A stretch of DNA of 64,000 nt from Oscillatoria salina IIICB1 (GTDB lineage Bacteria > Cyanobacteriota > Cyanobacteriia > Cyanobacteriales > SIO1D9). This document shows positions 1 through 64,000 of the stretch, in pieces. Position 1 is the stretch's first letter; each line of letters starts with the position of its first letter. The notes beneath the pieces were generated by a model. That model did not search any database. It saw nothing but the letters and a program-made list of their open reading frames with translations, and was not told the DNA's origin. The DNA lies in NCBI RefSeq assembly GCF_020144665.1, contig NZ_JAAHBQ010000023.1:1-64000 (forward strand), given 5' to 3'. A program made the translations under genes and the position numbers.

Positions 1-113
1 TCTTTTCTTCCAAATTGGCTTTTTTCCAGAAAGAGAAAGGCGATCGCTGCAACAAATTCAATCAGCGATCGCACTATTTTCAACTATTCAATTCCGCAAC
101 TGGCAAACCCTAA

Positions 114-1544
114 TTAAAACTCGAAACTTTCTTCGCCACTACCTTGATGGACGGTTTTCACCCATTTTAGTCGCTTCGGACGCACGGACATCCTCGCTGT
201 GGTACTCGACATGACTAATGTCCAATGCAGCATATAAATCATACCGCGCACAGCTTGAGCGAAGAGAACTAACAATTGGGCGAAGCTTAGTTGCTCATTT
301 TTGCGGATGCGGCGTAAACCTGCAAACATTCCCCACAAAGACATCGAGAAGAGTACACCAGTTAGCGGACTGACGATGGGCAGGCGATCGCGCGCCACCC
401 AAATCAAGGTATCTGGTACGATCGCTGTGGGCACGAGGTACTGAAGCAGCAAAAATGTAAACATATCCATTTTTTTCTTCAAACTAAGGCGTTTGCTGCC
501 CAACCAACGCCAATAGTCGAGATAACGCTGATAACCGCCTTCTGCCCAACGATTGCGTTGATGCCAAAGGGCGATCGCTGTTTCGACTCCTTCTTCTTCG
601 ACGGCGGGAAATTGTAAAAAGCCGATTTCCCAACCATCCAAATGTAAGCGAATGGTTAAATCTAAGTCATCGGTAATTGTTTGTTCGTTCCAACCACCAC
701 AACGGGCTAAAGCAGTACGACGGACAAATTGCCCGTTCCCGCGCAATTCGCCAATTCCGCTTACAGCAATGCGTTGCTGCTGAAAATAGCTATCCAGCGC
801 CATTTCTGCATCTTGTCCTCGCGTCCAAAAATTAACACTGGAATTGGCGATCGCTTTTCTTACTTGGACTGCACCCATCTGCTTCGCAGCAAACAAGGGT
901 ACTACCCGGCGCAGTAAATCAGCAGATACTTTCGCATCAGCATCAAATACAGCAATTATCTCTCCCTTACTCAAAGCCAAAGCCTGATTTAGCGCCCCAC
1001 ATTTGCCACCAGTAGCATTCGCCGAACGATGCAACACTTTTAGTTGTGGGTATTCTTCAGCCAATTTATCTAACAATTCGGGCGTTTTATCGGTGCTATG
1101 GTCGTCAATTACCCACAATTCGTATTTATCGGCAGGATAATCTAAGTTACACAGCATTTTTACCAACTTCCCCACCACCGCTTCTTCATTTTTTGCCGAC
1201 ACTAAAATCGAAACAGTCGGCGCATTTGCTAATTGTGCGTCAGTTAACGGTTCGGGGTCTGGCTTAGGTTTGCCGAAAACTAGCCTGGATGATTGAATAA
1301 CGACAAATCCTGTCAAACTGAGAATTACATAGTACCCCCACCAAACATAATGTAGGGCAATAATCCCACCCCAAATAGTCATTAATACCAGAGCAGCTTT
1401 CTGTCGCCGTCCTGCTAAACCTTGGAAAAAATCGCTTCTAAATTCTTCTTCTTCGTCTTCAGGATCTGACCACTCCGAGAAAAAAGAGCTAATCGGATCG
1501 AGTTCGTTGTTAGAGTTATCTTCTTGCCAGGAATTATGCGGCAT
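114..1544 (-). CDS. mgdA: Family 2 glycosyltransferase, probable beta-monoglucosyldiacylglycerol synthase
   Basis: Probably transfers glucose from UDP-glucose to diacylglycerol, the first step of galactolipid synthesis in cyanobacterial membranes. The 476-residue protein has membrane segments near residues 50-88, then a GT2 catalytic domain with DDHS (148-150), DADAK (201-205), TDD (291-293) and the QRNRW processivity-type motif (329-333), followed by further membrane segments. The N-terminus (MPHNSW, ELDP) and C-terminus (KRLKWVKTVHQG) match my recollection of the Synechocystis enzyme Sll1377, which sets it apart from generic cellulose-synthase-like GT2s. It starts with ATG and is divergent from the next gene. 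The GT2 assignment is certain; the lipid substrate is inferred from family resemblance. Confidence 0.8.
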   Translation of the reverse strand: MPHNSWQEDNSNNELDPISSFFSEWSDPEDEEEEFRSDFFQGLAGRRQKAALVLMTIWGGIIALHYVWWGYYVILSLTGFVVIQSSRLVFGKPKPDPEPLTDAQLANAPTVSILVSAKNEEAVVGKLVKMLCNLDYPADKYELWVIDDHSTDKTPELLDKLAEEYPQLKVLHRSANATGGKCGALNQALALSKGEIIAVFDADAKVSADLLRRVVPLFAAKQMGAVQVRKAIANSSVNFWTRGQDAEMALDSYFQQQRIAVSGIGELRGNGQFVRRTALARCGGWNEQTITDDLDLTIRLHLDGWEIGFLQFPAVEEEGVETAIALWHQRNRWAEGGYQRYLDYWRWLGSKRLSLKKKMDMFTFLLLQYLVPTAIVPDTLIWVARDRLPIVSPLTGVLFSMSLWGMFAGLRRIRKNEQLSFAQLLVLFAQAVRGMIYMLHWTLVMSSTTARMSVRPKRLKWVKTVHQGSGEESFEF

Positions 1545-1756
1545 ATGTGATTTCTTTGCGTAAATTTTCTTTTTGCTAATAATATGCTATTGAGCGTCGT
1601 TTTTGTTTTGGCTGCTTTTTTCGGTTTTACAGCTTTTTTTGGTTATTTTATTTTATTTTAGCCACTTTCTGTCCTGATTCGTCTCTTTTCGCTACCTAAT
1701 AGCTGATTTGATTTTCCTATTGTTGCTAGTAAATCAGACTCTTTACTTTTATCAAA

Positions 1757-3079
1757 GTGGCGCCACTACCTCCACCTTCTGTTAAATTTTTAAAAGAAAA
1801 GCGATCCTTACGTTTTGATTTGATTATAATGGAAATTTTGATAGCAATTACGACTGGTTTAAGTTCTGTTTTCTGGGTGGAACTGGTAAGAGACTCTTAT
1901 CATGTTCTCGGTCACGTCCTACCTTCATTGTATCGACTGCACGTTTGGCATCATCGAGTTTTTCGCCCAGACTTATCAGTAGTCAGCGATACGATTTACC
2001 GGAAAGCCCACTGGTATAATGACGTACCAGAAGCTTTAGTGATGCTGCTGTTCAGTTTATTACCGCCAGGAATCATGTTGATTTGGGGAATTGAGCAGCA
2101 ATGGACAGCATGGGCTGGTACTCTTTATACAATCTTCTTTTTGTTGAGTGCGATCGCGCGAGGATTGGGAATAGCCTACGCAGACGAATTAACTGACCTT
2201 ACCCATCGTCCCGGCAGCTTTACCAGCTTACCTGGAAAATGGTTAGTTAATCGATCCTATCACTGGCGACACCACTTCGACAATCAAAACGCCTATTATT
2301 GCGGTACATTCACCTTCATCGATAAAATCATGGGTACAGCAGTTTCGCTCAAAGGTAAAACCGTAGCTATCACTGGAGCATCGGGAACGTTAGGTAAAAG
2401 TTTAATCCAAGAGTTGCGATCGCGGCAAGCAAAAGTTATCGCCCTTACTTCTAGCGGAAAAACTGTTGCTTTGACACCCAATGACCCAGTTAAAACTATT
2501 ATCTGGCAAGTTGGTCAAGAAGCAGAACTCGCAAGCGAATTGGAAAAAGTTGATATCCTGATTATTAATCATGGTATCAATGTACATGGCGACAGGAAAA
2601 AAGAAGATATTGCTCTTTCCTACGAAGTTAACACTTTTTCCGCTTGGCGCTTAATCGAATTATTTTTTACAACTGTCAAAACCGATGCAGATAAAGTTAC
2701 CAAAGAAGTTTGGGTAAACACCTCTGAAGCAGAAGTTGGACCCGCTTTTAGTCCCCTTTACGAACTAACTAAACGTTCATTAGGAGACATTGTTACCCTC
2801 AAACGTTTAGATGCACCTTGTGTCGTCCGCAAACTAATTTTAGGTCCTTTCAAAAGTAACCTCAACCCCATTGGGGTGATGTCTAGCGACTGGGTAGCCA
2901 AGCAAATAATTAACTTAGCAGTTCGCGATTTTCGGGACATTATTGTCACCATCAATCCTCTGACTTTTCTCGCCTTTCCTATCAAAGAAATTTGCGTTTC
3001 CACCTACTTTAAATTGTTTACCAATCAAAGCCCAGAAACCAGCAGCGACAACTTACCCGAAGTCAATTCATTGTCATAA
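1757..3079 (+). CDS. Sterol desaturase-like / short-chain dehydrogenase fusion protein
   Basis: A two-domain protein of 440 residues. The N-terminal half is a membrane fatty-acid-hydroxylase/sterol-desaturase-like di-iron domain with histidine clusters DSYHVLGH, HVWHHR and YHWRHHFDN and several hydrophobic segments. From about residue 200 it becomes a Rossmann short-chain dehydrogenase with the nucleotide motif TGASGTLGKS, an NHG motif and an active-site-like YELTK. This fusion is known from cyanobacteria; the substrate (carotenoid, lipid or other) is not evident. The reading frame opens with GTG at 1757. The ATG at 1829 lies just before the first membrane helix and may be the true start. It stands alone, divergent from the glycosyltransferase. 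Confidence 0.75.
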   Translation: MAPLPPPSVKFLKEKRSLRFDLIIMEILIAITTGLSSVFWVELVRDSYHVLGHVLPSLYRLHVWHHRVFRPDLSVVSDTIYRKAHWYNDVPEALVMLLFSLLPPGIMLIWGIEQQWTAWAGTLYTIFFLLSAIARGLGIAYADELTDLTHRPGSFTSLPGKWLVNRSYHWRHHFDNQNAYYCGTFTFIDKIMGTAVSLKGKTVAITGASGTLGKSLIQELRSRQAKVIALTSSGKTVALTPNDPVKTIIWQVGQEAELASELEKVDILIINHGINVHGDRKKEDIALSYEVNTFSAWRLIELFFTTVKTDADKVTKEVWVNTSEAEVGPAFSPLYELTKRSLGDIVTLKRLDAPCVVRKLILGPFKSNLNPIGVMSSDWVAKQIINLAVRDFRDIIVTINPLTFLAFPIKEICVSTYFKLFTNQSPETSSDNLPEVNSLS

Positions 3080-3157
3080 CATCTCTTTCTAAGACTACTC
3101 TCTCCTTTCCTTGAGGAGAGGGTAAGATGTAGTATATCGCTGCAATATGACGCGAAA

Positions 3158-4288
3158 GTGCTTCAATTTACAGGTCAAGCAGTGGGCGGTCGGCAATTAT
3201 CAGAAATAATATCTATTGGGAGTATTTACGTCTTGAATACAAATGTTTTATTTATTTACCTTTGGGCTATTGGAGCTTTAATTTTCATCTTCTGGAAAAT
3301 CTTGACCAATCCCATTAGAAAAATTCAAAGCGCTGCCTTGAAAGGAGATATAGAAACTGTAAGAAATTGTCTTGAAAAAGGCGTAGACCCTGATATTCGT
3401 GCTGGTCAATATATAGCACCAATTTGTATTGCTACTAATCGTGGTTATCAGGAAATAGTAGAACTATTAATTGAACATGGAGCAGACATTAATCAAGGCT
3501 TAGATGAAGAAGATGGAGTAAATCCTTTACTTGCAGCAGCAATTGAACAACACTCGGAATTAGAGGCAATGTATCTTGAATTGGATGCAAAAATTGGCAT
3601 TCACTATGCAGCTTTACGGGGAGATGTGGAAAAAGTTATAAGTTTCATTCAGCAAGAACAACCGCTCAATTCTAAGCGTAATCGTGGGATGACACCATTG
3701 CACTTAGCAGCAATGGGCGGTCATGGAGATGTAGTTGAATTATTATTAAACAATGGTGCAGACATTAACTTTGGTGCCGAGGTAAGTGACGCTCCTTTGC
3801 ATCAAGCAGTTAGATACGATTGTCGAGATATAGTAGAATTGTTAATAGATCGGGGTGCAAAGACTGATTGCGATGGACTAGTAGGAAATCCACTTAATTT
3901 AGCCATATTTCTCAATAATTTAGAAATGGTTGAGTTGCTAATTAATAAGGGATTAGATGTCAATATGCAAGTTTCATCAAGGACTAGTTTACCATTACAT
4001 TTGGCAGTCAGACAAGGTTACACACACATTGCAGAATTATTAATTGCACATGGAGCAAATGTTAATGCTCGCGAGGCTTTTTGTGGAGAAACACCATTAC
4101 ATAAAGCAGCTTGGGAAGGTCATTTAGACATAGCGAGACTATTGCTAGAGCATGGTGCTGATGTAAATAGTATAGACAATCTCCTTGATGGCGATACACC
4201 TCTGCATCTGGCGAAAATCAACGGAAAATGGGCAATGATGAGGCTATTAGAACGCCACGGTGGAATTGATGCTGGAATAACGGAATAA
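3158..4288 (+). CDS. Membrane-anchored ankyrin-repeat protein
   Basis: The 376-residue protein has one hydrophobic segment (about residues 28-47) followed by around eight ankyrin repeats. These are recognisable by recurring TPLHLAA, IVELLI and HGADIN/HGANVN patterns. Such proteins mediate protein-protein contacts, and the partner is unknown. The frame starts with GTG at 3158 and no good ribosome site is visible, so the exact start is uncertain. It lies 79 bp after the desaturase-SDR gene on the same strand. It is AT-rich compared with its neighbours, as are the following DUF4058 genes. Confidence 0.8.
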   Translation: MLQFTGQAVGGRQLSEIISIGSIYVLNTNVLFIYLWAIGALIFIFWKILTNPIRKIQSAALKGDIETVRNCLEKGVDPDIRAGQYIAPICIATNRGYQEIVELLIEHGADINQGLDEEDGVNPLLAAAIEQHSELEAMYLELDAKIGIHYAALRGDVEKVISFIQQEQPLNSKRNRGMTPLHLAAMGGHGDVVELLLNNGADINFGAEVSDAPLHQAVRYDCRDIVELLIDRGAKTDCDGLVGNPLNLAIFLNNLEMVELLINKGLDVNMQVSSRTSLPLHLAVRQGYTHIAELLIAHGANVNAREAFCGETPLHKAAWEGHLDIARLLLEHGADVNSIDNLLDGDTPLHLAKINGKWAMMRLLERHGGIDAGITE

Positions 4289-4319
4289 CTGATGAATATG
4301 AGTAGTGTCTTTCTTTAAT

Positions 4320-4373
4320 CAGGACTGAAATAATAATGTTAAACTAAAGAATAAATAGTGACAAAGATAAACT
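4320..4373 (+). repeat. Residual 3' end of a lost DUF4058 copy plus duplicated leader
   Basis: The bases just before the first DUF4058 gene (AGGACTGAAATAATAATG followed by TTAAACTAAAGAATAAATAG) match the last codons and downstream spacer of the DUF4058 genes at 5147-5196 almost exactly. This indicates that the tandem unit once extended one copy further left, leaving only its tail. The same segment serves as the leader of both surviving genes. Confidence 0.6.
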
Positions 4374-5159
4374 ATGCCCTCTCCTTTCCCTGGAATGAAC
4401 CCCTACTTAGAAAGTCCTTTATTTTGGTCAGGATTTCACCATTGGTTAATTATCGATATTGCTAGATTACTCTCACCCCAACTACGACCAAAATATCTAG
4501 TAGCAGTAGAAGTTCGTACCTACGAAACTAGCGGCGAAGATAGTTTATTAGTCGGACTTCCTGATGTTACCATTAAAGCTGCTCAAACCGCAAGCAAATC
4601 AACAAAAACTAATGTCGCTGTCGCCACACCAGCAACTAAACCTTTAACTGTAAATTTACCAATTCCAGAAACAATTAAAGAAGGATATTTAGAAATTAGA
4701 GACGTAAAAACTAAGCAAGTAATTACCGCAATTGAACTATTATCACCTACAAACAAACGTAGCGGAAAAGGTCGAGAAAAATACTTGCAAAAACGCCAGA
4801 GAATCTTAGGAAGTTCCACTCATTTAGTCGAAATAGATTTATTACGTGGGGGACAAACAATGCCGATGGATACTAAGGGAATTAAAAGCGATTATCGGAT
4901 TTTAGTTAGTAAAGAAAATCGTCGTCCCCAAGCTGATTTATATGCTTTTAACTTGCGTGAAACTATTCCAGAATTTCCCCTTCCCTTACGTCGAGAAGAT
5001 AGCGAACCAGTAATTAATTTACAAGCATTAATTAATCAAATTTACGACCAAGCTAGCTTTGATTTACAAATCGATTATTCTCAGCCACCGATACCCAAAC
5101 TTACGGAAACAGAGCGAACTTGGGCTGATGATTTGCTACAACAATTAGGACTAAAATAA
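4374..5159 (+). CDS. DUF4058 family protein, tandem copy 1
   Basis: A 261-residue protein beginning with the family hallmark PFPGMNPYLE. DUF4058 proteins are common and often multicopy in cyanobacteria, with no established function. No membrane segment or signal peptide is visible. It is nearly identical to the gene 37 bp downstream, apart from a short divergent block at residues 24-33 and a few scattered codons. The start is ATG. The two genes share the same leader, so each probably has its own promoter copy. Confidence 0.85.
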   Translation: MPSPFPGMNPYLESPLFWSGFHHWLIIDIARLLSPQLRPKYLVAVEVRTYETSGEDSLLVGLPDVTIKAAQTASKSTKTNVAVATPATKPLTVNLPIPETIKEGYLEIRDVKTKQVITAIELLSPTNKRSGKGREKYLQKRQRILGSSTHLVEIDLLRGGQTMPMDTKGIKSDYRILVSKENRRPQADLYAFNLRETIPEFPLPLRREDSEPVINLQALINQIYDQASFDLQIDYSQPPIPKLTETERTWADDLLQQLGLK

Positions 5160-5196
5160 TGTTAAACTAAAGAATAAATAGTGACAAACATAAACT

Positions 5197-5982
5197 ATGC
5201 CTTCTCCTTTTCCTGGAATGAACCCCTACTTAGAAAGTCCTTTATTTTGGTCAGGATTTCATCACCTTTTAATTAGCACAATTGCTTTTTCTCTCTCTCC
5301 ACAACTACGACCAAAATATCTAGTAGCAGTAGAAGTTCGTACCTACGAAACTAGCGGCGAAGATAGTTTATTAGTCGGACTTCCTGATGTTACCATTAAA
5401 GCTGCTCAAACCGCAAGCAAATCAACAAAAACTAATGTCGCTGTCGCCACACCAGCAACTAAACCTTTAACTGTAAATTTACCAATTCCAGAAACCATCA
5501 AAGAAGGATATTTAGAAATTAGAGACGTAAAAACTAAGCAAGTAATTACCGCAATTGAACTATTATCTCCCACCAACAAACGCGCCGGAAAAGGTCGAGA
5601 AAAATACTTGCAAAAACGCCAGCGAATCTTAGGAAGTTCCACTCATTTAGTCGAAATAGATTTATTACGTGGGGGAGAAGCAATGCCGATGGATACTAAT
5701 GGAATTAAAAGCGATTATCGGATTTTAGTTAGTAAAGAAAATCGTCGTCCCCAAGCTGATTTATATGCTTTTAACTTGCGTGAAACTATTCCAGAATTTC
5801 CCCTTCCCTTACGTCGAGAAGATAGCGAACCAGTAATTAATTTACAAGCATTAATTAATCAAATTTACGACCAAGCTAGCTTTGATTTACAAATCGATTA
5901 TTCTCAACCACCGATACCCAAACTTACGGAAACAGAGCGAACTTGGGCTGATGATTTGCTACAACAATTAGGACTAAAATAA
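5197..5982 (+). CDS. DUF4058 family protein, tandem copy 2
   Basis: The second copy is also 261 residues and starts PFPGMNPYLE. The clustered difference from copy 1 is around residues 23-33 (LLISTIAFSL here, against WLIIDIARLL in copy 1), with scattered changes such as Ser to Ala near residue 129. The repeat period is 823 bp and includes the leader. The gene ends 7 bp before the convergent channel gene on the minus strand. Function is unknown; the near-identity implies recent duplication or ongoing gene conversion. Confidence 0.85.
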   Translation: MPSPFPGMNPYLESPLFWSGFHHLLISTIAFSLSPQLRPKYLVAVEVRTYETSGEDSLLVGLPDVTIKAAQTASKSTKTNVAVATPATKPLTVNLPIPETIKEGYLEIRDVKTKQVITAIELLSPTNKRAGKGREKYLQKRQRILGSSTHLVEIDLLRGGEAMPMDTNGIKSDYRILVSKENRRPQADLYAFNLRETIPEFPLPLRREDSEPVINLQALINQIYDQASFDLQIDYSQPPIPKLTETERTWADDLLQQLGLK

Positions 5983-5989
5983 CGACAAT

Positions 5990-8284
5990 TTAAACATATT
6001 TCCAGTAGAACAAAAGCGAACTGACTAATAAAATTATCGGAAAAGCAATGCGAGAAAACTTCATTAATGCTACGCTCTGTTTTTGTTCGTGAAACCGATT
6101 GCTACGACCAATCGTCAAGATTAGCAATTCTAAAGCCAATAAACTATAAACAATGTAGAAAGCATAGTCAAGGGCAACTACATAACCTACTCCTTCTGGT
6201 AGTGCATCAATTAAACTAAGGTGATAAAAAACAACTGCTAGAAGTAGTCCACTCACAGCTTCAATAGAAATATCCTCAAAAGGAAGGAAGAGGATGAGAT
6301 AAGCGACAACAACGAAAAAGAATAAAGGTAATAAATTTTTGTCGCTGAAACTAATAAAATCTCGTTCGATCTCGATAACAGCATTAAAACGAGAATATTG
6401 CATCTCTGAGTCAGCATCAATAAAGCGGCGATCGCCTAATGTTGACGTATTAATCATAATGTCTGGATAAAAGGATATTTTTTCTACATTCCAGTCAGTA
6501 ATTTTGTCAAAAACTTTGCCTCTTGCCCACTTTTCAAGAATCGCCTTAGTGGTTGTGTCTTTTATACCGACATAATCTACTACATAAATTAGTTTATCTC
6601 TAGTTAAATTGGCATGGCGGAAGCGCACAGCTAAGGTTTGGCTATCCAAAGGATAATTACGAAAATCAAATAGTTCGTTAAAATCTGCTTTAATGCGATA
6701 AACTTTATAATTAAGTTCTCCTTGTTGTTCTTCGATAATTGGCTCATCTAAGGTAAATTTTTCACCAGAATCGAGTCTTTCCGTACTATAGTTAGTAAAT
6801 TCAATGTTTTCGGCATTAACATCACCTTGATAGCGGAACCAGAGATAAAAATCTAGCAAATAAGAAGAAGTTTTTTCATCAATTTTACTGACTTCATTAA
6901 TATCAATTCCAACATAGACAATATCGGTTTTTTCTAGATACTGGTTTCCTACTTGAATAATCTGACCACTTTCTAGCTGTTCATTGAAATCGCTAACTTT
7001 TTCTACATCAGAAATAAGTTCTAATTGTGTAAAAGCAGAAATAAATTTTCCTCGATCGAAAACTCCTACATGATAGGGAACTAAGGGATCTCCTTGGCTG
7101 TTAAACTGAGTCTCTTGTGCTTGGGCTTCGATCGTTGTTTCGATCGATTTAAGCTTTGCTAATGCTTCTTTGATTAGATAACGACTTTCTCGAAAATCTT
7201 GTTGCGCGATCGCGTCTCGAAGTAACTGTTTTTCGTCGCTGAAAGATTGTTCAATTGCTGCTACAACTGCATGGGCTGCATCATAGTAACCAGCAGCAAA
7301 CCAACCGGGTATATATCCGTAACGTTCTTCAAATCGATTTCTAAATTGCTGTCCCCTTTCACCAGAAATGTCATAAATAATCGGTGCTAAAGCATAAACA
7401 CCATTGGTAAAAAAACCCGGCTCGTTTTGCTCTTGAGGAGAGTTAGCAAATTTGTGAGCTAACGAAACTTCCCCTAAAGAATTGCCACCAAAAATTGGAA
7501 ATTCTAGCTCGTGAAGCCTAATTTTGGCAAGCAAACTACTACTGTCTTCGCTGTCGGTTGCCATGACAATCATCCCAGGATCTTCACCTTCTTCCTTAAG
7601 GGCAACTAAGTCTTCGACGATTTTATCTTTGGTTAAATTATAAGAATTTTCTTGGATTTCCCACTTTCTAAAAATCTCTCCTCCTAATTCCTCAAAAGCT
7701 ACTTCTATATCTTCGGTTAACTTAACCCCGTAAATGTCAGAGCTATAAACAAGACTAATTCGCGGATATTCAAGAATTTTGTTGATGTAGTTAGCAATAA
7801 AAGTCCCTTGAAGCTTATTACTAAAAATTGTGCGGAAATACCAGTTATTCCATTTAGTTACTTCGTCAGCCGTAGCCGACCCTGTGATTGCAGGAATACC
7901 ATAAGCTTGATAAATTTTTCCTGCTGCTACGGAGGTTGGGATCGAGAAATGACCAATTACAGCTAAAGCTGAGGAACTAACAATGTCTTTAGCAACCTCG
8001 ATTGCTTCGTCTACCTCTCCCTTATCGTCATAAACTCGTAACTCTAGCTTTTTGCCTTCAATGCCACCATTTTCATTAATCTCGTCGATGTAAAGTTGCG
8101 CTCCTTTCAACAAAGATTCACCTGCTGCTGCTGTTGTTTGATCTTCTGAGGTCAAAGGAGCGACAATGGCGATCGCAATTTTCTCTTGAGAAAAGTTAAA
8201 AACATTCCAGCCAATGATGACACTCAGGGTCAAAAGCGCTAAAGATAACCAGATAACAATGTTCTTTTTACTGATTCTGTCCAT
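5990..8284 (-). CDS. Periplasmic-binding-protein / pentameric ligand-gated ion channel fusion
   Basis: A 764-residue receptor-channel (numbered from the ATG at 8284). A membrane anchor (8-28) is followed by a type I periplasmic binding domain of the branched-chain amino-acid/LivJ kind (about 33-450; AIVAPLTS, GHFSIPTSVAAG, YSSDIYG). Next comes a Cys-loop-type extracellular domain (about 452-645) with the prokaryotic Pro-loop signature FDFRNYPLDSQTL (539-551). Four helices end the protein: M1 around 651-667 beginning LLPLFF, M2 near 674-692, M3 700-724 and M4 740-762. This is the pLGIC order seen in GLIC. The frame could open at 8410, but that would overlap the upstream gene. ATG 8284, 17 bp after that gene's stop, is preferred. 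An amino-acid-like ligand gating an ion pore is inferred. Confidence 0.85.
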   Translation of the reverse strand: MDRISKKNIVIWLSLALLTLSVIIGWNVFNFSQEKIAIAIVAPLTSEDQTTAAAGESLLKGAQLYIDEINENGGIEGKKLELRVYDDKGEVDEAIEVAKDIVSSSALAVIGHFSIPTSVAAGKIYQAYGIPAITGSATADEVTKWNNWYFRTIFSNKLQGTFIANYINKILEYPRISLVYSSDIYGVKLTEDIEVAFEELGGEIFRKWEIQENSYNLTKDKIVEDLVALKEEGEDPGMIVMATDSEDSSSLLAKIRLHELEFPIFGGNSLGEVSLAHKFANSPQEQNEPGFFTNGVYALAPIIYDISGERGQQFRNRFEERYGYIPGWFAAGYYDAAHAVVAAIEQSFSDEKQLLRDAIAQQDFRESRYLIKEALAKLKSIETTIEAQAQETQFNSQGDPLVPYHVGVFDRGKFISAFTQLELISDVEKVSDFNEQLESGQIIQVGNQYLEKTDIVYVGIDINEVSKIDEKTSSYLLDFYLWFRYQGDVNAENIEFTNYSTERLDSGEKFTLDEPIIEEQQGELNYKVYRIKADFNELFDFRNYPLDSQTLAVRFRHANLTRDKLIYVVDYVGIKDTTTKAILEKWARGKVFDKITDWNVEKISFYPDIMINTSTLGDRRFIDADSEMQYSRFNAVIEIERDFISFSDKNLLPLFFFVVVAYLILFLPFEDISIEAVSGLLLAVVFYHLSLIDALPEGVGYVVALDYAFYIVYSLLALELLILTIGRSNRFHEQKQSVALMKFSRIAFPIILLVSSLLFYWKYV

Positions 8285-8300
8285 ATCAATTAGTTTGACA

Positions 8301-9725
8301 TTATTGCCAATCCGCAAAAAATTCTTGAAATTGGGCGATCGCGTTTTTGGCTGCTTTTTCTGGAGATATCCCCTCAACCAAGATCCCATAAAGAGCTTCA
8401 CCCCAAACATTTTCTTCTAGCGCCTCTACATAGCCTGGGTTGGTGCTGAAAGAATAAGGACGAGTAGGAGATTGAGTCATAATTTTCTTCACTTCAGTAA
8501 TATGAGGATCGTCAGCATTCGTCCAAAAAGGGTCATTCCAACCAGATGTATTTACAGGAAAAAAACGACCATCTGCTGCTTCGATATAGCTGTCTAAGAC
8601 TGTTGGCTCAATTAGATAGGATAAAAAGCTTTTTGCATCTTTTTGGTTCGGAGAATCTTTAAAGATCAAAGCTTGCCTAACCTCAATTAAGTAGCGCATT
8701 GGCTGACCATCAGGTTTACGGGGAAATTCTATTGTAGCTAGCTTGTTTAAATAAAGATCCTTTTCGTGAAAGCGAGCAGCCGGAATTGAAAGACTGGGAT
8801 TAGCTGTTATCGCCATAATTCGATTATAGAAGCTAGAATTGTTGTCTTCATTTCTCCAGACTAAAGCTGAAGGTGGAATATATCCTTCCTGGTATAACTC
8901 TGACCACCATTTTAAAGCTTCCACAAGTCCTTGACGGTTTTCCTGCTGTTCGATTACTAGCTGCCCTGCTTCGTCCACAACTTGAACGTTGTAGGCTTCT
9001 AAAATATATTCAAAAAGGAAGAAAGTCTCTGTAGAATATGGGGAACTAGGAAACCCTAAACTGAAGATTTCTTGCTGTTGTTCCGAACGCAAGCGCTCTT
9101 GTAATTGAGTCCAAAATTCCCAAAAACCATCCCAATCTTGAGGAATATCTTGTGGACTATATCCTAATTCTTCGAGCCAGTCTCGCCAGTAATGAAGATA
9201 AACAGCTTCTTGATAAAGAGGTACGGCGTAATAGCTTTTTTTCTGCTCAACTTGATTAAAAAGCTGGGCATTTTCTAATGCTGAGTCGGAAATAAAATCT
9301 GCAACTGGTGCGATGGTCGAACTCACATCTACAAGTTTATCTTCCCAGGCATACAAAAGTGCTAATTGAGTGCGATCGATAGTGAGATCGGGAGGATTTC
9401 CTGCTGCTACTGCTGCTTCGATTTGTTCAACTAATTGATTTTCGTCGAAAAAGACTAGCTGAACTTTTTTGTTTTGTTGTTTTTCCCAGTCGTTAACAAT
9501 TTTTTGGAAAAACGTCTTTTCTTCCTCGATAAAACCTTTGTCCCACCAGATGGTAAGTACCCCTGTGTCTAAGGAAAGTCTTTCTATCGTTTCGGCACTA
9601 TCAAAATAAGATTTGTCTACTTGCTCCGATGAGTTTTGACAACCAAATACTATCGTCGCTATTAAAATAATCAGTAAGAATATTGAGAGAGAGAATTTTT
9701 TAACATTTAGCTTTTTCAAGTACAT
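8301..9725 (-). CDS. Extracellular solute-binding lipoprotein (family 1 type)
   Basis: A 474-residue secreted lipoprotein with a positively charged N-terminus, a hydrophobic core and a lipobox ending at Cys29 (VFGC). The mature part looks like a type II periplasmic solute-binding protein of the sugar/polyamine kind: LTIWWDKGF near the N-terminus, AAGNPPDL, then a large C-terminal lobe rich in aromatic residues. No ABC permease or ATPase gene lies nearby. Instead it precedes the receptor-channel fusion by 16 bp on the same strand, so the two are very likely co-transcribed. Its ligand is not evident. Confidence 0.75.
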   Translation of the reverse strand: MYLKKLNVKKFSLSIFLLIILIATIVFGCQNSSEQVDKSYFDSAETIERLSLDTGVLTIWWDKGFIEEEKTFFQKIVNDWEKQQNKKVQLVFFDENQLVEQIEAAVAAGNPPDLTIDRTQLALLYAWEDKLVDVSSTIAPVADFISDSALENAQLFNQVEQKKSYYAVPLYQEAVYLHYWRDWLEELGYSPQDIPQDWDGFWEFWTQLQERLRSEQQQEIFSLGFPSSPYSTETFFLFEYILEAYNVQVVDEAGQLVIEQQENRQGLVEALKWWSELYQEGYIPPSALVWRNEDNNSSFYNRIMAITANPSLSIPAARFHEKDLYLNKLATIEFPRKPDGQPMRYLIEVRQALIFKDSPNQKDAKSFLSYLIEPTVLDSYIEAADGRFFPVNTSGWNDPFWTNADDPHITEVKKIMTQSPTRPYSFSTNPGYVEALEENVWGEALYGILVEGISPEKAAKNAIAQFQEFFADWQ

Positions 9726-9774
9726 AGCTTAATTTTGGGAAATCTTGTTGGCGAAGCGTTCTGAGTGAATAGGA

Positions 9775-11046
9775 TTATTCATTCCAAACCTGAAGAACTT
9801 TTCCCGTTACCTGTTTACCTAACCAAAAAGTATTGGCACTTTTCGATTTTAGATTACTTTGATTTACCGTCCAAGTTTGTTCGGGGTCGAATAAGATTAA
9901 TTCTGCCTTTTCTCCTACCTGAAAACTAGCAGGTTGTTGTTGTAAACAGCGACAAGGTGCAACAGTTAAAGCTTGCCACAATTCTAACGCCGACCATTCT
10001 TTTGTCGCGACAAATTCTTGCCAAAGTAAGGGTAAAGCTAATTCTAAACCGATCGCGCCCGGTGGTGCACAAGCAAAAGCGACAGTTTTCTCTTCATAAG
10101 TATAAGGCGTATGGTCGATCGCGATCGCGTCCACAATTCCTGCTTTCACTCCCCTAACCAAAGTCTCTCGATCCTTGAGATTGCCCAAAGGTGGCTCTAA
10201 TCTTAAATTAGGGTCATAACTAGCGACAACTTTGCTATCTAACAGCAAGTGCATCCAAGTCGTACTCGCAGTTACAGGCAAACCTCGCTGTTTCGCCTCA
10301 GCTATCAATTCTACCCCACGAGCCGTCGAAATTCGCATCAAATGCACTGCTGTACCTGTCGCCGCAACAACCTCCAAAATCGCCGCTAACGCCGCAGCCT
10401 CGGAGATTTCCGGATCTCCTGGTAAACCCGCCCGGATAGAAAGCGTTCCCTCGCGCATCACGCCATTGCCCTTTAAATGGCTGTCAGCCGCCATTAAAGC
10501 CACAGGCTTATCCATTGGTTGTAGGTACTCTAACAAGCGCCTTAAAAGCCCTAAATTCGCCACTGGATGCCCATCTGTAAAGCCGATCGCACCTGCGGCA
10601 GCAAGGTCGGCTAACTCGGTCATTTGTTCGGATTGCATCGCTTGAGTTAGCGCCCCCCAGAAGGAAAAATGAGGCAATGTGGGAGCAGATTTTGAGTCAT
10701 TACCCCCCTTTTTTAGCCAAGCCAAGCTACTTGGATTATCGAGGGGTGGAACAGTATCTGGTAAAATTGTCAAGCGAGTAAAACCTCCGGCGATCGCCGC
10801 AGCCGCTAAACTCGATAAAGTTTCGCGATCTTCGTGTCCGGGTTCGCCACTGTGACTGTATAAATCTACTAATCCTGGTGCTAAAATTAAGCCGCGACAA
10901 TCTCGTCTGGAAATAGTTTCTGGTACCTCTTTTAATTCGGTTGCAATTGCTTCAATTTTACCGTCAATAATTAACACATCGGTAGTTTGTTCTTTATTGG
11001 CAACTGGGTCGATAATTTTTACTTGTTCGAGGAGTTTATTATTCAT
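9775..11046 (-). CDS. Dihydroorotase-like protein, probably metal-site deficient
   Basis: A 423-residue amidohydrolase of the type I dihydroorotase family (LAPGLVD, SGEPGHEDRET, GGFTRLTILPDT). Key metal ligands are altered. The usual D-x-H-x-H motif reads DLYSHSGEPG, so the first His is Tyr63. The usual DHAPH-type motif reads DHTPY. The HVHHIS-type strand reads VHLMRIST. It may therefore be a catalytically weak or structural paralogue of the kind paired with aspartate transcarbamoylase, and a genuine pyrC may lie elsewhere. The stop is 49 bp before the binding lipoprotein gene on the same strand, so these could form one transcript. Confidence 0.7.
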   Translation of the reverse strand: MNNKLLEQVKIIDPVANKEQTTDVLIIDGKIEAIATELKEVPETISRRDCRGLILAPGLVDLYSHSGEPGHEDRETLSSLAAAAIAGGFTRLTILPDTVPPLDNPSSLAWLKKGGNDSKSAPTLPHFSFWGALTQAMQSEQMTELADLAAAGAIGFTDGHPVANLGLLRRLLEYLQPMDKPVALMAADSHLKGNGVMREGTLSIRAGLPGDPEISEAAALAAILEVVAATGTAVHLMRISTARGVELIAEAKQRGLPVTASTTWMHLLLDSKVVASYDPNLRLEPPLGNLKDRETLVRGVKAGIVDAIAIDHTPYTYEEKTVAFACAPPGAIGLELALPLLWQEFVATKEWSALELWQALTVAPCRCLQQQPASFQVGEKAELILFDPEQTWTVNQSNLKSKSANTFWLGKQVTGKVLQVWNE

Positions 11047-11085
11047 TTGTTAAGTCAGTTTATTTTTAGTTTTTTTCTCGCGCAT

Positions 11086-11360
11086 TCGGCGGAGCCGTTC
11101 TCGCTTCTCCTACGGAGACGCTACGCGAACGAGTAGGCGCAAAGAAAGATCGCGAAGAGTTGGTGGAATTTAGATTGGGTTTGGTTTTTTATTTACAATT
11201 AGATTTGTCAAGAATTAGTTAATGAATGAGAGTGACTGTTTGTTGGTAATTTATAACTGATAACTGGTAACTGCGGGTACGTGATAACTGATAACTGTTA
11301 ACTGATAACTGTTAACTGATAACTGATAACTGTTAACTGATAACTGTCAACTGATAACTG
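11086..11360. repeat. Composite intergenic repeats (palindromic element plus TAACTGA heptamers)
   Basis: The 314-bp gap contains no gene. Its left part (about 11086-11142) is a palindromic element rich in GGAGACGCTACGCGAACG, a type scattered through cyanobacterial genomes. Its right part (11253-11360) is a run of degenerate heptamers TAACTGA/TAACTGT. The run stops exactly at the stop codon of the following minus-strand gene. A related palindromic element is present near 23920-23970. Confidence 0.8.
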
Positions 11361-12713
11361 TTATAAGGCTCCAGCCGCAGTTCGATCGATGACTCCACCA
11401 CTGAGGTGAGTAGTCAGGTTAATTGCTTGTAAAACTGGGTAGCCTGCTGTACCTTTGGGATAGTCAATAACGCTTACTGCGCCATTACCTTGTTTGATGT
11501 TCCAAAAGTTTTTTGGTTGTAAACCAAGGAGGTAGCAAAGGATTACTTTGTTGATGGCATCGTGAGCGACAATAATCCCAGTTTGTGGTTGTTTAGCAGC
11601 TTCTTCTGACTGTACTTGAATGATATCATTCCAACAGGCGATCGCGCGATCCCACACTTGTTGTAAATTCTCGCCTTCGGGCATTTGGACTGCTTCTGGT
11701 TGTTCTCGCCATTGACGTAATAAATCGGGAAATTCTTCTTCAATTTCTGGCTCTAGTTTACCTTCCCATAATCCGTGACCGATTTCACACAAATCTGGTT
11801 GTAATTCTAGAAAGATTTCTGGGTGATTTTCTAAAATGATTTCGGCGGTTTCTTTGGGGCGCAACATGGGACTGGAGACAGCAAAAGTTAACTCGGTATT
11901 CTTGAGAAATTCTGCTGCTTTTCTTCCTTGTTCTTTGCCATTTTCGTTCAGAGGAACGTCGCGAGAACCTTGGAAGCGGGAAACTCGATTCCATTCCGTT
12001 TCTCCATGACGCACTAATAAAACTCGTACCATATTTTTTGCGGAACGAGGTAGTGGTAAAGGAATTCCTAGATGAGTGGTTTGGTTGAGTGATTCTAGTT
12101 GTACTGCTTCTCCGAAACCACCAGTAAAATTTAAAACATTAATGTTGCAATTTGTCTGTTGAATAGAATGATAACGTTCCGGAGGAATGCCTAACGCGCT
12201 CATAATTAAACAGCGATTGATGCCATTGTGAGCGACAATTAAAATTGTCCCGCCTTGGTGTTTGGTAATGATTTCTTGCCAGAATTGCTGTGCTTGTTGA
12301 TAAAGAGCCAGCACCGGAAAATGTTCTTTGTCTCCTTCGGTAGTTGAGAGCAACATTTTAAACTGATGAGGAGTATCTTTCCAACAGCGATAGTCCTCAG
12401 CAAATTTTGTTTGGACATCCTCTTTTTTCAACTTTTCCCACAAAGGTAAATCAATTTCCATCAATAAATCGTGAGGTACCAAAGTGGGAGGATTATTTAA
12501 GCAATTTTGAATAGTTTCCGCCGTTAGCTTTGCTCGTTGTAAGGGACTAGCATAAAATGCGTTAAAGTTAAGTTTACTAAGTGCTTGTCCTACTTTCAGC
12601 GCATCAGCACGACCTTGTTCGGTAAGTACAGATTCATCGCAGCGACCTTGAATCATTTTCAAAGCATTATAGCTGCTTTGACCGTGACGAACGATAACAA
12701 CGCGAGTAGTCAA
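11361..12713 (-). CDS. Two-domain histidine phosphatase (phosphoglycerate mutase superfamily)
   Basis: The protein contains two tandem histidine-phosphatase domains, each with its own RHG motif (VRHGQSSYN and VRHGETEWN) and a later catalytic His (VAHNGINR; VAHDAINK). Such double-domain proteins are typical of cyanobacteria and may act as phosphatases on small metabolites; the substrate is unclear. An ATG exists at 12752, but the TTG at 12713 is preceded by GGGGAG seven bases upstream and gives the family-like N-terminus TTRVVIVRHG, so I chose it. The length is then 450 residues. It is divergent from the kinase gene at 12805. Confidence 0.8.
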   Translation of the reverse strand: MTTRVVIVRHGQSSYNALKMIQGRCDESVLTEQGRADALKVGQALSKLNFNAFYASPLQRAKLTAETIQNCLNNPPTLVPHDLLMEIDLPLWEKLKKEDVQTKFAEDYRCWKDTPHQFKMLLSTTEGDKEHFPVLALYQQAQQFWQEIITKHQGGTILIVAHNGINRCLIMSALGIPPERYHSIQQTNCNINVLNFTGGFGEAVQLESLNQTTHLGIPLPLPRSAKNMVRVLLVRHGETEWNRVSRFQGSRDVPLNENGKEQGRKAAEFLKNTELTFAVSSPMLRPKETAEIILENHPEIFLELQPDLCEIGHGLWEGKLEPEIEEEFPDLLRQWREQPEAVQMPEGENLQQVWDRAIACWNDIIQVQSEEAAKQPQTGIIVAHDAINKVILCYLLGLQPKNFWNIKQGNGAVSVIDYPKGTAGYPVLQAINLTTHLSGGVIDRTAAGAL

Positions 12714-12804
12714 TTTTTTTCTCCCCAGGTTACAGCCTTTAAACAGCGTCATTTTAACTTGCAGCGAGCCATGCTAGAAAAGATAAGATGCAAATAAAGC
12801 ACTC

Positions 12805-14157
12805 ATGTGGGGTACGACTGTGTTTGCATCAAACCAGATATTACAAACCAGATACCAGTTAGAAAAACAGTTAGGACATACGGCTGCTGGTCGTCAAACT
12901 TGGTTAGCATTGGATAATCAGTCTGGGGAACAAGTGACGCTGAAATTGCTGGCGTTTAGTCCCCAAATGCAGTGGGAAGAGTTAAAGTTGTTTGAGCGGG
13001 AAGCGCAAGTGTTACAAGCTTTAAGTCATCCTCGTATTCCTCGCTATCGAGATTATTTTTCTCTGGGTAAAGAAGCAGGTGCGGGTTTGTGTTGGTTTGG
13101 CTTGGTACAGGATTATATTCCTGGTGTTTCTGTGCAAGAATTATTAACGCAAGGTCAGCGCTTTACGGAAGCCCAGGTGCGTTCGGTGGCTGTGCAAGTG
13201 CTGGAAATTTTGATTTATTTACACGAATTGTCTCCGCCTGTACTGCATCGGGATATTAAGCCGAGTAATTTGATTTGGGGCGAAGATGAGAGCGTTTATT
13301 TGGTAGATTTTGGGGCAGTACAGGCTCAAGCTGCTGTGACTGGGGTTACTTTTACGGTGGTGGGAACGAGTGGTTATGCACCTTTGGAACAATTTTGGGG
13401 TCGAGCTGTGGCTGCGTCGGATTTGTATGCTTTGGGCGCAACTCTGATACACTTACTTACGGGTATTGCTCCGGCTGAGTTACCTCATCAAGATTCTCGG
13501 ATTCAGTTTCGTCATTTAGTTAGTATTGACTCTAGTTTTCTCGTTTGGATTGAAAAGGTTACTGAGTCGGCTATTGAAAAACGTTATCCTACTGCTCGTC
13601 GAGCTTTAGAAATATTACAGTCAGGTTTGGTTGAACCTACTCATAATACTCGCAGAATTTCGGCGCTGAGAAAATTACATCGACCTGTTGGTACTTATAT
13701 CAAATTAGAAAAGTCGCCTCAAAGTTTACAAATTGACATTCCGGCTGGTGGCTTCCGTAAATTAACGATTTATGGTGCGCTTGGGGCATTTTTTTTGCTG
13801 TACCTAGGTTCGAGTTTTTTCTTTTTATCGATTACTTTACTTTTAACTGCTCCCACTTTTGGCTTGCTGTTTACAATCATTTTGGTAGGTTTTTTTGCTA
13901 AATTTATGGGCGAACGAACTCGAATTTCTTTTCAGGGTTCTCGCTTTGGTTTGGAACGACAAACTTTGTGGTTTCGTTACGGACAACAGACGGGCTATAT
14001 TGGCGAAATTTTTAATGTTTTAGTTTATAAGCAAGGAGAGGTTTATGAAGTAATGATTCGCTCGGCGGCTAAAAATTATCGACTTGGTGGTGCTTTAGGA
14101 GAACATGAAAGTGCTTGGTTGGCGCAAGAAATTCAAGATTGGCTGCGAGGTTCCTAA
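12805..14157 (+). CDS. Serine/threonine protein kinase with C-terminal membrane region
   Basis: A 450-residue eukaryotic-type kinase. The kinase domain covers about residues 15-275, with a loose glycine loop (LGHTAAGR), the catalytic loop HRDIKPSN and the metal motif DFGAVQ. The activation segment contains GTSGYAPLEQ. After a linker there are two adjacent hydrophobic segments (about 322-370) and a C-terminal soluble domain of about 80 residues with no family I can name. It is probably anchored in the membrane with the kinase in the cytoplasm. Substrates are unknown. It is followed by the CPBP protease gene on the same strand. Confidence 0.85.
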   Translation: MWGTTVFASNQILQTRYQLEKQLGHTAAGRQTWLALDNQSGEQVTLKLLAFSPQMQWEELKLFEREAQVLQALSHPRIPRYRDYFSLGKEAGAGLCWFGLVQDYIPGVSVQELLTQGQRFTEAQVRSVAVQVLEILIYLHELSPPVLHRDIKPSNLIWGEDESVYLVDFGAVQAQAAVTGVTFTVVGTSGYAPLEQFWGRAVAASDLYALGATLIHLLTGIAPAELPHQDSRIQFRHLVSIDSSFLVWIEKVTESAIEKRYPTARRALEILQSGLVEPTHNTRRISALRKLHRPVGTYIKLEKSPQSLQIDIPAGGFRKLTIYGALGAFFLLYLGSSFFFLSITLLLTAPTFGLLFTIILVGFFAKFMGERTRISFQGSRFGLERQTLWFRYGQQTGYIGEIFNVLVYKQGEVYEVMIRSAAKNYRLGGALGEHESAWLAQEIQDWLRGS

Positions 14158-14286
14158 AATAGTTTTTAGTTGAATTTGTTGGTTAGAAAACTAATTTAGC
14201 TGAAATTAAGGTAAGATGTCAATGAAAAATGATTTAGGCTTTGACAAGCTAATTCTCAGGTTAGTTACAGTTTACTTTTGCCGTCT

Positions 14287-15867
14287 ATGACCATTAAACG
14301 ATTTATTTTAACGTTGCTGACCATTTTTGCTGTGGGTAAATTGCTCCTCGATTTGGTAGGTAGTTTTAGTCAACCACAAGTACAAAGTCGCTTGCAATTG
14401 TATCAGACTAATTTGATTTTACACGCGAGTGAATATCAAGTTGATAATAATCGCGAATCAGCTCAGGAGAATTTTGATTTTGCTCGTCAAGCTTTGATTG
14501 GGGAAAAAGCTTATTCCTCTGCACAAAAACAGTATGAAAAATCTCTAGAAGTTGCGGAAAAGTCTAGGGAAAATTTACGCCGTAAATTGGAACAACAACA
14601 ACCAACAGGAATTAATGATTCTACCGTTGAAGTTCCACCTTTAGGGAAACCACCGGGAGAAAATAAGCAAAATCAACAGTTAGTAAATGCGATCGCGCAA
14701 GTGGATCGCTTTATTGATGAACTTCAGCTTAAGATTGGTATTATACAAGCAAGGCAGGATCGCACTGAAGAGGCGATCGCTACTTGGAATCAAATCATTG
14801 AGTCTTCTCCTGATAATCTGGCTGATGCGACTAATGCACAGATTGCAGAAATTGTCAAGGGTTTGTGGTCGGAAATTCCGGTAGTTATCCCTGGTGCGGA
14901 AGAGACAATTCAAGCAAATCTCGAAGGTTGGTTTCGCTACCGAGCTTTGCATCAATTGTACGAAATCCAAGGACAATCAGCGAAATTAGCAGCTTTAGAA
15001 AGTCAAGAAGAAACCGTTGCTCAAACAGCAATGGTTAAGTTAGCATTAATCGGAGGAATTCCGGCGATCGCTGGTTTTCTCGGTATTATTTTATTGGTTT
15101 CTCTCTTAGCACAAGTAGCCTTAAAAGGCAAAGAATCAATTCTCGCAACGCATAGCGGCGTACCCTGGAAAACACCTTGGAATTGGGAAATTACTTGGCA
15201 AGTTTTGATTGTCGGCTTTTTTACAATCGGGCAAATTATCCTGCCATTATTGTTAGGTTTATCTGGATTTAATCCGACAAATTTAGGTTTGCGAGCGAAA
15301 GCAATTTACGTGTTAATTAGTTACTTATTAATGGCTTTTGCCGGGTTACTGGTGCTGTTTCTTTCGATTAAAGAATTTTTACCCTTACCTAAAAGTTGGT
15401 TCCGGATTAAACCTACAGGTAACTGGATTTTCTGGGGAATAGGTGGATATTTAGTAGCCGTTCCTTTAGTAGTAATTGTCTCGCTCGTTAACCAACAAAT
15501 TTGGCAGGGACAAGGCGGAAGTAACCCGATTTTACTTTTAGCTTTAGAAGCGAAAGATAGCGTAGTATTAGCAATCTTTTTTATCACCGCTAGTGTAGCA
15601 GCACCAGTATTTGAGGAAATAATGTTCCGAGGATTTTTATTACCTTCCTTAACTCGTTACGTGCCAGTTTGGGGAGCAATTCTGGGTAGCAGTTTAATAT
15701 TTTCCATCGCTCATTTGAGTTTATCAGAAGTGCTACCGCTAACAATGTTAGGCATCGTCTTAGGATTTGTCTACACGCGATCGCGCAATCTTCTCGCACC
15801 AATGTTACTTCACAGTCTTTGGAATGGCGGGACTTTACTCAGTTTATTCGTTTTAGGGAGCGGTTAG
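14287..15867 (+). CDS. CPBP family intramembrane protease
   Basis: A membrane protein of about 526 residues. The N-terminal half has one anchor followed by a long soluble, helical, Gln-rich region. The C-terminal half has about eight hydrophobic segments and carries the CPBP/Abi motifs EEIMFRG, FSIAHLS and LLHSLWNGG, which provide the putative catalytic Glu and metal-binding His residues. Members process or retain membrane proteins, and the substrate is unknown. A TTG at 14278 is in frame, but the ATG at 14287 is the more natural start. The stop codon is followed almost at once by spreading repeats. Confidence 0.85.
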   Translation: MTIKRFILTLLTIFAVGKLLLDLVGSFSQPQVQSRLQLYQTNLILHASEYQVDNNRESAQENFDFARQALIGEKAYSSAQKQYEKSLEVAEKSRENLRRKLEQQQPTGINDSTVEVPPLGKPPGENKQNQQLVNAIAQVDRFIDELQLKIGIIQARQDRTEEAIATWNQIIESSPDNLADATNAQIAEIVKGLWSEIPVVIPGAEETIQANLEGWFRYRALHQLYEIQGQSAKLAALESQEETVAQTAMVKLALIGGIPAIAGFLGIILLVSLLAQVALKGKESILATHSGVPWKTPWNWEITWQVLIVGFFTIGQIILPLLLGLSGFNPTNLGLRAKAIYVLISYLLMAFAGLLVLFLSIKEFLPLPKSWFRIKPTGNWIFWGIGGYLVAVPLVVIVSLVNQQIWQGQGGSNPILLLALEAKDSVVLAIFFITASVAAPVFEEIMFRGFLLPSLTRYVPVWGAILGSSLIFSIAHLSLSEVLPLTMLGIVLGFVYTRSRNLLAPMLLHSLWNGGTLLSLFVLGSG

Positions 15868-16135
15868 GTCAGTTAACAGTTAGCAGTGAACAGTTATCAG
15901 TTAACAGTTAGCAGTGAACAGTTATCAGTTAGCAGTTAGCAGTGAACAGTTATCAGTTAACATTGACCAGTGATTAGGGAACAGTTAAAAGTTATCAGTT
16001 TATCCTCTAATTCCTACTTATCTCCCTTGTCTCCCCCCTCCTCCTTGTCTCCCCCCTCTCCCTTTTCTCCAATCATGACTGATAACTGATAACTGATAAC
16101 TGGTCACTGATAACCCTAATCCCCAATATCCAAAC
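15868..16135. repeat. Composite short tandem repeats between CPBP and copper ATPase genes
   Basis: The gap holds three repeat types in series and no gene. First come CAGTTATCAGTTAACAGT-type heptamers (15870-15990). Next are CTCCTTGTCTCCCCCC units (about 16021-16070), then further GATAACTGATAACTG heptamers (16078-16112) with a short CCCTAATCCCCAAT tail. The same types, in various orders and orientations, occur at 18147, 43950 and 55575. Confidence 0.85.
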
Positions 16136-16182
16136 AGAGCTACGATTAACAAGGAACCACCAGACAAACAACAAACAACTTT

Positions 16183-18627
16183 ATGCAAGTTGCTGACAAA
16201 CCTACTCAAACTACCGTCAAACCGAAATTAGAAACAGCCACCCTCGATGTTGGGGGAATGAAATGTGCTGGTTGTGTCAGTTCAGTAGAACGTCAACTGA
16301 CCCAAAATGAGGGTGTAATCTCTGCCCAAGTTAATTTAATCACGGGAATCGCCGCGATCGCCTATGAACCAGGAAAAGTAGAACCGGCAAATCTGGCGGA
16401 AACTCTTACCAAACGCGGCTTTCCCTCTCAAGTACGCGGTACAGAATCTACTTCCTCTGAGGACGAAACACCGAATTGGGTAACGAAACAACAGCAAGAA
16501 AGACAGCATCAACTCCAACAGCTAATTATTGCGGGGATATTGCTATTTTTCTCGACTCTCGGACATTTGCAACATATCGGTGGTCCGGTGATTCCTGTAG
16601 TTGGGAATATCTGGGTTCACGCTGGTTTAGCAACTCTTGCTTTGTTGCTACCGGGACGAGAACTTCTCATTGATGGTTGGCGAAGTTTGCGTCACGGCAA
16701 CCCGAACATGAATAGCCTGGTAGGGTTGGGAACGTTTAGCGCCTATGCTGCCTCTTGTGTCGCCTTGGCGTTCCCTCAACTGGGTTGGGAGTGTTTTTTT
16801 GATGAACCTGTGATGTTGTTGGGTTTTATCCTCTTAGGGCGTACTCTAGAAGGAAGGGCGAGAGGTCGCGCTTCGGCTGCGTTGGAGAAATTATTAAGCC
16901 TTCAGCCGCCAGTTGCTCGTTTAATTGGTAAAAATAATCTTCATGATGGAGAAGGAATTGAAATTCCCGTCGAACAAGTACGAGTTGGTGAGTTGGTGCG
17001 AGTATTACCGGGAGAAAAAATTCCTGTAGATGGCAAAATTGTCGCGGGAAAAACCTCTGTTGATGAGTCAATGTTAACTGGGGAACCAGTACCCGTAGCC
17101 AAAGAAACCGGAGATGAAGTAACCGCAGGAACAATCGTGCAATCCGGCGCGATCGCCATTGAAACGACTCGGATTGGCAAAAATACCACATTAGCCCAGA
17201 TTATCAAACTCGTAGAAGCAGCGCAAACTCGGAAAGCACCAGTACAGCAATTCGCCGATACCGTCGCGGGATACTTTGCTTATGGGGTAATGGCGATCGC
17301 CAGTGTAACTTTCTTATTTTGGTATTTTATCGGCACGAAAATTTGGTCAGAGGTGTTAGTAACTCACGCACACCACATGGAAATGACCACCTCGCCGTTA
17401 TTATTAAGCTTAAAATTAGCGATCGCCACTTTGGTTATCGCTTGTCCTTGCGCTCTCGGTTTAGCTACACCAACAGCTATTCTGGTAGGAACGGGTATCG
17501 GTGCAGAAAAAGGTATTTTAATTAAAGGTGGCGATATCCTCGAACAAGTTCACCACTTGGATACAGTAGTTTTTGACAAAACTGGTACGCTAACTGAAGG
17601 TCGTCCCACAGTTACCGACTGTATACCCTTAAACGAAATTAGCTCAGATCGGCTTTTACAACTCGCCGCAGCCACGGAAAAAGGAACAAATCATCCTTTA
17701 GCCGTAGCTATAGTGACAGAAGCAGAACAACGCGAATTAACCTTATTACCAGCAGAAGATTTTCATACCGAACCCGGATTAGGTGTAGCCGCAACAGTCG
17801 AAACTGAACGAGTATGGTTAGGAAATGCTGAATGGCTAAGAAAACAAGGAATTGATTTCAGCGACACAGTAAAAACTCAAGTAGCAACCCTAGCCGAAAG
17901 TGGCAAAACTGTAGTATATCTTGCAAGCGATCGAGAATTAGTTGGCATAATTGCGCTTAAAGACACCTTGCGTAGAGATGCCAAAGAAACCGTAGATCGC
18001 TTACAGAAAATGGGCTTAAACGTCATCTTGCTAACCGGAGACTCAGAAAAAGTTGCTAGAGCGATCGCTAAACAAGTCGGAATAGAACAAATCTTTGCAG
18101 AAGTTCATCCCGATCGCAAAGCAACAATTATTCAATCACTCCAAACTGGGGACTGGGGATTAGGAATTAGGGATTGGGAAGACAAGGGAGACAAGGGAGA
18201 CAAAGAGGAGGGGGAGGATAAGCTGATAATTGATAACTGTTCACTGAAATCCCCAATCCCCAATCCCCAAACAATTGCAATGGTAGGAGACGGAATTAAC
18301 GACGCACCCGCTTTAGCCCAAGCAGACGTAGGTATATCCCTCTATGGAGGAACCGAAGTCGCGATCGAAACCGCAGCCATAGTGCTAATGGAAACGCGGT
18401 TAATTGATGTCGTCGAATCAATCCGACTCGGCAATGCTACATTCAAAAAAATTCGTCAAAATCTATTTTGGGCATTAGGGTACAATATTTTGGCGATTCC
18501 CATTGCTGCGGGAGCATTACTGCCTAAATTTGGGTTGGTACTCAGTCCTGCTGCTGCTGGTGCTATGATGGCGTTTAGTTCAGTAATGGTAGTGACAAAT
18601 TCACTACTTTTACGCCGTCGCTTTTAA
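16183..18627 (+). CDS. ctaA: Copper-transporting P1B-type ATPase carrying an in-frame repeat insertion
   Basis: An 814-residue heavy-metal ATPase. An N-terminal HMA domain has CAGC (residues 28-31). Eight membrane helices follow, including the copper-binding CPC (about 422-424, [11 protein letters not shown]). The phosphorylation site is DKTGTLTEG (about 465) and the hinge motif is GDGIND (about 703). It imports or exports Cu(I); in cyanobacteria the two paralogues are CtaA (cell membrane) and PacS (thylakoid), and the N-terminus looks more like CtaA. About 42 low-complexity residues (655-697) encoded by spreading repeat DNA lie in the P domain just before GDGIND. They are absent from normal homologues, and the frame stays open. 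Confidence 0.85.
18147..18272 (+). repeat. Spreading repeat inserted inside the copper ATPase coding sequence
   Basis: This stretch contains GGGGATTAGG/GGGATTGGG units, GACAAGGGAGACAAGG units, a TGATAACTGTTCACTG heptamer piece and CCCCAATCCCCAATCCCC. These are the same repeat types found in intergenic regions of this window. They are translated in frame as a Gly/Asp/Lys/Glu-rich insert. The flanking codons read directly into each other as a normal P-type ATPase (IIQSLQ, then TIAMVGDG). Confidence 0.85.
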
Positions 18628-19020
18628 GCTTGAGATTCAGGGGAAGTCAATCTTGTATGAGGGGTAGTTTTCTGGATTATTGCCAAGAAAGCAACCCAAA
18701 TTATTGTTAATCTGAGCCAATTAATTAAGTGATTGTGGCACAATAATAGCAGGCATTGAATGCCAAAGTAAAACTCAATAGTAGTTAATGATTTTCGCTC
18801 GGGTTGTTAAGCAGTGCGAAAGCAAACAGACCAATAAAGTCAAAGGCGCGATCGCTACTTGCCAAATAAGCCCAAACCAAAATAGTCAATCCTAAATTGA
18901 GACTACTGTTGAAACTTGGCTTCAGACATAAATTAAAGCCAGCCTGCTCCTAGTTAAAAGACTAGGTTCTGAAAAAAATAATTCCCCCTTTATTTCTATT
19001 TACTGCACTCACGATCGCCA
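18628..19020. other. Intergenic region without recognisable gene
   Basis: The 393-bp gap lies between the copper ATPase and the FHA gene. I see no convincing coding frame. A short hairpin, CCTAGT-TAAAAG-ACTAGG (18949-18966), lies shortly before the FHA gene and could be part of its leader, but it lacks a T-run. Confidence 0.5.
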
Positions 19021-19458
19021 ATGACTGCCAAACCTGCAAAACCGCATCAAGAACATCTATTAATTATCGAAGATGGTAAGGGAAGAAATGAAGTTATTTT
19101 AAAAGATCCTGCTTATTCCGTAGGTAGAGATCAAAAATGCGAAATTTGCCTGCGATCGCAGTTTGTCTCCCGTCGCCATGCCACATTATTTAGAAAGTTA
19201 CGGGAAGATGGCAGCGCCTATTATCAAATAGTTGATGGCGATGCCAAAGGTAAACAAAGTGTTAATGGACTAATGATTAATGGTCGGAAAATGTCCGAAC
19301 ATGACCTCAAACATGGGGACGAAATTGTTTTCGGTCCCCAAGTGTTTGCGATCTACCAACTGCGGCAGCGTGACGCTTTCCCGACAACACCTCCAGACGA
19401 TCCCTTTGACATTACTTTGATCGATCCGGCAATGATGATCGGCGATCCCGAAGATTAA
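19021..19458 (+). CDS. FHA-domain protein
   Basis: A 145-residue cytoplasmic protein made up almost entirely of one forkhead-associated domain, which binds phosphothreonine peptides. Visible motifs are YSVGRDQ, a spaced SRRHA and NGLMING around the phospho-binding loop. It probably reads the output of one of the Ser/Thr kinases encoded nearby, but no kinase is adjacent. The C-terminus is a short acidic tail (DDPFDITLIDPAM). The start ATG follows a HIP1-like site. The gene converges with the minus-strand gene at 19480. Confidence 0.9.
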   Translation: MTAKPAKPHQEHLLIIEDGKGRNEVILKDPAYSVGRDQKCEICLRSQFVSRRHATLFRKLREDGSAYYQIVDGDAKGKQSVNGLMINGRKMSEHDLKHGDEIVFGPQVFAIYQLRQRDAFPTTPPDDPFDITLIDPAMMIGDPED

Positions 19459-19479
19459 CACAACATCAGCGCTAGAACA

Positions 19480-19827
19480 CTATCCAGCTACTATTTCCAA
19501 AAGTTGCCAGCGATCGTTATCGGCGATCGCTTGTTGAATCAAATCAAAGATTTGGCGACAGTGGTTGTCAAACTGAAGTGGCAATTCTTCATTTTTGACA
19601 ACTACGTTCATGCGTACTTCACTAGCGGTTGCTGTTGTTCTATCAATCAAGATTTCCGCAGTTACCAACTTGGAAAAAGCGACCTGACCTGGACTCTCAC
19701 GAGCCATTAAGTAATCGGCAGTTTTGTAAATAACATCAAAATTGCACGACTGTAACACTTCAATCAGCAACCCTTGAAGACGCTCCAGAGGAACTGCAAC
19801 GGTAAATGTACAAGTATAGCGAGCCAT
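19480..19827 (-). CDS. Conserved-looking cyanobacterial protein of unknown function
   Basis: A 115-residue soluble protein with no signal peptide or membrane segment. It begins MARYTCTFTVAVPLERLQ and has alternating strand-helix character with no motif I recognise. Composition and codon use match neighbouring genes. It converges with the FHA gene, with a gap of 21 bp. No function can be assigned. Confidence 0.65.
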   Translation of the reverse strand: MARYTCTFTVAVPLERLQGLLIEVLQSCNFDVIYKTADYLMARESPGQVAFSKLVTAEILIDRTTATASEVRMNVVVKNEELPLQFDNHCRQIFDLIQQAIADNDRWQLLEIVAG

Positions 19828-20091
19828 ATTCGACTGACCCCAAACGTCAGATAGCTAGACCCTCTTATAATATCGAACCTTGGTTGAGGGTCATGAAAGG
19901 GCTTTTTTTTTCAAGAGCAAACCTGATGTGGTTTTACCCTGTTTCTCGTTACTTTACCTTTTCTCCGGAATAATTGCGAGGGGGGAAGTCAGTTAGCAGT
20001 TACCAGTTATCAGTTATCACTGGTAAAAAACCCTTGGACAGTTTGTAGAATCAGTTATTGACTTGTGGTGAATTTGCTAAATTTAGAACTA

Positions 20092-20754
20092 ATGGGCGGA
20101 AAATTGATTGTTTTTGAGGGTGTTGAGGGTGGTGGTAAGACTACCCAAATAGAATTAGCAAAAGCTTGGCTGTGTTCTCGCTTGGGGGAAAAAGTCCCGG
20201 TGGTGGTGACTCGCGAACCGGGGGGAACTGGTTTGGGTAAGAAAATTCGTCAATTGTTGCTGGAGGAAGAAGAAGAACGCATTGGCGATCGCGCTGAGTT
20301 ATTATTGTATGCTGCCGATCGCGCCCAGCACGTTAGCGATTTTCTTCAGCCTTGGTTAGACAAAAATGCCCTGGTTTTGTGCGATCGCTACACCGATTCG
20401 ACGATCGCTTATCAAGGTTATGGACGTGGTATTGACTTAAATTTAATTCGTCAACTCAACGAAATTGCCACGGGAGGCTTAAAAAGCGACCTGACCATCT
20501 GGTTTGATGTAGAAGTGGAAATCGGGCTGTCTAGGGCGAAAAAACGCGGCGCAAGTGACCGAATTGAACAAACAGAGATTGCTTTTCACCGTCGGGTCCA
20601 ACAAGGTTTTGCTGAATTAGCCGCAACCAGCAAATCTCGTTTCGTCCGTGTTGATGCTAATTTGCCTGTAAACCAGGTACAACAGCAGATTCAGCTATTT
20701 TTGCAAGAATTTCTTTTTACTCATGGCTACAGCGAAATTTCCGCGATCTCGTGA
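20092..20754 (+). CDS. tmk: Thymidylate kinase
   Basis: Phosphorylates dTMP to dTDP in the cytoplasm, an essential step in DNA precursor synthesis. Visible motifs are the P-loop FEGVEGGGKTT, the substrate motif TREPGGT and the DRYTDSTIAYQGYGRG block, with a typical length of about 220 residues. The frame could begin at the GTG at 20065, but the ATG at 20092 gives the family-like N-terminus GGKLIVFEG. It is followed by holB on the same strand, a common bacterial pairing, here separated by a 188-bp gap filled with repeats. Confidence 0.93.
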   Translation: MGGKLIVFEGVEGGGKTTQIELAKAWLCSRLGEKVPVVVTREPGGTGLGKKIRQLLLEEEEERIGDRAELLLYAADRAQHVSDFLQPWLDKNALVLCDRYTDSTIAYQGYGRGIDLNLIRQLNEIATGGLKSDLTIWFDVEVEIGLSRAKKRGASDRIEQTEIAFHRRVQQGFAELAATSKSRFVRVDANLPVNQVQQQIQLFLQEFLFTHGYSEISAIS

Positions 20755-20770
20755 CCAAAAAATTGACCAC

Positions 20771-20940
20771 CACCAGCCATTATTTCCCAATCACCAATTC
20801 CCCAATCACCAATCCCCAATCCCCAATCACCAATCCCCAATCACCAATCCCCAATTCCCCAATCACCAATCCCCAATCCCCAATCACCAATCCCTAATCC
20901 CCAATCCCCAATCACCAATCCCCAATCCCCAATCCCCTCA
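20771..20940. repeat. CCAATCCCCAATCACC tandem repeat array
   Basis: About 170 bp made of variations on CCAATCACC and CCAATCCCC, filling the gap between tmk and holB. An open frame runs through it (translating as repeated HQSPIPN), but only because the unit lacks stop codons. The same unit ends several of the composite repeats elsewhere in the window. Confidence 0.9.
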
Positions 20941-20942
20941 CT

Positions 20943-21887
20943 ATGGACTCATTTGCAAAACTAATCGGTCAACCTCAAGCCGTTGATTTACTTAATCAAG
21001 CAGTAGCCAAAAACCGCATTGCACCAGCTTATCTGTTTGCGGGTCCTAATGGCGTAGGGCGACGTTTAGCCGCGCAATGTTTCACGCAATTGTTATTTTG
21101 TCAAGGTTTACCCACAGAAAAACAACAAAAAATCCAGAAAAAGTTACAAGATGGCAATCATCCCGATTTATATTGGGTAGAACCGACTTATCTGCATCAA
21201 GGTAAACTTTTAACAGCCAAAGAAGCTGCAGAAGCAGGATTAAATCGCAAAGCCCCACCTCAAATTCGCATCGAACAAATTCGCGAAATTACTAGATTTC
21301 TCAGTCGTCCGCCTTTGGAAACTTCTCGCGCAGTGGTAGTCTTGTCAGCAGCCGAAACAATGGCAGAAGGTGCAGCCAATGCCTTGTTAAAAACATTAGA
21401 AGAACCAGGACGTGCGACAATTATTTTAATTGCGCCCTCGGCTGAAAGTTTGCTGGCGACTTTAGTTTCTCGTTGTCAGCGTATTCCCTTTACTTCTCTT
21501 TCCCAAACAGATTTGATTCAGGTATTGCAAAATTTGGGACATGAAGAGATTTTAGCCGATGAAGCAGTTTTGGCGATCGCCCAAGGTAGTCCCGGTGAAG
21601 CCATTCTCGCTTGGGAACAATTAAAACAAATTCCACCAGAATTATTAACTAAACTCAAACAACTACCAAAAAAGCCCCTCGATGCTTTTATTTTCGCCCA
21701 AGAAATTAACAACGAATTAAACACTGAAACCCAACTTTGGCTAATTAATTATCTGCAATATTATTACTGGAACAAGTTTAGCCAACAACGCTATCTTGCT
21801 CAACTCGAACAAACTCGAAAATCCTTACTTTGTTATGCTCAACCGCGACTCGTTTGGGAATGCACATTTCTAGCAATGTGTCAATAA
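20943..21887 (+). CDS. holB: DNA polymerase III delta' subunit
   Basis: A 314-residue component of the clamp-loader complex. It carries GQPQAVDLL at the N-terminus, a Walker A variant (GPNGVGRR), HPDLYWVEP, the sensor-type TLEEPG block and VSRCQRIPF. The Walker A Lys is replaced (GVGRR), as expected for delta', which does not hydrolyse ATP. The usual zinc-binding cysteine cluster is reduced. It follows tmk, and the start ATG is directly after the repeat array. Confidence 0.88.
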
Positions 21888-21897
21888 TTTCTAGTAA

Positions 21898-22449
21898 TTA
21901 AAATTGAGGCGGCCAAATTTGCGCGATCGCCAATTCCCAACCCGGAAAAAGTTCTGGTATCGTGAGAGTATCGGCATTAGTTAAGACAATTGGTTCCTCA
22001 GTAGAACGATAAACCGTCACAGTTTCTTCGTCAGGGTCGATAAGAATGCCCACTTGAGTCCCTAAACTTAAGAATAGCTGAATTTTTTCTTCTAGGGGCG
22101 GAACGCGATCGCTTTGTGACTTGATTTCCACCATCAAATCTGGCATCATTTGAGCAAAATAGCGAGGACTTTGTTTCAACCTTGCTGCGGAAATAAAAGA
22201 AACATCAGGCGCTTTCAATTCGCTATTCGACAAAATAAAGCCACCACTAGAGTCTAACACCCGACCGAGATTGCGGGGTGCAACCCAATTCATCAGCAAC
22301 CAAATCAAACGGCTACCAATTTCGCTAGATTGAATATCAGAAGGACCCATAAGGATAATTTTGCCATCTTTCAGTTCCAATTGGTAGTCGAGATGGTTTT
22401 TTTGGAGAATTTCTTGTACTTGTTTGATATCTTGAACAGTTAATGTCAT
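21898..22449 (-). CDS. Uma2 family (DUF820) putative endonuclease-fold protein
   Basis: A 183-residue protein of the Uma2/DUF820 group, which is greatly expanded in cyanobacteria and has a restriction-endonuclease-like fold. Motifs include GSRLIWLL, APDVSFI, PDLMVEIKSQSD (matching the PD-(D/E)xK-like core) and GILIDPDEETVTVYR. The biological role is not established. It converges with holB and ends 10 bp from it. The region upstream contains tandem repeats rather than another gene. Confidence 0.88.
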   Translation of the reverse strand: MTLTVQDIKQVQEILQKNHLDYQLELKDGKIILMGPSDIQSSEIGSRLIWLLMNWVAPRNLGRVLDSSGGFILSNSELKAPDVSFISAARLKQSPRYFAQMMPDLMVEIKSQSDRVPPLEEKIQLFLSLGTQVGILIDPDEETVTVYRSTEEPIVLTNADTLTIPELFPGWELAIAQIWPPQF

Positions 22450-22514
22450 AAATTAACCAGTGAAAGACCGGACTATGGCTATTTTAACTTGAATTTCGCG
22501 AAGCAGAAGTGCTT

Positions 22515-22790
22515 TGTCATACTGAGTTGAATTTAGTCAAGCGAAGCCTCTGAGTCAAACAAGAATTTTGTAGTTAGTTGTGGAAGTGACTTGTCATGCT
22601 GAGTTGAATTTAGTCAAGCGAAGCCTCTGAGTCAAACAAGAATTTCGTAGTTAGTTGTGAAATTGACTTGTCATGCTGAGTTGAATTTAGTGAAACGAAG
22701 CATCTGAGTCAAACAAGAATTTTGTAGTTATTTGTGGAAGAGACTTGTCATCCTGAGTAGAACATAGTGAAGCGAAGCATCTAACTAGAT
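22515..22790. repeat. 77-bp tandem repeat, about 3.6 copies
   Basis: Copies begin at TGTCAT at 22515, 22592, 22669 and 22746, an exact 77-bp period. Each carries CTGAGTTGAATTTAGT, a GCGAAGC(C/A)TCTGAGTC segment and AACAAGAATTT. The last copy is incomplete and more diverged. The core resembles the TGTCATxCTGAG...GCGAAGCATCT element scattered through many bacterial genomes. Confidence 0.88.
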
Positions 22791-22921
22791 TAAGAGTTAA
22801 ACTCAGCATTAGTTAATCTTTAACTGAAGATTTCTCAACCTCAATAAATTAGTAATAAAAGTAAACAATTATTACTTGTACTTGACAAAATAACTACTGT
22901 TTTAATAGCATAAATCCATCT

Positions 22922-23118
22922 GGTGCGAAATCGAAATCGACGCACCTCCCACAGAACCTCGAAAACCGCATAACTTCGTTGACCTGCGTCGATGCTTTAC
23001 CCAGTAAGGGTTTCAGGCGACAAAAGTTTCCTAATTTCAGTAAGTTGGGAGTGAAAATTCGGAGGTGCGTCGATTTGACCTCTGAAACCCTCTCACAGCA
23101 AGGGTTCTACAGCGAACT
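22922..23118 (+). promoter_or_regulatory. CRISPR leader region with interleaved inverted repeats
   Basis: The sequence directly left of the array contains four inverted segments. A (TCGACGCACCTCC, 22937-22949) pairs with A' (23061-23073). B (AGGGTTTCAG, 23007-23016) pairs with B' (23082-23091). The order A-B-A'-B' is interleaved. A also matches TGCGTCGA at 22984-22991 and a local GGTGCG at 22922, giving alternative pairings. Placement at the end where crRNA repeats would begin suggests the leader. Confidence 0.65.
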
Positions 23119-23826
23119 CTTTCCCTAACCTCTTCCCCGCAAGGGGATGGAAACGCGCCGGAGTTTCTTCTTCCTGCTTTCCTGTTTCCTTGTTCTTTCC
23201 CTAACCTCTTCCCCGCAAGGGGATGGAAACACTTAACTGCCTTGGAGATTAACTAGTCGTAGTCAACTTTCCCTAACCTCTTCCCCGCAAGGGGATGGAA
23301 ACCAAAGTCCAATCATAATAGCCAACACTACCATCACCACGCTTTCCCTAACCTCTTCCCCGCAAGGGGATGGAAACTTCCTGGGTTACTGACAACCCAG
23401 CCAGCTAGTGGAGGCTTTCCCTAACCTCTTCCCCGCAAGGGGATGGAAACGGAAAGGATGAAGGTCGTAGCAAAATCCTGCGACAGGATACCTTTCCCTA
23501 ACCTCTTCCCCGCAAGGGGATGGAAACGTACAGGGCAAACCCGTCGTTACCGTTTATGGTTACGCTTTCCCTAACCTCTTCCCCGCAAGGGGATGGAAAC
23601 GGAAATGGAAATGACTAGTAAAAGACTAGTCAAAAAAAGACTTTCCCTAACCTCTTCCCCGCAAGGGGATGGAAACCATAAGAAGCGGCTCATGTTACTT
23701 GTTAGTAACCATTGAACCTTTCCCTAACCTCTTCCCCGCAAGGGGATGGAAACTTCTGAGAAAACCACTACTGAGGGCTAGCCTAATTGGCTTTCCCTAA
23801 CCTCTTCCCCGCAAGGGGATGGAAAC
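23119..23826 (+). CRISPR. CRISPR array, 10 repeats of 36 bp, 9 spacers
   Basis: Ten apparently identical 36-bp repeats, beginning CTTTCCC, containing the stem CTTCCCCGCAAGGGG and ending GATGGAAAC. They start at 23119, 23195, 23267, 23342, 23415, 23492, 23565, 23641, 23718 and 23791. Spacers are 40, 36, 39, 37, 41, 37, 40, 41 and 37 bp long. The CTTTCC...GAAAC form resembles cyanobacterial type I-D/III repeats. No cas gene lies anywhere in the window. Transcription is probably rightwards, giving crRNA handles ending GGAAAC. Confidence 0.97.
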
Positions 23827-23979
23827 GATAAATTTACTAATAAATAGAAATAAGAAAATAAACAAAAATAGCGCCAAACTTTAGCAGTAAGAAAAATAAC
23901 TTAGCGTTCTTCCTTTGCGCCTTTGCGCCTACTCGAAACGAGAAAGGCTAACGCCGAATGCGCGAGATATAATAACCAA

Positions 23980-24008
23980 AAACCCTTGATTTCGCGAACC
24001 AAGGGTTT
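23980..24008 (-). terminator. Hairpin after the CRISPR array
   Basis: A perfect 9-bp stem, AAACCCTTG/CAAGGGTTT, with an 11-base loop. On the minus strand the stem is followed by TTTTTGG, as in an intrinsic terminator. On the plus strand the tail is only TTTAAATT. It may terminate transcripts from either side. It lies about 150 bp beyond the last CRISPR repeat. Confidence 0.45.
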
Positions 24009-24032
24009 AAATTATCAAACTAATTTAATTTT

Positions 24033-24425
24033 GACTACTCCCCTCCCTCCGCGTTGCTAAAGGGAGGGGATTCACAAGTAGTTCTCTTTCCTCTTGCAGG
24101 CACAGTCAAGTTGCCTCTAGACGCTCAATATGTTGAGATATAGCCGCATATATTGCGCTTACTTTTTTTAGTTTTATGCTTTCAAACATCCATCACTCAG
24201 CTAGTTTAGTACGCTCCTCGCTCTGAAGAAAGCTTGCAGTGGTTTAGTCATACTGCCGTTAGAGCCAATCTAACCGTTGTTTCTTACTTACCGGGTTTTC
24301 GACCTACTAGAGCGAAGAATCACGTAGATTTTCGTTTTACTCGCTATCAACTATTGTACTAACTTTCTAGTTTCTTTTCAATCAAAGTCGCCGTAGAACA
24401 GCGAGGCTTTAAACCCATTTTTTTT
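24033..24425. mobile_element. Possible remnant of an IS200/IS605-like element
   Basis: About 390 bp with no intact gene. One end carries a strong hairpin (TCCCCTCCCT/AGGGAGGGGA, 24039-24048 with 24061-24070) extended by ACTACT/AGTAGT. The other end carries GCCGTAGAACAGCGAGGCTTTAAACCC, resembling sequences that flank cyanobacterial IS200/IS605 elements. No TnpA or TnpB motif can be read. It could equally be an unrelated degenerate region. Confidence 0.3.
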
Positions 24426-24432
24426 GGTAAAA

Positions 24433-24738
24433 TTACTCAACAGGAATCGCATTCACATCAACAGTTTCCTTACCAGACTCTTCCGTAGCAGTAGCAGTCG
24501 TCCCCGAATTCACTTGACGAGACTTAGCAAATTCAATAACGATCTGAGACAACTCCGAAATCAGTAACGTTAACAAAGCAATATCATCCAATTGTCCCGC
24601 GATCGGGATAAAATCAGGAGCAAGATCGATCGGACTAACCAGATATGCGATCGTACCTAAAATAATCCACCAGCGATACTTCGGATTACGAAGCGTGTTG
24701 CGATACCAATTATAAATTTCTTGTACAGATAATTTCAT
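24433..24738 (-). CDS. YkvA family (DUF1232) small membrane protein
   Basis: A 101-residue protein whose centre is the DUF1232 motif: a hydrophobic segment with YLVSPIDLAPDFIP, followed by GQLDDIALL. The family is widespread and uncharacterised; members are likely membrane-attached. The C-terminal 30 residues are a low-complexity Ser/Thr/Glu tail. It stands alone, with the possible element remnant downstream and aspartate kinase divergent upstream. Confidence 0.88.
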   Translation of the reverse strand: MKLSVQEIYNWYRNTLRNPKYRWWIILGTIAYLVSPIDLAPDFIPIAGQLDDIALLTLLISELSQIVIEFAKSRQVNSGTTATATEESGKETVDVNAIPVE

Positions 24739-24967
24739 TGCTGCGATTAGCCTCCCAGAGTTGTTACCTTGATCTTGACAAACTCTCCCCCAAGCTGGTA
24801 GTAGGGATTACACTGCAAATTTGTTAGGAAATACACATCGGCGCGCAAATTGTAAATAAAATATAACTTTAGGCAGTTTTGGCTCGCCGAAGTTTGTTAA
24901 CTTAATAAGTTGGTAGCAAATGTCTCCCGGTGGAGCGAAAACTGCGAAAAAAAGGGTAGGATAGTAA

Positions 24968-26779
24968 ATGGCGCTAATTGTCCAAAAATACGGCGGTACA
25001 TCGGTAGGTTCAACGGCAAGAATAAAAGCTGTTGCTCAACGAATCAAGAAAACGTTGGCTGGTGAAAACCAGGTGGTGGTTGTAGTTTCCGCAATGGGTA
25101 AAACTACTGATGGTTTGGTAAAATTAGCTCAAGAAATTTCCTCTAATCCCAGTCGTCGGGAGATGGATATGCTACTCTCGACTGGAGAACAAGTTTCGAT
25201 CGCGCTTTTGAGTATGGCTTTGCAAGAATCGGGACAAGCGGCGATTTCCCTGACAGGCGCTCAAGTTGGTATTGTAACTGAAGCTCATCACAGTCGTGCT
25301 CGTATTCTCAATATTAAGACAGAACGCATCGAACGCCATCTCAGTCAAGGTAAGGTGGTGGTTGTGGCTGGTTTCCAAGGAATTACTAATTTTGACGATT
25401 TCGAGATTACCACATTAGGACGCGGTGGTTCGGATACTTCGGCGGTAGCATTAGCCGCAGCTTTAAAAGCAGCACGTTGCGAAATTTACACTGATGTACC
25501 GGGTATTCTCACCACTGACCCTCGCATTGTACCAGAAGCGCGGCTGATGTCGGAAGTGACTTGTGATGAGATGCTGGAGTTAGCTTCTTTGGGTGCAAAA
25601 GTCTTGCATCCGCGTGCGGTGGAAATTGCGCGGAATTACGGTGTCCCGTTGCTGGTATTATCGAGTTGGAGCGAGGAACCGGGAACGCTGGTAATTTCAC
25701 CTCTACCGCAACCACGGGCGATCGCGGGTTTGGAAATCGTCCGCGCGGTAGATGCGGTAGAATTCGATACCGACCAAGCAAAAGTAGCTTTGTTGCGCGT
25801 ACCCGATCGCCCCGGGATCGCTGCCCGTTTGTTTGGCGAAATTGCGTTACAAAATGTTGATGTAGACTTGATTATTCAGTCAATTCATGAAGGTAATAGT
25901 AACGATATCGCCTTTACTGTGATTGAGAAAGTATTAAATAAAGCTGAAGCTGTGGCTGAAGCGATCGCGCCTGTGTTACGCTCTCATCCAGCGAAGACAG
26001 AAGAAGCGGAAGTGGCGATCGAAAGGAAAATTGCCAAAATCGCGATCGCGGGTGCGGGAATGATCGGTCGTCCCGGAATTGCTGCTAAAATGTTCGCAAC
26101 CCTGGCAGAAGCAGGTGTAAACATCGAGATGATTTCCACCTCAGAAGTGAAAGTTAGTTGCGTCATCGATGCAGCAGATGGTAAAAAGGCGATCGCTGCC
26201 CTTTGTCAAGCTTTTGAAATCGATAGTTCCCCTGTCAAACAACCCTCAGCTTTACCTAATTCTCAACCTTTACCACCAGTGAGAGGAGTCGCCCTCGATC
26301 TTAACCAAGCCCGTTTAGCAATTCGCCACGTCCGGGATCTTCCTGGCATGGCAGCAAAAATCTTTTCTGTCTTAGCTGAAAATAATATCAGCGTAGACAT
26401 GATTATTCAATCCCAACGCTGTCGAATTATTAACAACATTGCCAGTCGAGATATCGCCTTTACCGTCGCCCAAGCAGATGCTAAAATTGCCCAAACAGTC
26501 TTACAACAATTAGCAAAAGAAATTCACTGCGGCGAAGTACTTTTAGATACAGAAATTGCTAAAGTTAGTGTAGTTGGCGCCGGAATGATGGGGCAACCTG
26601 GAGTTGCTGCAAAAATGTTTGCTGCTTTGTCTGCAAAAGCAATTAATATTCAGATGATTACTACTTCGGAAATTAAGATTAGTTGTGTCGTCGCTGAAAG
26701 TGAGGGCGTTACTGCCTTACAAGTTATTCACGAAGCTTTTGAGTTAGCTGGAAAAGAAAAGATCGAAGTTCCTGCGTAG
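24968..26779 (+). CDS. lysC: Aspartate kinase with four ACT domains
   Basis: Catalyses ATP-dependent phosphorylation of aspartate, the entry to lysine, threonine and methionine synthesis. The 603-residue protein has the kinase domain at about 1-240 (KYGGTSVG, GRGGSDTSA, the TDPRIVPEARL block). Four ACT regulatory domains follow as two pairs (VPDRPGIAARLFGEIA, GMIGRPGIAAKMF, VRDLPGMAAKIFS, GMMGQPGVAAKMF). The doubled ACT pair is typical of cyanobacteria and explains the extra length over the usual 400-450. It is expected to be feedback-inhibited by lysine and/or threonine. The start ATG follows a purine-rich GGGTAGGATAGTAA. Confidence 0.95.
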   Translation: MALIVQKYGGTSVGSTARIKAVAQRIKKTLAGENQVVVVVSAMGKTTDGLVKLAQEISSNPSRREMDMLLSTGEQVSIALLSMALQESGQAAISLTGAQVGIVTEAHHSRARILNIKTERIERHLSQGKVVVVAGFQGITNFDDFEITTLGRGGSDTSAVALAAALKAARCEIYTDVPGILTTDPRIVPEARLMSEVTCDEMLELASLGAKVLHPRAVEIARNYGVPLLVLSSWSEEPGTLVISPLPQPRAIAGLEIVRAVDAVEFDTDQAKVALLRVPDRPGIAARLFGEIALQNVDVDLIIQSIHEGNSNDIAFTVIEKVLNKAEAVAEAIAPVLRSHPAKTEEAEVAIERKIAKIAIAGAGMIGRPGIAAKMFATLAEAGVNIEMISTSEVKVSCVIDAADGKKAIAALCQAFEIDSSPVKQPSALPNSQPLPPVRGVALDLNQARLAIRHVRDLPGMAAKIFSVLAENNISVDMIIQSQRCRIINNIASRDIAFTVAQADAKIAQTVLQQLAKEIHCGEVLLDTEIAKVSVVGAGMMGQPGVAAKMFAALSAKAINIQMITTSEIKISCVVAESEGVTALQVIHEAFELAGKEKIEVPA

Positions 26780-26846
26780 AACGCCAATCTGAGGACAAAA
26801 CATCGATAAAATATAGCTAATACTACTACGAAAGGACGAAATCTAG

Positions 26847-26954
26847 ATGCCTGACGATCTCATTCCCTTTTTAATTGGAGTTGGTTTCCTCGTAGTTTAC
26901 TTGATTTTCTCAGCATTAACAGAAATGGGAACCAAACTACCTGGGAAAAAATGA
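26847..26954 (+). CDS. 35-residue hydrophobic micro-protein overlapping the DUF4112 gene
   Basis: A short frame from ATG 26847 to TGA 26952-26954, encoding one membrane helix (PFLIGVGFLVVYLIFSAL) between an acidic N-terminus and a basic C-terminus (KLPGKK). An AAGGA-type ribosome site lies upstream. Its stop overlaps the start of the next gene in the sequence ATGA, which favours translational coupling. The pattern of charged ends flanking a single helix resembles other cyanobacterial small membrane proteins, but I cannot match it to a named photosynthetic subunit. Confidence 0.65.
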   Translation: MPDDLIPFLIGVGFLVVYLIFSALTEMGTKLPGKK

Positions 26955-27454
26955 CCAACAACGAACCACCGTTAATTAACGAGAAACAGCAACAAAGATT
27001 AGCGCGAGTGCGATCGCTAAGTTATCTTTTAGATAATGCTATTGCTATTCCTGGAACACCTTATCGCATTGGTTTAGATCCTTTGTTGGGGCTATTTCCG
27101 GCTGCGGGAGATTATCTCGGTTCGGCAATTTCTGCTTATATTGTCCTCGAATCAGCCCGTTTAGGTGTACCCAGAAATATTTTACTTCAAATGGCAGGAA
27201 ATATCATTTTTGAGACTTTAGTTGGTACTGTACCCATGCTAGGTGACTTGTTTGATGCTGCTTGGAAAGCTAACGCTAAAAATATCGCTTTATTAGAAGA
27301 ATATCTCGGTTCCCCGCAAACTCAACAGAGAAGAAAAACAGATTGGTTGTTTCTCGGTTTACTTTTCGCTGTCTTATTATTGGTAGTAATTGGAACTACA
27401 GTATTAAGCTTATATCTTTTAAGTTTATTATTCTCGTTTCTCGGTTCTGCCTAG
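26951..27454 (+). CDS. DUF4112 membrane protein
   Basis: A 167-residue protein with the DUF4112 pattern: LDNAIAIPGTPYRIGLDPLLGL, FPAAGDYLGS, then GTVPMLGDLFDAAWKAN and a C-terminal membrane helix (about 135-160). The family is uncharacterised and widespread. Its ATG overlaps the stop of the preceding micro-ORF. The last codons (LGSA and stop) lie inside the first copy of a short repeat that continues downstream, so the natural C-terminus may have been altered by repeat insertion. Confidence 0.88.
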   Translation: MTNNEPPLINEKQQQRLARVRSLSYLLDNAIAIPGTPYRIGLDPLLGLFPAAGDYLGSAISAYIVLESARLGVPRNILLQMAGNIIFETLVGTVPMLGDLFDAAWKANAKNIALLEEYLGSPQTQQRRKTDWLFLGLLFAVLLLVVIGTTVLSLYLLSLLFSFLGSA

Positions 27455-27640
27455 AAATGCCAAAAATAGAGTCTGTCTCAATATCTAAATTACCACAAAA
27501 ACAACTTCTATCTCTCGTTTCCTGGCTCCGCCGGGAAATGCCAAAAAGAGGCTCTGCCTCGATATCTAAATTACCACAAAAACTCGTTTCCTGGCTCCGT
27601 CGGGAAATGCCTAAAAAGAGGTTCTGCCTCAATAATTAAA
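27431..27640. repeat. Three copies of a GGAAATGCCAAAAAGAGG repeat
   Basis: Three units of the form CTCGTTTCCTGGCTCCG(C/T)CGGGAAATGCC followed by AAAAGAGGCTCTGCCTC occur near 27434, 27515 and 27584. They are separated by ATATCTAAATTACCACAAAAA in the first two. The first unit is the most diverged and forms the end of the DUF4112 coding sequence. The remaining gap before the hydrolase gene is AT-rich and empty. Confidence 0.85.
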
Positions 27641-27679
27641 GTACCATAAAAATAACTAAATTACAATTAAAATTAACTT

Positions 27680-28630
27680 ATGCAAGATTGGTGGCAAATA
27701 ACCTTCCCAAAAGGACGACAAACTTTAGAAATAACTGACGCTAATGGAGACTTAATTAAAATTGCTTACGGCGAAAAAGGTACAGGAAAACCAATCATTT
27801 TAGTACATGGAATTGGTAGCTGGAGTTACGGTTGGCGTTATCTCGTCGAACCTTTAGCTAAAAACTTCCGCGTAATTTGTTTTGATGCGAAAGGATACGG
27901 CTTTTCTCATAAGTCAAATAAATTAGAAAAACCAGGACATCAAGTAACAGAATTACAGCAAATAATCGCCAAATTATGTAGCGAACCTGCGGTAGTTATT
28001 GGTCAATCTTTAGGTGGATTAATAGCTTTAGCATCCGCAGGAGAAAATCCCGATTTGTTTGCTCGTTTAGTAGTAATTAATCCGGCAATTTTTCCCGATG
28101 ATTTACCCAGCGTCGCGATGCGAATTTTAGCAAATATTCCCTTAGAATTAATTCAAACTTTAGATCGCTGGCGGTTAATTCAACCTGTTGCACCTTTAGC
28201 TAGAGAAATAATCAAATTTGCGCGTCGGGAAGTAGTAGCAAATCCGGAGAAAATTACTGACGAAGAAATATATTGGATTAGCTATCCTTATCTTGAATTT
28301 GAAGGCGCGATCGCGAAATATGTAGAGGAGTTACAAATCAGTTTGCGCGAAATTAGTTATTTACAGCGCAAACAACCAAATCTACTAACTAAAGTACAAG
28401 ATAATTTGCCGAATCTAACTATTCCTAGTTTAATTATTTGGGGTGACGGCGATCGCTGGTTTCCTGTTTCTCATGGAGAAAAATTACACAGTTTGCTGCC
28501 AAATTCTCGCTTAGAAATAATTCCTAATTGCGGACATGATGCTGCTGGAAGTTGTCCAGAATTAATTTACCAAGCAATTGTTTCTTTTCTCGCAGAAACA
28601 GACTTTGAAGATAATTTAAAAAGAAGGTGA
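27680..28630 (+). CDS. Alpha/beta hydrolase
   Basis: A 316-residue cytoplasmic alpha/beta hydrolase. The oxyanion-hole motif is LVHGIGSWSYGW. The nucleophile elbow is GQSLGG (Ser about 114). A later acid lies in WGDGDRWFP and the catalytic His in NCGHDAAGSCPE near the C-terminus. All three triad positions are present, so the enzyme should be active; the substrate is unknown. The start ATG at 27680 follows an AT-rich gap. No operon partner is evident; the downstream genes are antitoxins. Confidence 0.88.
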   Translation: MQDWWQITFPKGRQTLEITDANGDLIKIAYGEKGTGKPIILVHGIGSWSYGWRYLVEPLAKNFRVICFDAKGYGFSHKSNKLEKPGHQVTELQQIIAKLCSEPAVVIGQSLGGLIALASAGENPDLFARLVVINPAIFPDDLPSVAMRILANIPLELIQTLDRWRLIQPVAPLAREIIKFARREVVANPEKITDEEIYWISYPYLEFEGAIAKYVEELQISLREISYLQRKQPNLLTKVQDNLPNLTIPSLIIWGDGDRWFPVSHGEKLHSLLPNSRLEIIPNCGHDAAGSCPELIYQAIVSFLAETDFEDNLKRR

Positions 28631-28693
28631 TTTGCTTTAAAAAAATGCTACGATCAAAAAAATCAAGGAGAATATTGAGTTGAAAGAAAAATC

Positions 28694-28918
28694 ATGTATC
28701 AAATCGATCTAGCTCAAGCAGAACAACAGTTATCCGAATTAATAGAAGCAGCAACTAAGGGTGAAGAAGTTGTAATTACGAAAAATAATCAGCCTATTGC
28801 TAAATTGGTTCCAATAACAAAAACAAAGAAAAGCTATCCAGCTAAAGCAGGTAGTGCAAAAGGATTGGTATGGATAGCTGATAATTTTGATGAACCTATC
28901 GAAAAATTAAAGGTGTGA
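28694..28918 (+). CDS. Phd/YefM-type antitoxin, copy 1
   Basis: A 74-residue protein with the Phd/YefM DNA-binding N-terminus (MYQIDLAQAEQQL, then a helix, then GEEVVITKNNQPIAKLVP). Such antitoxins normally repress and neutralise a toxin encoded directly downstream. Here the next gene is a second antitoxin of the same type and no PIN or RelE toxin follows. AAGGAGAA lies 32 bases upstream of the start. Confidence 0.85.
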   Translation: MYQIDLAQAEQQLSELIEAATKGEEVVITKNNQPIAKLVPITKTKKSYPAKAGSAKGLVWIADNFDEPIEKLKV

Positions 28919-28955
28919 AAGCAGTCATAAGATAATTTTAATTTTGAGAAAAATC

Positions 28956-29168
28956 ATGTATCAAATCGATCTAGCTCAAGCAGAACAGCAGTTATTAAAA
29001 TTAGTAGAAGCAGCAACTAACGGCGAAGAAGTTGTAATTACGAAGAATAATCAACCTATTGCTAAATTGGTTCCAATTTATGCTAAAAATAATCGAAAAG
29101 CAGGTAGTGCAAAAGGATTGGTATGGATAGCTGATGATTTTGATGAACCGCTAGAGGAAAACTGGTAA
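28956..29168 (+). CDS. Phd/YefM-type antitoxin, copy 2
   Basis: A 70-residue near-duplicate of the preceding antitoxin, identical over most of the N-terminal 45 residues and over AGSAKGLVWIAD near the C-terminus. The ATG at 28956 gives the same N-terminus as copy 1; an in-frame TTG at 28944 is less likely. The last residues (EENW) and stop lie where a spreading AACTGGTAACTGG repeat begins, so the original C-terminus, and possibly a toxin gene, may have been lost there. Confidence 0.8.
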   Translation: MYQIDLAQAEQQLLKLVEAATNGEEVVITKNNQPIAKLVPIYAKNNRKAGSAKGLVWIADDFDEPLEENW

Positions 29169-29207
29169 CTGGTTAATGCGGGTACGTGCTCACTGATAAC
29201 TGAAATA
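29158..29207. repeat. Short spreading repeat between antitoxin and tldD
   Basis: AACTGGTAACTGGTTAATGC followed by GGGTACGTGCTCACTGATAACTG. The GCGGGTACGTG core flanked by heptamers also occurs at 11273-11283. It includes the stop codon of the second antitoxin. Confidence 0.7.
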
Positions 29208-29249
29208 GCGCCACAATAGAGAAAGTTGTCCAATGTAGAATTAAGATTT

Positions 29250-30737
29250 ATGGTACAAGCTCCTGTCCGGATTGCTAGCACAGAATTAGCGCAACTAGCG
29301 ATCGCTTTAATCCGCAAATCGGGTTGTGAATACGGAGATATCCGCATTTGTTCCTATCGTAATCAAAGTTTGATGACACGCGATCGCTCCCTTTCCAACC
29401 TTTCTGATGATGTAAGTTCGGGTTTTGGGGTGCGGGTATTGCATAATGGTGCGTGGGGTTTCGCAGCTTCTCACCGTCAAACTCCCGCAGAAATTACGCG
29501 TATTGTTGCACTAGCGGTGGAGACAGCAAAAGGTAGTCGTCTGTCGCAGCAAACACCGGTGCGTTTAGTACCCCAAGAAGCATATCAAGATACCTACATT
29601 ACACCAATTGAAATCGATCCCTTTGAAATTCCGATCGCGGAAAAAGCCGAATTACTCTTAACAATTAGCGATCGCCTTTTGAGCTACAATGCTCGTGGTG
29701 TGAAAAAAGCCTTTTCCTTTCTCCACTTCAACCGAGAAGAGAAAACTTTCGCATCTACCGAAGGATCGCTGATTCAGCAAACGATTTATCGCAGCTATCC
29801 TGGTTATTGGTGTACCGCGATCGCGAATGGTGACGCACAGAATCGCACCTATGAACTTCCACCTTTAAATAAAGGTTACGAACATATTGACAAAAACGAT
29901 CTTTTAGGCAACGTGGAGCGAGTTGCCGAAGAAGCGATCGAGAAAATTCACGCTCCCGAAAGCCCTTCCGGTATTCATACTAGCTTAATTCTCAAACCTA
30001 GCAACCTCTTTTTAACTATCCATGAATCTGTGGGACATCCCACCGAATTAGATCGCGTCTACGGTTACGAAGCCAACTTTGCGGGGACATCTTTCGCCAC
30101 CACCGACAAATTAGGTAAACTACAATACGGCGCACCCTGGATTAATTTTATCGGCGATCGCACCCAACCCCACGGACGCAGTACAATGGGTTACGACGAC
30201 GAAGGAGTGCGATCGCAACAGTGGTACGTTGTCCAGGATGGTATCTTAGTTGATTATCTCACTGACCGAGAAACCGCCTACAGACTAGGAAGAAATCGTA
30301 GTAACGGTTGTGCTTTTGCTGATAGTTGGTCTAACGTTCCTATGGTACGCATTCCTAATTTAGGATTAGAACCAGGTAAACCAGGAGACAGCCATACTGC
30401 TACTTTAGCAGAGATGATTGCTGATACTGAAGATGGCATTTTAATCGATGGTATCGGTAGTTTTTCCATCGATCAACAACGGCGTAATTTTCAATTTGGT
30501 GGCGATGCTTTCTGGCAAGTAAAACAAGGTAAAATTGTGGGAATGCTGAAAAATGTTACCTATCATTCCATGACTACCGACTTTTGGAATAGCGTCGATG
30601 CGATTGGTAACGCTTCCGAATTAGAGCAATGTGGAACAAATCTTTGTGGTAAAGGTGAACCGCTTCAAATCGCACAAATGACTCACGCTTGCGTCCCAGT
30701 TCGAGTGCAAAATATTCAAATTGGTAGAGGATCGTGA
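29250..30737 (+). CDS. tldD: TldD-type metalloprotease
   Basis: A protein of 495 residues from the ATG at 29250 (an in-frame TTG lies at 29226). TldD is the catalytic partner of the TldD/TldE cytoplasmic protease, which trims unfolded or modified peptides. The metal-binding HESVGH motif is present, followed by the conserved LDRVYGYEANFAGTSF block and a late Cys-containing region. A TldE-like gene lies 4 kb downstream on the same strand. In some bacteria this pair matures modified peptides; no precursor gene is evident here. Confidence 0.92.
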   Translation: MVQAPVRIASTELAQLAIALIRKSGCEYGDIRICSYRNQSLMTRDRSLSNLSDDVSSGFGVRVLHNGAWGFAASHRQTPAEITRIVALAVETAKGSRLSQQTPVRLVPQEAYQDTYITPIEIDPFEIPIAEKAELLLTISDRLLSYNARGVKKAFSFLHFNREEKTFASTEGSLIQQTIYRSYPGYWCTAIANGDAQNRTYELPPLNKGYEHIDKNDLLGNVERVAEEAIEKIHAPESPSGIHTSLILKPSNLFLTIHESVGHPTELDRVYGYEANFAGTSFATTDKLGKLQYGAPWINFIGDRTQPHGRSTMGYDDEGVRSQQWYVVQDGILVDYLTDRETAYRLGRNRSNGCAFADSWSNVPMVRIPNLGLEPGKPGDSHTATLAEMIADTEDGILIDGIGSFSIDQQRRNFQFGGDAFWQVKQGKIVGMLKNVTYHSMTTDFWNSVDAIGNASELEQCGTNLCGKGEPLQIAQMTHACVPVRVQNIQIGRGS

Positions 30738-30842
30738 GCTAATTTTCTGGGGTGGGTTAGCTAGTAATCAAACTCAGAAAAATTAGGCTTGGTTAACAAA
30801 ACTCAGCAACCCACTTTTTCTAAGAAAATAATTTTTCAAGTC

Positions 30843-31463
30843 ATGACAGACACAGTAACAACAAAACGTAAACTCTTAATTTTCCTCGCACTAAAACGAG
30901 TTAAACCTGGTAGCGGTAGCAGTATAAATTTTTTAAACCAACGAACCTGGAAACACCCCGTGACTAATCTCAATAATATTCTCCAGCAAACTCCTTTTGT
31001 CGTCGTTGGAGGAATTGCAACCAGACTTTATATGCCAGAAAGAATGACCGACGATTTAGATATTCTCATCTTAGCATCAGATGCAACTACAGCCAAACAA
31101 GAGTTAGAGCAAGTTGGTAGCAGACAAACAGGTACACTAAGCATTGGTGGTAGCATTTGGGAACTACCAGATGGTACATCTTTAGATGTTATTGAATCTA
31201 ACGAAGCTTGGGTAAAAAAAGCTCTTCAAAATAGTAATTTAGGTGGAGATAAATTACCGATTATAGCACTACCTTATTTAGTTTTAATGAAGTTACAAGC
31301 TAGCCGAGTTCAAGACATCGCCGATGTTAGTAGAATGTTGGGTGGTGCTAGTGAAGAAACTTTAGCACAAGTTAGGGAAGTAATCAATACTTATCTACCA
31401 GAAGCGGGAGAAGATTTAGAGAGTTTAATTATTTTGGGAAAATTAGAAAGAGGAGATTTTTAG
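30843..31463 (+). CDS. Nucleotidyltransferase-fold protein
   Basis: A protein of about 206 residues starting at the ATG at 30843. Its core VVVGGIATRLYMPERMTDDLD is the nucleotidyltransferase pattern: GG(I/V)A.. followed by (T/R)xDLD, as in AbiEii/MNT-like toxins. A later LPYLVLMKLQASRVQDIADV block is also typical. It may act on a nucleic acid or protein, possibly in a toxin-antitoxin setting. It is immediately followed, one base after its stop, by a broken small gene of a family that often accompanies it. Confidence 0.7.
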   Translation: MTDTVTTKRKLLIFLALKRVKPGSGSSINFLNQRTWKHPVTNLNNILQQTPFVVVGGIATRLYMPERMTDDLDILILASDATTAKQELEQVGSRQTGTLSIGGSIWELPDGTSLDVIESNEAWVKKALQNSNLGGDKLPIIALPYLVLMKLQASRVQDIADVSRMLGGASEETLAQVREVINTYLPEAGEDLESLIILGKLERGDF

Positions 31464-31464
31464 G

Positions 31465-31683
31465 ATGAAACCAAACTTTAATACAATTAGCAAATAAAAA
31501 TCAAAAAATTATGTATTAACTCATCGTGACGATACGGAAACTTGTTATAAATCAGTCGATCTTTATCAAGCTGATTCTCAAGAACAATTATGGCATCCTG
31601 CACCCAGAACTCCAGCCGAATTTGCGAAAATGACAGCCTTAATTCAAGAGCAAATAAATAAGCTGGAATCATATTTTTTTTAG
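31465..31683 (+). pseudogene. Broken DUF6887-like small gene (in-frame stop at codon 11)
   Basis: ATG at 31465 follows the nucleotidyltransferase stop by one base. The frame reads KPNFNTISK and then TAA (31495-31497). The same frame then continues to a stop at 31681 with SKNYVLTHRDDTE, WHPAPRTPAEF and ALIQEQINKLES. The pattern KPNF..(M/I)S....YVL.HRDD...A is what I recall for DUF6887 proteins of cyanobacteria. A one-base change in the A-rich run at 31490-31500 would explain the break. The reading-frame continuity is seen directly; the family name is from memory. Confidence 0.65.
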
Positions 31684-31937
31684 CTACTAATTATTGGCGA
31701 TCGCCAAATTAATCAACTCCGCAAATAATTCTTTTTTGTCAATAAAAGCCAATTTCAGCAATTAATTCCTCAACTGGTTTATACTGTAATTACTACTTCC
31801 CAACTTATACTTAGTTAGAGAAATAGCAACATTTACCGAGCGAGCTTCCGTAATATTACTGACTTACGAAAAATTGACAAATTATTTTTTGTTAAGCGAA
31901 AAATTACTTACGCGATCGCCACAATCTCAGAGTTTGG
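31684..31937. other. Gap with possible minus-strand gene debris
   Basis: The 254-bp gap carries no intact gene. On the minus strand KPVEELIAEIGF (about 31748-31785) and, after a frame change, FIDKKELFAELINLAIANN (about 31688-31748) are readable. Together they look like the tail of a small decayed gene. This is weak evidence and could be chance. Confidence 0.25.
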
Positions 31938-32381
31938 ATGACGCAGCCCAACATTCATTCAGTAGCAAAAAAAGATTTAGCGAAAACCGAAAAATATGAA
32001 GATTTGATAAAGATTGACCAAGAAAATCCATCTTGGTTAAAAATAGTAGTAACAATAATTAAAGAATTATTTGCTGGGAAAATATCCGAGTATCTCAATC
32101 TATCTCCCTTGTTACTAAGTTGGAACTTGAAGATTAGACTGGTAAAGCAGTGCGATCGCTGCTCAGATGTAGAAAAACAGATATTTGAGTTACTTGCAAA
32201 CTACCCAACATCAGTGTCAATGGCTCGATTGTTAGCGACAAACCACATCCCAGCTTCAGACATGAGTGATGGGATACAGTCTTTGCTAAGACGAGCTTTG
32301 ATAGAATTCAACTCACAAAACAACGAAATAGTTTTCCAACCTTTCCCAATTGTGAAAGAATTCATCCTTCAAAAAACTTGA
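31938..32381 (+). CDS. Stand-alone winged-helix piece resembling STAND NTPase C-terminal region
   Basis: A 147-residue protein. Its C-terminal 75 residues (VEKQIFELLANYPTSVSMARLL, then SLLRRALIEFN, then FQPFPIVKEFI, each part of one domain) closely resemble the winged-helix segment found after the NB-ARC/AAA domain in cyanobacterial WD40 STAND proteins. No ATPase or sensor domain is present and no upstream remnant is visible. It could be a regulatory adaptor or a surviving fragment. The start is an uncertain TTG/GTG-type codon. Confidence 0.55.
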   Translation: MTQPNIHSVAKKDLAKTEKYEDLIKIDQENPSWLKIVVTIIKELFAGKISEYLNLSPLLLSWNLKIRLVKQCDRCSDVEKQIFELLANYPTSVSMARLLATNHIPASDMSDGIQSLLRRALIEFNSQNNEIVFQPFPIVKEFILQKT

Positions 32382-32496
32382 AGACTATTCTAATCTAATT
32401 TTTAGAAGCATATTTCAACTTTGCTAAAAATCCAGGAGAAAATCCGGAATTTAGGGGGACTATTTGGTAGCTCAGAGTAAAAAATATTAAAAAGCA

Positions 32497-33819
32497 ATGC
32501 AACTACTTGCCAAAAAATACACTAAAAAAACACGACGCGGAATTTTGACTCTCGTCAAAAATTTCCTATTTACTTATCGCTTCCCGAGTTGGTTTATAAT
32601 CGGCTTTTTCCTCGTGACAGTTGGTTTAAACCAAGGCTTTGTCGTTAGTCAGACTCAATCCCAAGAGTCATTTTTTGCCCTTAACGACGACTTGATCGCT
32701 CAAGTTAAAGATAACAGTAGCTTCGCGTTAGATCTCTACAACCGAGTGCGAACCCAAGAAGGAAACTTGTTTTTCTCCCCCTACAGTATCTCTACAGCAG
32801 TAGCTATGACTTATGCAGGTGCGAGAAACGAAACTGCTACCGAAATTGCTAATGTGATGCACTTTAGTCTCAAGCAAGAACGCTTGCATCCTACTTTCGG
32901 GATGATGTTAGCTAATTTCCAAACAGAACTCGGTTCCCAGCTTAATATCGCTAATGGACTTTGGGGACAAGAAGGATATGGCTTTTTGGCTCAGTGTATA
33001 GAATTGATTAAAAATAACTATAAAGCGCCGATCGCTGAAGTGGATTTTACCAGTAAATCTGAGGATGTGCGGCAACAAATTAACGCTTGGATCGCTCAAG
33101 AAACCCAAAATCAAATTACTGACTTTATTTCTGAAGGTGCGTTAAATTCCGAAACCCGCTTAGTGCTTACCAATGCGGTTTCGTTTCAAGGTAGTTGGGA
33201 ATTTCCCTTCGATGAGAATCTTACTAAAGAAGAGCCTTTTACCATCGCTTCCGGAGAACAGGTATCTGTACCGATGATGCACCATCCGGAGTTATCTTTT
33301 GTCTCTTACGCAGATTTACCCGAACTAAAAATCTTAGAATTACCTTATGTTGGCTCTCGCTTATCAGCGATCGTTTTGTTACCCAAACAAGCAAATGGGT
33401 TAGCTCAACTAGAAGCGCAATTAACTCCAGAAAACCTGAATCAGTGGTTATCTGCTCTGGCTGAGTTTCCACCTGACGCAAAAATAGCAGTTTGGTTGCC
33501 GAAATTAAACATTAGCTCCGAATTAAACCTGAAAAGAATCTTGAGTGCGATGGGAATGGAGCAAGCATTTAACGAACAAGCAGACTTTTCCGGTTTTAAT
33601 GGTAAGCAAGACCTTTATCTATCTCATGCAGTTCACAAAGCCTATGTCAATATTGACGAAATGGGTACCCAAGCAGGTGTAGCAACTGGAGCGATCGGAG
33701 CAACCCGAGGTGGATTACAAGGTAGTTTTCGTGGCGATCGCCCGTTTATTTTCTTAATTCGAGATAATGTCTCTAAGACTATTTTATTCCTCGGTCGCGT
33801 CGTTAACCCCTTGGAATAG
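32497..33819 (+). CDS. Serpin (serine protease inhibitor)
   Basis: A 440-residue serpin with an N-terminal membrane anchor or signal (31-47), so it is probably exported. Family motifs are the SPYSISTAVAMTYAGARNET block, VLTNAVSFQGSWEFPF and the C-terminal RPFIFLIRD.....LFLGRV. The reactive loop (387-412) has hinge sequence GTQAGVATG, close to the GTEAAAATA consensus needed for insertion, and an exposed ATRGGLQG stretch that would bait trypsin-like proteases. Serpins are uncommon in bacteria. Upstream is the winged-helix protein; downstream is a convergent L,D-transpeptidase. Confidence 0.93.
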   Translation: MQLLAKKYTKKTRRGILTLVKNFLFTYRFPSWFIIGFFLVTVGLNQGFVVSQTQSQESFFALNDDLIAQVKDNSSFALDLYNRVRTQEGNLFFSPYSISTAVAMTYAGARNETATEIANVMHFSLKQERLHPTFGMMLANFQTELGSQLNIANGLWGQEGYGFLAQCIELIKNNYKAPIAEVDFTSKSEDVRQQINAWIAQETQNQITDFISEGALNSETRLVLTNAVSFQGSWEFPFDENLTKEEPFTIASGEQVSVPMMHHPELSFVSYADLPELKILELPYVGSRLSAIVLLPKQANGLAQLEAQLTPENLNQWLSALAEFPPDAKIAVWLPKLNISSELNLKRILSAMGMEQAFNEQADFSGFNGKQDLYLSHAVHKAYVNIDEMGTQAGVATGAIGATRGGLQGSFRGDRPFIFLIRDNVSKTILFLGRVVNPLE

Positions 33820-33848
33820 AGACGCAGTAAGCTACGTCTCGATAACTA

Positions 33849-34475
33849 CTAATTTTCCACAACGACAGTCGTTCCCATTTTCACTTGCTGAAATAAAGCC
33901 ACGACATCTTCATTAAACATCCGCACGCAACCATTAGAAGCAGCGTTACCAATTGAATTTACTGTCGGAGTACCGTGAAAGCCAATATAATCTGTTCCAT
34001 CTGTCCAGAAGCCAATCCACCTCAATCCTAAAGCACTATCGGGTCCTGGTGCAGTAACTTCTCCCGTCCAAGGATTTTGCCAAATTGGATCGCTAATCAT
34101 TTGGAAAACTTCATACTCTCCTGTAGGAGTGGGAGTGGTATTTTTACCAATGGCTACCGGATAGGTTACTAGCAAATCTTCCCCAACGAATACATATAGC
34201 CGACGTTCGCTTAATTTTAGGAGTAATCTGGTTGGTTCGGAAGTTAGATTTAGACTTGTCTGGGAATCAGGTAAAGATTGTCTAGTGTTTTCTCCTGGTG
34301 GTAACTGGGGAGAGGATGTACCAATTTCGGTAGCAACATTTACCTCAGTTTCTTCCCTTTGTGCAACTAATTCCGACGCATGAGCTTGTTTTACAGGTGC
34401 AAGCAGAAAAATTCCTGCACTGAGTAATAATATCAAGCTTCGAGATAGTTTTCTCTCTCTTAACCTCGCACTCAT
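33849..34475 (-). CDS. L,D-transpeptidase (YkuD domain)
   Basis: A 208-residue exported enzyme with a signal peptide (about 12-33). The YkuD domain starts near residue 85 (LLKLSERRLYVFVGEDLLV) and contains the catalytic signature HGT (His167) plus SNGCVRM (Cys183). It cross-links peptidoglycan or attaches proteins to it in the periplasm. Length and motif order are normal for the family. It converges with the serpin gene. Its upstream gap to tldE is about 250 bp and contains HIP1 sites only. Confidence 0.92.
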   Translation of the reverse strand: MSARLRERKLSRSLILLLSAGIFLLAPVKQAHASELVAQREETEVNVATEIGTSSPQLPPGENTRQSLPDSQTSLNLTSEPTRLLLKLSERRLYVFVGEDLLVTYPVAIGKNTTPTPTGEYEVFQMISDPIWQNPWTGEVTAPGPDSALGLRWIGFWTDGTDYIGFHGTPTVNSIGNAASNGCVRMFNEDVVALFQQVKMGTTVVVEN

Positions 34476-34725
34476 CCTTGACTCCTCACCTAGCAGAAAA
34501 CAGATTTAGCTTAAAACAAACATATTTTAACTCGTTCGTTGGCGATCGCTATTCTTCTTCTCAATTTTAGAGTCGAGCTCGCCGCCATTTGTTCCTAACC
34601 TGGCTGGGAAAAATGAAGCTTGACGCGATCGCACTTAAAATCTAACTCGCTTCCCCCAAATGTCTGTCGCACAGATTTCTGTATTTTCGATAAACTGTCA
34701 ATTACCAGTGTGAAGCCTCTAATCA

Positions 34726-36066
34726 ATGAACAATCAACCACGTTTAGCAGTTGCACCCAACCTTCTCAACGAAGCAGAAGCTTTATCTATTGTCGAATCG
34801 GTAATTAAAGAATCTCTTGCTGAAGGAGTCTTTGTTAATCTTACTGCTAGCGAGTCTGCACTCAGTCGCTTTTCGGAAAATCAAATTAGTCAAAATATTA
34901 ATCGCGATCGCTGTCAAGTTACGATTACTAGCTATTTTGGCAAACAAAGTGCTTCGGTGGCTACCACGGAATTAGCTCCTGATGCTCTGAAAGCAGCAAT
35001 CCGTCGCTCTGAGGAATTAGCTCGTTTTGCACCGGAAGATCCTGAATGGGTACCGCTACTCGCACCGCAATCTTATCCAGATCGTACTCCCGGTTTTGAT
35101 GCTGTAACTGCTAATATTTCGCCTCTGCAACGAGGTGAAAAAATACACCAAATTTGTAAAATAAGTCAAAAGGCAGGGGTTAACGGCTCTGGTACGCTAA
35201 GTACAACGGCTTCTTTACAAGCGATTGGTAGCTCTCTCGGTTTAAGAGCCTGCGAGATGGTGACGGAAGCTGATTTTAGTTATACTGCGCGCAAAGATAA
35301 TGGTTCAAGTTGGAGTCGGAATACGGCGATCGCTGTTGAAGATTTACCCATTACTGCTACTACAGAAAAAGTCATCGAAACTGCAATGCTCTCGCGCAAT
35401 CCTCGTGAAGTTAAACCGGGTATTTACTCTGTCATCTTCGATCCTGCCGCTTTTGCTAGTTTACTACCTTGGCTAATCTGGAATCTAGATGCTCGCTCTG
35501 CTGACGAAGGACGAAGTTTCATGTCTACAGAAAATGGTAACTTAGTTGGCGAACAAATCTTTAGTCCTTTGATTCAAGTACAGCGCGATCCTGCTCATCC
35601 TCTTTTACAATCTAGCACCTTTTTCAACGACGGTATTCCTAACAACTATCTCGAAATCATCAAAGACGGAATTCCCCAAACTTTATCCTACAATCGCTAC
35701 TGGGCGCAAGAAAAAGCTAAACAACCTACAGGTGCTTTTTCTCCCATCGTCATGAATGGCTCCAACGCTAGTATAAACGATTTAATCGCCCAAACCGAAC
35801 GAGGAATCTTAGTTAATCGAGCTTGGTATGTCCGCTACGTCAATCCCAAAACTTTAGAAGTAACCGGAATGACTAGAGATGGTACATTCTTGATTGAAGA
35901 TGGTCAGATTGCTTACCCAATCAAAAATCTCCGTTTCAATCAAATTTTACCAGAAATGTTACGCGATATCGACGCACTTAGTACAGTTAAACGTATTAGT
36001 AGCGGTGTAGTCCCTGGAGTAAGAGTAAAAGCCTTTAATTTTAGTAGTGTTACCGATAGCGTTTGA
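34726..36066 (+). CDS. tldE: TldE/PmbA-type protease subunit
   Basis: A 446-residue protein of the TldD/PmbA family without a HExxxH motif, as expected for the non-catalytic partner TldE. Family blocks visible are VNLTASESALSRFSENQI, the RAWYVRYVNPKTLEVTG region and FLIEDGQIAYPIKNLRFNQ. It should form a heterodimer with the tldD product encoded 4 kb upstream on the same strand. The start is ATG. A perfect hairpin begins two bases after the stop codon. Confidence 0.9.
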   Translation: MNNQPRLAVAPNLLNEAEALSIVESVIKESLAEGVFVNLTASESALSRFSENQISQNINRDRCQVTITSYFGKQSASVATTELAPDALKAAIRRSEELARFAPEDPEWVPLLAPQSYPDRTPGFDAVTANISPLQRGEKIHQICKISQKAGVNGSGTLSTTASLQAIGSSLGLRACEMVTEADFSYTARKDNGSSWSRNTAIAVEDLPITATTEKVIETAMLSRNPREVKPGIYSVIFDPAAFASLLPWLIWNLDARSADEGRSFMSTENGNLVGEQIFSPLIQVQRDPAHPLLQSSTFFNDGIPNNYLEIIKDGIPQTLSYNRYWAQEKAKQPTGAFSPIVMNGSNASINDLIAQTERGILVNRAWYVRYVNPKTLEVTGMTRDGTFLIEDGQIAYPIKNLRFNQILPEMLRDIDALSTVKRISSGVVPGVRVKAFNFSSVTDSV

Positions 36067-36067
36067 A

Positions 36068-36113
36068 CCCACATTCCGCACAACATCTTACATTTTGTCG
36101 TGCGGAATGTGGG
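36068..36113 (+). terminator. Perfect 14-bp hairpin between tldE and arr
   Basis: CCCACATTCCGCAC (36068-36081) and GTGCGGAATGTGGG (36100-36113) form a perfect stem with an 18-base loop directly after the tldE stop. There is no T-run afterwards. It may terminate tldE or be a mobile palindromic element. It also marks the left side of the arr cassette region. Confidence 0.5.
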
Positions 36114-36144
36114 ATAGATAACTTGCGCAATGAGGAAAGAAAGC

Positions 36145-36573
36145 ATGAACAAATCAAATGAACCTAAAGCAACTCCTTTTTCTCAGACGTTCTTCCATGG
36201 AACAAAGGCAGATCTAAAGATTGGGGACTTAATCGAAGTTGGTTTTAATTCAAATTTTGGACAAAGAAAAAAATCTAAATATATTTTCTTGACAGCAACC
36301 TTGGATGCCGCTATTTGGGGTGCTGAACTTTCCTTTGGCGAAGGGAGTGAAAGAATTTATTTAGTAGAACCAACAGGACCCATTGAAGACGATCCTGATT
36401 TGACTGACAGAAAATTCCAAGGTAATCCAACAAAATCTTACCGTTCATTACATCCATTTAAGGTTGTCGGTGAGGTTACAGTTTGGCAAGGACATTCATC
36501 AGAGCAAGTCAAAACAATGAAAGACGGATTAGCTAAACTTAAAGAACAAGGAATTGATTCATTAAATGACTAA
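36145..36573 (+). CDS. arr: Rifampin ADP-ribosyltransferase (Arr family)
   Basis: A 142-residue enzyme that inactivates rifamycins by NAD-dependent ADP-ribosylation, a cytoplasmic resistance function. Family motifs are FFHGTKADLKIGDLI, YIFLTATLDAAIWGAELS, IYLVEPTGPIEDDPDLTD (containing the catalytic-type Asp) and NPTKSYRSLHPFKVVGEV, which lines up with the canonical protein end to end. ATG 36145 has GAGGAAAG just upstream and is preferred over the in-frame ATG at 36130. The stop codon lies inside the first core site of an attC-like element, the arrangement seen in integron cassettes. Confidence 0.92.
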   Translation: MNKSNEPKATPFSQTFFHGTKADLKIGDLIEVGFNSNFGQRKKSKYIFLTATLDAAIWGAELSFGEGSERIYLVEPTGPIEDDPDLTDRKFQGNPTKSYRSLHPFKVVGEVTVWQGHSSEQVKTMKDGLAKLKEQGIDSLND

Positions 36574-36708
36574 CAAAGCGTTGCAGCACCGCTCCAGCGC
36601 TTCGTGCTTACGCTCGACAGTTTGTAAACCGCCTTTTTATGGTTTTGCTTCGCAAAAGTTTTCCACAAAATTTCGTCTTACGAACTGCGGCTGAACTAAA
36701 CGTTAACC
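36568..36708 (+). other. attC-like recombination site of an integron gene cassette
   Basis: A 141-bp imperfect palindrome at the 3' end of arr. R'' is GACTAAC (36568) and L'' is GTTGCAGC after the 5-base spacer AAAGC. On the other side L' is GCTGAAC, then a 5-base spacer TAAAC, then R' GTTAACC (36702-36708). L'' and L' pair except for one extra G, matching the extrahelical base that guides integrase. The length is near the upper end for attC sites. R'/R'' pairing is five of seven. No integrase gene is in the window. Confidence 0.72.
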
Positions 36709-36813
36709 ATTTTTGTAGTGCGGGCAGGATGCCCGCTAGCTTGCTAGTTAACCGAATTCTAGATAAATAGTTAACTAGATTCTAGATAACTAATTATCAA
36801 GATTTTATATTAG

Positions 36814-38025
36814 TTATAACTCCGAATTTAACTCATCTAATTTCGCCCGCACCTTTTGAATATCTTGCCACATTAACCACTTGGGCTTACCTTTTTCTTT
36901 AGAAGGATTACGCAGCAAATAAGCAGGATGGAAAATTGCCATACAAAGTCTTCCTTCCCATTCTATCCATTCACCCCGCACTTTAGAAATACCTTTTTTT
37001 TCACCAGTCAAACCTTTGAGAGATGTTGCACCAGTAAAAAGAATAATCTTCGGATTTACTAAGCGAATTTGTTCCAAAAGATAAGGTTTACAAGCAGAAA
37101 TTTCTTTTGCTGTCGGAGTTCGATTTCCCGGAGGACGACAATTATGAACTACACCAGCAGGAGTAACGAAATTAGCCGTTTCTTCCACATCAAGACAATA
37201 AACAAAAGGAGATTCTAAATCATTAGAAATCTCTCTTTTTATTGCTGGTTGCCATTCAGTTACAAAACTTTCTTCGTGATATTTGAAATTGTTAGGTTTT
37301 CTCTTTGAAATTACACAAAAATCAGCAAAAGCAGTTGCCATTAAAGCTTCTAAACCAGATTTAGGCATTCCCGTAGCAACTAAATCATTTGCTTGTAATT
37401 CAGCAACCGAAATCCAACCCCTGTGCGTCAAAATAGGATGGTCAGCAGTAGCAGTATAACCAATTTCTTGACCGGGAAAAGTAACTTGATATAGCTTTCT
37501 TCCAGCCAAAGGAGATTGATACCAATTAGTAATTTTTTGCCAGACTAATTCGCCCCCATTATTGACACTTAAAACTTTTCCCAACCAGCGATTTTTCACA
37601 ATCCAATCCAGACGCAAATAACCTTCCGTTGTGAAAATTAAAGTGTCGCCAGTCAAACATTTAACAATATTAGCAACATAAACATCTTCTTCAGGATCGA
37701 GTTTAACCGAAGCTAAAATTTTATCTAAAAGTTGTCCAGATTTACCCACAAAAGGTAAACCAGTTTCGTCTTCATTTTGACCGGGAGCTTCGCCAATAAT
37801 CATAATATCAGCTTCGCGATCGCCGCGTTCAACAACAGCATGAGTGCGAGTTTCTCCCAGTTCGCAACGATAACATTCATTACAATGTTTTGCCAATAAG
37901 TCAATTGTTTGGTAAGTACCTGGTGGAATAGGAACTTTGACATCAGTAGGAATCAAATCTGGTTGAAAATTAGCAGATTTTCCTAAGTTGTCAAAAAGAT
38001 TTAGTTGTTTTTCGTCGTTAGTCAT
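36814..38025 (-). CDS. Family 4 uracil-DNA glycosylase interrupted by a mini-intein
   Basis: Removes uracil from DNA. The extein parts (residues 1-122 and 296-403) form a normal iron-sulfur uracil-DNA glycosylase: CNECYRCELG with cluster cysteines near 48-54, IIGEAPGQNED, then VYVANIVK joined to CRPPGNRTP, and HPAYLLRNP. Cys296 and the Cys 16 residues later match the other cluster ligands. Residues 123-295 are an intein, so the precursor is 403 residues and the spliced enzyme about 230. It stands alone on the minus strand, with the arr cassette downstream. Confidence 0.92.
   Translation of the reverse strand: MTNDEKQLNLFDNLGKSANFQPDLIPTDVKVPIPPGTYQTIDLLAKHCNECYRCELGETRTHAVVERGDREADIMIIGEAPGQNEDETGLPFVGKSGQLLDKILASVKLDPEEDVYVANIVKCLTGDTLIFTTEGYLRLDWIVKNRWLGKVLSVNNGGELVWQKITNWYQSPLAGRKLYQVTFPGQEIGYTATADHPILTHRGWISVAELQANDLVATGMPKSGLEALMATAFADFCVISKRKPNNFKYHEESFVTEWQPAIKREISNDLESPFVYCLDVEETANFVTPAGVVHNCRPPGNRTPTAKEISACKPYLLEQIRLVNPKIILFTGATSLKGLTGEKKGISKVRGEWIEWEGRLCMAIFHPAYLLRNPSKEKGKPKWLMWQDIQKVRAKLDELNSEL
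37141..37659 (-). other. Mini-intein (173 residues) within the uracil-DNA glycosylase
   Basis: Begins with Cys at the splice site (block A CLTGDTLIFT). Block B is GYTATADHPILTHRG with the TxxH pair at 193-196. Block F is VYCLDVEETANFVTPAG and the end is VVHN before Cys+1. The usual block F His (HNF) is replaced by Ala (TANF). No LAGLIDADG or HNH endonuclease is present, so it is a mini-intein unable to home by itself. The residues needed for self-splicing (Cys1, His in block B, penultimate His, final Asn, Cys+1) are present. Confidence 0.93.
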
Positions 38026-38301
38026 TACTCAAATTGAAATTTACAAGCAGCGAGCAGAATTTTCCTATTAATGGAAAATTCAACTGTAGTTGAAGTCCTT
38101 TATCGAGACTTAACAATTTTAGATGAATTTGAGAAGGAAAAGAGTTGCGAAGGCGATCGCCTCTTACCTATTTTCTGAGACTATCTGCTCTGTTTTACCA
38201 TTTCCTACCTCTTACTGATTAAAAAATTCTCAAAATGTGTCAATCTATTAGTAATTTGCAATTATCATAAAAACAAGGTACTGTCAAGAGGAAAAAAACT
38301 T

Positions 38302-38997
38302 ATGTCTACAATCACCATATTTAGAAATCGACTTAATGCTGGCAAACAGCTAGGCGAGGTTATTTTACAGGAAATTAACAAACTCAGCTTAGAAAGTGTT
38401 GAAGCACAACCAATTGTTTACGCCCTTCCTAGGGGAGGAATTCCTGTAGCAATTCCCGTAGCGCAGCAGTTGGGTTGTCCGCTAGATATAATTGTGGCAA
38501 AAAAGATTACTCTACCACGTAATCCAGAATTGGCAATTGGGGCGGTTTCTAGCGAGGGAAACGTATTATGGTCTCATTCGGGATTATATCGCCAAAAAAG
38601 TAGCAAGGAACTGGAAATAGCCCAACAGCAAGCGGAAAAGAAAGCCCAATCTCAACTCAAGTTATTTTCCAAGTATCTTCCCCAAGTAGATGCCAAAGGA
38701 GCGATCGCGATTATCGTTGATGATGGTATAGCCACTGGAATGACTGTAGCAGTTGCAGCCCAAGCCGTAAAAGCCAAGGAACCCGCACAAGTTTGGATTT
38801 GTACTCCAGTCGCACCCAAAGAGTTAATTCCCCGCATCGAGAAATGGGGAAATCGGGCGATCGTGTTGGAAACTCCCGATCCCTTCTTTAGCGTCAGTCG
38901 CTTTTACGTTGACTTTCCTCAAACCAGTACCGAAGAGGCAGTTGCCTATTTATACCAACACAATCAGCAACTAGGTTATTTGTCTGAGAATAACTAG
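38302..38997 (+). CDS. Phosphoribosyltransferase domain protein
   Basis: A 231-residue cytoplasmic protein with a PRTase fold: YALPRGGIPVAIPVAQQLG near residue 42 and the PRPP-binding loop AIIVDDGIATGMTV around 135-148. This resembles the group of predicted phosphoribosyltransferases often annotated without a substrate, rather than a named salvage enzyme. The start is ATG after AAGAGGAAAAAAACTT. It is followed 58 bp later by a small membrane protein gene. Confidence 0.85.
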   Translation: MSTITIFRNRLNAGKQLGEVILQEINKLSLESVEAQPIVYALPRGGIPVAIPVAQQLGCPLDIIVAKKITLPRNPELAIGAVSSEGNVLWSHSGLYRQKSSKELEIAQQQAEKKAQSQLKLFSKYLPQVDAKGAIAIIVDDGIATGMTVAVAAQAVKAKEPAQVWICTPVAPKELIPRIEKWGNRAIVLETPDPFFSVSRFYVDFPQTSTEEAVAYLYQHNQQLGYLSENN

Positions 38998-39055
38998 CCA
39001 ACAGATATTGCTGTAGATTATCCTAAATCCGATCCTTTAACATCAATCGTTGTTT

Positions 39056-39364
39056 ATGAGACTTTGGCAATTTTGGTGGCACACGATAGCGATCTCTAGT
39101 CAACAAAACCCTCCTCGCTTTGTGGAATTGGTAATGTTGATGCTAGCAATGGCTTTGGTGGTAATTTGGTTAATATTTTCCAGAAATATCAACCATTGGC
39201 CTTTCTTGGTCTTAGGTTTAAGCTATGTTATTGGTGCATCTAGTTCGATGCTGGTTCGCGAAGCTTTCTTACCTTCGTCTCAACCGCGCATTACTCAATT
39301 AATGGCAATACTATTGTTGATTATTAGCCTCTATGGTTTAGCCGATTTAGCTTACTCGCTTTGA
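39056..39364 (+). CDS. Small membrane protein of unknown function
   Basis: About 102 residues with three hydrophobic helices (near residues 24-42, 50-66 and 81-100) and an Arg between them (LVREAFLP). The ATG at 39056 is preferred over an in-frame TTG six bases upstream. I recognise no family. It follows the phosphoribosyltransferase on the same strand and converges with the histidine kinase gene. Confidence 0.65.
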   Translation: MRLWQFWWHTIAISSQQNPPRFVELVMLMLAMALVVIWLIFSRNINHWPFLVLGLSYVIGASSSMLVREAFLPSSQPRITQLMAILLLIISLYGLADLAYSL

Positions 39365-39442
39365 CAGCGATCGCCAAGTGGTGGAAATTTACCTAGTCTA
39401 GTTTGGCTTTCAACACGTCTTTTCCCTTCTCTGCCAAGAGGG

Positions 39443-41194
39443 TTAATCTGAAGTTAAAGACTCATTTGGAGGAAAATCCTCTTTACTTACTTTGTTTGGA
39501 TTTAAAGGTAAGCTAACTGTAACGGTCGTACCAACACCAACTTGGCTTTCTAAAGCGATCTTTCCTTCGTGCAAATCCACACAGTTTTTGGCGATCGCTA
39601 GTCCCAATCCGCTACCTTGAATATTACCCACGTTCCGGGCGCGATGGAATGATTCAAACAAGCGATCGAGGTCTTCTTGAGGAATGCCTATACCTCGATC
39701 TTGAACTCGCAAAACTACCCAACGATCGTTGCAAGCTAGCTCAAAATTAATCGTACTACCTTCCGGGGAATACTTAACTGCATTGGAGAACAAGTTACTA
39801 AGAATATAACGTAACAACTTTTCATCAATTAAAGCTGGTTCGCACTTCTGGTCAAAGGAAAAATTTAACAAGTGTCTCGAACCAATTCCCAAGCGCAGTT
39901 CTTCGATCGCTTGGTAGCAAAAAGAAACTAAATCTAGCGGTTGAGGCGTGAATTTTAGTTTGCCTGCTTCGGCTTTACCAAGCAAGAGTACGTCGTCTAA
40001 AACTCGCGTCATTTGACTGACTGTCATTTTAATACGCTGAATGTGTTTGAGCTTTTTTGCTTCATTCCATTCCTGGCTATAATTTTCTAGTAATTCCGCA
40101 GAAGAAAGAATCGTTGTTAGGGGAGTGCGAAACTCGTGAGAAGTAATGGAAATGATTTTTGACTTGAGTTCGCCTAATTCTTTTTCTTTGACTAAGGCTT
40201 TGTGCAAGGCGACTTCGGCTTGCTTGCGTTTGGTAATATTTTCTACCATCCCTACAGCAAATTGAGGTTTGCCTTTGCTATCTCGGACTAAGGAAATGCT
40301 TAAGTTTCCCCAAACTAATTTGCGATCTTTGCGATAGTAGCGTTTTGATTTTTGATAGTGTTCTCTATTCCCGGTAACAAGTTGCTGATATTCTTCACTA
40401 TCATTGCTAACGTCGTTAGGATGAGTGAATTCGGCGAAAGTCATGCTGCCGAGTTCGGCGCTGCTATAACCTAACATTTTTTGTAATGCTGGGTTACTGA
40501 CTACAGGTCGTCCGTCCATATCAATTAAAGCAATTCCGATCGCTGCTCGCTCGAAAATTGCTCGAAATCTGGCTTCGCTTTCCCTAAGTGCTGCTTCTAC
40601 TCGTTTCCTTTCGGCAATTTCCTTTTTTAACATTTCGTTGGCTTGCTGAAGTGCTGCTGTTCGTTCTTCTACTCGCTGTTCTAATTCCTGATTTGCTTTT
40701 TGTAAGGCTTCTTCGGCAAGTTTACGCTGAGTAATATCGTTTTGTACCCCAATAAAGTGAGTGACTCGACCTTTACTGTCTCGTACTGGCGAAATTGTTA
40801 ATTCGTTCCAAAATGGGGTTCCGTCTTTGCGATAGTTCTTGACGACAACAGCACAGTCTTTTTTCTGTTCCAAGCAAGTCCGAATTTCTTCGATTACTTC
40901 GGGATCGGAGTCTACTCCTTGGAGAAAACGACAGTTAAATCCTAAGACTTCTTCTTTGGAATAACCTGTTAGTTTCTCGAAGGCAGGATTACAGTAAATT
41001 AGGGGATAGTCCGGTTGTTGAGCATCAGCAATAACAATCCCGTTGCTAGTAGCACTTAAGGCGCGATCGTATAGTCGTAGCATTTGCTTGATTTCTCTTC
41101 GTTGGAGGTGTTTGTTCTCGGCAACTCTCCGGGAAGTAATTTCGGTAACTTGCTTGTTATCTACGGGATTCACGGCTAGTTTACTGAGATACAT
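39443..41194 (-). CDS. LOV-domain histidine kinase (blue-light sensor)
   Basis: A 583-residue soluble kinase. The first PAS domain (about 45-155) has all hallmark LOV positions: GFNCRFLQG with adduct-forming Cys88, NYRKDGTPFWN and FIGVQNDIT, so it should bind flavin and respond to blue light. A coiled-coil linker (160-205), a second PAS (206-325), a HisKA domain with phosphoacceptor His near 353 (SHEFRTPL) and an HATPase_c domain (NLFSNAVKYS, DRGIGIP, GSGLGLAI) follow. No response regulator is adjacent, so its partner must be encoded elsewhere. Confidence 0.93.
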   Translation of the reverse strand: MYLSKLAVNPVDNKQVTEITSRRVAENKHLQRREIKQMLRLYDRALSATSNGIVIADAQQPDYPLIYCNPAFEKLTGYSKEEVLGFNCRFLQGVDSDPEVIEEIRTCLEQKKDCAVVVKNYRKDGTPFWNELTISPVRDSKGRVTHFIGVQNDITQRKLAEEALQKANQELEQRVEERTAALQQANEMLKKEIAERKRVEAALRESEARFRAIFERAAIGIALIDMDGRPVVSNPALQKMLGYSSAELGSMTFAEFTHPNDVSNDSEEYQQLVTGNREHYQKSKRYYRKDRKLVWGNLSISLVRDSKGKPQFAVGMVENITKRKQAEVALHKALVKEKELGELKSKIISITSHEFRTPLTTILSSAELLENYSQEWNEAKKLKHIQRIKMTVSQMTRVLDDVLLLGKAEAGKLKFTPQPLDLVSFCYQAIEELRLGIGSRHLLNFSFDQKCEPALIDEKLLRYILSNLFSNAVKYSPEGSTINFELACNDRWVVLRVQDRGIGIPQEDLDRLFESFHRARNVGNIQGSGLGLAIAKNCVDLHEGKIALESQVGVGTTVTVSLPLNPNKVSKEDFPPNESLTSD

Positions 41195-41557
41195 CTTTTT
41201 TTCGCCTCCAAAAAAAATTAATTTTTCTAGTTTTTTATCTTTTTGTAAAGTTTTTTGAAAATGTTTCTGTAACTACAGAAAAATTTTAGTTCTTTTACAT
41301 TACAAATTCTTCTGTAACTTAGAGTATCAGTATCGGGACTCAGGAATTTGCTAAACTTAACAGAGTTAATATTTTGTGACCTTTCTAGATAAATCGACAA
41401 AGAATAAACCGCCGCTTGTTTTTGCAAACCTTGATTCTTCGTTGTTAAACTACTTAAAATTTAATCATTTCTTAACATTGACAAATATTAAATCTTTATT
41501 AAAAAAGTAATTATTACCAGAATTAGGAAAATTTAGTAGGTAAAAAAACCTAGCGAT
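41195..41557. other. AT-rich intergenic region
   Basis: The 363-bp upstream region of the LOV kinase is strongly AT-rich, with several T- and A-runs. It contains no credible coding frame, repeat or terminator. It probably carries the kinase promoter, reading leftwards. Confidence 0.5.
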
Positions 41558-41929
41558 TTAATGAGATTGATGTAAAATTAAGCGGTTGCCTGCGGGATCG
41601 TAAGCATAAATTTCTCTACCGTGGGAAGCGGTGGTAATTTCTCTAGCAGGAGGAAATCCAAGGAAGTGAAAATAAGCGATCGCCGCTTCTAAGTTTTCCA
41701 CCTCAAAACACAAACTCATCCCACTGGCTGTGGAGTCAGCAAATTCACTTTGATGGCTAACCTTGGGGCGAAAAATTCCCAAACGCAACCCTTTTAGCTG
41801 GAATTCTGCATATATTTGGGGAAAATAAGCTTGCGGATCTTGATTAAGCAATTGGCGATAAAATTCAACCATGATTTCTAAATCTACCGCCGCCAAAGTT
41901 ACAAATACATCCTGATAGGGAAAATTCAT
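41558..41929 (-). CDS. VOC-superfamily (glyoxalase/dioxygenase-fold) protein
   Basis: A 123-residue single-domain protein with the vicinal-oxygen-chelate pattern: VFVTLAAVDLEIMVEFYRQLL at the start, SLCFEVENLEAAIAYFHFLG in the middle and REIYAYDPAGNRLILHQ at the end. The expected metal-ligand Glu and His positions are only partly kept, so it may be a binding protein rather than an enzyme. It is divergent from the aldolase gene, with 91 bp between starts. Confidence 0.82.
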   Translation of the reverse strand: MNFPYQDVFVTLAAVDLEIMVEFYRQLLNQDPQAYFPQIYAEFQLKGLRLGIFRPKVSHQSEFADSTASGMSLCFEVENLEAAIAYFHFLGFPPAREITTASHGREIYAYDPAGNRLILHQSH

Positions 41930-42020
41930 CCTTTAAATTCTGTTGTCAGATAGACAACGATCTCAAGTAGATACTGTAAAAATAAAACAGTAGATTATAA
42001 GCTATTTTCGGAAAAATATT

Positions 42021-43103
42021 ATGACTGCAACTCTCACCTCAACCAGTAAAATTGAATCCCTCTTAGGTGACGAAGCAGAAAGCTTACTTACCTACAAAGC
42101 CAAAATTCCTTCAGAAATGTTGCAGTTACCAGGTGCTGATTTGATCGAGCGAGTGTATGCGAAAAGCGATCGCTCTCCTCAAGTCTTACGTTCTCTGCAA
42201 CAGTTATATTCTACCGGAAGATTGGCAAATACAGGCTATCTCTCGATTTTACCCGTAGACCAAGGAATCGAACACTCCGCCGCCGCTTCCTTTGCTCCCA
42301 ACCCGATGTATTTTGACCCGGAAAACATCGTTAAATTAGCAATTGAAGGAGGTTGTAACGCCGTTGCGACGACATTAGGCGTACTAGGAATGGTATCGCG
42401 TCAATACGCCCATCGCATCCCTTTTATCGTCAAACTCAACCACAACGAACTACTAACTTACCCCAACCAATACGATCAAATCATGTTTGGTTCCGTCGAA
42501 CAAGCCTGGAACCTCGGTGCTGTAGCTGTGGGTGCAACAATCTATTTTGGCTCAGAAGAATCCGCCCGTCAAATCCAAGAAGTTAGTAAAGCCTTCGCTC
42601 GCGCTCACGAGTTAGGCATGGCGACGATATTATGGTGTTATCTGCGAAATAATGTCTTCAAACAAGATCGAGATTATCATCTAGCCGCCGACCTAACCGG
42701 ACAAGCCAATCACCTTGGAGTTACCATTCAAGCTGATATTATCAAACAAAAATTGCCCGAATGTAACAACGGGTACAACGCGATCGCCAAAGCTACTGGT
42801 AATAAATATGGTAGAACCGACGATCTTGTTTATTCCGAACTGAGCAGCGACCATCCCATCGACCTCACTCGCTATCAAGTTCTTAACTGTTACTGCGGTC
42901 GTAGCGGCTTAATCAACTCAGGTGGTTCCTCCGGGAAAAACGACTTCGCTCAAGCAGTTCGCACCGCCGTCATTAACAAACGCGCAGGTGGATGTGGCTT
43001 AATTTCCGGTCGGAAAACCTTTCAAAAACCGTTTGCAGAAGGTGTTAAATTGTTTCAGGCGATCCAAGACGTTTATTTATCCGAAGAAATAGCGATCGCC
43101 TAA
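42021..43103 (+). CDS. fbaB: Class I fructose-bisphosphate aldolase (FbaB/DhnA type)
   Basis: Cleaves or forms fructose-1,6-bisphosphate in glycolysis and the Calvin cycle, using a Schiff-base mechanism without metal. At 360 residues it aligns nearly end to end with the E. coli FbaB protein as I remember it. Shared blocks include [55 protein letters not shown] and [16 protein letters not shown]. The start is ATG. A clear terminator follows the stop codon, so it is a single-gene transcript. Confidence 0.95.
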
Positions 43104-43113
43104 CCAACAAATT

Positions 43114-43134
43114 AGCCCGCCTAAGCGGGCTTTG
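43114..43134 (+). terminator. Intrinsic terminator of fbaB
   Basis: The stem AGCCCGC-CTAA-GCGGGCT is followed by TTGAT, 10 bp after the fbaB stop. It lies between convergent genes (fbaB and map) and may serve both, since AATTT follows on the minus side. Confidence 0.8.
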
Positions 43135-43156
43135 ATCGTGGTAAATTAATTAATTT

Positions 43157-43921
43157 TTACTCACTCAGAGTCAAAATTTCCACCCCATCATCAGTAACAG
43201 CGATCGTATGCTCAAACTGCGCCGAAAGCTTACGATCCTTTGTTAAAGCAGTCCAACCATCATCCAAAACCTCAGCTTCCCAAGTCCCCTCATTAATCAT
43301 TGGTTCAATAGTAAACACCATCCCAGCACGCAGACGCTTACCTTTACCTCTCGTACCATAATGAGGAACCTGCGGTGCAGTGTGAAAAACATGGCTAATT
43401 CCATGTCCCACAAAATCCTGTACCACCGAAAAGCCATGAGCTTCAGCATACTCTTGAATAGCCGCACCAATATCGCCAATTTTTTTTCCTGGTGCAACCT
43501 CAGCAATACCTCTTCGCAAACACTCCTCTGTCACCTCAACTAATTTTTGCGCTTGAGGTGAAGGAGTACCCACAAAAAAAGTTCTCGACGTATCGCCGTG
43601 ATAGCCATCTAAGATCGGAGTAACATCAATATTAATAATGTCGCCATCTTTAAGAATTTGGTCCGCGCGAGGGATACCGTGACAAATCACCTCATTCACG
43701 CTCGTACAAATCGACTTCGGGAAACCATGATAACCTAAAGGAGCGCTTTTAGCTCCATGTGCTTGCGTCCAACGTTCCGCCTCGTCATTAAGTTCCAAGG
43801 TACTTACTCCTGGTTTTATCATTGGCGCAAGGCGATCTAAAAGTTGCGCTGCTAAACGTCCAGCGCGACGCATTTTTTCAATTTCTCTACTCGATAAAAG
43901 AGTTATTCTTTCGCTTCCCAT
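43157..43921 (-). CDS. map: Methionine aminopeptidase, type I
   Basis: Removes the N-terminal Met from nascent proteins in the cytoplasm, using a dinuclear metal site. The 254-residue protein has the type I motifs: HGFPKSICTSVNEVICHGIP, the metal ligands in INIDVTPILDGYHGDTSRTF, GHGISHVFHTAPQVPHYG, TIEPMINEG and SAQFEHTIAVT. It lacks the N-terminal zinc extension. The start is ATG. It converges with fbaB. Upstream lies a block of spreading repeats rather than an operon partner. Confidence 0.95.
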   Translation of the reverse strand: MGSERITLLSSREIEKMRRAGRLAAQLLDRLAPMIKPGVSTLELNDEAERWTQAHGAKSAPLGYHGFPKSICTSVNEVICHGIPRADQILKDGDIINIDVTPILDGYHGDTSRTFFVGTPSPQAQKLVEVTEECLRRGIAEVAPGKKIGDIGAAIQEYAEAHGFSVVQDFVGHGISHVFHTAPQVPHYGTRGKGKRLRAGMVFTIEPMINEGTWEAEVLDDGWTALTKDRKLSAQFEHTIAVTDDGVEILTLSE

Positions 43922-43949
43922 AATTATTTAAGTTATTAGTTGTCATTGG

Positions 43950-44157
43950 GGACTGGGTTCAGTGAACAGTTATCAGTGAACAGTTATCAGTGAACAGTGA
44001 ACAGTGAACAGTTTATTTGCTCATTGCGTCTTGTCTCCAATATCTACTAGTAACTGATAACTGATAACTGAAAACCCCTCCTCCTTGTCTCCTAATCCCC
44101 AATCGCCAATCCCCAATCGCCAATCCCCAATCCAAGGGTCCCCAATCGCCAATCCCC
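43950..44157. repeat. Composite short repeats between map and the next minus-strand gene
   Basis: Heptamers CAGTTATCAGTGAACAGT (about 43957-44011) and GATAACTGATAACTG (44049-44068) are followed by a CTCCTCCTTGTCTCC unit (44078-44092). CCCCAATCGCCAATC repeats (44095-44157) then run to the stop codon of the neighbouring gene. The order heptamer, CTCC unit, CCAAT unit is the same as at 55575-55800. Confidence 0.85.
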
Positions 44158-44625
44158 TTAATGATGAATCTCTAAATATAGAACATAATGCCCTACGCGA
44201 ACTTTTTCCGACCATAACTCGTATTCCAACCGCATACTCTCCGGTAAGGGACGACCCTCTAAACGCAAACTACGAGTATAGTTTCGCAAACGGAATGAAC
44301 CATTTTCTTTCGTGTCCGTACCGTGTAACCAATAACGGCTAATCCCGTAAACACCTGGTTCCCAAAAGTGACGATAACCCAAGTTAGCATTTCCCTGCAT
44401 GGTCATAATTACTCGATAAGGAGAAAGTTCCAGCCACAGCAACCCTAGTTTATCGGTTTTTGTTGGTTGCGCTACTGAAGGTGAAAATTGCGGGTCTTTC
44501 AACAACAGGTGAAACCGTTCTCGATCTTTCTGATAAAGGGTAGCAGCAGTCTCGATCGTAGAGCAAATAGGCAAGTCAGTCGAGAGCCAAGAGAGACATA
44601 CAGGTCTGCGGTGATGAGTCAGCAT
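44158..44625 (-). CDS. Conserved-looking protein of unknown function
   Basis: A 155-residue soluble protein with no signal peptide. It starts MLTHHRRPVCLSWLSTDLP and is rich in aromatic and charged residues (YRHFWEPGVYGISRYWLHG, then LRLEGRPLPESMRLEYELW). The second half looks like a beta-rich domain ending in HYVLYLEIHH. I do not recognise the family. Codon use matches neighbouring genes. Its stop codon touches a CCAAT repeat array. tRNA-Asn lies upstream in the opposite orientation. Confidence 0.65.
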   Translation of the reverse strand: MLTHHRRPVCLSWLSTDLPICSTIETAATLYQKDRERFHLLLKDPQFSPSVAQPTKTDKLGLLWLELSPYRVIMTMQGNANLGYRHFWEPGVYGISRYWLHGTDTKENGSFRLRNYTRSLRLEGRPLPESMRLEYELWSEKVRVGHYVLYLEIHH

Positions 44626-44790
44626 AGGTGGAAAAATGATGCGTTATTTTTAAGATAGCCTGAAACGGGCGTTTTTAGCATCTTTCACGCTTTGGGATAG
44701 TCGGCTCAAAAAAAATTTTGCTAAATCCTTGCCAAAACTTATTTAGTTTGTCTATAATTAGAAACTGTTGTGGAAAACACAACCGAGCTT

Positions 44791-44862
44791 TCCTCAGTAG
44801 CTCAGCGGTAGAGCGGTCGGCTGTTAACCGATTGGTCGCAAGTTCGAATCTTGCCTGGGGAG
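44791..44862 (+). tRNA. tRNA-Asn (GTT anticodon)
   Basis: The 72-nt cloverleaf has the acceptor stem TCCTCAG pairing with CTGGGGA and discriminator G. The D arm is GCTCAGCGGTAGAGC. The anticodon stem GTCGG/CCGAT encloses loop CTGTTAA with anticodon GTT. The T arm contains GTTCGAATC. The 3' CCA is not encoded. Confidence 0.97.
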
Positions 44863-45063
44863 TTTAATTAATTGGAATTGGGAGCGGCTACTTTGGTTTC
44901 TGGTTCAGAATGGCAAAGATTTTGGTCGCTTGACATAAGTACCGTTTTTTTAGCTAGGCGTTATCAGGATATTCCTTAACCTGAAACTTGACAAAATCTC
45001 GGTTTTATGAATAAAGGAATCGCTGGATTTTTCTCCAGGTATCGATCGCAGGAAGTAAATTAT

Positions 45064-45091
45064 GCAAAAAATTAGCCTGCATCAGCAGGCT
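45064..45091 (-). terminator. Intrinsic terminator of the kinase gene at 45113
   Basis: On the minus strand AGCCTGC-TGAT-GCAGGCT is followed by AATTTTTTG, 22 bp after the kinase stop codon. This is a typical stem with a U-tract. Confidence 0.85.
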
Positions 45092-45112
45092 AGTTTTGGG
45101 TAAATGTCTTTC

Positions 45113-47089
45113 TTAACGAGTAGCGATGGCGGCACTAATTTCTTGTAATTCGTTTCCGGGGTTAATTTCGCTACGGCTAAGGGAAGCGTTGGTTTGGGTT
45201 TTTGGTTTAGTGCTGTTATTCTCGACTTCGGCTTTAATGCGTTGTTTTTGGGTGTATTCGAGAGTTTTGCCTTTAGCGATCGCACCTGCGGGAGTGTCTG
45301 GGGGAATTTGTTTGAGGTAGTTAATTGCACCTTGAAAGTCTCTTTTGGCGGCGCGATCGAAGGCTTGTTGGAGAAGATAGTTGGCTCTAACTTCTTGTTT
45401 TTGTTGATATTCAGCCAGTTTTTGCTGTACTTTCGCTCCTACGGAGGTGTCTGGCGGAATTTGTTTGAGATAAGCTAAAGCTGTAGTAAAGTCTTTTTTC
45501 GCAGCGCGAGTAAAAGCTTTTTGCAGTAAGTTTTTTGCTTCTGTTTCTGCTTGGGCTAAAGCTTGCTCGACTAAAGGTGTGGCTCGATCTTGCCAAAAAG
45601 CGATTTCGGGAATTTTTCTGCCTGCGGCGATCGCGTCTAGCCAGCGTTGCTCTTTAAAGGCTGTTTCGGTGGCTTTAAATTGAGCCTCGGCGAGTTTCCA
45701 TTCTTGTTGCCATTTTTTCACCGCCGTTTGCGATTCTTCGTAGGCGCTACTTTCTGGCGATATGGATTCTGCCAGACGAATCGCTTCCTCAATATTACCG
45801 CGATCGAAGGCTTGTTCTGCTTCCCATAAACTTTCTGCTCCAGGATCGGCAGCTACAGCATTCAATAGTGAATTAACTCCGAAACCTATTGCTAGGGCGT
45901 TAGTCGCGGCAATACCTACGCCGATACCTGTGAGTAAAGGCGGTAATTTGGATAAGTTGGAGAAACTCGACTCTAACAGTCCGATCGTATTTTCGGCTAA
46001 GTCTCCTAAATTTGTTGGAGTTGCCGCAGCGACTTTGGGCTTTTTCTTCGCTGGAGCAGTTTTTTTGACTTCTTGAGCTAATTCTTCTTGCAGAGGCTTA
46101 AAGATGGCTTCTGCATCCACAACTACATTTCTCGCTTTCGATTTAGTTTCTCCAACTACACCTAATTCTGGCATTCCTACCACTGAAGTTGCTGCTACTT
46201 CCACTGTGGCTAAAGCTTCGATCGCTTCTTGAGCCGATTGATAGCGTTGGTGGCGATCGTAACTTACCATTTTCGTTAAAATCTGGGCAAATTCTTCACT
46301 AAGCTGAAAAGTTGCCCCAGCTTTTTGATAAATATGTTCCCAACTAATTTCGCCTGTCTCCAAATTTAGCTCTAGTTTCGCTGGATCTAGTCCAGTTAAA
46401 GCTTGTATTGCGATTATTCCTAAAGCATAAATGTCGCTATTGGGATAAGGTTTACCTACTAATTGCTCTGGTGCAATGTAACCTAAATGACTGACTGCCA
46501 CCATTGATTGTAACTGTTGTTTATCAATGATTTCTGCTTCGTTCGTTTCCTCGCGAATTGATTGTGCTGCACCAAAATCGATCAACACGTATTTGCCATC
46601 TGAGCTTCGTTTAATAATGTTATTCGGCTTGAGATCGCAGTGAATTATTCCTTGAGTGTGAATGAATTCTAATACTGAAAGTACATCCTCTAACATTTCT
46701 AACACCTGCCCCGCATTCCAACTTCGATCGGAGTGCTGAGAGAGGGGAAAGCAAATGTCGAGTGAGTCTCCTTCAATATATTCTTGTACCAAGAAAAACT
46801 CTTGATTGCCTTCAAAACAAGCTAAATGTCGAGGAATTTGCTGGTGGCTTCCTAGTTTTTTCAGGTTTTCTGCTTCGTTAACAAATATACGTTTACTGGT
46901 TTTTAGTAAACTTGGGTAATAACTACTAGGTCGATAATGTTTAACAATGCACTTGGGTCGCTCGGGATGATTAATTTCTTCCGCAATATAAATCTGTCCA
47001 AATGCTCCACCACTTAGCACTTGAATGATTTGGTAACGCCCGTGCAGGGACTTTCCTAAAAGTTGATAATTGAATTTATGCTTCAACAA
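45113..47089 (-). CDS. Serine/threonine protein kinase with C-terminal helical repeats
   Basis: A 658-residue eukaryotic-type kinase. The catalytic domain (about 14-290) has GGAFGQIY, the catalytic loop HCDLKPNN (Cys in place of the usual Arg) and DFGAAQ. The Cys at the HRD position indicates a non-RD kinase. A linker and a hydrophobic segment (about 385-412) follow. Then comes a helical region with two direct repeats of about 46 residues (RAAK(K/R)DF...YLKQIPPDT), probably a TPR-like interaction module outside the membrane. A small conserved ORF lies 71 bp upstream on the same strand. Confidence 0.88.
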   Translation of the reverse strand: MLKHKFNYQLLGKSLHGRYQIIQVLSGGAFGQIYIAEEINHPERPKCIVKHYRPSSYYPSLLKTSKRIFVNEAENLKKLGSHQQIPRHLACFEGNQEFFLVQEYIEGDSLDICFPLSQHSDRSWNAGQVLEMLEDVLSVLEFIHTQGIIHCDLKPNNIIKRSSDGKYVLIDFGAAQSIREETNEAEIIDKQQLQSMVAVSHLGYIAPEQLVGKPYPNSDIYALGIIAIQALTGLDPAKLELNLETGEISWEHIYQKAGATFQLSEEFAQILTKMVSYDRHQRYQSAQEAIEALATVEVAATSVVGMPELGVVGETKSKARNVVVDAEAIFKPLQEELAQEVKKTAPAKKKPKVAAATPTNLGDLAENTIGLLESSFSNLSKLPPLLTGIGVGIAATNALAIGFGVNSLLNAVAADPGAESLWEAEQAFDRGNIEEAIRLAESISPESSAYEESQTAVKKWQQEWKLAEAQFKATETAFKEQRWLDAIAAGRKIPEIAFWQDRATPLVEQALAQAETEAKNLLQKAFTRAAKKDFTTALAYLKQIPPDTSVGAKVQQKLAEYQQKQEVRANYLLQQAFDRAAKRDFQGAINYLKQIPPDTPAGAIAKGKTLEYTQKQRIKAEVENNSTKPKTQTNASLSRSEINPGNELQEISAAIATR

Positions 47090-47160
47090 GGTTCTTCCTA
47101 CCCTACCGTGCTGAGTCTTTGATTCTATTTTCTGGCGGGTAGGTTTGGTTTCCGGAACGA

Positions 47161-47382
47161 TTATGCACTTTGAGTATGATATTGTGCGTAATATAGTTCG
47201 CGAGATTCTTGTCGAACTGTACCATTCATGACTTCTAACTGTAATTTCATAAAGGCATTTAAGTCTTCTAACTCGTATTTGCTGGTTAGTAACTCAATCA
47301 GTTGCTTTTCGGCTTCGATGCTTAAACAACCTTTAGTTATTGCTTGGTTAACAATTTCACGAATTAATGGCATTGTTTGCAC
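47161..47382 (-). CDS. Small conserved-looking protein upstream of the kinase
   Basis: A 73-residue soluble helical protein (start possibly at the second Met, MPLIREIVNQ). It contains an acidic-basic pattern LSIEAEKQLIELLTSKYELE and ends with a Tyr/Gln-rich tail. Similar short proteins are common in cyanobacterial genomes. It lies 71 bp upstream of the kinase on the same strand and may share its transcript. Function unknown. Confidence 0.6.
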   Translation of the reverse strand: MQTMPLIREIVNQAITKGCLSIEAEKQLIELLTSKYELEDLNAFMKLQLEVMNGTVRQESRELYYAQYHTQSA

Positions 47383-47704
47383 TCCCGATCGCTAGAGTTT
47401 AATTTTTTTATTTTCCGATAACTTCATCCAGTGAAAATTTATTGATTTGCTACCAGTTTGGTAAGACAACTAAAAAGTTAGTTAGAAAGTTAATCCCTCT
47501 GGTAACTTGAGTGGCTATTTTGTCAATTAGTTGGCTGACAAGTTACTATCTGGGATAAACTAAAATTTCTTCCTAATTGTTTGGGTGACCCCGCAATATT
47601 TCACTTTTGTTTCCCATCAAAAAAAGCCAATCGAGACTTGATTGGAAGTATTTCTTTACTAAAGAAAAATCGAGTTGTCTATATCATGCGCTCATTTTTT
47701 TATT
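47383..47704. other. Intergenic region without recognisable gene
   Basis: The 322-bp gap is AT-rich. A short inverted stretch, AAGCCAATCGAGACTTGATTGG (47626-47647, imperfect), is visible. I see no coding frame with family character and no repeat from the spreading families. Confidence 0.45.
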
Positions 47705-47944
47705 TTACTCGGAAAATATACTTATTGGCATTACTAACAAGGTAGCATCTGCTACACCGACGATCGCGATCGCGCGATCGCTGACTACTTTGGTCTCGCC
47801 AAAGTTTCGATAAAAGCAAGCTTGCCAAGAAATACCTAAAAACTTGACTTTTCCTGGTTTATGTGCTTCTATGGTCTGTTCGACAATACCAAAAACTGGT
47901 TCGGGAAAAATTTCTACCTCTGCGGGAATAGCTAAATAACTCAT
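47705..47944 (-). CDS. Small NfeD-like OB-fold protein
   Basis: A protein of 79 residues from the ATG at 47944; an in-frame upstream ATG at 47977 exists but gives an unusual leader. The C-terminal half (GKVKFLGISWQACF, then VVSDRAIAIVGVADATLLVMP) matches the NfeD C-terminal OB-domain pattern. No membrane segment is present, so it resembles a stand-alone NfeD soluble domain. The true function is unknown. HIP1 sites overlap the coding region. Confidence 0.65.
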   Translation of the reverse strand: MSYLAIPAEVEIFPEPVFGIVEQTIEAHKPGKVKFLGISWQACFYRNFGETKVVSDRAIAIVGVADATLLVMPISIFSE

Positions 47945-48462
47945 AATGGCAACTTTGAGTAAACTAAGATGAAACAAAGGATAGCCTTTGTCTTTTTTTT
48001 CGGCTCAAGACCTTGTTTTTTTGCCAATCTCGCAAATTTGTTGCAAAAATTAACAACAGTTGCTTAAATTTCCTGGAAATCAAATGCTAAATATTATTTA
48101 GTTCCCAAGCGACATCTGAGAACCAAGACTAAGATCGAGCCAAGTTGAGAGCAAAATGAGTCGTCGGAAAAATCTGGGTAGATTAAAAATTGTTAATTGC
48201 CAAAGCTGAAGCTAAAGAGCGAAGGAAATTTAAATTATGTTAAATAATAGCTTATCCGCTCGAGTAAAAACCAGACTGAGCTATAGCAGCGAACAGTAAA
48301 CAGCGAACAGCGAACAACGATCGAAGCCTATCCTAGCAAGGTTTTCCGAAAATGAGGATGTCTTGAGCTAACTCATTCTCTGCTATATAATTTGGCTCGT
48401 CTGAGACGATCTGCATTAATAGCGATCGCTACGACTGTTATCCTTGGTGTAAACTTAAAGGA
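47945..48462. other. Intergenic region with minor heptamer repeats
   Basis: The 518-bp gap contains AACAGTAAACAGCGAACAGC (about 48288-48317), a variant of the spreading heptamers, and otherwise no recognisable gene, terminator or RNA. Confidence 0.5.
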
Positions 48463-49620
48463 TTAGGAATTAATTACTGCTGCTAATTTTTCTAGGTGTT
48501 CTGGTTCGTGAGTCGCCATGAGTGAGATGCGAATGCGACTGGTGGGAACTGTGGGTGGACGAATTGCGGGGGCGAAAATCCCGGCATTGATGAGTTTGTT
48601 GGCTAAATTTAAAGCTTGTGGGATATTTTCTAACTCAATGCACAAAATTGGCGATTCGGAAGCTAATAAGTTAACTTCTGCTAACAATTGTTTGAGAAGA
48701 TTAACGTTTCTCCACAGCCGCGATCTTCGTTCTGGTTCTTGTTGGATAATCTTAATTGCGGCTAATGCGGCTGCGGTATCAGCCGGGGAAAGTCCGGTGG
48801 TATAAATCCAACTGGGGGCGCGATTTTTGAGATAATTAATTAAGGTTGTAGACCCGGTGACGTAACCGCCTAAACTACCTAATGCTTTGCTTAAGGTTCC
48901 GATTTGAATTAGTTGCTCTCCGGTACAATGAAAATGTTCGACGCAACCTGCTCCTGTTGCTCCTAAGACTCCGGTGGCGTGGGCTTCGTCAATTAAGAGC
49001 ATTGAATTATATTTTGCTGCTAAATTTAATAATTTAGGTAGTTGACATAAATCACCATCCATGCTAAAGACGCTATCGGTGATAATGAGGCAGCGACGAG
49101 ATTGGGGGCGATGTTGTTGGAGTTTGCTGGTTAAATCTACTAAGTTGTTGTGGGTATAATCGACTACTTGGGCTTGGGAGAGGCGAGCGCCGTTTTTCAG
49201 GCTAGAGTGGTTGTATTGGTCGGAGAGGATTAAATCGCGTTTGCCGACTAAAGCGGTGATTGTACCTAGGTTTGCGAGATAACCAGAACTAAAAACCAAG
49301 GCTGCCTCAGTTTGTTTGAGTTGCGCGATCGCCATTTCTAATTCACCGTGTAAATCCCGATTACCGCTAAGTAAACGCGAACCAGTGCTACCTGTACCGT
49401 ATTTTTGCGTGGCGTTAATTGCAGCTTGAATAAGGCGATCGTCACCAGCTAATCCGAGATAATCGTTACTAGCAAAGTTAATTACCGAGCGTCCTGCTAA
49501 GTTTACCACAGCACCAGGACGACCGTGAAGAGATTTTACCGAGCGATACCAGTTAGCTTGGTGGATAGTAGCCAGCGATCGCTCGATCCAAGCATAAGGA
49601 TCGCGAGAAGTTTTCATCAC
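48463..49620 (-). CDS. bioF: 8-amino-7-oxononanoate synthase
   Basis: Condenses pimeloyl thioester with alanine in biotin synthesis, using PLP in the cytoplasm. The 385-residue length is typical. Motifs are [35 protein letters not shown] and the PLP lysine in [16 protein letters not shown]. It starts at ATG 49620 (a second ATG follows). A DUF1823 gene precedes it by 13 bp on the same strand, so they are likely co-transcribed. Other biotin genes are not in the window. Confidence 0.93.
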
Positions 49621-49633
49621 AGAGTAAGTAAAA

Positions 49634-50008
49634 TTACGCCAACATTTGCTTTTCTTTTAAATAACTTAACAGCCAATTTGCCATTGTCGCCCGTCGAGTT
49701 TGTCGCGGACCAAATTCGCCAATTTTATAACCTTTAAAACCTAAATATTCTTTCAATAATTGCTTATTTTCCTTGGGAATCGAACGAGTTAGTTGTACTG
49801 TGGGCGGTCGATTGGCGATAAAATCAGGTGGTTCGGGATATTTTTCGCGCCATTCTTCAGCAACAGCGCTCGTATCCCAGATTTGCTTAGATTCGTTATA
49901 GCGATAACCGAGATAATGCCAAACTAATTGATTAACTATTTTGTCGTCAATTTCTTCGTTGAGAATCGCCCAAATAGTATCGGTATTGAGTGTTGGTAGA
50001 TGAGACAT
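49634..50008 (-). CDS. DUF1823 family protein
   Basis: A 124-residue soluble protein matching the cyanobacterial and plastid DUF1823 pattern ([19 protein letters not shown] near the start, [19 protein letters not shown] in the middle, [17 protein letters not shown] near the end). Function is unknown. It lies 13 bp upstream of bioF on the same strand. The next gene upstream, an amidase, is also on the minus strand, 121 bp away. Confidence 0.85.
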
Positions 50009-50129
50009 AAAGTAAGGTTTGCAGGTAACAAAGTTACTAATTAGTTTAATTATCCGCCTGGAATTTAAAAAAAAGGCGAATAGTGAAAGTCCTCTTCCGA
50101 GGACTAAATACCGAAGGCTGAGTGACTAT

Positions 50130-51932
50130 TTACAGCATATTGCGTTGAATATACTCCAAAATGCCCGCAGCGATCGCTTCTGCCATGCGATCGCGATAAG
50201 CAGAAGTTGCTAATCTGGCTGCGTCTTCGCGTCCAGTCACAAAACCAGTTTCCACTAAAACCGCAGGCATGGAAGAATTTCTCAAGACGTAAAATCGAGC
50301 CGTTCTCACACCGCGATCGCGCACGTTAAGTCGCTGTAAAATATTTTTATGGATCGTTTGGGCTAATTGTCTACCGCTACTGTAATAATAGGTTTCCAAA
50401 CCGCTCACATCAGGACGACCGCCGATCGCATTCGAGTGAATACTGACGAATAAATCAGCCCCCGCACGGTTAGCCATACTAGTACGTCCTTGTAAGCTGA
50501 TAAAGCGATCGTCCGATCGCGTCATAATTACCCGTACACCTTGTTGTTCGAGAATTTGCTCTACTCGACGAGAAACTGGTAAATTAATATCAGTTTCCCT
50601 CAGTCCCCCAATTCCGATCGCCCCAGGATCTTTTCCCCCATGTCCCGGATCGATGACAACAGAAATGCGTCCGTTAGGTATCCTGGGTAATGAGGTATTC
50701 GGTGTGGGTGTAGGAGTCGCGGGAAGCGGATTTTCTGGTGGCGGTACGGGAATTGAAGTTTCTCTGGGTAACGCCGCCGTAGAGCGTTGTAACCGCAAGG
50801 AAATTAGTTGTTCGCTAGGTTGATTGAGTTCGCCAATTTGGACCCCAGGGGCAGGTTTTACGCGAATTAAAACCGTATTGCGATCCGCTTGAATTACTTG
50901 CACACCTTCGAGGAGACTGGTAGTATCGGTTCTCGGCGAAACAAAACGGTTAGAAAGTCGAGCATTATCTATTCTCAACTCGTATAAACCCGTTCTCCGA
51001 TTCCAGTTTCCCGTTGCACCCACTTGGCGATCGCTACGAACTAATAGTTGGCTACCATTTAAAGTTACGTCTACTGCTTCAATTGTCGCTGGGGAAGTAG
51101 TCGCGATCGGTTCACTGGGTGTAGAGTCATTGTCTGTTTCCACCGCCGTAATTCCGCCTTCCGGGACAAGGGCTAAACCACCATAACGACTAAAAGATGC
51201 TCGCCAGTTGGGGCTATCTTTACTAACATTTAAGGTAACGCGGGCGACGGCGGGAGAAGATGAGCGTTGATTAAACTGAATTTGGCTGACACCGTAGCGA
51301 TTGACAGATAAACTTCTCGCTGCGAGGGAATTAGGTAAAGTCACACCTTCCAAGTCGATATCGATCGTCCGGCGATCGCCACTCCGCCTCACTTCGATTT
51401 TATCTGGTTTTTCACCCTCCAAACGCACGAACAACCCATTTTGCGTCACCTCAAAATCTAAAGCCTTCGTCCCGCTAGCAGAATCCTCTGGAGGCAAAAT
51501 TACATCTGGTTTCGGATCGATAATTGGCGCTATAGCCACCTTTTGCGGAGTCGGTAAATCTACAGCCCAAGAAATCGGATTTGTCCCCCGAACGGCTACT
51601 TTCTGCGGATCGATAATGTATCCTGGGGCTAACTCTACCACCAAACGAGTCACATTCGCTTGAAACTGTCCCACCCGCAGCGACGCAACCGCACCCCCTA
51701 AATCTTGATATACCGTTGGTCTTCCTAAACTTGTCCCCGGTAAATCAATCACCAAGCGAGTCGGATCGGCAATTAATTTCGCTGTCGGTTGAACTCCCCC
51801 ATCTGTAGTAAATATTAATCGGTTCTGGTTTGCGTCGAACCTCCACGAAACCAAATTTCCTGCTTCCGCAGCAGATGAACACAGAACCAAACTTCCTATA
51901 CCTATTGTCGGTACTAGCCAGTTAATTTTCAT
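50130..51932 (-). CDS. amiC: N-acetylmuramoyl-L-alanine amidase with AMIN domains
   Basis: Cleaves peptidoglycan stem peptides during cell separation. The 600-residue exported protein has a signal peptide (1-24) and two AMIN-type beta domains (about 28-125 and 280-380) that target the septum or cell wall. A proline-rich linker and a C-terminal amidase_3 domain follow (VVIDPGHGGKDPGA, SIHSNA, LVETGFVTGREDA), with zinc ligands at the usual His/Glu positions. In filamentous cyanobacteria this family also drills septal nanopores. The start is ATG 51932. Confidence 0.93.
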   Translation of the reverse strand: MKINWLVPTIGIGSLVLCSSAAEAGNLVSWRFDANQNRLIFTTDGGVQPTAKLIADPTRLVIDLPGTSLGRPTVYQDLGGAVASLRVGQFQANVTRLVVELAPGYIIDPQKVAVRGTNPISWAVDLPTPQKVAIAPIIDPKPDVILPPEDSASGTKALDFEVTQNGLFVRLEGEKPDKIEVRRSGDRRTIDIDLEGVTLPNSLAARSLSVNRYGVSQIQFNQRSSSPAVARVTLNVSKDSPNWRASFSRYGGLALVPEGGITAVETDNDSTPSEPIATTSPATIEAVDVTLNGSQLLVRSDRQVGATGNWNRRTGLYELRIDNARLSNRFVSPRTDTTSLLEGVQVIQADRNTVLIRVKPAPGVQIGELNQPSEQLISLRLQRSTAALPRETSIPVPPPENPLPATPTPTPNTSLPRIPNGRISVVIDPGHGGKDPGAIGIGGLRETDINLPVSRRVEQILEQQGVRVIMTRSDDRFISLQGRTSMANRAGADLFVSIHSNAIGGRPDVSGLETYYYSSGRQLAQTIHKNILQRLNVRDRGVRTARFYVLRNSSMPAVLVETGFVTGREDAARLATSAYRDRMAEAIAAGILEYIQRNML

Positions 51933-52651
51933 AGAGCAATGGTTATAACTTTTGTGCGATCGCCGCTTGGGTTGCTGGCGCTACTGCACCAATCGTCCGT
52001 GCAGACGAGATTTTTCGTTACTGGTTGAACTTTCACTTCGATCTTCAGACTATTATCTCTGAAATCAGGTAATTCTTATGATTTTTTTTCACCATTTTAT
52101 TTCAGCACGCCAGCTAATAATTATTACCAGATTTGGGCATATTTACGGATTTTACTGCTTCGGCAACTCTTCTGTTTCACCTTACTCAAACTTTTTACCA
52201 TCTTTCCTCTTTCTTCGGGAACCTCTGCGATCGTTCTCCAGTCAAAATCATCCAAAGGTGCATCAATACAAAGACTTGGGTTCGCCTACCATTCTCAACA
52301 ACTTATTTTTATCTCCATCGTTCGCTCAGCAACAGAAATATTTCTCTTGCTATAAATACTCCTTCATTTAGGCAAAAAATGAAACTATTTTTGCCAATCT
52401 TTAGTAACTTTTAAAACCAATCTTTTCCCCAATCCACCATCGAAATTATCCTTTTACCTAACTATTTTTCCTCAATAAAAATTTAATTTTACCACTATAA
52501 AAGCAAATTTTAACTACATACCAACTTAATCTTGGCGACTTGGTGACTTGGTGTGAAACTACCACTTCAACCCCAATTAACAAAGTCAGCACCATAAAAT
52601 GATAATCGTTATTATAACAAAAGATACCAAACCCACTTACCCAAGCAAGCC
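51933..52651. other. Long intergenic region without recognisable gene
   Basis: About 720 bp upstream of amiC. Two overlapping open frames on the plus strand around 52080-52410 are Phe/Ser/Leu-rich with no family character, and I consider them spurious. No spreading repeats or RNA genes are evident. The region contains the amiC promoter on the minus strand. Confidence 0.45.
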
Positions 52652-52684
52652 AAAAAGGGAGCTACAAAACTATCCTAGCTCCCT
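52652..52684 (-). terminator. Intrinsic terminator of the pentapeptide-repeat gene
   Basis: On the minus strand GGGAGCTA (52683-52676) and TAGCTCCC (52664-52657) form a perfect stem, followed by TTTTTGG, about 25 bp after the stop codon. Confidence 0.85.
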
Positions 52685-52709
52685 CAACCTGGTTAATTTT
52701 TGCGAAAAA

Positions 52710-53258
52710 TTAGCGTTTACCTGCCCAACTTCTCCACTTATGGGACAATCCGCTTGAATTACGCTCCGAATCGAAATCCTTTTCACTCAGGTTAGTCCCA
52801 GTCAACTTCGCACCAACCAAATCGACTCCGCTCAAATCCGCCCCATCTAGTTTACTATTCGTCAGGTTCGCACCACTTAAGTCAGCACCACTCAAATTAG
52901 CTGAAGCTAAGTTAGCACCAGTAAGGTCAGCATTATGCAGATTAGCACAACGTAAGTCACCTTGACTGAGATCCGCGCTGCCCAGTTGCGCCCCAATCAA
53001 ATCTGCACCAATCAGATTAACATCAACTAAGTTAGCCCCAACCAAATTAGCATTACTTAAATCCGCATCGGTTAAATTAGCGCCACTCAAACAAGCCCCA
53101 CTCAAATCCGCTTTACTTAGATCGGCACCGCTTAAGTCAGCTCGACTCAAATTAATTCTACTCAAATTTACGCCACCTAATCCCGCTTCATGCAAACTTA
53201 CTCCGGTAAAATCTGACTCGCGAGATCCATATCTCGATAATAATTCGTGGCTATTCAT
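52710..53258 (-). CDS. Pentapeptide-repeat protein
   Basis: A 182-residue protein composed of about 24 consecutive A(D/N)LxX repeats (about 28-155) that form a right-handed square helix. A short N-terminal cap (LLSRYGSRESDFTGVSLHE) and a basic C-terminus (KWRSWAGKR) flank them. Such proteins are abundant in cyanobacteria; functions range from DNA mimicry to unknown. No signal peptide is present. It is monocistronic, with its own terminator. Confidence 0.93.
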   Translation of the reverse strand: MNSHELLSRYGSRESDFTGVSLHEAGLGGVNLSRINLSRADLSGADLSKADLSGACLSGANLTDADLSNANLVGANLVDVNLIGADLIGAQLGSADLSQGDLRCANLHNADLTGANLASANLSGADLSGANLTNSKLDGADLSGVDLVGAKLTGTNLSEKDFDSERNSSGLSHKWRSWAGKR

Positions 53259-53777
53259 TTTTTTCCCTCCGATTTAATTAACTCATCACGAGTTAAAATT
53301 GCGCTCAATGTAAAAAATATTTACAACTGCCTTGATGCCAATTGAGTGTAACAAAAAATTATTTTAACTTTCTTGGTTTGGCGTTACATTAATTATTCTT
53401 CAACTACAATTAGCACTAATTAGCTAGATTTCACTTTCAAGTCGAAAAATTTACGCTTGCTGTTAATCTAGACAATGGCTTTGAGTTCTGTTGTCTTCGA
53501 TCTTACTTAAATCTTCCTGAAAAGAACATGACTTTTTTTTACTTTTTGTTAAAATTAACTTAGTTAAATTTTGTTGCCGTTCTCAAGCAAAAGTGTATTA
53601 AGTATATTCACTTAAGCAAATCATTTTAACTAAAAATTGACTCGCTTTAGGCAAAAAAATAATTATTTCAAAACAAAATCAAACCTCTTTATTGACAAGA
53701 AAATTTAAGCTATTAAAATTCAAATAATTAAAGTTTTTATGCCATAATTAAAATTGCTAAATTTATTCGAGGCTGAA
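53259..53777. other. AT-rich intergenic region between divergent genes
   Basis: 519 bp between the pentapeptide gene and gamma-glutamyltransferase, very AT-rich with long A and T runs. No coding frame, spreading repeat or RNA is recognisable. It must hold the promoters of both flanking genes. Confidence 0.5.
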
Positions 53778-55574
53778 ATGAAATTAACTTCTATTTTTGG
53801 GAAAATAATTTTTCCTAAAAACAACATTTATTTGCTAAAAATTTTGACAATAAAAATTAAATCATTTTGGACAATTATCCTCGCATTACAACTCCTCAGC
53901 CCGATAAATTTAGCCGCCGAAAAACCAATCTATAACACTCAAGATGTTTTTCATCCCGTCATTGCTAAAAATGGCATCGTCGCTACACAAGAAGCCTTAG
54001 CAACCCAAGCAGGTTTATCAGTTTTAAAAGCAGGAGGAAATGCAATTGATGCCGCCGTTACGATTGGCTTTACTTTAGCAGTTACTTTACCACGGGCAGG
54101 TAATATTGGCGGCGGTGGCTTTATGTTAATTCACTTAGCTGATACTCAAGAAACAGTGGCTATTGATTATCGAGAAAAAGCCCCTTTAGCCGCGACAAGA
54201 AATATGTTTTTAGACGAAAATGGCAAAGCAGATCCGCAAAAATCAAGGTTTAGTCATTTAGCTGTGGGCGTTCCCGGTACGGTGGCTGGGTTAGCATTTG
54301 TTTTGGAAAAATATGGGACAATTTCTTTAGCAGAAGCTTTACAACCAGCGATTGAATTGGCAGAAAAGGGAATAACTGTAACTGAAGATTTACGCAGTTC
54401 GCTGATTTTTGCCCAACCTTATTTAGCAACTAATGAAGCCAGTCAAGAGATATTTTTTCCGGCAGAAGGAAAGGTTTATCAGGTGGGAGATCTTCTCATT
54501 CAAGCGGATTTAGCGAAGAGTTTAAAATTGATTGCATCTGAAGGAGTAGAGGCGTTTTATCAGGGCGAAATTGCCGATAAAATTGTGGCTGAGATGTCAG
54601 CGAATGGAGGGATAATTACGAAAGCAGATTTAGCTAGTTATCAGCCTGTAATTCGTCAGCCAGTTCGAGGTAATTATCGAGGATATGATATTTATTCTAT
54701 GCCACCGCCGAGTTCCGGTGGAGTTCATTTAATTCAAATGTTAAATATCCTCGAAGGGTTTCCGATTAAGTTGTTCGGACATAATCAAGCTAAGACTATT
54801 CATATTATGACAGAAACAATGAAGTTAGCTTATGCCGATCGCTTCCAATATTTAGGAGATCCAGATTTTGTGGACGTACCCGTCAGGGAGTTAATCTCGA
54901 AAAGTTATGCCGATCGTTTGCGATCGCGGATTAATTTACAACAAGCAACCCCCAGTAGTAAGATTTTACCAGCCGCAATTAATGAGAAAATTGAAAGTAT
55001 CGATACTACTCACTTTTCCGTAATCGATCGCTATGGAAATGCGGTAGCAAATACCTATACCTTAAACTTTTCTTACGGTAGTGGTATTACTGTTCCGGGG
55101 ACGGGCATTCTTTTAAATAACGAAATGGATGATTTTACGGCAAAACCAGGTGTACAAAATGCTTATGGTTTAGTTGGTGGTGAGTTGAATGCCATTGAAC
55201 CTGAAAAACGAATGTTGAGTTCGATGACTCCGACAATTGTTATCGAAAATGGGCAACCTTTTTTAGTTACAGGTAGTCCTGGGGGAAGTCAGATTATTAC
55301 GGCGACATTACAACTAATTATGAATGTAATTGACCACGAAATGAATATCGCGGCGGCAACGAATAGTTTTCGCTTTCATCATCAATGGTTGCCGGATGTA
55401 TTACAAGTAGAAAAAGGTTTGAATGGAGATACGATTGCTTTGTTGCAGGAATTCGGACATACCGTAGAAGTAACTAATGCGATGGGAAGTACCCAAAGTG
55501 TAATGTATCGTGAAAAAAGATTGTTTGGTGCCTCCGATCCCCGCCGCCCTAATGCTTTAACGTTAGGCTATTAA
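53778..55574 (+). CDS. ggt: Gamma-glutamyltransferase precursor
   Basis: Hydrolyses or transfers the gamma-glutamyl group of glutathione in the periplasm. About 598 residues from the ATG at 53778, which has GAGG five bases upstream (an in-frame start at 53754 lacks this). A hydrophobic signal segment lies near residues 28-45. The self-cleavage site is DTTHFSVIDRYGNAVANTYT, with Thr as new N-terminus. The downstream substrate motif is RMLSSMTPTIV and the GSPGGSQII loop completes the active site. Family length is normal. Confidence 0.95.
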   Translation: MKLTSIFGKIIFPKNNIYLLKILTIKIKSFWTIILALQLLSPINLAAEKPIYNTQDVFHPVIAKNGIVATQEALATQAGLSVLKAGGNAIDAAVTIGFTLAVTLPRAGNIGGGGFMLIHLADTQETVAIDYREKAPLAATRNMFLDENGKADPQKSRFSHLAVGVPGTVAGLAFVLEKYGTISLAEALQPAIELAEKGITVTEDLRSSLIFAQPYLATNEASQEIFFPAEGKVYQVGDLLIQADLAKSLKLIASEGVEAFYQGEIADKIVAEMSANGGIITKADLASYQPVIRQPVRGNYRGYDIYSMPPPSSGGVHLIQMLNILEGFPIKLFGHNQAKTIHIMTETMKLAYADRFQYLGDPDFVDVPVRELISKSYADRLRSRINLQQATPSSKILPAAINEKIESIDTTHFSVIDRYGNAVANTYTLNFSYGSGITVPGTGILLNNEMDDFTAKPGVQNAYGLVGGELNAIEPEKRMLSSMTPTIVIENGQPFLVTGSPGGSQIITATLQLIMNVIDHEMNIAAATNSFRFHHQWLPDVLQVEKGLNGDTIALLQEFGHTVEVTNAMGSTQSVMYREKRLFGASDPRRPNALTLGY

Positions 55575-55805
55575 CAGTGAACAGTTAGCAGTTATCAGTT
55601 AACAGTTATCAGTGAACAGTTAACAGTGACCAGTTATCAGTGAACAGTTATCAGTGACCAGTTATCAGTTAGCAGTTATCAGTTTATCCTCCTCCTCCTT
55701 GTCTCCCCCCTCCTCCTTGTCTCCCCCCTCTTCCCCCTCTCCCAAGTCCCCCTCTCCCAAGTCCCCCAATCCCTAATCCCTAATCCCCAGTCCCCAGTCC
55801 CCGAA
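55575..55805. repeat. Composite short repeats between ggt and mnmH
   Basis: Immediately after the ggt stop, CAGTTAGCAGTTATCAGT-type heptamers run from 55575 to about 55685. CCTCCTCCTTGTCTCCCCCC units (55686-55765) and CCCTAATCCCCAGTCCCC units (55766-55802) follow, up to the mnmH start codon. No gene is present. The mnmH ribosome site must lie within this repeat DNA, and none is obvious. Confidence 0.88.
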
Positions 55806-56861
55806 ATGCGAGAACCGACTTACACATCCACCCCTTGGCGGGAAACTTATAGTGAAATTATTGACGTGCGATCGCCAGCCGAATATGCTGAGGATCGCAT
55901 TCCTGGTGCGATTAATCTACCCGTACTGGATAATCAAGAACGTGCTAAAATTGGCACAATTTATAAGCAAGTTTCTCCTTTTGAAGCAAGGAAACTTGGC
56001 GCATCTTTAGTCGCGGCGAATATTTCTCACTATTTACAAACTCATTTTCTCTCTAAAAATAAAGATTATTCTCCACTCGTTTACTGCTGGCGTGGCGGTA
56101 ACAGATCTCATAGTTTGGCGTTAATATTAAGTCAAATTGGTTGGTATGTGACTGTTGTTACTGGAGGATATAAAACTTATCGTAATTATGTCCGCGAACA
56201 ACTGAATCAATTACCTTTAAAATTCACTTATAAAATTTTGTCTGGCTTGACTGGTACAGGTAAAACAGAAATTTTGCGGCGACTCGCGAAACGAGATATC
56301 CAAGTATTAGATTTAGAAGCTTTGGCAAATCATCGTGGTTCTTTGTTAGGACAAGAATGGGAAGTCAAACCTGAACCACAACCGTCACAAAAAGATTTTG
56401 AATCGAGATTATTACAAAGGTTGCAAAAGTTCGACGCTAATCAACCTGTTTGGGTGGAGTCGGAAAGTAATAAAATTGGACAAATTTATTTACCTTCTGC
56501 CCTTTGGGAGATGATGAAAAAAGCGAGTTGTCTGGAAATAAAAGTACCGCTAGCAGCTAGAATTGATTGGTTGTTGCAGGAATATCCACATTTGGTCGAG
56601 AATGCTGATTTCCTGAAAAATAAGTTGGATAAACTAAACTCTCGTTATGGTTGTCACAAAGTTAAACAATGGAAAAAGTTAATTGACCAAAATGAGTGGC
56701 ATAGTTTGATCGGAGATTTGTTAGTTACTCATTACGATCCGGCTTATCGTCGTTCCTTGAGTCGAGCTTATTATCCGCGATTGGCAAAAACTGTGCAAGT
56801 TGTCGATCTATCCGCAAAAAGTTTAGATCTAGCTTTATTGAAGTTTTTAGCGGAAGTTTGA
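55806..56861 (+). CDS. mnmH: tRNA 2-selenouridine/2-geranylthiouridine synthase MnmH
   Basis: Modifies U34 of certain tRNAs by exchanging sulfur for selenium or adding a geranyl group. The 351-residue protein has an N-terminal rhodanese domain (IIDVRSPAEYAEDRIPGA; catalytic Cys in YCWRGGNRS) and a C-terminal P-loop domain (SGLTGTGKTEIL). No selD is present in the window, so the source of selenophosphate is not shown. The start ATG immediately follows the repeat block. A redoxin gene follows 50 bp later. Confidence 0.92.
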   Translation: MREPTYTSTPWRETYSEIIDVRSPAEYAEDRIPGAINLPVLDNQERAKIGTIYKQVSPFEARKLGASLVAANISHYLQTHFLSKNKDYSPLVYCWRGGNRSHSLALILSQIGWYVTVVTGGYKTYRNYVREQLNQLPLKFTYKILSGLTGTGKTEILRRLAKRDIQVLDLEALANHRGSLLGQEWEVKPEPQPSQKDFESRLLQRLQKFDANQPVWVESESNKIGQIYLPSALWEMMKKASCLEIKVPLAARIDWLLQEYPHLVENADFLKNKLDKLNSRYGCHKVKQWKKLIDQNEWHSLIGDLLVTHYDPAYRRSLSRAYYPRLAKTVQVVDLSAKSLDLALLKFLAEV

Positions 56862-56911
56862 GCAAATTTTTGCTAACTTGTAAGCAGTAAAAGCAATTAG
56901 GAGCAAAAAGT

Positions 56912-57490
56912 ATGGTAAAAACCGCATCGACGATGTTACCTTTGGGAACGAAAGCACCGGATTTTGCGTTACTAGATACGGTATCTGGGGAAACTATTAC
57001 TCTTGAGCAGTTTCAAGATAAGCAAGCTTTGCTGGTAATGTTTATTTGTCAGCATTGTCCTTTTGTCCGTCGGGTGAAAGCAGAGTTAGCGCGTTTGGGG
57101 AAAGATTACGCTGACAAAAATGTGGGGATTGTTGCTATTAGCGCTAATGATGTGGAAAATTATCCTGATGATTCTCCGGAAAAATTGCAGGAGATGGCGC
57201 AAGAGTTGGATTTCAATTTTCCTTTCTGTTACGATGAATCTCAGGAGGTGGCTAAGGCTTATACTGCTGCTTGTACGCCGGATTTTTTTGTTTTCGATCG
57301 CTCTTTGCAGTTGGTTTATCGCGGTCAGTTGGATGATAGTATTTTAGATGAGTCGCAACCTGTTGATGGTAAGTATATTCGTGCTGCTTTAGATGCTTTG
57401 TTGGCTGGTGAAGTGGTGGATACTGACCAAAAGCCGAGTGTGGGTTGTAATATTAAGTGGAAATCTGGTAATGAACCAGCTTATTTCTAA
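56912..57490 (+). CDS. Thioredoxin-fold redoxin (AhpC/TSA-like)
   Basis: A 192-residue protein with a redoxin fold: LGTKAPDFALLDTVSG, then CQHCPFVRRVK as a CxxC redox centre (near residues 47-50), and a late cis-Pro region CTPDFFVFD. It has no signal peptide and probably works in the cytoplasm as a thiol oxidoreductase. The start ATG has AGGAGCAAAAAGT upstream, a good ribosome site. It lies between mnmH (50 bp) and the lipoprotein gene (31 bp) and probably shares their transcript. Confidence 0.88.
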   Translation: MVKTASTMLPLGTKAPDFALLDTVSGETITLEQFQDKQALLVMFICQHCPFVRRVKAELARLGKDYADKNVGIVAISANDVENYPDDSPEKLQEMAQELDFNFPFCYDESQEVAKAYTAACTPDFFVFDRSLQLVYRGQLDDSILDESQPVDGKYIRAALDALLAGEVVDTDQKPSVGCNIKWKSGNEPAYF

Positions 57491-57521
57491 ATTTAGCTAG
57501 GAGTTTTCCTATTTATCAACG

Positions 57522-58517
57522 ATGAAGAACAATCTTGGTGTTTTTGCGGTTTTAGCTTTGTTAACCAGTTGTAGTTCTGGTTATAGCGAGGCTGAATTAA
57601 CGCAATTACACGAAGAGGCGATCGCGGCTAACGCTATCTTGATGAAAAATCTTAACCAAAATCAGCAGTTTGAGTTATGGCAGTTACTTGTTCAAGGCGA
57701 AATTAACTACCAGAAAACAGTTTCTTTGAGTCTTGCTCAACTTAAGGATTTGGAAACGATCTCGGTGGTTACTAGCGATCCTCATAATAGTCTCAATGCT
57801 AACTCTAGCTATGAGTTTCGAGGTGTTAAGGTTGCTACTCTCCTCGATCGCTATGGCGTGGATGCGGATGTAACTGAGGTGACTTTTGTTGCTTATGATG
57901 GCTACCGTGCTACGGTGAGTTGGGCGGATTTACAAAAATATCCGATTATTGTCGCTTTTGAACGAGATCGGCGACCAATTGCTCGTTCTGATGGCGGTCC
58001 TCTTTATTTGGTTTTTCCTTACACCGATTACCCCCAGTTACAACAAAAGTATGGCGATCGCTATTGGGTGTTTTATCTGACTCACGCGATCGCTGGAACT
58101 CCGGATCTTGGTCTGCAAGTTGGCGATCGAAAATTTAATGCTCGCTCTTTGGCAAAGTTCCCCCAGGTCACAATTGAAGAGGCTGTTGGTTATAGCGGTT
58201 GGTCTCCAGGTAAGGTTCAACTCCACGGCGTGCGCCTTCGTGATGTTTTTCAAGCGGCTAAGGTTGAGTCTGAGGAAACGGTCATTATTCAAGGTAAGTC
58301 AATTGTTCACCGCAATCCTTATAAGCCGATTGAAATCCCTGTGGCTGCCGTTCAAGGTTGTGATGTGCTGTTGATTACTGCTTGGGGAAAGAAACGTCAG
58401 CCGATTCCCTCGCGTATGGGCGGTCCGCTTACTCTCGCTTTCTCTCCTGATTGTCAGGAGTTTTTCCCCCAAAATCCACCTTGGCTCACTTTTGTCGAAC
58501 AAATTCTCGTTGAATAG
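57522..58517 (+). CDS. Lipoprotein with two molybdopterin-oxidoreductase-like domains
   Basis: A 331-residue exported lipoprotein with signal and lipobox LLTSC (Cys17). It contains two similar halves (about 70-190 and 195-325). Each has a core resembling the sulfite-oxidase/YedY molybdopterin-binding fold: GVKVATLLDRYGVDA, AYDGYRATVSW and DGGPLYLVFPY in the first; GVRLRDVFQAAKV and MGGPLTLAFSP in the second. A cofactor-ligating Cys in the canonical position is not evident, so it may be a non-catalytic relative. It is last in the mnmH group. Confidence 0.78.
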   Translation: MKNNLGVFAVLALLTSCSSGYSEAELTQLHEEAIAANAILMKNLNQNQQFELWQLLVQGEINYQKTVSLSLAQLKDLETISVVTSDPHNSLNANSSYEFRGVKVATLLDRYGVDADVTEVTFVAYDGYRATVSWADLQKYPIIVAFERDRRPIARSDGGPLYLVFPYTDYPQLQQKYGDRYWVFYLTHAIAGTPDLGLQVGDRKFNARSLAKFPQVTIEEAVGYSGWSPGKVQLHGVRLRDVFQAAKVESEETVIIQGKSIVHRNPYKPIEIPVAAVQGCDVLLITAWGKKRQPIPSRMGGPLTLAFSPDCQEFFPQNPPWLTFVEQILVE

Positions 58518-58545
58518 TATTTATGTATCGTTTTCCTTTTTCCTG

Positions 58546-58857
58546 CATATTTTTAGGGCAATGTCAATCTGCATAAATACTTTAGGTATTTAGACTTAAG
58601 AAAAAAAAGTTTTTCTCGTGAGTCATTTCGACCGGAAAAATTAAATTTTGCGAAAATTTTGGTCTCTCTTCCGACGAGGTTACTGGATTTGCCAGGTTGG
58701 TTTGCTAAAATAGTTAGAAAAGGGGTAGTATAGCATCCTTTTCTTTTTGTATCATATTTGACAGCGAGGCGCAACCCCTTGAAAATTCGTCGAATAATTG
58801 CACGTTATTTTCGGCGATCGCGTCCCCAGTTTTTTGACATTGATTTAAATATCAAAA
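58546..58857. repeat. 312-bp direct repeat, copy 1
   Basis: Matches the segment at 58895-59206 with only about a handful of base changes (for example GGTATT/AGTATT and GGTCTC/GGCCTC). It lies between convergent genes. A 73-codon minus-strand frame (58553-58774, TTG start, KYDTKRKGCYTTPFLT near its start) is intact in it. No homologous family is recognised. Confidence 0.9.
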
Positions 58858-58894
58858 GAATAATAGAATCGATGATTTGTTTTACTTTTTGCTA

Positions 58895-59206
58895 CATATT
58901 TTTAGGATAATGTCAATCGGCATAAATACTTTAAGTATTTAGACTTAAGAAAAAAAAGTTTTTCTCGTGAGTCATTTCGACCGGAAAAATTAAATTTTGC
59001 GAAAATTTTGGCCTCTCTTCCGACGAGGTTACTGGATTTGCCAGGTTGGTTTGCTAAAATAGTTAGAAAGGGGGTAGTATAGCATCCTTTTCTTTTTGTA
59101 TCATATTTGACAGCGAGGCGCAACCCCTTGAAAATTCGTCGAATAATTGCACGTTATTTTCGGCGATCGCGTCCCCAGTTTTTTGACATTGATTTAAATA
59201 TCAAAA
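58895..59206. repeat. 312-bp direct repeat, copy 2
   Basis: Second copy of the repeat, offset 349 bp from the first. The 73-codon minus-strand frame (58902-59123) is also kept, with two amino-acid changes and at least two silent ones. The unit ends with TTTTTTGACATTGATTTAAA, a promoter-like TTGACA preceding an AT-rich palindrome. Whether it encodes a peptide or an RNA is not settled. Confidence 0.9.
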
Positions 59207-59336
59207 CACGCATTGAGTAAATAAAAATATTTACTTATTTAATTCACCTAGCTTAGATAAGATAAATATAAACAAAAGAAAGAAGCAAGAATTATCTGGT
59301 ATTATCCTTCTTTTTAAGTTATTAACTTTCTCCTTC

Positions 59337-61487
59337 CTAACGAGAATCTCGTCGCCAACAAGCAACAACCAAGCGAATTTCATCGTAACTGTAACCTTCT
59401 CCGAGAAACTCGCGAAGAGGTCGTAAAAGATCGTGACCCAAACTAGCGATCGCCTTTTCAATCTTCTCCTGACGTTCGGGAGTTACAAAACGATCGATCT
59501 CCCGAATTAGTCCTAACTCAATTAATTGAGCCAGATGAGAAGCGATCGTACCGGTACTAAAATGCCTTTGGTCGGCAATTTCTTTGAAACTGAAACCGGC
59601 TTGATACAACTGCAAAGTCAACTGGAGAGTATCGCTAAGACTAGCTTGATTTCGTTCTCGACAATGTCCGATCGTCTCAGCAACAAATTGTTCGCCATAA
59701 TAAGCAAGTTTGTAGTCACCAACACCAGAAAGTTGAGCCAAATCAGCCAAAGATTGAGGTTGCTGAAATGCCATTAACTTGAGTGTAGAATCAGCAAAAA
59801 TCATATAAGGAGGAATCCCTTGTTCGTCAGCAATTCGCTTACGTAAATTACGCAACCGTTGAAAAAGAGCATCAACCTCAATTCTTCTAGTTTCCTCAGC
59901 CACGCGATCGCTACCACCATGACAATCGCGACTTTTCTTCTTACTAGGAACAGCAATTTTCACCGCACGCTGTTTGCGTAATACCTCCCAACTGTACTCA
60001 TTTAACTTCAACACCGAATAACCATCAGTCGTTTCAGTCAATAAACCTTGATGCAGTAGCGATCGCCCCAACATTTTCCAAGCATCAATTGATTTATCTT
60101 TACCAATACCGTGAGTAGAAAGTAAATGATGATTGTATTGCATCACCTTTTTATTGCGCGAACCTCGTAAGACATCAATAATGTGCATCATGCCAAACTT
60201 TTGCTGACAGCGCGCGACACAAGAAAGAAACATTTGCGCCTCAATCGTCCAATCTTCTTTCGGATCGGGATTCAGACAATTATCACACTTACCGCAATTA
60301 CCAGGAAAATCCTCACCAAAATAAGCTAATAAAATTCGACGACGGCATTCCGTACCCGCACCATAATCAATTACTTGCCGTAACTGCTGTAAAGCCAGAC
60401 GTTGTTCGTTAAGATCCGGCTTTTTTTCGATCAAATACTTGACTTTAGCCACATCTCCATAACTGAAAAACAACCAACAATTAGCTGTATCTCCATCTCT
60501 TCCCGCCCTTCCCGCTTCTTGATAGTAATTTTCCAAACTGCGAGGTAAATCGTAGTGAATCACAAAACGAACATCCGGTTTATTAATTCCCATCCCAAAC
60601 GCGATCGTAGCGACAATTACTTGAATATCGTCTCGTAAAAAGCTAGTTTGATTAGCTGTCCTTTCTTCAGCAGACATCCCCGCATGATAAGGTAAAGCCT
60701 TCACTCGATCTTGTCGCAATCGAAAAGCAATTTCTTCAACTTTTTTGCGACTGAGACAATAAATAATCCCCGAACCATCAGTTTTCTTGACTTGCTGTAA
60801 AATTTCCCGGTAAGAGTATTGATGTTTTTGACGTACCTCGTAGTACAGATTCGGACGGTCAAAACTAGCTGTCGGAAAATAAGGTTGTCGCAGTGCTAAC
60901 TGTTCGATAATATCTTGGCGTACTCGTGCCGTCGCCGTGGCAGTTAAGGCACAAATTGGTACTAAGGGGTAAACTTCTCTAAGTTGTCGCAACTGCCGAT
61001 ACTCCGGACGAAAATCATGTCCCCATTCGGAAACACAATGAGCTTCATCAATCGCCAAACCAGCAATACCCACTTGAGAATTTACCTGCTGTAAAAAAGC
61101 TAAAAAATTCTCGCTTAAGAGTTTTTCTGGAGCAACATAGAGTAACTTAATCTTACCTTTGAGGATCGCCGCAGTCCGCGATCGCGTCTGGTGCCAATCC
61201 AAACTACTATTTAAAAAGGTAGCCTGAATCCCATTTTTTAATAAAGCCTGCACCTGATCTTGCATCAGCGCAATCAAAGGCGAAACTACTACTGTTAAAC
61301 CAGGCTTGAGTAATGCAGGTAGCTGAAAACAAACTGACTTACCTCCACCTGTCGGCATCACTACTAACAAATCGCGATTTGCTAACGCCGCTTGGATAAT
61401 CTCTTTTTGTCCGGGACGAAAAGAATCAAAACCAAAAAAGTGTTTAAGTTTTTCTTCCAGGGAATTAAACTGGATGGGACTATTCAT
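59337..61487 (-). CDS. recQ: RecQ-type ATP-dependent DNA helicase
   Basis: A 716-residue DNA helicase acting in recombination and fork repair. It has the Walker A MPTGGGKSVCFQLP, DEAHCVSEWGHDFRPEYR, SAT-like LTATATARVRQD and QEAGRAGRDG motif VI. A zinc-binding CGKCDNC (about 395-401), an RQC winged helix and an HRDC domain (about 545-620, LRKRIADEQGIPPYMIFAD) follow. A C-terminal helical tail resembles the wHTH seen in other cyanobacterial RecQ proteins. It converges on the 312-bp repeats. Confidence 0.95.
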   Translation of the reverse strand: MNSPIQFNSLEEKLKHFFGFDSFRPGQKEIIQAALANRDLLVVMPTGGGKSVCFQLPALLKPGLTVVVSPLIALMQDQVQALLKNGIQATFLNSSLDWHQTRSRTAAILKGKIKLLYVAPEKLLSENFLAFLQQVNSQVGIAGLAIDEAHCVSEWGHDFRPEYRQLRQLREVYPLVPICALTATATARVRQDIIEQLALRQPYFPTASFDRPNLYYEVRQKHQYSYREILQQVKKTDGSGIIYCLSRKKVEEIAFRLRQDRVKALPYHAGMSAEERTANQTSFLRDDIQVIVATIAFGMGINKPDVRFVIHYDLPRSLENYYQEAGRAGRDGDTANCWLFFSYGDVAKVKYLIEKKPDLNEQRLALQQLRQVIDYGAGTECRRRILLAYFGEDFPGNCGKCDNCLNPDPKEDWTIEAQMFLSCVARCQQKFGMMHIIDVLRGSRNKKVMQYNHHLLSTHGIGKDKSIDAWKMLGRSLLHQGLLTETTDGYSVLKLNEYSWEVLRKQRAVKIAVPSKKKSRDCHGGSDRVAEETRRIEVDALFQRLRNLRKRIADEQGIPPYMIFADSTLKLMAFQQPQSLADLAQLSGVGDYKLAYYGEQFVAETIGHCRERNQASLSDTLQLTLQLYQAGFSFKEIADQRHFSTGTIASHLAQLIELGLIREIDRFVTPERQEKIEKAIASLGHDLLRPLREFLGEGYSYDEIRLVVACWRRDSR

Positions 61488-61604
61488 TGTTCTCGATCAA
61501 AAAATGCACGCGTCAGTAGGAGAGAGAGAGGAAATAAAAGTAAGTAAGCCAGAAAGTAACATAGCAACTACCCCCTGAGAAAGTGCTAACCTCTCAACCA
61601 TCAG

Positions 61605-63080
61605 ATGAAAAAACCTTTATTTCGTTCTATCCATACTCGCATAATGACGGCTACGACACTATTGATTGTAGCGATCGTCGGAGCAGTGGTATTACTCTGG
61701 GTGAAGGAGGTAAATTATGTCTACCGTCAACAAAAGCGCAAGCAAGCACAACAAATGGTTGTTGCTTTGGCTAATGCTTGGGTAAATGCTTTGGTGGAGG
61801 AAAGCTGGAGTCAAATTCGTCTCAATGTTAATCTCTTGTTTAACCGCAATGAAGAATTAGTCTATATTTTCGTTTCTGATGTACGTCGCGATAATCAAAT
61901 TGTCGCTGCTTTACCTGAAGAGTTTACTGAACAATATATCCCTGATGCTATTCCTTTATCCCAAACTGAAGCTTCTTTAAATTTATCGGGTGGTGCCGAA
62001 ATTTTTGAGACGGTTATTCTCCGCGATTTAAAGTTTCCCCCAGGAGAAGTAAGGGCTGAACGTGGCGAACAAATTATGGAAGTGGCTTATGATGTGCGTA
62101 ATTCTCAAGGTGAAAAAATTGGTACTTTACGTCTTGGTGTTTCCCTACGAGAAGTTAACGAAGCTGTGATTGAGGGAGTTATCAAAGCTTTGGCTGTCGG
62201 TGGGTTGGGACTTACTTGTGGTTTGGTTGGTGCTTATATCCTGGCTAAACAATTGAGTTATCCGATACAACGTTTACAAGTTAGTGCTGCTAAAATTGCT
62301 GCGGGTGATTTGGAACATCGCGCGGAAGTTCCTCTTCGCGATGAAATTGGACAGTTAGCTACTGCTTTTAATGAAATGGCTTGGGCGTTACAATTGTCTT
62401 TTAATAAGCAACAACGTACTTTAGAATCTTTTGCACGCTTTGTCCCAGATAAGTTTCTGACGGTGATTGCTTCGGAGGGGATCGAAAATATTCAGGTGGG
62501 AGTTGCTTCTACTCGCACGATGACGATTCTTTTTGCTGATATTCGAGGCTATACTTCGATGTCGGAACAAATGTCTCCTTTAGAAACTTTTGCTTTGTTA
62601 AATGATTATCTCGCTTGTATGGGGGCTGTAATTGAAAAGTCTGGCGGTTTTATCGATAAGTATATCGGTGATGCTATTATGGCACTTTTTGATGAAGAAA
62701 ATACTGATTGCGCTCTCGAAGCAGCTTTAGCCATGCAGTCTGCGTTACGCAAGTTTAATGAGGCACGAATTCGTCAAGCTTTGCCTAATTTGGAAATTGG
62801 GATTGGTATTCACCAAGGTGATGTGGTTATGGGTACTGTGGGTTTTGCTTCTCGGATTGAGTCTACTGTTATTGGTGATGCTGTTAATGTCGCTTCTCGT
62901 GTGGAAAATCTTACTCGTAAGTACCACTGCGATGTTTTGGTTACTGAGTCGGTGTTAGTCGCTTTGGCTCATCCACAGGCTTTTCAACTTCATCTTGTTG
63001 ATGATTCTGTTAAAGTTAAGGGCAAAGAAGAACCTCTCGCTATTTATCAAGTTTTGCTTCCTGATGAAAAAAATAGTTAA
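61605..63080 (+). CDS. Class III adenylate/guanylate cyclase with HAMP domain
   Basis: A 491-residue membrane sensor. TM1 (about 15-34) and TM2 (about 195-214) enclose an extracytoplasmic domain. A HAMP domain (216-268) and a class III cyclase domain (about 300-485) follow. Metal-binding Asp residues are in LFADIRGY and YIGDAIMALF. Lys in DKYIGD and Asp in VIGDAVNVASRVE suggest ATP as substrate, hence cAMP. The transition-state Asn/Arg pair is kept (NVASR). It is divergent from recQ. Confidence 0.92.
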   Translation: MKKPLFRSIHTRIMTATTLLIVAIVGAVVLLWVKEVNYVYRQQKRKQAQQMVVALANAWVNALVEESWSQIRLNVNLLFNRNEELVYIFVSDVRRDNQIVAALPEEFTEQYIPDAIPLSQTEASLNLSGGAEIFETVILRDLKFPPGEVRAERGEQIMEVAYDVRNSQGEKIGTLRLGVSLREVNEAVIEGVIKALAVGGLGLTCGLVGAYILAKQLSYPIQRLQVSAAKIAAGDLEHRAEVPLRDEIGQLATAFNEMAWALQLSFNKQQRTLESFARFVPDKFLTVIASEGIENIQVGVASTRTMTILFADIRGYTSMSEQMSPLETFALLNDYLACMGAVIEKSGGFIDKYIGDAIMALFDEENTDCALEAALAMQSALRKFNEARIRQALPNLEIGIGIHQGDVVMGTVGFASRIESTVIGDAVNVASRVENLTRKYHCDVLVTESVLVALAHPQAFQLHLVDDSVKVKGKEEPLAIYQVLLPDEKNS

Positions 63081-63274
63081 ATGTATCCAAAGTTACAAAA
63101 TCTTTCGGGGGTTGACGCTATATTAAATACAATGGGATATTTGCAATTAATTTTTCTTGCTCAGATTCCCATTATAAAGAAAATCCTTTTGATTTAAATA
63201 TACCATCAAATAGAGGAAAAAGCAATACCCATTGGTCAACTGCCAAGAAAACGACACTTGACCAACGAGAAAAG

Positions 63275-64000
63275 CTAAAGAACTTGCGCCCTCAACCAAG
63301 CAACAGGTAGATAGAGCATTTTTTCCCCTTGAGGAACGAAAGCCCTTTTGTTAAAGACATCATAATCATTACGCTCGATCGCATCAAGAATACCTTGATA
63401 AAGCATCAAAGCCGCCCAAACAGGCCAACGGGAGTCACGAGAGAGAGCGCGAATACCTTTTTCCGCCTCTCGATAAAACTTACGAGCGCGTTTAATTTCA
63501 AAACGCATTAATTCCCGCCAGCGTTCATCAATTTTCCGATTAAATAAATCTTCTTCGGAGTAATTAAAGCGTGCCAAATCTTCCAGAGGAAGATAAATCC
63601 GCCCTCGCCCCGCATCCTCACCGACATCCCGCAAAATATTAGTTAGTTGATTAGCTATTCCCAGAGCGATCGCTTCTTCGGTAGGAACGTAATTTGCCTC
63701 CTGATGATGCCAAGGAGCAGTAAAGTAGTAGCGATCGGAACCCAAAACAGCACTTGACATCAAGCCCACCGTTCCTGCAACCCGATAGCAATACAGTTCC
63801 AACTCCCGAAAAGTTTCGTAGCGATTGCGGTAGAGATCCATCTGCTGTCCCGCGATCATCTCCCGAAAAGGTTCAATCTCGATTGGGAAGCGTTCGAGAG
63901 TGTCTACTAGCGCCACATCAAGGTCATCAAGAGGTTGTCCGGCAAAGAGTGATTCCAAGCGTTCTTCCCAACACTGGAGAGTTTCCGGGGTAGTAAAATC
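63275..64000 (-). CDS. crtB: Phytoene synthase (5' end cut by the window)
   Basis: Condenses two GGPP to phytoene, the entry to carotenoids. The visible part reads from WEERLESLFAG through the two Asp-rich regions (DLYRNRYETF around the first and LTNILRDVGEDAGRGRIYLP for the second) to the C-terminus RAFVPQGEKMLYLPVAWL. The frame continues without a stop to the right edge (DFTTPETLQCW), so the N-terminal part is outside. The stop is at 63275. Confidence 0.95.
   Translation of the reverse strand, partial: DFTTPETLQCWEERLESLFAGQPLDDLDVALVDTLERFPIEIEPFREMIAGQQMDLYRNRYETFRELELYCYRVAGTVGLMSSAVLGSDRYYFTAPWHHQEANYVPTEEAIALGIANQLTNILRDVGEDAGRGRIYLPLEDLARFNYSEEDLFNRKIDERWRELMRFEIKRARKFYREAEKGIRALSRDSRWPVWAALMLYQGILDAIERNDYDVFNKRAFVPQGEKMLYLPVAWLRAQVL

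Follow-up and report, generated by a model that had tools for sequence, protein, structure and literature searches.

A cyanobacterial PBP-I–pentameric channel fusion encoded next to a solute-binding lipoprotein of a histidine-kinase-partner family

Proteins that join a PBP-I domain to a pentameric ligand-gated ion channel (pLGIC) have been known since 2005, so the architecture itself is not new: in the available portions of their survey, Tasneem et al. (PMC549065) reported PBP-I–ART-LGIC fusions of Magnetospirillum and Bradyrhizobium, noted PBP-II genes beside some pLGIC genes and described the cyanobacterial pLGICs as simple. The initial annotation of the present locus was therefore correct in stating that such fusions had been reported. 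These fusions, as presented there, and the protein described here both combine a signal peptide (predicted in the latter), PBP-I, ligand-binding domain (LBD) and four-transmembrane (4-TM) channel in one chain, and the cyanobacterial fusion extends the picture given in those portions, which report no C-terminal PBP-II fusion, MscS fusion or link between PBP-II proteins and a histidine-kinase family. GLIC (from Gloeobacter) and ELIC (from Erwinia) share with our channel the pLGIC fold, the Pro-loop, four TM helices and a short M3-M4 loop but lack a PBP-I domain, and at 2' GLIC has Thr where our channel has Glu. DeCLIC (from Desulfofustis) is likewise a pLGIC that carries a large extra domain in the periplasm at its N-terminus, composed of two calcium-binding lobes rather than a PBP-I; DeCLIC has been called the only pLGIC with an N-terminal domain that is partly characterised (PMC12664993).

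Two further systems invite comparison. Ionotropic glutamate receptors bring together PBP-I and PBP-II sensors and a channel, as do the gene pair described below and, in one chain, its Spirulina relatives; their tetrameric P-loop pore, however, lies inside the PBP-II, whereas our channel has a pLGIC pore, no P-loop pore inserted in a PBP-II, and a PBP-II encoded by a separate gene. In the tripartite relatives, the pore is also of pLGIC type, and the PBP-II is C-terminal. In the cyanobacterial systems composed of a solute-binding protein (SBP) lipoprotein and a dCache histidine kinase, a gene of the same SBP family lies directly upstream of a membrane receptor; the receptor is a kinase in those systems and a PBP-I–pLGIC without a kinase here.

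The window, i.e. the whole stretch of 64,000 nucleotides analysed from Oscillatoria salina IIICB1, contains the following features at this locus.

8301–9725, minus strand: solute-binding lipoprotein gene (PBP-II, SBP_bac_8/SBP_bac_1), 474 aa (Pfam E 7e-26)
5990–8284, minus strand: PBP-I–pLGIC receptor-channel gene, 764 aa (ATG at 8284, stop at 5990–5992; AlphaFold2 model)
8192–8269, minus strand: N-terminal hydrophobic helix, residues 6–31 (helix in model), predicted signal peptide or anchor
7013–8179, minus strand: PBP-I (Peripla_BP_6/ANF_receptor) domain, residues ~36–424 (Pfam; Foldseek match to LivJ-type 4gnr)
6362–7012, minus strand: pLGIC beta-sandwich extracellular domain, residues ~425–641 (family profile against GLIC extracellular and TM domains; Foldseek, VIA)
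6632–6670, minus strand: Pro-loop FDFRNYPLDSQTL, residues 539–551 (sequence, alignment)
6362–6364, minus strand: pre-M1 Arg641 (alignment of 54 relatives, A4)
6293–6358, minus strand: M1 helix, residues 643–664 (AlphaFold2 model)
6206–6265, minus strand: M2 pore helix, residues 674–693 (GLIC alignment and AlphaFold2 model)
6104–6178, minus strand: M3 helix, residues 703–727 (AlphaFold2 model)
5996–6085, minus strand: M4 helix, residues 734–763 (AlphaFold2 model)

The minus strand is stop-free over 5990–8284 and this open frame reads as one protein of 764 aa; the plus strand has stops throughout the same interval. The single frame of 764 residues initially annotated here was thus placed correctly, its strand being minus. 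An alternative ATG at 8410 would yield 806 aa, in a longer frame that overlaps the upstream gene, and M1 at 8284 lies approximately where the relatives start. The full-length AlphaFold2 model (90 relatives in the alignment) had a pLDDT of 89.9 and a pTM of 0.87. Promoter and terminator scans at the locus gave no signal above that of shuffled sequences. On the other side of the channel gene, and convergent with it across a gap of 7 bp, two tandem DUF4058 genes (4374–5159 and 5197–5982, plus strand) are 97% identical (252/261); farther away (1757–3079, plus strand), a 440-aa protein fuses fatty-acid-hydroxylase-like and short-chain dehydrogenase domains.

The HMM search proposed with the initial annotation found the first of its two domains, Peripla_BP_6, at residues 36–363 (E 3e-35), and not the second: no Pfam Neur_chan model matched the 764-aa protein, nor did any match its C-terminal part when this was searched separately and the threshold relaxed to E<10. 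Other comparisons did recognise the channel part. In phmmer searches of PDB sequences, GLIC and chimeric channels were matched at residues 529–759 (E 4e-6 to 5e-5); a five-sequence profile matched solved channels (E 7e-12), and a 54-sequence family profile matched GLIC and GABA-A channels over the extracellular and TM domains (E 5e-24 to 1e-18). The AlphaFold2 model of this part, a beta-sandwich extracellular domain followed by four TM helices, matched GLIC, ELIC and GABA-A structures in Foldseek (E 1e-16) and aligned with those of GLIC and GABA-A with a Z score of ~20 and an rmsd of ~4 over ~280 residues. Because phmmer, the 54-sequence profile and the modelled fold are more sensitive, the assignment to the pLGICs holds despite the Pfam result, and Pfam alone, which misses this whole divergent family, was rejected as a test of membership. 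Of the complete pLGIC module claimed earlier, the fold, the Pro-loop and the four helices stand and the Neur_chan match does not. The failure of pLGIC models on the C-terminal part, named in advance as evidence against a channel, was seen with Pfam and not with phmmer, the family profile or the fold, and the frame, which might have been split in close relatives, is fused in all of them. The gene encodes a receptor-channel fusion composed of a PBP-I and a complete pLGIC subunit.

The Pro-loop proline (P545) and the pre-M1 arginine (R641) are invariant in all 54 aligned channels (A4). Alignment with GLIC places D671 at -2', E675 at 2' and L682 at 9'. The -2' position varies among close relatives (H, Q, N, or L), so the acidic residue of the FEDIS motif, from which cation selectivity had been proposed, was set aside as weak evidence; E675 provides the better argument, since position 2' is Glu in the close cyanobacterial clade and Asp in Xenococcus, and on this basis the pore of the window channel is probably cation-selective. 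In the wider family, both -2' and 2' are strongly variable, with R, M, G, and P in some lineages, and selectivity thus probably differs between lineages.

The PBP-I domain found by Pfam was also evident in the full-length model, whose best Foldseek matches were LivJ-type PBP-I structures (4gnr, E 5e-24). The domain therefore has the LivJ-type fold initially assigned to residues ~33–450, but it ends at ~424. The amino-acid contacts of LivJ, which we take to be S79, T102, Y202, and E226 (E. coli numbering), align with I115, T138, D244, and N268, respectively, and T102 (T138) is the only one kept. Position 115 is Ser in 83 of 90 relatives and Ile in the window protein; position 268 is Asp in 50 of 90 and Asn in the window protein. 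With three of the four contacts replaced, the amino-acid ligand suggested at first is unsupported for this protein and was not retained.

The product of the upstream gene carries a lipoprotein Cys after ...TIVFGC, and its PDB relatives are mainly sugar-binding proteins. This gene is on the same strand as the channel gene and ends 16 bp before its ATG, and the two are probably co-transcribed; in the window, a stand-alone SBP lipoprotein gene is found directly upstream of a gene for a membrane receptor. The same gene order is present in Xenococcus PCC 7305, and the pair was identified in these two genomes only. Window and Xenococcus sequences are sisters in both the channel tree (support 92) and the SBP tree (SH-aLRT 100). 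In the latter, the window SBP nests within a family of histidine-kinase partners: other members, 40–49% identical, are encoded directly upstream of dCache_1–HisKA–HATPase_c membrane sensors, and a sensor of this type lies within 1.5 kb of the SBP relative at 12 of 18 loci (five confirmed by Pfam). No ABC transporter genes were noticed beside the SBP relatives in the six longer neighbourhoods read, with Pfam applied to part of them. The window genome itself also carries an SBP–kinase pair of this SBP family (L160). On a plain reading of these data, an SBP whose relatives elsewhere serve kinase receptors would serve a channel receptor in the window. The presence of this PBP-II partner gene changes the mechanism to be proposed from gating by the binding domain only. 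In most close relatives (Moorena, Okeania, Microcoleus, and Symploca), the channel gene has no PBP-II gene within ~6 kb, so that the partner is either not always needed or encoded elsewhere.

The family was scanned in GTDB with one genome per species, which yielded 109 related stretches, of which 79 loci were kept, and ~95 PBP-I–pLGIC proteins from many phyla were read from them. Cyanobacterial members were found in Moorena, Okeania, Microcoleus, Symploca, Xenococcus, Spirulina, Pseudanabaena, and Nostoc, and others in Desulfobacterota, Beggiatoa-like Gammaproteobacteria, Chloroflexota, Verrucomicrobiota, and one Streptomyces; the order to which the window belongs contains ~26 closely matching places among 391 genomes. 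In two of the ~95 (L081 and L104), the frame is split, the two parts being either 8 bp apart or overlapping, which has the appearance of a frameshift in a draft genome. The window genome contains one further channel on another contig (G000:C33), a dCache_1–pLGIC of 709 aa (L026:7431-9560), around which a convergent PstS-like lipoprotein gene and two Ser/Thr-kinase-like genes are located.

Association with PBP-II proteins recurs in this family in two other forms. In total, 13 distinct proteins of 1174–1304 aa from three phyla are single PBP-I–pLGIC–PBP-II chains, encoded in Spirulina CS-785/01, a Pseudanabaenaceae MAG, the L165 genome, Parabeggiatoa, Halobeggiatoa, and several Chloroflexota (L024:900-8101 in Spirulina, L039–L041, L045, L046, L079, L089, L097, L103, L105, and L165), with tandem genes in Spirulina CS-785/01 (two) and Parabeggiatoa. 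The pLGIC C-terminus after M4 is periplasmic, and the topology thus fits a C-terminal PBP-II fusion. In Desulfobacterota and some Proteobacteria, the neighbours are of SBP_bac_5 type, often PBP-I+SBP_bac_5 fusions, and of the 1,350 ORFs, 18 are SBP_bac_5 frames, every one of which adjoins a channel gene or is next but one to it. The fused C-terminal PBP-IIs share 14–19% identity with the window SBP and form separate clades of a distant subfamily, so that descent of the window PBP-II from these domains as a split-off was rejected and separate recruitments of a like partner are indicated; they accordingly speak for partnership with some PBP-II rather than with the window lipoprotein specifically.

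Other neighbours were observed at these loci. MscS appeared by clustering to be the main conserved neighbour (19 loci), an assignment that was rejected because the cluster had been chained via a 960-aa SBP_bac_5+MscS fusion near a PBP-I–pLGIC gene (L053:306-3188) and most members are SBP_bac_5; after Pfam analysis, the MscS neighbours remaining were only those at L038/L167 and L053, the one at L038 having a cNMP-binding domain and lying downstream of a tandem channel pair. Tandem PBP-I–pLGIC genes are present in Desulfobacterota (L055, L060, L061, L068, L084, L087, L090, L093, L094, L099, and L100) and Nostoc (L080). The first copies of the pairs tend to cluster separately from the second ones in the tree (flip test, P ~0.03, 9 pairs), a hint of two-subunit channels that is suggestive only, and conserved heteromers were not adopted as an explanation. 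In Desulfosarcina, a PBP-I–pLGIC gene is preceded, at a distance of 44 bp, by a GluR0-like gene (SBP_bac_3 + Ion_trans_2 + Lig_chan; L052:2372-3475). At five Pseudanabaena loci (L065:7216-9667, L056, L071, L074, and L076), the PBP-I–pLGIC gene is followed downstream by a gene for a dCache_3(-HAMP) protein and by a second, plain pLGIC that matches Pfam Neur_chan_LBD.

In three cyanobacterial genomes, a PBP-I and a pLGIC-type beta-sandwich LBD are followed by an MscS channel core.

L166:663-3569, minus strand: PBP-I + pLGIC LBD + MscS, Xenococcus PCC 7305
L168:353-3313, plus strand: PBP-I + pLGIC LBD + MscS
L169:1937-4975, plus strand: PBP-I + pLGIC LBD + MscS

The LBD of these fusions matches that of the pLGIC forms with an hhalign probability of 100 (E 9e-49), and the core matches MS_channel_2nd in Pfam (E 2e-14 to 2e-19). 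These fusions lack both the Pro-loop FPFD motif and the pre-M1 Arg, invariant or almost invariant features of the 4-TM forms, as expected if these residues couple the LBD to a pLGIC pore. When the MscS fusion was used as the query across the phylum, the matches listed were mostly PBP or MscS proteins of a single domain and included no additional full-length fusion.

The two genes with their folds, the protein family, the order of the genes and the exchange of partner are observed, and from these we consider the chances about even that the lipoprotein and the PBP-I-crowned channel form one two-part periplasmic sensing unit that gates a cation-selective pore. The channel subunits would assemble as a homopentamer in the inner membrane, with the five PBP-I domains crowning the ring of pLGIC beta-sandwiches. 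The lipoprotein would be a membrane-tethered SBP, loaded most likely with a carbohydrate-type solute, and in its loaded state would dock on the PBP-I crown. Closure or rotation of the PBP-I would then be transmitted through the beta-sandwich to the Pro-loop and the pre-M1 Arg, opening a pore that would be cation-selective, with five glutamates encircling it at 2'. The tripartite chains and the SBP_bac_5 neighbours independently support a PBP-I–pLGIC that works with a PBP-II. A broader interpretation is offered more tentatively: the window operon may encode an SBP-gated channel in which a lipoprotein of a kinase-partner family acts via the PBP-I crown, and the PBP-I and pLGIC LBD, with or without a PBP-II, would be an exchangeable sensor kit that evolution has placed on a pLGIC or an MscS pore.

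The main rival to the two-part unit is that the PBP-I alone binds a free ligand and gates the pore, while the lipoprotein functions independently, in uptake or with a remote kinase, and the gene order is incidental. Such a channel would explain why most close relatives have no nearby PBP-II gene and why a polar pocket is kept in the family (Ser115 in 83/90, Asp268 in 50/90), but the window protein has lost precisely these two residues (I115 and N268), Xenococcus retains the SBP–channel pair, with agreeing channel and SBP trees, and PBP-II association recurs in other forms, which makes this rival unlikely in our judgement. The PBP-I might instead be an assembly or modulatory cap, with an agonist (protons, small amines, or carboxylates) acting, as for GLIC or ELIC, at interfaces of the beta-sandwich. 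The pLGIC ectodomain is indeed complete, with Pro-loop and pre-M1 Arg intact, and the N-terminal domain of DeCLIC appears to modulate kinetics (PMC12664993). Against a cap, PBP-II partners are recurrent, and three genomes place the PBP-I together with the beta-sandwich on an MscS pore, suggesting that these two domains sense as a unit; we regard a cap as distinctly improbable. From the strongly variable pore residues of the wider family one could argue for a metabotropic-like receptor that conducts no ions, or for the relic of a channel that is no longer active, but this is hardly credible given the long, intact and conserved frames across many phyla, the conserved gating residues and the 2' acid ring in the clade of the window.

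Three elements are new here: the swap of an SBP partner from a kinase family, the C-terminal PBP-II fusions, and the MscS fusions without a Pro-loop. Our literature search found no report of a tripartite chain, a kinase-to-channel SBP swap, MscS–PBP fusions such as those described above, or further cyanobacterial PBP-I–pLGICs, a result that a wider search could change. To our knowledge, native agonists are not known for most prokaryotic pLGICs, and a natural pLGIC stimulus might be reached through this locus, by way of the ligand of the lipoprotein first and then the channel. The tripartite chains, each carrying three binding modules, are natural controls for the window channel, and the MscS fusions, which lack the Pro-loop and pre-M1 Arg, are a natural test of how the LBD is coupled to a pLGIC pore. 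A pair of PBP-I and PBP-II sensors on a pentameric channel parallels the ionotropic glutamate receptor with a different pore. These comparisons suggest that bacteria swap one sensor kit between signalling outputs, ion channels included.
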